Notes under the pieces: generated by a model
Databases searched by the model: none
What the model saw: only the letters and a program-made list of their open reading frames with translations
Told to the model about the DNA's origin: nothing
Origin: a virus
Direction: 5' to 3' (one strand)
DNA: 20,863 bases
IMG/VR virus record: IMGVR_UViG_3300005082_000007
Location: 1-20,863 of that record
Translations under genes and position numbers: made by a program
Shown here: positions 1 through 20,863 of the stretch, piece after piece
Position numbering within the stretch: position 1 is the stretch's first letter
Layout: every line of letters begins with the position of its first letter

Positions 1-840
1 ACCCAGGGAAAAGGCAACCTCTGACACCCGCAGCGGGGTCTCGGACACCCGGGCAGGCATGGTCATCCAGGTTGCTTCTGTCGGGGCATACAGTACCTTG
101 TAAGTTATATCATCCGTGGTGACTGCCGGTGCCGTGATCGTAATCTCAGCCGGAGTTGCCGAAGAAACGGCAGAAAATTCAACTTCCGTCCACACCCCGG
201 AATCAAGTTCCACCCGGATCTGATGTATGGCATCCACCCGTTCAGCCGCCGTGGACCCGGCCACGCCATTGACTGCCAGGGTCAGAGCTGTGGCATTGCC
301 GGCAGCTGTGATCTCCTCCTCGGTCACGGATGCGTCATATTTCCCAGTGCCGACGCACTCCCCGACAACCTTGCACCACTCATCCCGGGCAAAAGTAGCT
401 GTCAGCGAGTTGACAAACATGGAAGAAAACCGCTCCTTGGCAATGGTTTTGCCCATGCGCTGGGCAGCCGTAAATGACGGGAGGGACCGCTCTGCATCAA
501 GATCTCCGTCAATTGGAGTGATGGTTTTTGTATATCCGGACCCGGCCGAAGCAGACGCAATGGTCCCCAGGGCAAAGGCGTAAAGAAACGCAAAGTGCTG
601 GGGCTGTGCCTTATTAAAATTCAGGGCCAGCGCCGAGGTGCTGCCCATGTCATATATGGTGTCTGCCTCTTCCTTGACGGTCAGCTCATCCACATTGTCT
701 TCTCGCCTGGGCTCCAGGGAAATAATATCCCCCACAGCCGCAAGCAGGGACAAATCCAGATCCTTGGCCGTGTTTATGGCTGTCTCCCGGGCAAACGCGG
801 ACACCGCAATAATATTATGATTGGCTCTGATGGATCGCAT
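1..840 (-). CDS. Probable phage tail tube (major tail) protein, partial
   Basis: The frame is open from the ATG at 840 to the left edge, 280 codons, with the C-terminus missing. The start has a good Shine-Dalgarno (GAGGAG, eight bases upstream) and overlaps the previous stop by one base (TAATG). It begins MRSIRANHNI. The first 150 residues look like a globular tail-tube type protein with alternating beta segments; residues after about 165 are rich in Thr, Ala and Val and carry phrases such as VRVELDSG-like strands that suggest an Ig-like or beta-sandwich insertion. Its place, straight after gp37- and gp38-like genes, is where Mu has the sheath gene L, but the sequence does not look like a sheath. 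I infer a tube protein, perhaps of a siphovirus-type tail. No catalytic motif is visible. The assignment rests mainly on position. Confidence 0.5.
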   Translation of the reverse strand, partial: MRSIRANHNIIAVSAFARETAINTAKDLDLSLLAAVGDIISLEPRREDNVDELTVKEEADTIYDMGSTSALALNFNKAQPQHFAFLYAFALGTIASASAGSGYTKTITPIDGDLDAERSLPSFTAAQRMGKTIAKERFSSMFVNSLTATFARDEWCKVVGECVGTGKYDASVTEEEITAAGNATALTLAVNGVAGSTAAERVDAIHQIRVELDSGVWTEVEFSAVSSATPAEITITAPAVTTDDITYKVLYAPTEATWMTMPARVSETPLRVSEVAFSLG

Positions 841-1061
841 TATTTACTCTCCTCATCTGTCGTTGCTGTTCCAGATATTAGCTTTGTCTTTGCCGTGGGC
901 TCAGTTGATTTTTTGGTATTTTTACCTGTGCCGGTCTGCTCAAACCGGTTTTCATATCCAGCCGGAACCTTGGTGTAAGGTTTTCCCCGCAGATATGCTC
1001 TGCCTGCATCCGGACCGTCCACCACCTCAAACCCTTCCTGGCCTTTTTTCAATTGATACAT
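840..1061 (-). CDS. Small Mu gp38-like phage protein (73 aa)
   Basis: A 73-residue protein starting MYQLKKGQEGF, with a strong Shine-Dalgarno (GGGAGG, six bases before the ATG). Residues 1-42 hold a compact segment with EVVDGPDAGRAYLRG and KVPAGYENRFE, like the short proteins found between gp37 and the tail genes in Mu-like phages (Mu gp38, DUF2635 type, VxDPxTGxxLP-like theme followed by VP and a conserved aromatic/Arg stretch). Residues 45-73 are a charged, low-complexity Lys/Thr/Glu tail. It overlaps the next gene by one base and follows gp37 by one base, so it is co-translated with the tail module. Function is unknown even in Mu. The family match is by position and a loose motif likeness, not a database hit. 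Confidence 0.6.
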   Translation of the reverse strand: MYQLKKGQEGFEVVDGPDAGRAYLRGKPYTKVPAGYENRFEQTGTGKNTKKSTEPTAKTKLISGTATTDEESK

Positions 1062-1062
1062 G

Positions 1063-1473
1063 TTAACCCTCCCTGAAATACTGATATGGGATTATTTTGC
1101 GCAGCACCAACGCCTTTTCACGGTACATCAGGCGTATGGGATCTTCATTGCCCGGCACCACATCTTTGACATATCCGCCCAGGAGATCTTCATCCAGGGC
1201 GTCATGTACCTGCCCGGTTAAAGAGAGTACTTTACGGATTGACGCCTCTTCCCTGGCCACCTTCTCATAGATGATGACATCCGCATTCATGGTCAGCTCC
1301 GTTACCCCGCCGGACAAATCCGATCGCAGCACCTCGCCGTCCTTAATGCCGATACATGGAAATCCGGCACTCTGCGGGATCACATCCGGATCCGGGGATA
1401 AAAACACATCCGGCTCCCTGATGCCGGAAATCTCCCTGAGCTTTGTCTGTATGGCCGTTATAAGTCCGTTCAT
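1063..1473 (-). CDS. Mu gp37-like protein (DUF1834), probable tail-terminator/connector protein
   Basis: A 136-residue protein starting MNGLITAIQTKLRE. The pattern of an N-terminal amphipathic helix, a 'P.IGI.DG' strand (residues about 38-47) and a later 'RLMYREKALVLRKIIPYQYF' type C-terminal strand fits the gp37/DUF1834 family, which is usually 130-200 residues and lies between the G-like gene and the tail sheath or tube in Mu-like phages. Family members are thought to act at the head-tail joint or to cap the tail tube. The ATG has a Shine-Dalgarno (GGAGG with AAGTAA as spacer) that overlaps the end of the upstream gene by zero to few bases, so it is part of the late structural operon. Confidence 0.72.
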   Translation of the reverse strand: MNGLITAIQTKLREISGIREPDVFLSPDPDVIPQSAGFPCIGIKDGEVLRSDLSGGVTELTMNADVIIYEKVAREEASIRKVLSLTGQVHDALDEDLLGGYVKDVVPGNEDPIRLMYREKALVLRKIIPYQYFREG

Positions 1474-1941
1474 TTACTTCCTCCCTAAAACAATATAGTC
1501 CGCAACCGTCTCCTTGAACTCCAGGATATCCTCCTGGTTAAAGCCAAGAAATTCGCGTTTGGGTATTTTGACCCTATGCCCCCTCCCGGCCATGCCGCCA
1601 CGATTGTGGATGGCGGCATAAATCCGGTAGGAGTAAACGCCTGAGCTATCATCGTCCGCATGCGGATGGACCAGTCTAAGGTATCCGTCCTGATGGAGGA
1701 TTTTGTCTATTGCAGGCGGTTTCCGCCGCTGCTTGCGCAGCAGGGTAATAGGCTTAAGCTTGTCCCAGTCAGATCCGTCGGGCGCCTCTTCATCCCGAAA
1801 CCGATCCGCTGTTCGGGTAACCATGTATTCAGCAAAGCTCTTCATGGCCGGATGCGCGTTCTCAACGCGATCAATCGCGTCCTGACACAGCTTTTGGAAT
1901 TCTTCATCCTCCCAAGCAAAAACAACCCCGTCCCCGGCCAC
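1474..1941 (-). CDS. Phage virion morphogenesis protein, Mu gpG-like
   Basis: A 155-residue protein. The start is GTG (MAGDGVVFAW), with a G-rich stretch about seven bases upstream and only one base after the gp36 stop. The N-terminal half is helical (residues 14-50, including FAEYMVTRTADRF). The second half has the hallmark of the Mu gpG / phage 'virion morphogenesis' family: a 'W..L...T...K' segment (residues 58-72), then HPHADDDSSGVYSYRIYAAIH, an IHNRGG turn near residue 112 and a PKREFLGF box near residue 128. In this family the protein completes or stabilises the head-tail junction. Length matches the family (about 150). No sign of damage. Confidence 0.82.
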   Translation of the reverse strand: MAGDGVVFAWEDEEFQKLCQDAIDRVENAHPAMKSFAEYMVTRTADRFRDEEAPDGSDWDKLKPITLLRKQRRKPPAIDKILHQDGYLRLVHPHADDDSSGVYSYRIYAAIHNRGGMAGRGHRVKIPKREFLGFNQEDILEFKETVADYIVLGRK

Positions 1942-1942
1942 G

Positions 1943-2365
1943 TCAGAACCCCCTCATGCTGTCCCGGGAAAAGATTCGGACATCAGAAGTCATCCGGACC
2001 ATATCCGTCCCCCCGGATGTGGATTCATCCGATCCTGGCAAAACAGCCTTCCCGGACGCCAGCTTTTCCAGAAACTTAACCGCATCTTCAAATTTCTTGC
2101 GGACCTCTTCGGAAGCGATTCCGCGCCGGGAAGATATCTTGTACACGGCGATATCACAGGCAACTCCGTTGATAACGTCCGGTACCGGGTCCATGGGCAC
2201 GGTATACCGGGCTGCCAAATAAGCATCCACAAGATTGCCGGAATCGGAGATAGCCTTGTCCACCACATCCGTGTCCACGGTTCCTGAATCATCGTCATCC
2301 GTAAACCGGATCACGTCATCTTCATCCATGACGTACTGGATATCTGTCAACGTGCAGTAGGCCAT
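1943..2365 (-). CDS. Mu gp36-like protein (DUF1320), head-tail connector
   Basis: A 140-residue protein starting MAYCTLTDIQ, the typical opening of gp36/DUF1320 proteins ('Y.T..D'). An acidic stretch (residues 14-29) is followed by helices around DKAISDSGNLVDAYLAARY and an 'ACDIAVYKI' helix with RRG, where the family has an 'R' rich helix used in the connector ring. The C-terminal 40 residues (Ser/Gly/Thr rich, RIFSRDSMRGF at the end) look flexible, also typical. Family members are about 140 residues and lie between gp35 and the G-like gene, as here. It starts two bases after the gp35-like stop; the Shine-Dalgarno is weak, so coupling to the upstream gene is likely. Confidence 0.82.
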   Translation of the reverse strand: MAYCTLTDIQYVMDEDDVIRFTDDDDSGTVDTDVVDKAISDSGNLVDAYLAARYTVPMDPVPDVINGVACDIAVYKISSRRGIASEEVRKKFEDAVKFLEKLASGKAVLPGSDESTSGGTDMVRMTSDVRIFSRDSMRGF

Positions 2366-2367
2366 TG

Positions 2368-2703
2368 TTATTTATTCCCGTTCTTCCAGGCAGCCCAGGC
2401 CACAGCCCGTTGCTCAGATGTTATACTGTACCCCAGGATTTCCTCCATAGCCTCCACAGACGGTGCTCCGCTGGCAATGGTATTGCCGTCTTCAATGGCC
2501 TTTCCGGCCGCTTCGGCCAGATCTTCAAGGTTCGGCTCTTCTGTATCGTCAAGTACAGGCCCCATGGTGATCTCAGGATCTTCATCAAGCTGCATGAGCT
2601 GTTCCTCGCTGAAAAATCCGTCCGGGAACTCTCTTCCTTCCCTGGTATGAGCCACGCCGCACCGCCTGAACCCGTCTGTCCGCGATTTTACAAAAACTTT
2701 CAT
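2368..2703 (-). CDS. Mu gp35-like (HI1506-type) protein, 111 aa
   Basis: The open frame begins at 2751, but I place the start at the ATG at 2703: it has a strong Shine-Dalgarno (GGAGG, six bases upstream), the family opening MKVFVKSRTDGFRRCG follows, and the extra 16 residues of the longer frame are encoded by a hairpin (2721-2743). The gp35/HI1506 family protein is seen in Mu-like phages just after the major head gene. Residues 1-45 form a small beta domain (F.R.G..... EF); residues 50-75 are an acidic linker; the end (ITSEQRAVAWAAWK) looks like a helix. The role in the virion is not established; a head-tail connection role is inferred from its place. Confidence 0.75.
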   Translation of the reverse strand: MKVFVKSRTDGFRRCGVAHTREGREFPDGFFSEEQLMQLDEDPEITMGPVLDDTEEPNLEDLAEAAGKAIEDGNTIASGAPSVEAMEEILGYSITSEQRAVAWAAWKNGNK

Positions 2704-2720
2704 TTTATTCCTCCATGAAA

Positions 2721-2743
2721 CCCCGGATGGAACCCACCCGGGG
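2721..2743 (-). terminator. Hairpin after the major head gene (weak terminator or RNA stabiliser)
   Basis: An inverted repeat, CCCCGG-x-TGG / CCA-x-CCGGGG with a three-base loop: nine pairs and one mismatch. On the minus strand it is followed only by TTT, so it is a poor intrinsic terminator. It lies between the stop of the major head gene (2769) and the Shine-Dalgarno of the gp35-like gene, a place where partial termination or 3' end protection would let the capsid gene be expressed in excess. Confidence 0.5.
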
Positions 2744-2768
2744 CCGTGCATTGTGGTTTAAAGAGACT

Positions 2769-3674
2769 CTATTCCAAGCCGGTGGAGCCGTAAGAAAGCT
2801 GCCATAACCCATATCCTCCGGCTGCCCTGGCTTCGGCGCCGAATTTGAATTTTTTGTTCATGAACACATCTTCGGTGTCCGGGTTTGTCTGCTGTACAAA
2901 CACCGGCTTCTTGCGCTCCTGGTAGATGTACGGCTTAAGCGGGCGGTTTGTCACATGCAGCATCCACTGCGTGGTGCTCGTAATCCTTGGATTTACAAGC
3001 ACCATTGCTGTGCCTTTGTATGGGTTCGGGCTTTGATCCGTGAGCTTGTCGCTTTCACACATCAGCCTGGCCGTGGCTTCCATGGCAGGACCCACCTCAA
3101 GCACATCCGGGATAAGACCCAGTGGCCTGCCGTCATCATCCTTGAACGACATGATCGCCGTCCTTGCCGCGCCATACGAGGCAGTGGCAAGTGCTGTCGT
3201 CGCAGCGGAAAGCGCTGCCGTACCCTTGTTGCTGACGCTTGCTCCGGCAACCGGGTGATCCGTGTCATAAAAATACTGGCCGTCGTAGCATGGATTGGTA
3301 AATGCGTTGTTCTTCAGGTCCGCGTCAATTTCGTCCGGAAGCTGCTTGGCCGAAAAACCGGCATCCTGAGCCATGGGCGCATAGATCCCGATATTGTCGT
3401 CCTCGATATCGTTTCTATCCACCTCCACGGTGGCTTCCCAGTCATCGTTGACCACCGTATATTTGTTTGCCTTGAGCGCCTTGATCGTTTTGGAGCCAAG
3501 CCATTTCACCATCTTCGGGAACCGGCTCAGCCAGGAATAATCATTTTGCGAAGATCCGCTTGGTATCCGCATAGTGGTCTTTTCCCAGATAGACGGCGCG
3601 GCATCAAACGCCTTGTTGAACGTGGTCTTCAAGTTGATAAAGACCGCCGTCAGATTCGATTTGTTAACTAACAT
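2769..3674 (-). CDS. Major head subunit, Mu gpT family
   Basis: A 301-residue protein, close to Mu gpT (about 305). It starts MLVNKSNLTAVF with a clear Shine-Dalgarno (AGGAGA, about eight bases upstream). The family's opening is visible: an N-terminal 'FINLKTTFNKAFDAAPSIWEK' segment, 'YSWLSRFPKMVKWLG' (residues about 47-61), 'TVEVDRNDIEDDNIGIYAPM' (residues about 82-101), and 'ANPCYDGQYFYDTDHP'-like loop (residues about 127-143). Mu T forms the icosahedral shell, and the fold is HK97-like. The gene sits after protease and decoration genes, as in many Mu-like phages. No N-terminal propeptide is evident. Confidence 0.93.
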   Translation of the reverse strand: MLVNKSNLTAVFINLKTTFNKAFDAAPSIWEKTTMRIPSGSSQNDYSWLSRFPKMVKWLGSKTIKALKANKYTVVNDDWEATVEVDRNDIEDDNIGIYAPMAQDAGFSAKQLPDEIDADLKNNAFTNPCYDGQYFYDTDHPVAGASVSNKGTAALSAATTALATASYGAARTAIMSFKDDDGRPLGLIPDVLEVGPAMEATARLMCESDKLTDQSPNPYKGTAMVLVNPRITSTTQWMLHVTNRPLKPYIYQERKKPVFVQQTNPDTEDVFMNKKFKFGAEARAAGGYGLWQLSYGSTGLE

Positions 3675-3699
3675 GTGTTATTCTCCTATGGTTGCTTCA

Positions 3700-4569
3700 T
3701 TAAACCGTTGACAATGCACATCCGTCATTGACCACTGTCCGCCACACCAGGCCCCCGGCCACCTGCACAGCAGCCAAAACAATGGTGTCTCCTGCATCGG
3801 CCAGAGTAATGGTATTGTTGCCCGTCTGATTGATTGCGGCCGCCGCCGTGATGACGCAGTCACCGCCGTCCACATCCAGGGATATGGCCATGGTGATGCC
3901 CGCAAGACCGGGAATGGCCAGGGTCCGTGTCTCAGCATCAGCCGTTGTGAGAGCCACGGTGCCGGACCGTGTCACGGGGATTGCCCCGGATGCGCCAGGA
4001 TCTGCAATGGCCACAGGTGCTTTGGGATAGATCTCCTGCAGGCCAGCTTCCACTGTTGTCTGGGTCGTAAAACCGCCTGCATCGGCCATGCTGATGGCGG
4101 ATGCGGCATGGGCGGCGCTGGTATCGGCAATATGTGTGGCCACATCCGCCTGGCGGATAGCCGGTTCAATGTCGATCCAGGCATGGGTGGTATCAATGTA
4201 CCCGGCGATTATCCCGCAAAAAATATTGTTGCTCACGTTCCCGGAAAGATCCACGGTCTGGTCATCCACCAGGAACACGTTGTCACCGATGTTGGCAATG
4301 GTGATGGCCGTGTCCATGATGACCTTGATCAGCCCCCTGCGCCGGAGAACAATACTCAAATCCCCGTTGGAGCCTGAGGAATTATCCTTTTGCTCCATGG
4401 AAATTCCCTGAAAGATCAACCCGGCTGTATCAGAGCCTTCCAGGGCGTACCCGGCCGCATTCACACAGGTCAAAGCCCCACCAAATATCTTTTGGCTTCC
4501 AGCAACCAGAAACGCTTTTTCCACACCGTCCTGGAGTTCTATCTGCTTGTCTTCAGTTAACGCCGTCAT
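3700..4569 (-). CDS. Capsid decoration protein with two domains (DUF2190-like N-terminus plus beta-rich C-terminus)
   Basis: A 289-residue protein starting MTALTEDKQIELQDG, with an excellent Shine-Dalgarno (AGGAGG). Residues 1-135 resemble phage capsid cement proteins: an extended N-terminus, a glycine-rich strand (SQKIFGGALTCVNAAGYALEG) and a beta core ending near HAWIDIEP. Residues 140-185 are a helical linker (HIADTSAAHAASAISMADAGG) of the kind seen in tail-fibre and decoration proteins. Residues 190-289 are a second beta domain (IPVTRSGTVALTTADAETRTL ... GGDCVITAAAAINQ ... DAGDTIVLAAVQ). It lies directly before the major head gene, where Mu-like phages with trimeric cement proteins carry them. 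The surface display role of the C-terminal domain is inference. Confidence 0.68.
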   Translation of the reverse strand: MTALTEDKQIELQDGVEKAFLVAGSQKIFGGALTCVNAAGYALEGSDTAGLIFQGISMEQKDNSSGSNGDLSIVLRRRGLIKVIMDTAITIANIGDNVFLVDDQTVDLSGNVSNNIFCGIIAGYIDTTHAWIDIEPAIRQADVATHIADTSAAHAASAISMADAGGFTTQTTVEAGLQEIYPKAPVAIADPGASGAIPVTRSGTVALTTADAETRTLAIPGLAGITMAISLDVDGGDCVITAAAAINQTGNNTITLADAGDTIVLAAVQVAGGLVWRTVVNDGCALSTV

Positions 4570-4572
4570 CTA

Positions 4573-5109
4573 TCATCCCTCCTTTCCGTTGTATTTTTTA
4601 ATATCTTCCATATCCACGCCCATCATTTTCGCCACGGCAACAACCGCCTCATCCGCTGCCGGATCCGTTGCCGTTTGCGTTTTGCCCCCCAGCTTATCCA
4701 CAGGTATCACCTGGGGGGCCTTGACCACATAGGTGGCAAATCCTTCCGGATCTTTTTTGGCGTAAACCATGGCCCAGTCCTCCTGGTCAGGCGTCACCTT
4801 GCCCTTGGCAATGGCCTTGGAAACGGCATCTGTGGCGTCCCTCTCAGCCATTTTTTCTTTCAGGGCATTAAAGTCTTCAGCGGATACCCCTGTGGAATTT
4901 TCCTGTTTCAATACATTGATGGAGGCCACCACCATGGATTCATTGGCAGTATCTTCAAGATCAAGTGCGGCGGTAACCGCCTTGGAAACGATTTCCCTGT
5001 CCTTTACTTCCGGCACAGCAATGCCCAGCTTGGCCACAGCAGCCATAATTTCATCGTCCGTGGCATTTTCTTTGAGCCCAAGGGCCGCAATAAGTTTTAT
5101 TCGATCCAT
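4573..5109 (-). CDS. Nested scaffold protein (Mu gpZ equivalent) from internal start in protease gene
   Basis: Codon 158 of the protease gene is an ATG (5109-5107) preceded by AGGAGG (5120-5115) with a five-base spacer, as good a ribosome site as that of the full gene. The product would be 178 residues, starting MDRIKLIAALGLKEN, in the same frame and ending at the same stop. In phage Mu the scaffold Z is made in just this way from the 3' part of gene I. The sequence is acidic, Ala/Lys/Glu rich and predicted helical, with few aromatic residues, as expected of a scaffold. The start site is directly visible; the scaffold role is by analogy. Confidence 0.78.
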   Translation of the reverse strand: MDRIKLIAALGLKENATDDEIMAAVAKLGIAVPEVKDREIVSKAVTAALDLEDTANESMVVASINVLKQENSTGVSAEDFNALKEKMAERDATDAVSKAIAKGKVTPDQEDWAMVYAKKDPEGFATYVVKAPQVIPVDKLGGKTQTATDPAADEAVVAVAKMMGVDMEDIKKYNGKEG

Positions 5110-5580
5110 AGGATCCTCCTTTGATTGATCCAACCCGGCTTCAAGCTTGGCCAGTATGGGGGTCAGATGTTTTGTTTTAGGGGTATTTGTCAGGGCTGAA
5201 CTATGCAGCCCGCATACGCGCTTGTCTGATTGGCGGACAAAGAAAACAGGCGAAAAATACCGATACTCTTTCTTTGCCAGATATCCGGATGCTTTTTCAT
5301 TCCATTCCACCCGGGCCTTGATGCCCACGCCATCCTCCCAGGCCAGTTCCTTGATCCACCCGGATGCCGGGGCTTCCATATTTTTCAGCGTCTGATGCTC
5401 ATAGTCAAAAACGACCTCATTGCCCGTTCCGGCAACATAGCTTTTGACCAGGTCAAATGCTGTTTTGTCCACCAGGTATTTCACGCCTCCCGCAAGTTCT
5501 CCCCACCCGGCCTTAAACAACACCATCCATCCGGACCCGTCCTGGCTGACTTTGGCAATGAGCGTTAAAATTTTATGCAT
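4573..5580 (-). CDS. Prohead protease with C-terminal scaffold, Mu gpI family
   Basis: A 335-residue protein starting MHKILTLIAKVSQDG with a perfect Shine-Dalgarno (AGGAGG). The N-terminal 145 residues are the Mu I protease domain: a 'VVFDYEHQT' strand with candidate catalytic His62, 'PASGWIKEL' near residue 71, and 'YRYFSPVF' with candidate Ser110, followed by 'ALTNTP' (residues about 129-134). Residues 158-335 are acidic and helical with repeated charged segments and a C-terminal 'KMMGVDMEDIKKYNG' motif common in scaffold tails. As in Mu, the enzyme is expected to cut itself and the scaffold out of the prohead during maturation. Catalytic residues are assigned by likeness to the family, not proven. 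An internal start inside this gene makes the scaffold alone (separate entry). Confidence 0.9.
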   Translation of the reverse strand: MHKILTLIAKVSQDGSGWMVLFKAGWGELAGGVKYLVDKTAFDLVKSYVAGTGNEVVFDYEHQTLKNMEAPASGWIKELAWEDGVGIKARVEWNEKASGYLAKKEYRYFSPVFFVRQSDKRVCGLHSSALTNTPKTKHLTPILAKLEAGLDQSKEDPMDRIKLIAALGLKENATDDEIMAAVAKLGIAVPEVKDREIVSKAVTAALDLEDTANESMVVASINVLKQENSTGVSAEDFNALKEKMAERDATDAVSKAIAKGKVTPDQEDWAMVYAKKDPEGFATYVVKAPQVIPVDKLGGKTQTATDPAADEAVVAVAKMMGVDMEDIKKYNGKEG

Positions 5581-5592
5581 TGATTCCTCCTT

Positions 5593-6291
5593 TTATGTGG
5601 CCCGCAGAATGTTGTTTCCCTGGCCAACGTTGTAATCCCATCCCGGATCAATACCCAGGGGCGCCTGATGGATCTTGCCCTCCCGGTCTGTCCAGCCCCG
5701 GTACTCAATGGCCGGGGCCTTGTCCGGTGCTGTTTTTCCAAGCCGGACCATATCCCGCTCCGACAGCGTCACCACCCGGCATTTGCATCCCCAGCCGTTG
5801 GGCGGATAATGGGTGTCCCACCAGGGATTGTCATGCCTCAAAATCAAACCATCCCAGGCAAGATGCTGTTTCCGGGGAGTGACAGAATCACCGTGCCGGT
5901 ATTGCCAGTAGGGCCGCAACGCCGTGACATCCGGATCTGACATCTGCCGGTACCGGCCGGCCTGATAAGCGCAGCGCAGGTTGGTGTCGTAAATCACCTT
6001 TGACCGCCAGTTCCGTCCGCCTTTGTAGACCCAGCCAAAGGCCTTGACAGCCGCATCAAAATCATCTCTAAACTCGGCCAGGGTGGTTCCTTCGGCAATG
6101 GCCTTATCAACAGCGGACCTCAGGTCTTCCAGCAGTTCCTCATCCATGGCCCCGGCAACGGTGAACGCCTTGGTGTGCATCTGCTTCCACAGATCGTCCC
6201 AGCGCTCCGTTCTCATGGACAACTTGTCCCGGAAATAGGCAATGGCCTCGTCAAATGGCCTGCCGCCATATATCTCCAGGATATCAGGCAT
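5593..6291 (-). CDS. Minor head protein, Mu gpF-like (SPP1 gp7 superfamily)
   Basis: A 232-residue protein starting MPDILEIYGG; the start overlaps the portal stop by eight bases, so translation is probably coupled. The first 90 residues are helical and rich in acidic and aromatic residues. The family mark is in the C-terminal half: an 'IYDTNLRCAYQAGRY' helix (residues 100-114), 'PYWQYRHGDSVTPRKQHLAWDG' with the R..H..WDG pattern (residues 127-148), and 'HYPPNGWGCKCRV' (residues 161-173), the Cys-containing signature of the phage Mu F / SPP1 gp7 family. These proteins enter the prohead in few copies with the portal and act in DNA packaging or ejection. At 232 residues it is shorter than Mu F (over 400), so it appears to be the core domain only. 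Confidence 0.88.
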   Translation of the reverse strand: MPDILEIYGGRPFDEAIAYFRDKLSMRTERWDDLWKQMHTKAFTVAGAMDEELLEDLRSAVDKAIAEGTTLAEFRDDFDAAVKAFGWVYKGGRNWRSKVIYDTNLRCAYQAGRYRQMSDPDVTALRPYWQYRHGDSVTPRKQHLAWDGLILRHDNPWWDTHYPPNGWGCKCRVVTLSERDMVRLGKTAPDKAPAIEYRGWTDREGKIHQAPLGIDPGWDYNVGQGNNILRAT

Positions 6292-7849
6292 CGTCCATCA
6301 CCTCATACCGGCCCATGAGTTCGGCGGCAGCCATGGCCTTGGCAATCAACTCACCCAGATCGTCCGGTTCCAGATCTGCAAACGCCTGGGAAAGCATGGA
6401 TTTTACCTCCTGGATGTCCCGGGCCGATGCCATGATCTTTTTGACCCTATCCAGGCTCTCCTGGATATGATCATCCGCCTGGGTGCCAAGGTTGTTAGAA
6501 ACCATGTCGAGAAATGCGAGATTTTCATTTCTCGCAGGGTTTGGCGATTTTGCAACCACATACCGCTTGGATGATATAGGCGCGCTAACAGGGGCATTTT
6601 TCGGCCTCAGACATTCCTCCCCGTCTTTGGGCTCCGGAATGCTGTATTTTGTCCGGATATGGGACACGGGGATGTCCATCCGGTCGGCAAGCTGATCAAT
6701 CAGATCTGCATAAGCCTTGGGATCATCGGGCTGAAACATGCCCGTATATCTGGGCACCGCAGTATCCCAGCCAAAATTAAACCCCACATAGGGCCGCAGG
6801 AACTGGGTCCGCACCGTTGCCGCCAGTGACCTGGCGTCTGCATTGATCAGGTCGTGGCGCACATCATTGTGGGTATTGGATGCAGCATATGACCCCTTGC
6901 CGTCCACATCCGCTGTTAATGTGCCCCCTAAAATCGCCTTGGATATCTCTTTATTGGCAAACCCGGCCAGATCCTTGTACAGGTCCGCGGATACAGACCC
7001 CTGGCTACCCATAATGAATTCGATTTCCGTGGCCTTGGAAATAATGCCGGCAGCATCATGGCCCAGGGCCCGCACCGCAATCTCAAGGGCCTGTTTATCC
7101 GCATCACTGGCGCCGGAATCATACTTGCCCAGGCGCAGGGGCATGCCGTAGACCTCGCAGAAGATCACCCAGTCTTTAATGGAATAATTCTTAAATAAAT
7201 ACCACCAGGCACAAACCCGGTATATTGCCGTCCGGGTGGCATGTCCGGTCTTGCCCCCGTACCGGTGCATCATCACCCGCCATGCCGGGATATCCTCCCC
7301 CATCAGATTTTCATCGGTGATCAGCCTGGGGATCTTGGACAGCATCCCGGCCTGATCAGTAAACAAAAACCGTTTCTGCTCAATGAACTCAAACCGCTCC
7401 ACCCGGGCCTGGCCCTCGGATGTATCCCAGTCCATGTCCAGGCCGGCAAAGCCCTTGCCAACCGATTCCTGCAGCGTGGTCAGCACATCCGGCCAGTCCG
7501 TGATCCCTTCCAGCATTTTTTCAACGTCTTCATACACCCGGATGTCCCGGGCATCATCAGATGCCGGCGCCAGGGTAAAGTCAGCATCCAGGATCACGTT
7601 CCGGCGCTTGCTGATCTCCCCGATAATATGACCGTCCCGCTCTTCCACCTGGTCAAACAGTTCCGCCTGCCTGGCCGGGTCTCCGCCATCCGCCTCCCTA
7701 AACAGGGCAGCCAGCCGCCCCGGCGTCAACCCGTCCGCCACATAATCCCGGAACGCATCGGTCAGGGGGGCGGCAGCCAGGGGGCGCCTGGCCGGTTTTT
7801 TCTCCGGCCGGGTATACGGACGGCCAAACTGATCGTAAATCATCCCCAT
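6284..7849 (-). CDS. Portal protein, Mu gp29-like (DUF935)
   Basis: A 521-residue protein, the normal size for the DUF935 portal of Mu-like phages (Mu gp29 is about 512). The start ATG overlaps the terminase stop (TAATG). It opens with MGMIYDQFGRPY; an N-terminal 'LTPGRLAALFREADGGDPARQAELFDQVEERDGHI' segment (residues about 40-75) is a family mark, followed by 'GKGFAGLDMDWD' (about 131-142), 'YLFKNYSIKDWVIFCEVYGMPLRLGKYD' (about 218-245) and 'ILGGTLTADVDGKGSYAASNTHNDVR' (about 306-331). The portal forms the twelve-fold ring through which the terminase packs DNA. The C-terminal 100 residues are helical and probably face the head interior. A 9-base-pair perfect hairpin lies inside the coding sequence at 6508-6534. 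Confidence 0.93.
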   Translation of the reverse strand: MGMIYDQFGRPYTRPEKKPARRPLAAAPLTDAFRDYVADGLTPGRLAALFREADGGDPARQAELFDQVEERDGHIIGEISKRRNVILDADFTLAPASDDARDIRVYEDVEKMLEGITDWPDVLTTLQESVGKGFAGLDMDWDTSEGQARVERFEFIEQKRFLFTDQAGMLSKIPRLITDENLMGEDIPAWRVMMHRYGGKTGHATRTAIYRVCAWWYLFKNYSIKDWVIFCEVYGMPLRLGKYDSGASDADKQALEIAVRALGHDAAGIISKATEIEFIMGSQGSVSADLYKDLAGFANKEISKAILGGTLTADVDGKGSYAASNTHNDVRHDLINADARSLAATVRTQFLRPYVGFNFGWDTAVPRYTGMFQPDDPKAYADLIDQLADRMDIPVSHIRTKYSIPEPKDGEECLRPKNAPVSAPISSKRYVVAKSPNPARNENLAFLDMVSNNLGTQADDHIQESLDRVKKIMASARDIQEVKSMLSQAFADLEPDDLGELIAKAMAAAELMGRYEVMDDA

Positions 7850-9237
7850 TACCAGGCTCCTTTTGTGGCAAAACGCCGCTTGGTGGTTGTTTTATACGCC
7901 ACCTCACCCGCAGGTTCGGCTGCCGCATGAATGGCCAGGGCCAGTGCCCAGAACCGGTCACTATGTCCGTTGGCCCCCCGGTCAGCTTCGAACCGGATAT
8001 TTCCGGCCGCTGTGGTCACTTTTTTAATTCCCCGCAGGTCCGCCCGGATCTGGTCATCCTTGGGGATCTTGACGGCCTTATCCTCGAAAGCTGCCCGGAC
8101 CGGATACGCCAGTTCTTCCTTGACCTGCGCTGAAAACCGCACCCCCTCAACCCGGTAAGTGCCGAATTTTTCCTGGGCACGCTCGGCAAGCTGCATACCC
8201 AGGCCAGTGGAATCGATACAGGCCCGACGTACGGCAGGGTTATCCAATAAAGCATATAAAACCGCCTCCTGTTCTGAAAACGTCTTGTTTTGCAGGGTAA
8301 CTAAGTGCTTGGTGAAAAACTGGCCCATGACCCGTTCTATTGCCCAGAACACGCTCAGATCACTGGTGCGGCCCACATCCATGCCCAGGTACAGCTCTTT
8401 TTCAGCCCCGGTCAGTTCCCACACCACGCCGGGCCGGTACTCACAGGCCGCAATCATGTCGTAAGTCAGGAAAGCCCCTGCATCGTCAGCCGGAAAGCAC
8501 ATGTACTCCTGGAGAAACTGCTCTTCTGAGGCGCACCCGGACCGGATAAAATCATAATAATCCTGTTCATCCATGTCCTGGCGCTCATCACCGTCCGGCA
8601 GGCTGGCCTGGAGTTTGTACAAAAAACCCTGGTCCAGGGCATCCTGCAGGGTCACGGTATGCAGGGAAAATCCCTTGGGATTGCCCCGGTGTTTGACATC
8701 CTCAATCAACTCATTAAAAAAATTTGCACTGCCCCGGTGGGTGGAGACAATCTCAAGCTGCCCGCCCCAGGTGATGCCGGGGTAAGCAATGGAATAGAGC
8801 TTACGCGGATCCGGGTGCAGTGCAAATTCATCCAGGACACGCCCACCGCGTTTGCCTGCCTGGGCATCGGCATTGGAACTCATGGAGTGGATGCGTTTGC
8901 CGTTGGCAAAGGCCAGCACATAGGCGCTGATTTTTTTATCTTCGTCGATAAGCGCGCAGCCAAGGTCCCGGGCAGCCGCATTGAGCATCCCGGCAAATTT
9001 TTTACAGTCCACCAGGAACAGTCTGGCCTGGATATCATCCCGGCTTGATATCCACTGGTCATGCAGGTTCTCCTTCGCTGCCGTACGCTCGACACAGGCA
9101 AAGGCCGTGCCCCATGAGATGCCGATCTGCCGGGATTTTTCCATGATCTTGAGCCGGGACTTGTCGTCTATCCAGGCTCGCTGGAACGGCAGGAAAATCC
9201 GGTCCGGATCATCGGGTATGTTCTGTGCCCGTCCCAT
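7849..9237 (-). CDS. Terminase large subunit, Mu gp28-like
   Basis: A 462-residue motor protein. ATPase part: Walker A-like KSRQIGISWG (residues 34-43), the variant loop typical of large terminases; Walker B VLDEFA (residues 134-139) with catalytic Glu; coupling motif STHRG (165-169). Nuclease part with RNase H-like fold: GMDVGRTSDLS (Asp287), CIDSTG (Asp342) and HSDRFWALALA (Asp427) supply three likely metal-binding acids. It cuts and packs phage DNA into proheads; in Mu-like phages packaging starts in the phage end and runs by headful into host DNA. The start overlaps the small-subunit stop (TGATG) and the stop overlaps the portal start, so the three genes are translated as a block. Confidence 0.95.
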   Translation of the reverse strand: MGRAQNIPDDPDRIFLPFQRAWIDDKSRLKIMEKSRQIGISWGTAFACVERTAAKENLHDQWISSRDDIQARLFLVDCKKFAGMLNAAARDLGCALIDEDKKISAYVLAFANGKRIHSMSSNADAQAGKRGGRVLDEFALHPDPRKLYSIAYPGITWGGQLEIVSTHRGSANFFNELIEDVKHRGNPKGFSLHTVTLQDALDQGFLYKLQASLPDGDERQDMDEQDYYDFIRSGCASEEQFLQEYMCFPADDAGAFLTYDMIAACEYRPGVVWELTGAEKELYLGMDVGRTSDLSVFWAIERVMGQFFTKHLVTLQNKTFSEQEAVLYALLDNPAVRRACIDSTGLGMQLAERAQEKFGTYRVEGVRFSAQVKEELAYPVRAAFEDKAVKIPKDDQIRADLRGIKKVTTAAGNIRFEADRGANGHSDRFWALALAIHAAAEPAGEVAYKTTTKRRFATKGAW

Positions 9238-9788
9238 CAGAATTTAATCATCTCCCGGATCTCTTTAATGCGTTCAGCAGGCATGCCCCGCTTGATACCT
9301 TCGGCCTCGATGTTTTGCGCAGCCTCCTCAATGGCCAGCCGCCGGATCTGGTCTTCCCGGTCCAGGGTGATCTTGCTGGCCCGCTCAATGCGCTGGGATA
9401 TCAACGCCACCTTGTTCAGGGTATCCACATCCACATCACCGTCATTGAGCACCAGATTAAATGACAAGGTCTTAACCAGTTCCGTAACGGCCCGGCCCAG
9501 ATCCGTGCCGCTGTTCTCCCCTAAGCCACCCACAAGGGCGTCGGCTGCCTGGCGGGCCTCGCGCATCATGGCGCCTTTTTCCTCAACAGCCATGGCGTAT
9601 CTGCCCAGGGCGGACTTGGATATGGGTTTCTCCCCGCGCACCTCAAGCACCGGATTAACAGCATCCAGAATCTTTGTCTGGGTCAGGCGCCGGTCCCGCA
9701 GGGCCGCGTTGATCTCCACCCGCAGATCTTCGGGCAACTGGTCAATGGATGACGGGCGGCCCCGGCCTTTTCGTTTCTTTGCCGTCAT
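9237..9788 (-). CDS. Terminase small subunit, Mu gp27-like (DUF3486)
   Basis: A 183-residue protein starting MTAKKRKGRGRPSSIDQLP. The opening 'GRGRPSSID.LP..' is the DUF3486 mark. Residues 20-75 form a helix-turn-helix type DNA-binding region (RRLTQTKILDAV ... SKSALGRYAMAVEEKG). Residues 80-183 are long helices for oligomer formation, with 'ISQRIERASKITLDRE' and the final 'MPAERIKEIREMIKF'. It recognises the packaging site and feeds the large subunit, whose gene overlaps its stop codon. It starts two bases after the preceding stop. Confidence 0.9.
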   Translation of the reverse strand: MTAKKRKGRGRPSSIDQLPEDLRVEINAALRDRRLTQTKILDAVNPVLEVRGEKPISKSALGRYAMAVEEKGAMMREARQAADALVGGLGENSGTDLGRAVTELVKTLSFNLVLNDGDVDVDTLNKVALISQRIERASKITLDREDQIRRLAIEEAAQNIEAEGIKRGMPAERIKEIREMIKF

Positions 9789-9790
9789 GA

Positions 9791-10099
9791 CTACCGCCTT
9801 CTGGGGGTTGGGCGTTTGATTCCAGGCACCACCACCCGGGCATTAACCACGTCCAGACCCCGTTCCGTCAGACAGGCCACGATGATCCCAGGATCATCGT
9901 CCAGTGAAACAAGCCCCTGTTCCTGGAGCCAGTAAAGCTCTGTGCGCACCCGGTCCCGGCTGGGCGTAAACCCGTAAGGCTCGGTGCCGTCCGTGAGGAT
10001 GGACTCATTCATGGTGTAGTTCGCAGACTCTGACAGCAGCCGTAAAAGCGTGATCCGCAGATGCTGAGATACCGTATCGCTGAAACTCATAGTTTTCAC
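9791..10099 (-). CDS. Mu gp26-like winged-helix protein
   Basis: A 102-residue protein. The frame starts with GTG at 10099, overlapping the preceding stop as GTGA; an ATG four codons in (MSFSDTVSQ, 10090) has AAGG eight bases upstream and is an alternative start. The sequence 'HLRITLLRLLSESANYTMNESIL' followed by 'RVRTELYWLQEQGLVSL' and 'IIVACLTERGLDVVNARV' is a typical winged helix: helices, recognition helix, and a wing. Proteins of this kind (gp26, VpaChn25_0724 family) lie just before the small terminase in Mu-like phages. The role is not established; DNA binding is inferred from the fold. Confidence 0.75.
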   Translation of the reverse strand: MKTMSFSDTVSQHLRITLLRLLSESANYTMNESILTDGTEPYGFTPSRDRVRTELYWLQEQGLVSLDDDPGIIVACLTERGLDVVNARVVVPGIKRPTPRRR

Positions 10100-10428
10100 C
10101 TTTCTCCCTTAAGCAAATGGTCAAGGATCATGTCCACAGACCCTCCGATACTGCCCAAAGATCCTTTCATTTCGCCCTTCATCTCGGACACCTGGTCAGA
10201 CACCGCATTGATCCGCTCATACACCTTGCCAAGGTCATCATGCCCGATCTGGTTCTCTTCCAGCCGTGTCACCCGTTTGTCAACCACCCGGATTTCCTCT
10301 TTGACTTCGGCAATATCCTTGCCCTTGGCCTTGTCTTTATTGCTCATCCAGACGCCAACCCAGACAACGACATTTATCAGGGCAGATCCCACCATGAACC
10401 AGAACTGCCAGGCCTGATAGTTAATCAT
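10096..10428 (-). CDS. DUF2730 (Mu gp25-like) membrane-anchored coiled-coil protein
   Basis: A 110-residue protein starting MINYQAWQFWFM, with an ATGA overlap with the preceding gene. Residues 8-30 form one membrane span (WFMVGSALINVVVWVGVWM), followed by a positive stretch (KDKAKGKD) and a long coiled coil (residues 38-85: VKEEIRVVDKRVTRLEE and on). This layout is that of the DUF2730/gp25 family in Mu-like phages. It also resembles an inner-membrane spanin, and it lies in the lysis cluster, so a lysis role is possible. I found no second, lipobox-containing frame nested in it that would serve as an outer spanin. Confidence 0.75.
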   Translation of the reverse strand: MINYQAWQFWFMVGSALINVVVWVGVWMSNKDKAKGKDIAEVKEEIRVVDKRVTRLEENQIGHDDLGKVYERINAVSDQVSEMKGEMKGSLGSIGGSVDMILDHLLKGER

Positions 10429-10628
10429 TGTCCCGCCTCCTCAAAGACTTCCTGGCACGCCACGCATCTACGGCACCCCGGGACTGCATGTCGCCTGGCA
10501 GCAGGAATAGGCTCCCCGCAGTCAATGCACTCGGCACATGCGGGCATGCCATGCCGCGCCCGGGCCTTTGCAATGGCGCGGTCCCTGAGGAATTGCTCGT
10601 ACATGCTGCCCATATCGCAGTCATCCAT
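10425..10628 (-). CDS. DksA/TraR-type C4 zinc-finger protein (67 aa)
   Basis: A 67-residue protein starting MDDCDMGSMYEQF. The N-terminal 30 residues are a short helical region (EQFLRDRAIAKARAR), and residues 34-58 carry the zinc finger of the DksA/TraR family: CIDCGEPIPAARR then RCVACQE, giving Cys34, Cys37, Cys55 and Cys58 as ligands. A further Cys31 and Cys52 flank the finger. Family members bind RNA polymerase in its secondary channel; phage forms lack the long coiled coil, as here. Such genes are common in the lysis area of Mu-like phages. The gene lies directly after the holin stop and overlaps the next gene (ATGA). A second frame over the same stretch is a shadow. Confidence 0.88.
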   Translation of the reverse strand: MDDCDMGSMYEQFLRDRAIAKARARHGMPACAECIDCGEPIPAARRHAVPGCRRCVACQEVFEEAGQ

Positions 10629-11096
10629 CTATGCCCCTTTGGATCCGGTGATCATTGAAAGCACCTTGCCGGCCGCGCCTTTGGCAGTGGTAGTCTTTTC
10701 TGCACTGCGGCCGATAACCCACACAGAGCAGATGCCGGTCCAGGCCCACCAGAACTCCTGGGGAAGACAGAGCGCGGGAAGCGTGGGCATGGAAGCTTTG
10801 AACAGACCGGAAAAGTAAAACCCCATGGGAAACACCACATGCACCAGCCCGATAAACACCAGGCCCATGTAAACCACAGACGGCCTGGCCCGTTTGGTGA
10901 ATTTATCCTCCTGGCCCATCTCGGCCACCATGACATCCCGCTTGGCCTGGTCCCGCTGGACATCCCGCGAATAAATAGCCTCACTGAGCTGTGCCTGCAT
11001 GGCCAGCCGCTCTGATTCGTCCATCTTTTTAGGGAAAAAGCGATCCAGCAGTCCACCGGCAAAATCAAATGCAGATCCGATACCCGTTAAATCCAC
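10629..11096 (-). CDS. Holin, GTA-type 3TM holin family
   Basis: A 155-residue protein with a GTG start (MDLTGIGSAFDFAGG) and AGGAGG four to five bases upstream. Residues 1-24 are an amphipathic N-terminal helix. Residues 28-68 are charged. Two clear membrane segments follow: SVVYMGLVFIGLVHVVFP and on (about 73-99) and a second around WWAWTGICSVWVIG (about 112-129). The 'RPSVVY' lead-in to the first span matches the phage 3TM holin family (PF11351-type). The C-terminus (SAEKTTTAKGAAGKV) is basic and cytoplasmic. It forms the pore that lets the M15 endolysin, encoded ten bases upstream, reach the cell wall. Confidence 0.82.
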   Translation of the reverse strand: MDLTGIGSAFDFAGGLLDRFFPKKMDESERLAMQAQLSEAIYSRDVQRDQAKRDVMVAEMGQEDKFTKRARPSVVYMGLVFIGLVHVVFPMGFYFSGLFKASMPTLPALCLPQEFWWAWTGICSVWVIGRSAEKTTTAKGAAGKVLSMITGSKGA

Positions 11097-11106
11097 GATG
11101 CCTCCT

Positions 11107-11574
11107 TTACGCCATCAGTCCGGGCTGATACACGCGGTTGCTGTATGTCATCACCCGGTTGCGGTTAGCCCCGGCTTTATAGCTGACATGGACCCACCCG
11201 GATTCCGGAATCCCAGGCGTGTAGCACTCCAGAATCAACTGATCGAAAATCAAATTATCCTTGATCCAGGCTGCCAGCTCGTAATTGCTCACACCTGCGA
11301 TCTCGATATCCACGGCTTCACCCTTACAGTGCTGGGATTTTGCAGACCCGCCCACAGCCTTATTCAGTTCAGGGCTGCGATACCCGGAATTAGGCCGGAT
11401 CGGCACACCGTAGTGCAGCCGCACCGCCTCCAGAATCTGCACGCAGATATCGCGCAGCTTGGGGACCAGCTCCCCAGGCGGCGTGTTGTCAATCTCCTTG
11501 CGGGCCGCTGTTTCTGACCGGATCATTTCATACAGGGAAAAATGTTTGGAAAGCTGTCTGGCGTTGGTATCCAT
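11107..11574 (-). CDS. Endolysin, peptidase M15 family (D-Ala-D-Ala-type metallopeptidase)
   Basis: A 155-residue protein starting MDTNARQLSKHFSLYEMIRS, with a Shine-Dalgarno (AGGAG) before the ATG. The M15 family marks are in order: 'HFSLYEMIRSETA' (the 'F...E...S.TA' opening, residues 11-23), 'PIRPNSGYRSPELNKAVGG' (residues 58-76), 'SQHCKGEAVDIE' with zinc ligands His82 and Asp89, and 'GWVHVSY' with the third ligand His129. It cuts peptide cross-links of peptidoglycan at lysis. There is no signal peptide, so release depends on the holin next to it. It is the first gene of the late operon, just after an intergenic control region. Confidence 0.93.
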   Translation of the reverse strand: MDTNARQLSKHFSLYEMIRSETAARKEIDNTPPGELVPKLRDICVQILEAVRLHYGVPIRPNSGYRSPELNKAVGGSAKSQHCKGEAVDIEIAGVSNYELAAWIKDNLIFDQLILECYTPGIPESGWVHVSYKAGANRNRVMTYSNRVYQPGLMA

Positions 11575-11705
11575 TGTCCTTGTCTCCTGGGGAAGCCTCT
11601 CCCTAAAAATTCACAGTAATGGATACTTTTTAGATAAGATGTTGGCTGAATAAAAATAACATGTTTCAAGAAAATGCAGTAAAACATGCGGAAAGAAATG
11701 GTGGG
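11575..11705 (-). promoter_or_regulatory. Gap between middle and late operons; candidate activator-dependent late promoter
   Basis: This AT-rich gap follows a terminator and precedes the endolysin, the first late gene. I see no convincing sigma70 promoter: on the minus strand TTGAAA lies at the wrong distance from any -10, and the best -10-like stretch (CTTATCTA, near 11636) has no -35. There is a perfect 8-base palindrome AACATGTT (11658-11665) and a related AAAACATG 20 bases away (11681-11688), which could bind a dimeric activator. In Mu the late promoters also lack a -35 and need protein C. The promoter is inferred from position. Confidence 0.4.
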
Positions 11706-11737
11706 AAAACCGGGCGTCCCGGAACAGGCCGCCCGGT
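11706..11737 (-). terminator. Intrinsic terminator ending the middle operon
   Basis: On the minus strand ACCGGGCG pairs perfectly with CGCCCGGT (11730-11737 with 11709-11716), 13-base loop, followed by TTT after the stem (TTTT with the last stem base). It lies seven bases after the stop of the 68-codon gene and separates the Bro-N unit from the late genes. Confidence 0.75.
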
Positions 11738-11743
11738 AAAATC

Positions 11744-11950
11744 TCAGACTCTCAGGCAGGCATCCGCCGTCCTGATATCGTTATATATATTGTCCAGAAA
11801 TCCATACAGCCCGGCAATGCCCTCCCGGGACAGATACACCTTTTCTTCATGCTCTATGCACGCCACGATATCGGCCAGGCACCGCACCTTCACCGCGACA
11901 TTCTCCAGGAGGTCCATGGCGGTGAGGCTCTCTTTGTCTCTGGGGCTCAT
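11744..11950 (-). CDS. Hypothetical 68-aa protein coupled to the Bro-N gene
   Basis: A 68-residue protein starting MSPRDKESLTAMDLLENV. Its ATG overlaps the Bro-N gene's stop as ATGA, so translation is coupled, and an intrinsic terminator follows the stop within a few bases; both support a real gene. The sequence is predicted to be mainly helical (LLENVAVKVRCLADIVACIEH and GIAGLYGFLDNIYNDIRTADAC), with three cysteines, no membrane span and no known motif that I recognise. It is co-expressed with the Bro-N regulator and could be its partner or a small inhibitor; nothing in the sequence shows this directly. Confidence 0.65.
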   Translation of the reverse strand: MSPRDKESLTAMDLLENVAVKVRCLADIVACIEHEEKVYLSREGIAGLYGFLDNIYNDIRTADACLRV

Positions 11951-12654
11951 TCTGCACCGCCTTCCGGATCCTGCTTCCGATCCTGGTCTATATGTTTGAA
12001 CTGATCTGGGTAACGCCGCCTTAAGGTCTCATTCTCCAGGCGATAGATCTGGAGCTCTCCTTCAAGCAGCATCAGCCGGAAAGATATACAATCCGGCTTA
12101 ATGCCCAGCTCCGCCATTTTTTTCAGCGTGGAGGAGACAAAGCGGGAGCTTTTGCAGATCACCCGGGCGGTCTCTGCGTTGGTAAGATCCATATCCTTGC
12201 ACCGTTTGATCTTTGCCCAGTATGGGGTTTGGGCCAGAACGGTATCCTTCAGGCTCTTGTTTTGGTCTTTGAGCTTGCGCATCTGCTGCAGGGTATATTC
12301 GTAGTTGCCTTCCATGATCTCCACAGATTTCCCCATGGTGTATGATCCTGTTTTTCTTATGGCGGGTAGAACTTCGCTTGTAACCCATTTTCTAAATTGT
12401 TTTGCTTCTGGTTTGTTTGATCTGATAATGAGCGTGTAAAGACCGGATTCATTAATGATCCCAAGGCTCCCACCGCGGTCTAACAAAACGTTAGACCGCT
12501 CATCGTCATCAAGATGATCAGATATAGTTTTACTGGGGTTAGAATATCCCAAAGCTTCACATACATCTTTTGCCACAAACCAAGGTTCTCCTGCTTCGTC
12601 TGTGAGCGTTCTTACATCGCTGTTCTTGAATTGAAACTTCTTAATTTCGTTCAT
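11947..12654 (-). CDS. Bro-N antirepressor-like regulator (235 aa)
   Basis: The protein starts MNEIKKFQFKNSDVRTLTD with a Shine-Dalgarno GAGGAG six bases upstream. Residues 5-104 are a Bro-N domain: 'GEPWFVAKDVCEALGYSNPSK' (22-42), 'LDDDERSNVLLDRGG' (48-62), 'IINESGLYTLIIRSNKPEAKQF' (66-87) and 'WVTSEVLPAIRKTGSY' (90-105). Residues 115-140 are a short coiled coil. Residues 155-185 (DLTNAETARVICKSSRFVSSTLKKMAELG) look like a helix-turn-helix, and the rest is a charged helix. Bro-N proteins bind DNA and often act as phage antirepressors. It is the main gene between mor and the late operon, where Mu has activator C, so a role in the late switch is a reasonable inference. No C-type (Mor-fold) second gene is present. 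Confidence 0.85.
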   Translation of the reverse strand: MNEIKKFQFKNSDVRTLTDEAGEPWFVAKDVCEALGYSNPSKTISDHLDDDERSNVLLDRGGSLGIINESGLYTLIIRSNKPEAKQFRKWVTSEVLPAIRKTGSYTMGKSVEIMEGNYEYTLQQMRKLKDQNKSLKDTVLAQTPYWAKIKRCKDMDLTNAETARVICKSSRFVSSTLKKMAELGIKPDCISFRLMLLEGELQIYRLENETLRRRYPDQFKHIDQDRKQDPEGGAE

Positions 12655-12706
12655 GATAGACTCCTCTTATAAATTTTGAAAAAATACGCCTGATTCGCTT
12701 CCAAAC

Positions 12707-12783
12707 AAAAAAGGCGGGCTGATTGGGTTGGAAGACCGGCTAAGAGGCAACCGGCGGGCTAAAGGCCCCCCGCACAGCCCGCC
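12707..12783 (-). promoter_or_regulatory. Attenuator-like leader with two alternative hairpins before the Bro-N gene
   Basis: On the minus strand GGCGGGCTG (12783-12775) pairs perfectly with CAGCCCGCC (12721-12713), followed by TTTTTT (12712-12707): a terminator with a long loop. The same 5' arm can pair instead with AGCCCGCC at 12760-12753, eight bases, which would free the distal arm and break the terminator. Between them CCGG (12754-12751) and CCGG (12739-12736) can close a small hairpin with an 11-base loop, and this overlaps the middle arm by two bases. Mutually exclusive arms ahead of a T run are the form of a transcription attenuator. It ends 52 bases before the Bro-N start. No known riboswitch class was recognised. 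Confidence 0.6.
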
Positions 12784-12816
12784 CGAAAAGTCATAAGGGA
12801 GGGATGTTACGCAGAC

Positions 12817-12840
12817 AAAAAAACCGCCATAAACGGCGGT
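12817..12840 (-). terminator. Strong intrinsic terminator downstream of mor
   Basis: On the minus strand ACCGCC-GTTTAT-GGCGGT is a perfect six-base-pair GC-rich hairpin followed by a run of T (seven in total, counting the last stem base). It would stop both the early transcript through mor and any transcript from the promoter at 12905-12934. Confidence 0.88.
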
Positions 12841-12898
12841 CTGTCATCCGCCTCTTAAATCGGGCTTCCAAACCCGGCCCAGTGATTTTGCACCGGAC
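12817..12898 (-). ncRNA. Candidate short structured RNA between mor and its terminator
   Basis: A near-consensus promoter starts transcription near 12898 and the terminator ends it near 12817, giving an RNA of about 80 bases. Inside are a 5' CTGTC / GACAG closing stem (12900-12896 with 12845-12841), a hairpin CGGGTT-UGGA-AGCCCG type (about 12867-12882; GC stem with one G.U), and an open linker holding TAAGAGGC (12857-12850). A possible ORF with start ATG at 12847 (MTDRRLWRFF) is encoded by the terminator hairpin itself and is probably not a gene. No tRNA, tmRNA or known phage RNA family fits. The RNA is predicted from sequence only. Confidence 0.5.
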
Positions 12899-12904
12899 AG
12901 GGTA

Positions 12905-12934
12905 ACTATACGCATTATCAAAATTTTCTGTCAA
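12905..12934 (-). promoter_or_regulatory. Sigma70-type promoter just after mor
   Basis: TTGACA (12934-12929), an 18-base spacer, then TATAGT (12910-12905). The -35 matches consensus at all six positions and the -10 at five. It begins seven bases after the mor stop. A Mor-dependent middle promoter would be expected here, but Mor-type promoters usually lack a good -35, so this one should work without an activator. Confidence 0.72.
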
Positions 12935-12941
12935 CATAATT

Positions 12942-13253
12942 TTAAAACAACTCCCGCTGGGTCTCGCGCACCGGCACCCGTCGCCGGCGCTCAGCCTTGA
13001 CAATCTGCCGGATCCTGGACTCGGACAGCCCATACTTAACAGCCACCCGCTTATAGTTGCCGCAAGCTCGGAAATCATCATACATCTGCCTGTAAATAAA
13101 CTTCCGGGCCAGCGTATCCAGCTTAGGCACATACAACTGACAACCCGCAAACCCATCCACCAGAGCCAGGGCCGCTTTAAGCCCGATCCGTTCGGCCACA
13201 TCCCGGTACTCATCCGGCAGGTCATCAAGTTGTATGTCGTCTGGGTTGATCAT
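12942..13253 (-). CDS. mor: Mor-family transcription activator of middle genes
   Basis: A 103-residue protein starting MINPDDIQLDDLP. The Mor/C family pattern is clear: 'LPDEYRDVAERIGLKAALALVDGFAGCQLYVPKLD' (residues 12-46), in which the dimerisation helices are followed by the beta strand 'QLYVP', and a C-terminal helix-turn-helix 'GNYKRVAVKYGLSESRIRQIVKAE' (residues 65-88). Mu Mor binds upstream of the middle promoter and recruits RNA polymerase. The gene is last in the early operon, as in Mu, and is followed by the switch region. The start has no strong Shine-Dalgarno; its ATG lies inside a short upstream frame (13293-13225), so expression may depend on coupled translation. Length is slightly under Mu Mor (129). 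Confidence 0.9.
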   Translation of the reverse strand: MINPDDIQLDDLPDEYRDVAERIGLKAALALVDGFAGCQLYVPKLDTLARKFIYRQMYDDFRACGNYKRVAVKYGLSESRIRQIVKAERRRRVPVRETQRELF

Positions 13254-13293
13254 GTTCTATAAACCGGTTTTCCTTTTTGATTTCTTCCGCCAT
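13225..13293 (-). CDS. Possible 22-aa upstream ORF overlapping the mor start
   Basis: ATG at 13293 gives MAEEIKKENRFIEHDQPRRHTT and stops inside mor, 28 bases past the mor ATG, in a different frame. The codons look coding-like and Lys/Glu rich, and the mor start lacks its own good ribosome site. It may be a leader peptide that couples or limits Mor translation, or simply chance. No strong Shine-Dalgarno precedes it (GGTGGT only). Confidence 0.25.
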   Translation of the reverse strand: MAEEIKKENRFIEHDQPRRHTT

Positions 13294-13322
13294 GACACAC
13301 CACCGGTGCGTTTAATATATTA

Positions 13323-13610
13323 TTAAGACTCTTGGCTTTTGATAAGGCGGTCCCTTGATTTAGCCCACCGTTGCTTGCTCTGCTCATGGTGATCGACATA
13401 CCAACTTGCCCGTAAAATTTCGTATTCATTGAAATTGAAATCAAGCAACGTATCTCTCTCAGGGCTTGCCATTGAGAGGGTTCCCGAATTTAGTTCTTGT
13501 AATGCCAGCATGCCAAGCCCATTCAGCCCGAGGACATACACGACTACTGGACAGGCGTTTTCGTTACCTGGATGCATGGCAATTTGTCCTATTCTATCCT
13601 TATTTTTCAT
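13323..13610 (-). CDS. Hypothetical early protein (95 aa)
   Basis: A 95-residue protein starting MKNKDRIGQIAMHPGNENA, with a strong Shine-Dalgarno (GGAGG, four bases before ATG). The middle (VVVYVLGLNGLGMLALQELNSG) is hydrophobic but is broken by polar residues and glycines, so it is not an evident membrane span. The C-terminal half (NEYEILRASWYVDHHEQSKQRWAKSRDRL) is charged and helical. I do not recognise the family. It lies between a small Cys-containing protein and mor in the early operon. An overlapping frame (13250-13444) in the same stretch has poorer start support. Confidence 0.65.
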   Translation of the reverse strand: MKNKDRIGQIAMHPGNENACPVVVYVLGLNGLGMLALQELNSGTLSMASPERDTLLDFNFNEYEILRASWYVDHHEQSKQRWAKSRDRLIKSQES

Positions 13611-13651
13611 ATTTCCTCCGTAATGGATTATGCCTGATTAAATAGCATCTT

Positions 13652-13891
13652 CTATTTGGCAAGATGAAAAGGCTTCACAAGCTTCCATTCACGTAATTTC
13701 AGAGTGGTATTCCCGCACTCTGATCCCCATTTGCCCATGCATTCATGATCCCACCTACAAAGGAAACGTTCTTCACCAACTGCTGTAATCATTATCCTGG
13801 CCGGGCCATACCCTTCATCTCCTTCAAGGATGTCTCCGACACCCCATCCGTTAATCTCAAGCGTTTCCAGTTCTGTTTTTCCACATTTCAT
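13652..13891 (-). CDS. Small hypothetical phage protein (79 aa; DUF7241-like)
   Basis: A 79-residue protein starting MKCGKTELETLEING. The core 'GWGVGDILEGDEGYGPARIMITAVGEERFLCRW' (residues 15-47) followed by 'CGNTTLKLREWKLV' is like a small beta-barrel protein seen in many phages and plasmids (DUF7241 type), in which the GD.LEGDEG and RW... motifs recur. The function of the family is unknown. Shine-Dalgarno GGAAGGA lies about ten bases upstream. It is part of the early operon, following a 48-codon gene. Confidence 0.68.
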   Translation of the reverse strand: MKCGKTELETLEINGWGVGDILEGDEGYGPARIMITAVGEERFLCRWDHECMGKWGSECGNTTLKLREWKLVKPFHLAK

Positions 13892-13912
13892 AGCTTATTC
13901 ATCCTTCCATTT

Positions 13913-14059
13913 TTAAACTATGTCTCCCCATACAGGCATATCCATCAAAGCAGCGATCATCATATGCAGCCGCAGCCGACGTGCAAATTGATACCCATGC
14001 TGGCACGCCCATAGCTCCACAATCCGATGGTCAACCCATTCATATTTCATTTGCTCCAT
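13913..14059 (-). CDS. Small hypothetical protein (48 aa)
   Basis: An open frame from ATG 14059 to TAA 13913 encodes 48 residues starting MEQMKYEWVDHRIVELWAC and ending PVWGDIV. It fills a gap that would otherwise be unusually long for this compact operon. A Shine-Dalgarno-like AGGAAAAAGG lies just before the ATG; a second ATG four codons in has GGAG three to four bases upstream. It is Met- and Trp-rich, weakly amphipathic, with no motif I can name. Its reality rests on spacing and start signals. Confidence 0.5.
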   Translation of the reverse strand: MEQMKYEWVDHRIVELWACQHGYQFARRLRLHMMIAALMDMPVWGDIV

Positions 14060-14067
14060 CCTTTTTC

Positions 14068-14673
14068 CTATAACGACGCAAAATCAAGGCTGATGGGCTC
14101 CCACTGATCCTGATTGCCCACCCGCTCATACACCCGCATATACCGCTTTGACCCGATAACCTGCAGGCTGTCCGATATGGCATCCATGGCCTTTTTCCAG
14201 TCCGGATCAGCAATCTCCAGCCGCCTCAGGCCAAGAATCCTACGCAGGTTGAACTTACCCTCCTGGTCAACGGCAAAGGCGTCATTGATAATGGTTTTAA
14301 CCTCAGACCGGCTGCCCTGGGTCCATGAGTTCAACAGCTTGTCAATCAGGGCCTTTGCAGCATTCAGCCGTTCATCAGGCACCACATATTCCGACACCTG
14401 CACCTGGATTTTGAGCTTCCCGCAATAGGAAAACAGGTTCATGTTCCCCTTTCTGCCGCCCAGGGATACCCCGTAATCAGACGCTGACATCTCCACAAAT
14501 GCGTCTATCTCAGACATTGCCACAGCTTTGAACTTCGCCAGCATATTACGGTGCGTCCTGGCTTCAATCGCAATACTCCTGACCAGCATGTCCCGGATCT
14601 TGTCGATCTCCTTGACATTGTCGGTATGCACGAGCCTCCCCTGACTGTCCTCCATATAATCGTTCATATTCAT
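14068..14673 (-). CDS. DUF3164 family protein (early region)
   Basis: The frame is open from 14715, but I set the start at ATG 14673: it overlaps the preceding stop as ATGA and has AGGAG seven bases upstream; the product is 201 residues starting MNMNDYMEDSQGRLV. The opening 'YMEDSQGRLVH...VKEIDKIRDMLV' is the family mark of DUF3164, found in the early regions of Mu-like phages near GemA. Residues 40-75 are helical; 'GGRKGNMNLFSYCGKLKIQVQVSE' (about 79-100) forms a beta hairpin region; the C-terminal part is helical with a beta end 'YMRVYER'. Function is unknown; 'sulfate transporter' names in some databases for this family have no support here (no membrane spans). Confidence 0.83.
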   Translation of the reverse strand: MNMNDYMEDSQGRLVHTDNVKEIDKIRDMLVRSIAIEARTHRNMLAKFKAVAMSEIDAFVEMSASDYGVSLGGRKGNMNLFSYCGKLKIQVQVSEYVVPDERLNAAKALIDKLLNSWTQGSRSEVKTIINDAFAVDQEGKFNLRRILGLRRLEIADPDWKKAMDAISDSLQVIGSKRYMRVYERVGNQDQWEPISLDFASL

Positions 14674-15107
14674 ATCATGTCTCCTGTTTCGCATATCTGT
14701 TGTTCCAGCCACCACATCACCTGCTGATCAGGCGTGCGCCGCTCCTTTTGGGCTACCATGAGCAGACCGTCCAGCAGGCCCTTATCCCCGGAAAAGTCCA
14801 GGGAGATAATATCCGACCTGGATGCTTTCCTGGCCGCCTTCCGGGGTTGTGATTTTTTAGAATCTATTGTTTTCTGTTTTGCCCGCTGGCACTTCCGGCA
14901 CCAGGACGACAAATTGCTGGCACTGCGGCCATCCTTGTAAAAATATTCCTCATTCGCCGGGAGGTATGCTTTGCATGCCGGGCACAATTTCTGTTTACCG
15001 GCCGTAGTTCCAATGATCAGTTCCTGCTTATCAGCCATATCATTTTCCTTTTCCCCACGTATTTCTTTGAGGATCTGTAAAAGTTCGTTGCTTTTTTCGT
15101 GGGCCAT
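14670..15107 (-). CDS. Zinc-finger protein with CxxC...CxxC (145 aa)
   Basis: I use ATG 15107 (MAHEKSNELL), ten bases after GGAGG; the frame also offers an ATG at 15116, which is too close to that ribosome site. Residues 42-73 carry 'CPACKAYLPANEEYFY' and 'SWCRKCQ', so Cys42, Cys45, Cys70 and Cys73 probably bind zinc. The layout (two CxxC knuckles around 'F' and 'S.L...C..C') is like the zinc-finger half of HNH-type phage proteins, but the HNH catalytic residues are not present. A basic stretch (KQKTIDSKKSQPRKAARKASR, about 76-97) could bind nucleic acid, and the C-terminus is helical. It overlaps DUF3164 (ATGA). Confidence 0.65.
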   Translation of the reverse strand: MAHEKSNELLQILKEIRGEKENDMADKQELIIGTTAGKQKLCPACKAYLPANEEYFYKDGRSASNLSSWCRKCQRAKQKTIDSKKSQPRKAARKASRSDIISLDFSGDKGLLDGLLMVAQKERRTPDQQVMWWLEQQICETGDMI

Positions 15108-15109
15108 GG

Positions 15110-15391
15110 TCAGCATCCCTCCAAAACATCACCAATGGGCCTCCGCCGTTCCATATCCTGGCTGTAAACTGACACCACAGTATTCGTGTAATGATCCACG
15201 GTGATGATCAGGTTCAGGCCTGTATGCCAGTAAATGGTCAACGTCTTGATCCATGCGGTACGCCCGGAAATCTGACGGCCCTTCTGGAGCCGCACCGCCT
15301 GGTTGATCATTTGCCGGACCTCCTTGGCCCGGGGAACATATCCCACCCGCTTATCCCAGTTTTCAACAAAATGTTTTGATAGTTTAAGCAT
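15110..15391 (-). CDS. Hypothetical early protein (93 aa), small alpha/beta fold
   Basis: A 93-residue protein starting MLKLSKHFVENWDKRVG. It overlaps the GemA stop by eight bases. The order of a helix with a positively charged region (RAKEVRQMINQAVRLQKG), then strands 'WIKTLTIYWHTGLNLIITVDHYTNTVVSVYSQD', is like small RelE/DUF4258-type folds (a helix followed by a sheet), but no active-site pattern can be named. The family is not one I recognise. It does not have an antitoxin partner next to it, so I do not call it a toxin. Confidence 0.6.
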   Translation of the reverse strand: MLKLSKHFVENWDKRVGYVPRAKEVRQMINQAVRLQKGRQISGRTAWIKTLTIYWHTGLNLIITVDHYTNTVVSVYSQDMERRRPIGDVLEGC

Positions 15392-15809
15392 GTTCCGATT
15401 TGCGCTCCTTTCTCTTTCGATTCTGGTGGTAAATCATCATCTTGAGCACCGCGTGCAGTGCCGTAGCATCCAGCCATTGCACGGTATCAACGCCAAACCG
15501 CTTCTGTGCAATGCTGTCCACATACGCCCAGGGCAGATCCATATCCAGGAGGATGGCCTCCAGCTTTGCCATGATCTCCCGCTTGCCCGGCGGCAGACCG
15601 GTCGCCTTCCTGGGCCGTTTGCGCGGCTTGGATGTAGTGCGAAACCCCAACGTCTCAAACCGACCCATAACCTTGTTAAACGTGGCATCTGTCAGCTCTT
15701 TGGACGATGATGCCCCGACACTGGAAAGCAGATCCCGGTATTCTTCATCGCGCATACCCACCTGGGCTTTTGCAATGTGGATCACCGCTTTTTTAGCATT
15801 ACTAATCAT
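15384..15809 (-). CDS. gemA: GemA-like regulatory protein (Mu gp16, DUF1018)
   Basis: A 141-residue protein starting MISNAKKAVIHIAKAQVGMRDEEYRDLL, with GGGAGG upstream of the ATG. The opening 'IHIAKAQVGMRDEEYRDLLSSVGASSSKELTDA' (residues 10-42) is the DUF1018/GemA mark, followed by a 'VMGRFETLGFRTTSKPRKRPRK' segment (basic linker, residues 47-68) and a C-terminal 'RFGVDTVQWLDATALHAVLKMM' helix pair (104-125). In Mu, GemA changes host gene expression and DNA supercoiling during growth. Family length (about 140-170) agrees. Nested within the overlapping early operon. Confidence 0.86.
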   Translation of the reverse strand: MISNAKKAVIHIAKAQVGMRDEEYRDLLSSVGASSSKELTDATFNKVMGRFETLGFRTTSKPRKRPRKATGLPPGKREIMAKLEAILLDMDLPWAYVDSIAQKRFGVDTVQWLDATALHAVLKMMIYHQNRKRKERKSEHA

Positions 15810-16101
15810 TACCGCCTCCCGTTCCCCGGGTAACCAGCTCCTCTATCACAGCATGATATTCCTTCTGCGCATTGAGCAAATCCAACATTTCTCCAATGGT
15901 GACATCCTGCAACATCTTTCCGGTCGCAGAGACACGACCAGCCACACCGGCACTTGCCCAGTTAGCCATCTCGCATATCCCGCCGATTTCAGCCGCCGCG
16001 AATATCAGTTCATTGTGTAAATCATTGACAGCCAACCGCCTCACATCGCCCTCGTTCTTGAGCGAATCATCCCACGACACCCATCCGTTTTCATTTGCCA
16101 T
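15802..16101 (-). CDS. Hypothetical early protein (99 aa)
   Basis: A 99-residue protein starting MANENGWVSWDDSLKNEGDVRR; overlaps the previous gene by eleven bases and GemA by eight bases. AAGGTGAG lies before the ATG. It is largely helical (LAVNDLHNELIFAAAEIGGICEMANWASAG, then GEMLDLLNAQKEYHAVIEELV), with no Cys knuckle or membrane span. I do not recognise it. Overlaps on both sides argue that it is translated with its neighbours. Confidence 0.65.
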   Translation of the reverse strand: MANENGWVSWDDSLKNEGDVRRLAVNDLHNELIFAAAEIGGICEMANWASAGVAGRVSATGKMLQDVTIGEMLDLLNAQKEYHAVIEELVTRGTGGGND

Positions 16102-16321
16102 GACTCACCTTCCCCAGCTTCAGAACGCCTTTTTTGTCAAGATTCCACTTGTTGGCAGGAATCACGGCCCTGGATCCGCATTTAGGGCACGCATCGCTGG
16201 CACGTCCGGCATCCCAGAGATTCCCGCAGTTATGCTCCAGGCAAATCATTGTAATTAAAGTTCCCGTTTTTTCATCCTTCCGGCCAGGCCGGAACCATCC
16301 GGTAGTAACTCTGTGTTTCAT
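16091..16321 (-). CDS. Small zinc-ribbon-like protein (76 aa)
   Basis: The frame can start two codons earlier at TTG, but the ATG at 16321 has AAGGAG eight bases upstream and is preferred; the product starts MKHRVTTGWFRPGRKDEKTG. Cys27, Cys32, Cys45 and Cys48 (in MICLEHNCG and ACPKCGS) form a likely zinc ribbon. No family can be assigned beyond that; such proteins may bind DNA, RNA or a partner protein. The gene follows the structured gap at 16341-16432. Confidence 0.65.
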   Translation of the reverse strand: MKHRVTTGWFRPGRKDEKTGTLITMICLEHNCGNLWDAGRASDACPKCGSRAVIPANKWNLDKKGVLKLGKVSHGK

Positions 16322-16340
16322 GATCAAATCTCCTTTCTTG

Positions 16341-16432
16341 ACAAGGGCAGCCAGGATGGCTACCCTTGATTTGCAACCCTGTCACAAGTTGCGGTTAAGG
16401 CCTGGACCCCGATGCGCTAACATCGCCAGGCC
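16341..16432 (-). promoter_or_regulatory. Structured intergenic RNA with three hairpins in the early operon
   Basis: In minus-strand RNA order: hairpin A pairs GGCCTGG/CCAGGCC (16426-16432 with 16399-16405) plus an inner CGATG/CATCG, with a four-base bulge; hairpin B pairs GCAAC/GTTGC (16373-16377 with 16388-16392); hairpin C pairs 12 positions (16342-16353 with 16357-16368, one G.U) with a three-base loop. None has a T run, so none is a plain terminator. Hairpin C ends just before the Shine-Dalgarno of the next gene. The region could control RNA processing, ribosome access or MuB/early-gene ratio, or be a protein-binding site. There is no ORF in it. Confidence 0.5.
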
Positions 16433-16436
16433 GTTT

Positions 16437-17078
16437 CTATTTTTCCAAAGCCCCGGCAATCTCCATCCGCCTTGGGATATCATCCCATATCTGGTTCGTA
16501 TTCGGGTCATACAGAAACAGCGCCCGTCCCAAAACAGGAGCTGCCTCCCCTGTGGACTTTACAACGGTATAAACACATTGATTACATTGCAGCTTTTGAT
16601 GCGTCTTATCCAGATAGCCGGCCCGCAAAAGCGCTGAACAGTATTGATATGCAGTGCTTTTAGATGCCAGATCCATGCTTAAAAGCTCAGACATCCTGAA
16701 AATGCCAAGCTCCTGAATGGCTCTCCAAAGCTTTGTTTCAGGCAGTTCATCAATATCCCGCGCCATCAGCGCCCTGGGCGAACTCTTCAGCTTAAGCCGC
16801 TCAGCCCGGTTTGACTGCACGTTCACCGGCCTGGGGGAAGACTGAAAAACACTCATGGGAGCCTTAGGATCAAATTTCCGCTTGCCGGTCATAGTCATAC
16901 GCCAAAGTTTTTCACCTTTATCACCGACCCCTGACCGTTTAATAAATCCTGCCCCTTCGTATGATTTAAGTCTCCCGGAAACAAAGTTACGGTTTAACCC
17001 GGCATGACGCTCAAGCATTTCAGCCGAAAACAGCCCATTGACCACCATGGCGCGCTGCAACAGCGTTTCTTTTTTCAT
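16437..17078 (-). CDS. Hypothetical protein with two winged-helix domains (213 aa)
   Basis: The protein starts MKKETLLQRAMVVNGLFSAEML, ATGA-overlapping the MuB stop. Residues 1-70 look like a winged helix: 'LFSAEMLERHAGLNRNFVSGRLKSYEGAGFIKRSG' ending with the wing 'EKLWRMTMTGKRKF'. Residues about 70-105 are a basic linker rich in Ser and Pro. Residues 110-175 repeat the design: 'KLWRAIQELGIFRMSELLSMDLASKSTAYQYCSALLRAGYL' then 'QCVYTVVK'. A DNA-binding regulator is likely. In Mu the genes after B are kil and gam; neither is seen here. The family is not recognised. Confidence 0.65.
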   Translation of the reverse strand: MKKETLLQRAMVVNGLFSAEMLERHAGLNRNFVSGRLKSYEGAGFIKRSGVGDKGEKLWRMTMTGKRKFDPKAPMSVFQSSPRPVNVQSNRAERLKLKSSPRALMARDIDELPETKLWRAIQELGIFRMSELLSMDLASKSTAYQYCSALLRAGYLDKTHQKLQCNQCVYTVVKSTGEAAPVLGRALFLYDPNTNQIWDDIPRRMEIAGALEK

Positions 17079-17800
17079 GACTTGAAAAACCCCTCTGGTT
17101 TAGGTTTTGGAAGCAAATCGTCCGGAAGGTCCTTGATAATATCAATGGAAATGTTTTCGATCTTATTTGACCTGGCAATATCTTCCAGCTTAAGCATGTA
17201 ATGGATTAGGAATCCAAAGCTCTCTTTGCTTTTCAGCCTCAAGATATGTGCGCCTTCGGGCGGTATTTTTATGCCACAGTTTTTCAGGCCGAATATCATC
17301 ACATCCTCGTTTTGCAGCGGTCCGAATTCAACGGCCTGGGTAAAACGCCGTAAAATTCTGGTTCTCGAATGAATCTGAGTATGGATGCTGGGTTCGCCTA
17401 TCAAAACGATCGGACATCCGGTCTCGTCAAAAATATCGCAAAGATGTTCAATATGATTGACTGTCATACGGTTCGCCTCATCAATCATCAGTATTCTTTG
17501 CTGACTATCCACCTCTTCCATGATGATGCGCTTTGCCCGGTCAAGATGACCGGGTCTCATACCGTTTATTTTCTCGCAGATAGTGGTCAACATGGCACGC
17601 GGTGTCCAGTCTGTATAAAAAGGGATTCGCACGGCCATCTCATTACGTGTGGCAAAAGTCTTTGCACATTCAGTCTTTCCACGGCCTGCATATCCCCAGG
17701 CCACCATCATGCCGGGTCTGCCGTTTTCCGTGTCTGAGATGGTATTGATTGCTTTAATGAACTCTGCCCACCTTGGGGTTTCAATGAATTCATTCTTCAT
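17075..17800 (-). CDS. muB: MuB-like AAA+ transposition ATPase
   Basis: A 241-residue protein starting MKNEFIETPRWAEFIKAIN, with AGGAGG before the ATG. Walker A is GYAGRGKT (residues 36-43), Walker B is ILMIDEAN (103-110), and 'IVLIGEPS' (131-138) is the sensor-1 strand. It is smaller than Mu B (312): it lacks the N-terminal helix-turn-helix extension and keeps only the AAA+ core, as in TniB and other short transposition ATPases. MuB binds target DNA and brings the transposase to it, and gives target immunity. The gene follows A by 12 bases and overlaps the next gene as ATGA. Confidence 0.92.
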   Translation of the reverse strand: MKNEFIETPRWAEFIKAINTISDTENGRPGMMVAWGYAGRGKTECAKTFATRNEMAVRIPFYTDWTPRAMLTTICEKINGMRPGHLDRAKRIIMEEVDSQQRILMIDEANRMTVNHIEHLCDIFDETGCPIVLIGEPSIHTQIHSRTRILRRFTQAVEFGPLQNEDVMIFGLKNCGIKIPPEGAHILRLKSKESFGFLIHYMLKLEDIARSNKIENISIDIIKDLPDDLLPKPKPEGFFKS

Positions 17801-17812
17801 TCCTGCCTCCTT

Positions 17813-19966
17813 TTAATTATTATTACCAAATATCATCTTTAAATCTTCATACCGTTGCCGAGAGCCTTCAAATGCAGAACTGCGTTCAAATTCAGCCATA
17901 AAGCGTTGATCATCAGCGTCAGCTTCCATGCCGTGTTCATGAACCAGCCTAAAGCACCACTCATAGCGCTCAAGCTCTGATTTCCAGTACGTTGGCCTGT
18001 GAATTTCCGGTTCCTCAGCCATTTCAATTTCTGCTTTTTCAACCAGAGCAACCAGCCGCTTAGCCTCTGCTTCAGATACCTTCTCAGGCTCTTGAGTCTC
18101 GGCCTTTTTTCCGTCATTTCCCGGCACGGGCAGCAACGGCGTTTTTTCTTTGGGAATGGAAACGTCTATGGAAGCGAGATATTGGCTTTGTGATTCTCCA
18201 TTAAGGCCGGCCAGCTGGGTAAGCTGTTTCTTGGCATTTTTAACCACCCGTTGCTGGCGCTTTATCTCGCTTTCAACCTGTTCAACCGACGCCTGATCCC
18301 CGAACAGATTGGCAATGGGATGACACGCCCGCACAGGGTATGCCTCCCCCATATAAATTCCGTCCGTTGTCCAGCACCAAATCCGGCTCAGATCCGCCGT
18401 ATCCACCCGGGCAATGGCTTCAAAATTGAGTTTCAGGTTGTCAAACGCATCTGATTCATAATCAATTTTCCAGAGCACGGCCCGTCCCCTGCGGATATGG
18501 ATCTTCACAGGAATCAGGAAATCCAGATGAAGCTGGGACGGATCAAGTCCAGGACCCCGACCGGCCATCAGTCGTTCCATGGGGGAGAACTGCAGATCCG
18601 TATGAGGCTGCATGGCATACCATTGAATATACTGCTCAACAATCACCGCTGCTTCCCGGATGGTGGGCACCCGCCCCCCGGTCTGGAGCTGGTGAATCTT
18701 CTGATGATATTTTTCGTTTCGATGCAGCCGGGCCGGCTTGGTATCAATGGAATCCCCGCAAAAGGATGAAAGCTGGGATTCAAGCTGGTCCTGGAATGTA
18801 TTGAAGAACCGCTCCACCACCTTGGCCCGCCCATTGTATGGCTTGGCATGAAATACCGCTGTCCCCACCCGGGCGTACAGGCCGTTCATCTCTTCAAAAT
18901 CCAGATCCAGGCCTGCCCCTTTGAACAGTTTGGCCTTAAACGCCCGGCCATTATCCAGGTACACGCTGTCCGGATACCGACCCAGGGCCATGCACGCATT
19001 GCGGAATGCTCCAAGGATCACCCACTGATTTTCCGTTGGCGCAATCTGCCAGCCCAGCGGGTACCTTGATTTCCAGTCAAAAAACACAATAAGGGTCATG
19101 CGGCAGGGCATGCCGGTTTCAGGATGGAGAATCGTGAAGTTCAGCGTTTTGCCGTCAGCCACCAGGCATTGGCCCACCTCAAGCAATTCAGGATCACGGG
19201 TGATATACCGGGCAAACTTATCCTTGTAAGCCTTCTCACCCTCCCGGGCCAGGCAGATCACCCCGGCGTTGTAGGTCTCATAGTCCTTGAGCCACCGCCT
19301 GAACGTGCTTTCACCCGGCTTTTCATCCAGGCCGGCTTTTTCAAGGGCATGCCAGGTCCCACGAATGGACATAATCACGCTGGGCCGCTCCTGGCGCAGA
19401 TAGCACCGCAGGAAGAACGCCTTGGCAGCCTCTGAGAGCTGCCGTTCCTTGTACTTGGTTGTTCCGTGCTTTTTCCACCCGCCGCGCCCATCACACAGAC
19501 AAAGGTAATCGTCGTTATGCTTTGCAAGCTTCTTATCCAGGGCCTCAAGGGTTTTAAGCTGGATATCTCCCACAACCTCAAAAACCTTTGGCATAAGCAC
19601 ACCGGCATTGTATGCCAGCAGGAAATCCGCCGCAGCTTCACCTTTGCGACCCCACCCGGCCCGCTCCTTGGCCACCCGAAATGCATGCACCAGGTTATAC
19701 TTGGCCAGGCCGATCTGTTTTGACCGCTTTGGCACAGCCGTATCATGTACCAAAGCCGGGAGTCCGGACTGGTTCACAGACCGACGATCAACCAGGGCCT
19801 GTTTCACCTCCACCGGCAGCATATCCGCAAAATAAAATCGCTCAGACCCGCCCTGTTTCTTTTTCTCCTTAACCGGCCACGCGTTCTTTACGGCCCGAAG
19901 CTGCACCGCCTTGGTGGTGACGCCCAGGGCGTCGGATATCTGTGATTCTGCGACAAATGCATTCAT
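17813..19966 (-). CDS. muA: MuA-type DDE transposase
   Basis: The open frame begins at 19984, but the ATG at 19966 fits better: it overlaps the preceding stop as ATGA and aligns with the start of the small paralogue. Length is then 717 residues (Mu A is 663). Residues 1-60 hold the Mu-type winged helix (MNAFVAESQISDALGVT and QGGSERFYF, with MLPVEVK). The catalytic core has DDE residues Asp271 (VADGKTL), Asp338 (YLDNGRAF) and Glu385 (KVVERFF), with spacing close to Mu's. Residues 440-550 are a beta-barrel domain, and the C-terminus is helical and acidic, as expected for the MuB/ClpX contact region. It binds the phage ends, joins them to target DNA and drives replication by transposition. Confidence 0.95.
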   Translation of the reverse strand: MNAFVAESQISDALGVTTKAVQLRAVKNAWPVKEKKKQGGSERFYFADMLPVEVKQALVDRRSVNQSGLPALVHDTAVPKRSKQIGLAKYNLVHAFRVAKERAGWGRKGEAAADFLLAYNAGVLMPKVFEVVGDIQLKTLEALDKKLAKHNDDYLCLCDGRGGWKKHGTTKYKERQLSEAAKAFFLRCYLRQERPSVIMSIRGTWHALEKAGLDEKPGESTFRRWLKDYETYNAGVICLAREGEKAYKDKFARYITRDPELLEVGQCLVADGKTLNFTILHPETGMPCRMTLIVFFDWKSRYPLGWQIAPTENQWVILGAFRNACMALGRYPDSVYLDNGRAFKAKLFKGAGLDLDFEEMNGLYARVGTAVFHAKPYNGRAKVVERFFNTFQDQLESQLSSFCGDSIDTKPARLHRNEKYHQKIHQLQTGGRVPTIREAAVIVEQYIQWYAMQPHTDLQFSPMERLMAGRGPGLDPSQLHLDFLIPVKIHIRRGRAVLWKIDYESDAFDNLKLNFEAIARVDTADLSRIWCWTTDGIYMGEAYPVRACHPIANLFGDQASVEQVESEIKRQQRVVKNAKKQLTQLAGLNGESQSQYLASIDVSIPKEKTPLLPVPGNDGKKAETQEPEKVSEAEAKRLVALVEKAEIEMAEEPEIHRPTYWKSELERYEWCFRLVHEHGMEADADDQRFMAEFERSSAFEGSRQRYEDLKMIFGNNN

Positions 19967-20166
19967 GACCGTTGCCTGTTCCATTCTTCAGCGATTCGCG
20001 CCTTTACCTCATCCGGGAGCAGATCAAACACATAAAACCGTTTACTGCCGCCTTGAACCGTTCTTCTAACCACCGTCCAATCCTCTTTTTCAGCCCGTAG
20101 CTGGACAGATCTGGTGCTGACGGATAAAGCCACCGACAATTCAAATTCTGATATTAAAGCGCCCAT
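19963..20166 (-). CDS. Stand-alone Mu-type N-terminal DNA-binding protein (67 aa)
   Basis: A 67-residue protein starting MGALISEFELSVALSVSTRSVQL, with GGAGAC before the ATG. Over its first 57 residues it matches the transposase N-terminus at about half of positions (shared words VQLRA, QGGS, RFY, LP-EVK), so it is a free copy of the HTH_Tnp_Mu_1 winged helix. The same domain in Mu A binds the internal enhancer and in the Mu repressor binds operators. A free copy could compete with the transposase, or act as a Ner-like negative regulator of the early promoter. It lies in the position of ner (just before A) and overlaps the transposase start by four bases. Confidence 0.85.
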   Translation of the reverse strand: MGALISEFELSVALSVSTRSVQLRAEKEDWTVVRRTVQGGSKRFYVFDLLPDEVKARIAEEWNRQRS

Positions 20167-20177
20167 AATCGTCTCCT

Positions 20178-20863
20178 TTAATCATCGTCTTCAGCTAACG
20201 TGACCAAATATTTCAGCCACTTAACAGCCTCTTTTTTGGATGTGTTTTTCCATTTGTCATTACGTTCCTCGTTGATAATCTCTTCCATGACTTTGCACTG
20301 CCTTTTAAAGATGTTGCTTAACCTTTCGGTGGATTCAAGTTCCTCTGTTTTTTTTACTCTCCGCTGTTTGGTAGTTTCTCCTTTCACCTCCCGAACCGCT
20401 TTATTAACAAGGGCTCCTGTCAGCTTCTTTTTGGGGTCTCCCTGAACTTGAGGGACCACGCCGTCAAACCAGGCTTTGCAGACATCTTCATTTGATTTTA
20501 GCTGTGTTAAAGGCCGGATTTGGCATTCGTTTACGGGCAGTATAAATTCACGGGGTTCAAGGCTGTTTGGGTCAATATCCAGCTTTTCTCCATCATTTGT
20601 TACGTAACCAAGGGCATCCTCAGATTTTGGCTCCAATTGGAGCCATTTCGACTCAAGAAGATTGACAACACGATATGCGGCAACTTGCCTGTTGGCATGG
20701 GCTTTGCCCATATCCCATATTTTCTTACAATACCGCTCAAAGGTCCATCCTGGGTAATCCTCCCGGTACAGGCGATTATCCCGGATCTCAGCCAAGGCGC
20801 ACCCAACTTCCAAGAACGTATGGAATCCCCGGGCAACAATCTGTTCGCACTCCGTAAACCTCG
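20178..20863 (-). CDS. Hypothetical early-region protein, partial at right edge
   Basis: The frame ends at 20178 and is open to the right edge, about 228 codons; a TTG at 20813 is not a likely start because the frame and conserved sequence run on upstream (RFTECEQIVARGFHTFLEVG). The pattern 'CE..I..G..TF.EVG.AL..IRD.RLYR......F..YC....W.M..A.A.....A' (first 55 residues) is one I know from phage and plasmid proteins that pair with partition or methylation genes. The central segment has many acidic and polar residues; the C-terminus is a charged coiled coil with many Lys/Glu (EELESTERLSNIFKRQCKVMEEIINEERND). Role unknown; DNA binding is likely. Confidence 0.6.
   Translation of the reverse strand, partial: RFTECEQIVARGFHTFLEVGCALAEIRDNRLYREDYPGWTFERYCKKIWDMGKAHANRQVAAYRVVNLLESKWLQLEPKSEDALGYVTNDGEKLDIDPNSLEPREFILPVNECQIRPLTQLKSNEDVCKAWFDGVVPQVQGDPKKKLTGALVNKAVREVKGETTKQRRVKKTEELESTERLSNIFKRQCKVMEEIINEERNDKWKNTSKKEAVKWLKYLVTLAEDDD

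Follow-up and report, generated by a model that had tools for sequence, protein, structure and literature searches.

The window, by which we mean the whole stretch of 20,863 nucleotides analysed here, comes from a Mu-like phage of sulphate-reducing bacteria. On its minus strand, and downstream of the mor gene, we found a promoter, a short leader RNA that ends in an intrinsic terminator, a match to C4 antisense RNA, and a gene that, as predicted from its domains, is an antirepressor gene; lysis genes follow downstream (Table 1). The small ORF of 68 aa at 11744..11950 presented no family match in Pfam or PHROG.

Table 1. Features of the locus in order of transcription, with the evidence for each one
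Feature	Position	Strand	Evidence
mor, Mor transcription activator (context, upstream)	12942..13253	-	Pfam Mor, E 2e-14; mor ORF ends at 12942
Promoter, TTGACA-18-TATAGT	12905..12934	-	11 of 12 matches; same promoter in L014
Short leader RNA, isrK / c4-a1b1 homologue, ~82 nt	12817..12898	-	Rfam RF01394, RF03163; fold
a1, TTGGAAG, complementary to a' of C4	12865..12871	-	Pairing, coevolution
b1, TTAAGAGGCGG, complementary to b' loop of C4	12848..12858	-	Pairing
Intrinsic terminator, stem-loop 12842-12821 plus T run	12817..12842	-	T5 run before C4 in 62 of 65 loci
C4 antisense RNA	12712..12789	-	RF01695; fold -42.5 kcal/mol
b' loop of C4, TTGCCTCTTAG	12740..12750	-	Pairing
a' segment of C4, CTTCCAACCC	12725..12734	-	Pairing
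a2, TTGGAAG, upstream of the Bro-N gene	12698..12704	-	Pairing
b2, TAAGAGG, overlaps the Bro-N Shine-Dalgarno sequence	12663..12669	-	Pairing
Antirepressor with Bro-N domain, the controlled gene	11947..12654	-	Pfam Bro-N, E 2.4e-29; PHROG anti-repressor Ant, E 1.7e-49
Small ORF, 68 aa, overlaps the end of the antirepressor gene	11744..11950	-	Similar 71 aa ORF after the L014 antirepressor

At the transcription level, the promoter consists of a -35 TTGACA starting at 12934, an 18-base spacer, and a -10 TATAGT ending at 12905, and it begins seven bases past the mor stop, as an earlier sequence-only reading of the window had it. No other site in the window, whichever the strand, reaches 11 of 12 matches (0.12 such sites per strand in shuffles). 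The terminator is formed by the hairpin AGACCGCC-GTTTAT-GGCGGTTT (12842-12821) and a T run that reaches 12817. The same reading described a perfect hairpin with a T run that ended 71 bases after the start of transcription: the hairpin and the T run were borne out, but the stem contains one G-U pair and the distance from 12898 to 12817 is about 82 bases. The leader RNA measures about 82 bases (fold of -31.9 kcal/mol, z -2.4); the same reading gave its length as about 80 bases. Counts of promoter-like and terminator-like sites across the region showed no excess over shuffles. Thus, the promoter and the terminator alone prove nothing, and independent evidence was needed.

For the leader RNA, the isrK family (RF01394) matched exactly the positions 12898-12817, using the full length of the model (1-77) with 51.0 bits against a cut-off of 50. 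This exact span, together with a layout that is conserved across C4 loci, is why we judge the short RNA to be real. The c4-a1b1 family (RF03163) matched 12911-12857 with 35.1 bits, below the curated cut-off of 46.7 (E 2.9e-7 in a permissive search of 501 bases). C4 (RF01695) matched 12789-12712 with 42.8 bits, also below its curated cut-off of 45 (E 6.3e-7 for all families in 501 bases). The C4 sequence begins 27 bases past the end of the short RNA and folds as three helices; the loop of the third one holds b', and a' lies in the joining strand. The suggestion of a small regulatory RNA made from the letters alone was supported, by Rfam as well as by the pairing and control results below, and the leader RNA is the isrK / c4-a1b1 element of a C4 antisense module. 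An orphan novel small RNA was rejected because of the isrK and C4 matches. DNA similarity searches against phages and plasmids found nothing.

The pairing potential links all these parts. The b' loop TTGCCTCTTAG is complementary over 11 bases to b1 (TTAAGAGGCGG) of the short RNA, and over 7 bases to b2 (TAAGAGG) at the Shine-Dalgarno sequence of the Bro-N gene. The a' segment CTTCCAACCC is complementary to TTGGAAG, which occurs twice: as a1 in the short RNA, and as a2 at 44 to 50 bases 5' of the Bro-N start codon. Both C4 loops are hence fitted by four target sites, a1 and b1 upstream and a2 and b2 downstream, with b2 lying over the ribosome-binding site.

The same arrangement was found in contig L014, whose Mor is 84% identical to that of the window. 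The promoter, the leader, the terminator, and C4 (44.6 bits, with the RF01695 cut-off at 45) are all shared with the window, and the loops differ. In L014, b' is GCCTTGTGG and pairs with b1 (CACAGGGC) and with the Shine-Dalgarno sequence CACAAGG, and a' is GTTGCGA and pairs with a1 (TCGCAAC) and a2 (TCGCGAC). All four pairings were preserved despite the changed loops.

The L014 antirepressor carries an N-terminal Rha domain instead of Bro-N, while its C-terminal half is conserved and the RNA module is kept. The C-terminal halves of the two antirepressors (window 11947-12654 and L014:4582-5313) share 53% identity, with the N-terminal domains swapped. With Rha or Bro-N on a common C-terminal half, the N-terminal domain of the protein changed while the RNA switch stayed. 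Protein scans with the C-terminal half of the antirepressor retrieved the L014 contig as the only match.

We then considered C4 loci from a broader set of genomes. C4 matches were present in 12 of 291 genomes drawn from Desulfobacterales (the order of the L019 host), at 28 places, and 27 of the 29 loci of a first test paired best with their own C4. The first loci were joined with P1, Gifsy-1, L190, and viral contigs into a set of 65 loci with distinct loops. The mean cognate pairing score was 37.0 upstream (permutation mean of 28.9, z = 22) and 38.0 downstream (permutation mean of 27.7, z = 25), with best-match selection applied equally to the non-cognate pairs; C4 loci share descent, so z overstates their independence. 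The cognate pairing was the best one in 56 of the 65 loci.

The layout was also conserved. A T5 run lay within 70 bases 5' of C4 in 62 of the 65 loci, compared to 3 of 65 for the preceding 70 bases and 12 of 65 for the 70 bases after the C4 region. The exact TTGACA was found at the promoter position in 29 of the 65 loci and in none of the control. Thus, C4 modules in general appear to include a terminated leader RNA.

Some Desulfobacterales genomes harbor several modules: four to eight C4 loci per genome were found among L025-L052 (genomes G090, G030, and G127), many of them before Bro-N genes and most of them with loop sequences of their own. This suggests sets of mutually insulated immunities. 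At L034:1501-2800, C4 and its target sites lie directly 5' of an ORF that, judged by eye, resembles a tyrosine integrase. C4 control may therefore extend to genes besides antirepressors.

Among the closest known systems is the immI region of P1/P7 (RF01695, RF03163), where the parts follow one another as in the window: a promoter, then a1 and b1, a hairpin resembling a terminator with its T run, C4, a2 and b2, and an antirepressor operon. The P1 record annotates the order a1, b1, c4, a2, b2, icd, ant1. Used as a control, P1 gave 68.8 bits for C4 and 35.1 bits for an isrK-like match, with C4 25 bases after isrK. Counted from the Rfam C4 match, the starts of a1 and b1 lie at -82/-68 in P1 and at -82/-69 in the window, and the upstream-side spacing agrees within a few bases. 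The differences are that icd sits between b2 and ant1 in P1, whereas b2 in the window is the antirepressor's own Shine-Dalgarno sequence, and that P1 is a plasmid prophage and the window a Mu-like phage, with C4 and c4-a1b1 scores below the Rfam cut-offs. According to the work cited in PMC5320573, RNase P excises the C4 RNA of P1/P7, and this RNA masks the target ribosome-binding site.

The Gifsy-1 system of IsrK, STnc1160, and anrP (RF01394) also has a whole-model isrK followed by C4 and the antirepressor gene. It differs in having AnrP where the window has the Bro-N domain, and no antQ was identified beside the window module, unlike in Gifsy-1. The Gifsy-1 control gave 79.3 bits for isrK. 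On the minus strand of the Gifsy-1 record (34316-34131; L072/L074), C4 scored above its cut-off with 69.0 bits, 25 bases past isrK. A C4 RNA thus lies within the region reported as orf45/STnc1160, a fact that the IsrK paper (PMC4825925) does not mention; neither "C4 RNA" nor "C4 antisense" appears in it. In Gifsy-1, part of the transcripts read through the isrK terminator, and this readthrough mRNA is translationally silent (PMC4825925). Short IsrK supplied in trans raised anrP translation more than a hundredfold and transcription only 8-fold, and STnc1160 is a stable RNA behind the isrK terminator and complementary to IsrK (PMC4825925).

We consider that the locus is most probably a C4-type antisense RNA immunity module that controls the antirepressor and that was inserted, in a Mu-like phage, between mor and the lysis genes. 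What the computations show directly is that all the parts are present, how they are ordered and spaced, that they are complementary, and that loops and targets coevolve; we infer the working of the module from the related systems. The promoter at 12934-12905 would fire constitutively or under the control of the phage repressor, and most transcripts would end at the terminator, giving the 82-nt a1-b1 RNA. Readthrough transcripts would carry the Bro-N gene and the C4 RNA, the latter probably excised by RNase P. C4 would then bind a2 through a' and b2, the Bro-N Shine-Dalgarno sequence, through b', stopping translation of the antirepressor, so that the lysogen would remain stable and immune. The short RNA, with copies of both target sites, could titrate C4 in trans and lift the block as IsrK does in Gifsy-1, and the Bro-N protein would inactivate the phage repressor. 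Silencing by C4 and titration by the short RNA would follow from the masking reported for P1/P7 and the trans-activation reported for IsrK. Taken alone, the decoy action of the short RNA is moderately probable, and its direction would be the one seen in Gifsy-1, the single system from which we take it.

The same C4 module could also work with its leader mainly as a target for transcription attenuation, with C4 on a1 and b1 promoting termination before ant, like CI and seqA in the satellite phage P4. As summarised in PMC4825925, the CI RNA of P4 is likewise an antisense RNA made by processing, and its transcript has complementary sites, seqA and seqC, to either side of it; the P4 system controls transcription termination of replication genes, whereas the candidate target in the window is antirepressor translation. 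No Rfam match to P4 CI RNA was found in the window region. The position of a1 and b1 directly 5' of the terminator and the T run found 5' of C4 in nearly all loci would fit attenuation, and IsrK has been compared with P4 seqA/CI and control of termination raised (PMC4825925). Against the main reading stand the C4 and c4-a1b1 scores below the curated cut-offs and the small cofolding gains, which also keep attenuation in play: only 5.6 kcal/mol for the mature short RNA with C4 and 0.9 in L014, in a model that excludes loop-loop contacts. C4 with the ant leader showed no gain under the same model. Since kissing loops are absent from it, these energies are weak evidence. In the window, b1 is clear of the terminator stem (12848 vs. 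12842), and the effect of extra short IsrK in Gifsy-1, on translation far more than on transcription, is the one expected of a decoy. We find attenuation as the main role improbable, though worth keeping beside the decoy action of the short RNA.

A decayed and non-functional remnant of a C4 module would explain the C4 and a1b1 scores below the Rfam cut-offs, but it is very improbable: the six pairing elements, the promoter, the terminator, the Shine-Dalgarno sequence, and an intact antirepressor ORF are all kept, and the sequence changes that separate the window from L014 left the pairing intact.

The sequence-only reading had likened the locus to the lambda pR'/tR' unit, where a constitutive promoter and a terminator serve as a site for a late antiterminator. 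The strong promoter, the short RNA, and the terminator are shared and real, and lysis genes lie downstream, but this reading is hardly credible, because the pairing with C4 accounts for every conserved element, the promoter directly drives the antirepressor gene rather than a late operon with a Q-type activator, and close relatives with mor and the lysis genes lack the module. An antitermination role explains nothing further in the window, and no antiterminator gene was identified for this unit. Antitermination was thus rejected on the layout and on the absence in relatives. What stands of the likeness is that the promoter can express the downstream gene only by readthrough of the terminator, which was shown for IsrK in Gifsy-1 (PMC4825925); what falls is the antitermination, as a1 and b1 match the C4 loops and the antirepressor lies behind the terminator.

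Conservation in related phages, which the same reading had named as a check, was mixed: L014 keeps the module, while L015, L016, and L019 (a Desulfobacterales MAG) have mor and the lysis genes without it. The module is therefore an optional insert, and late expression does not need it. L190 is a different Mu-like phage, with relatives of MuA, MuB, GemA, and DUF3164, and it presents a complete C4 module past the early genes and immediately 5' of the lysis genes, with an ORF6N antirepressor. In this second Mu-like lineage (L190:1-2500) the module is followed by a small ORF and then by the ORF6N antirepressor, recalling icd-ant of P1. Neither isrK nor C4 matched in Mu, D3112, B3, BalMu-1, or RcapMu, nor in P22, where no C4 unit was found. 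The earlier statement that no such element is described in Mu-like phages fits these limited searches; the element as such had already been described in P1/P7 and Gifsy-1.

Thus, the novelty is the Mu-like setting of the C4 module, and its kind was already known. With it, Mu-like phages and Desulfobacterales join the carriers of a C4 antisense switch of the P1 type, and two separate literatures, those of IsrK and C4, are connected. IsrK would be the same element as c4-a1b1, and STnc1160 the same as C4, a recognition that would be new here. Within the open-access literature, a 2025 review (PMC12197685) lists both separately and does not draw the link, and Rfam lists isrK outside the C4 clan. 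A paper on Xylella contains a table with neighbouring Rfam matches of both isrK and C4.

More broadly, we give about even chances to a general picture in which the terminated a1-b1 RNA would be a built-in anti-antisense RNA of C4 modules generally, P1 included. IsrK/STnc1160 and a1b1/C4 would then be one system switched by the ratio of terminated to readthrough transcripts, and Mu-like phages would have acquired the module at least two times, just before the lysis genes. If this is true, a1 and b1 of P1, annotated merely as "putative" targets, would be decoys on their own terminated RNA.

Apart from the module, three minor observations were made. At L014:4202-4275, the mor gene and the promoter are separated by an inverted repeat (GGGGCAGGCCCCTGT...) that the window lacks; this repeat gives rise to chance matches to microRNAs and may represent a small insertion element. 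A group I intron match was found on the minus strand of another phage contig (L002:2560-2797), with 42 bits for a cut-off of 50. In the window, a small gene at 19963-20166 adjoins the MuA transposase gene and weakly resembles the N-terminal part of MuA (PHROG 310, E 9e-5).
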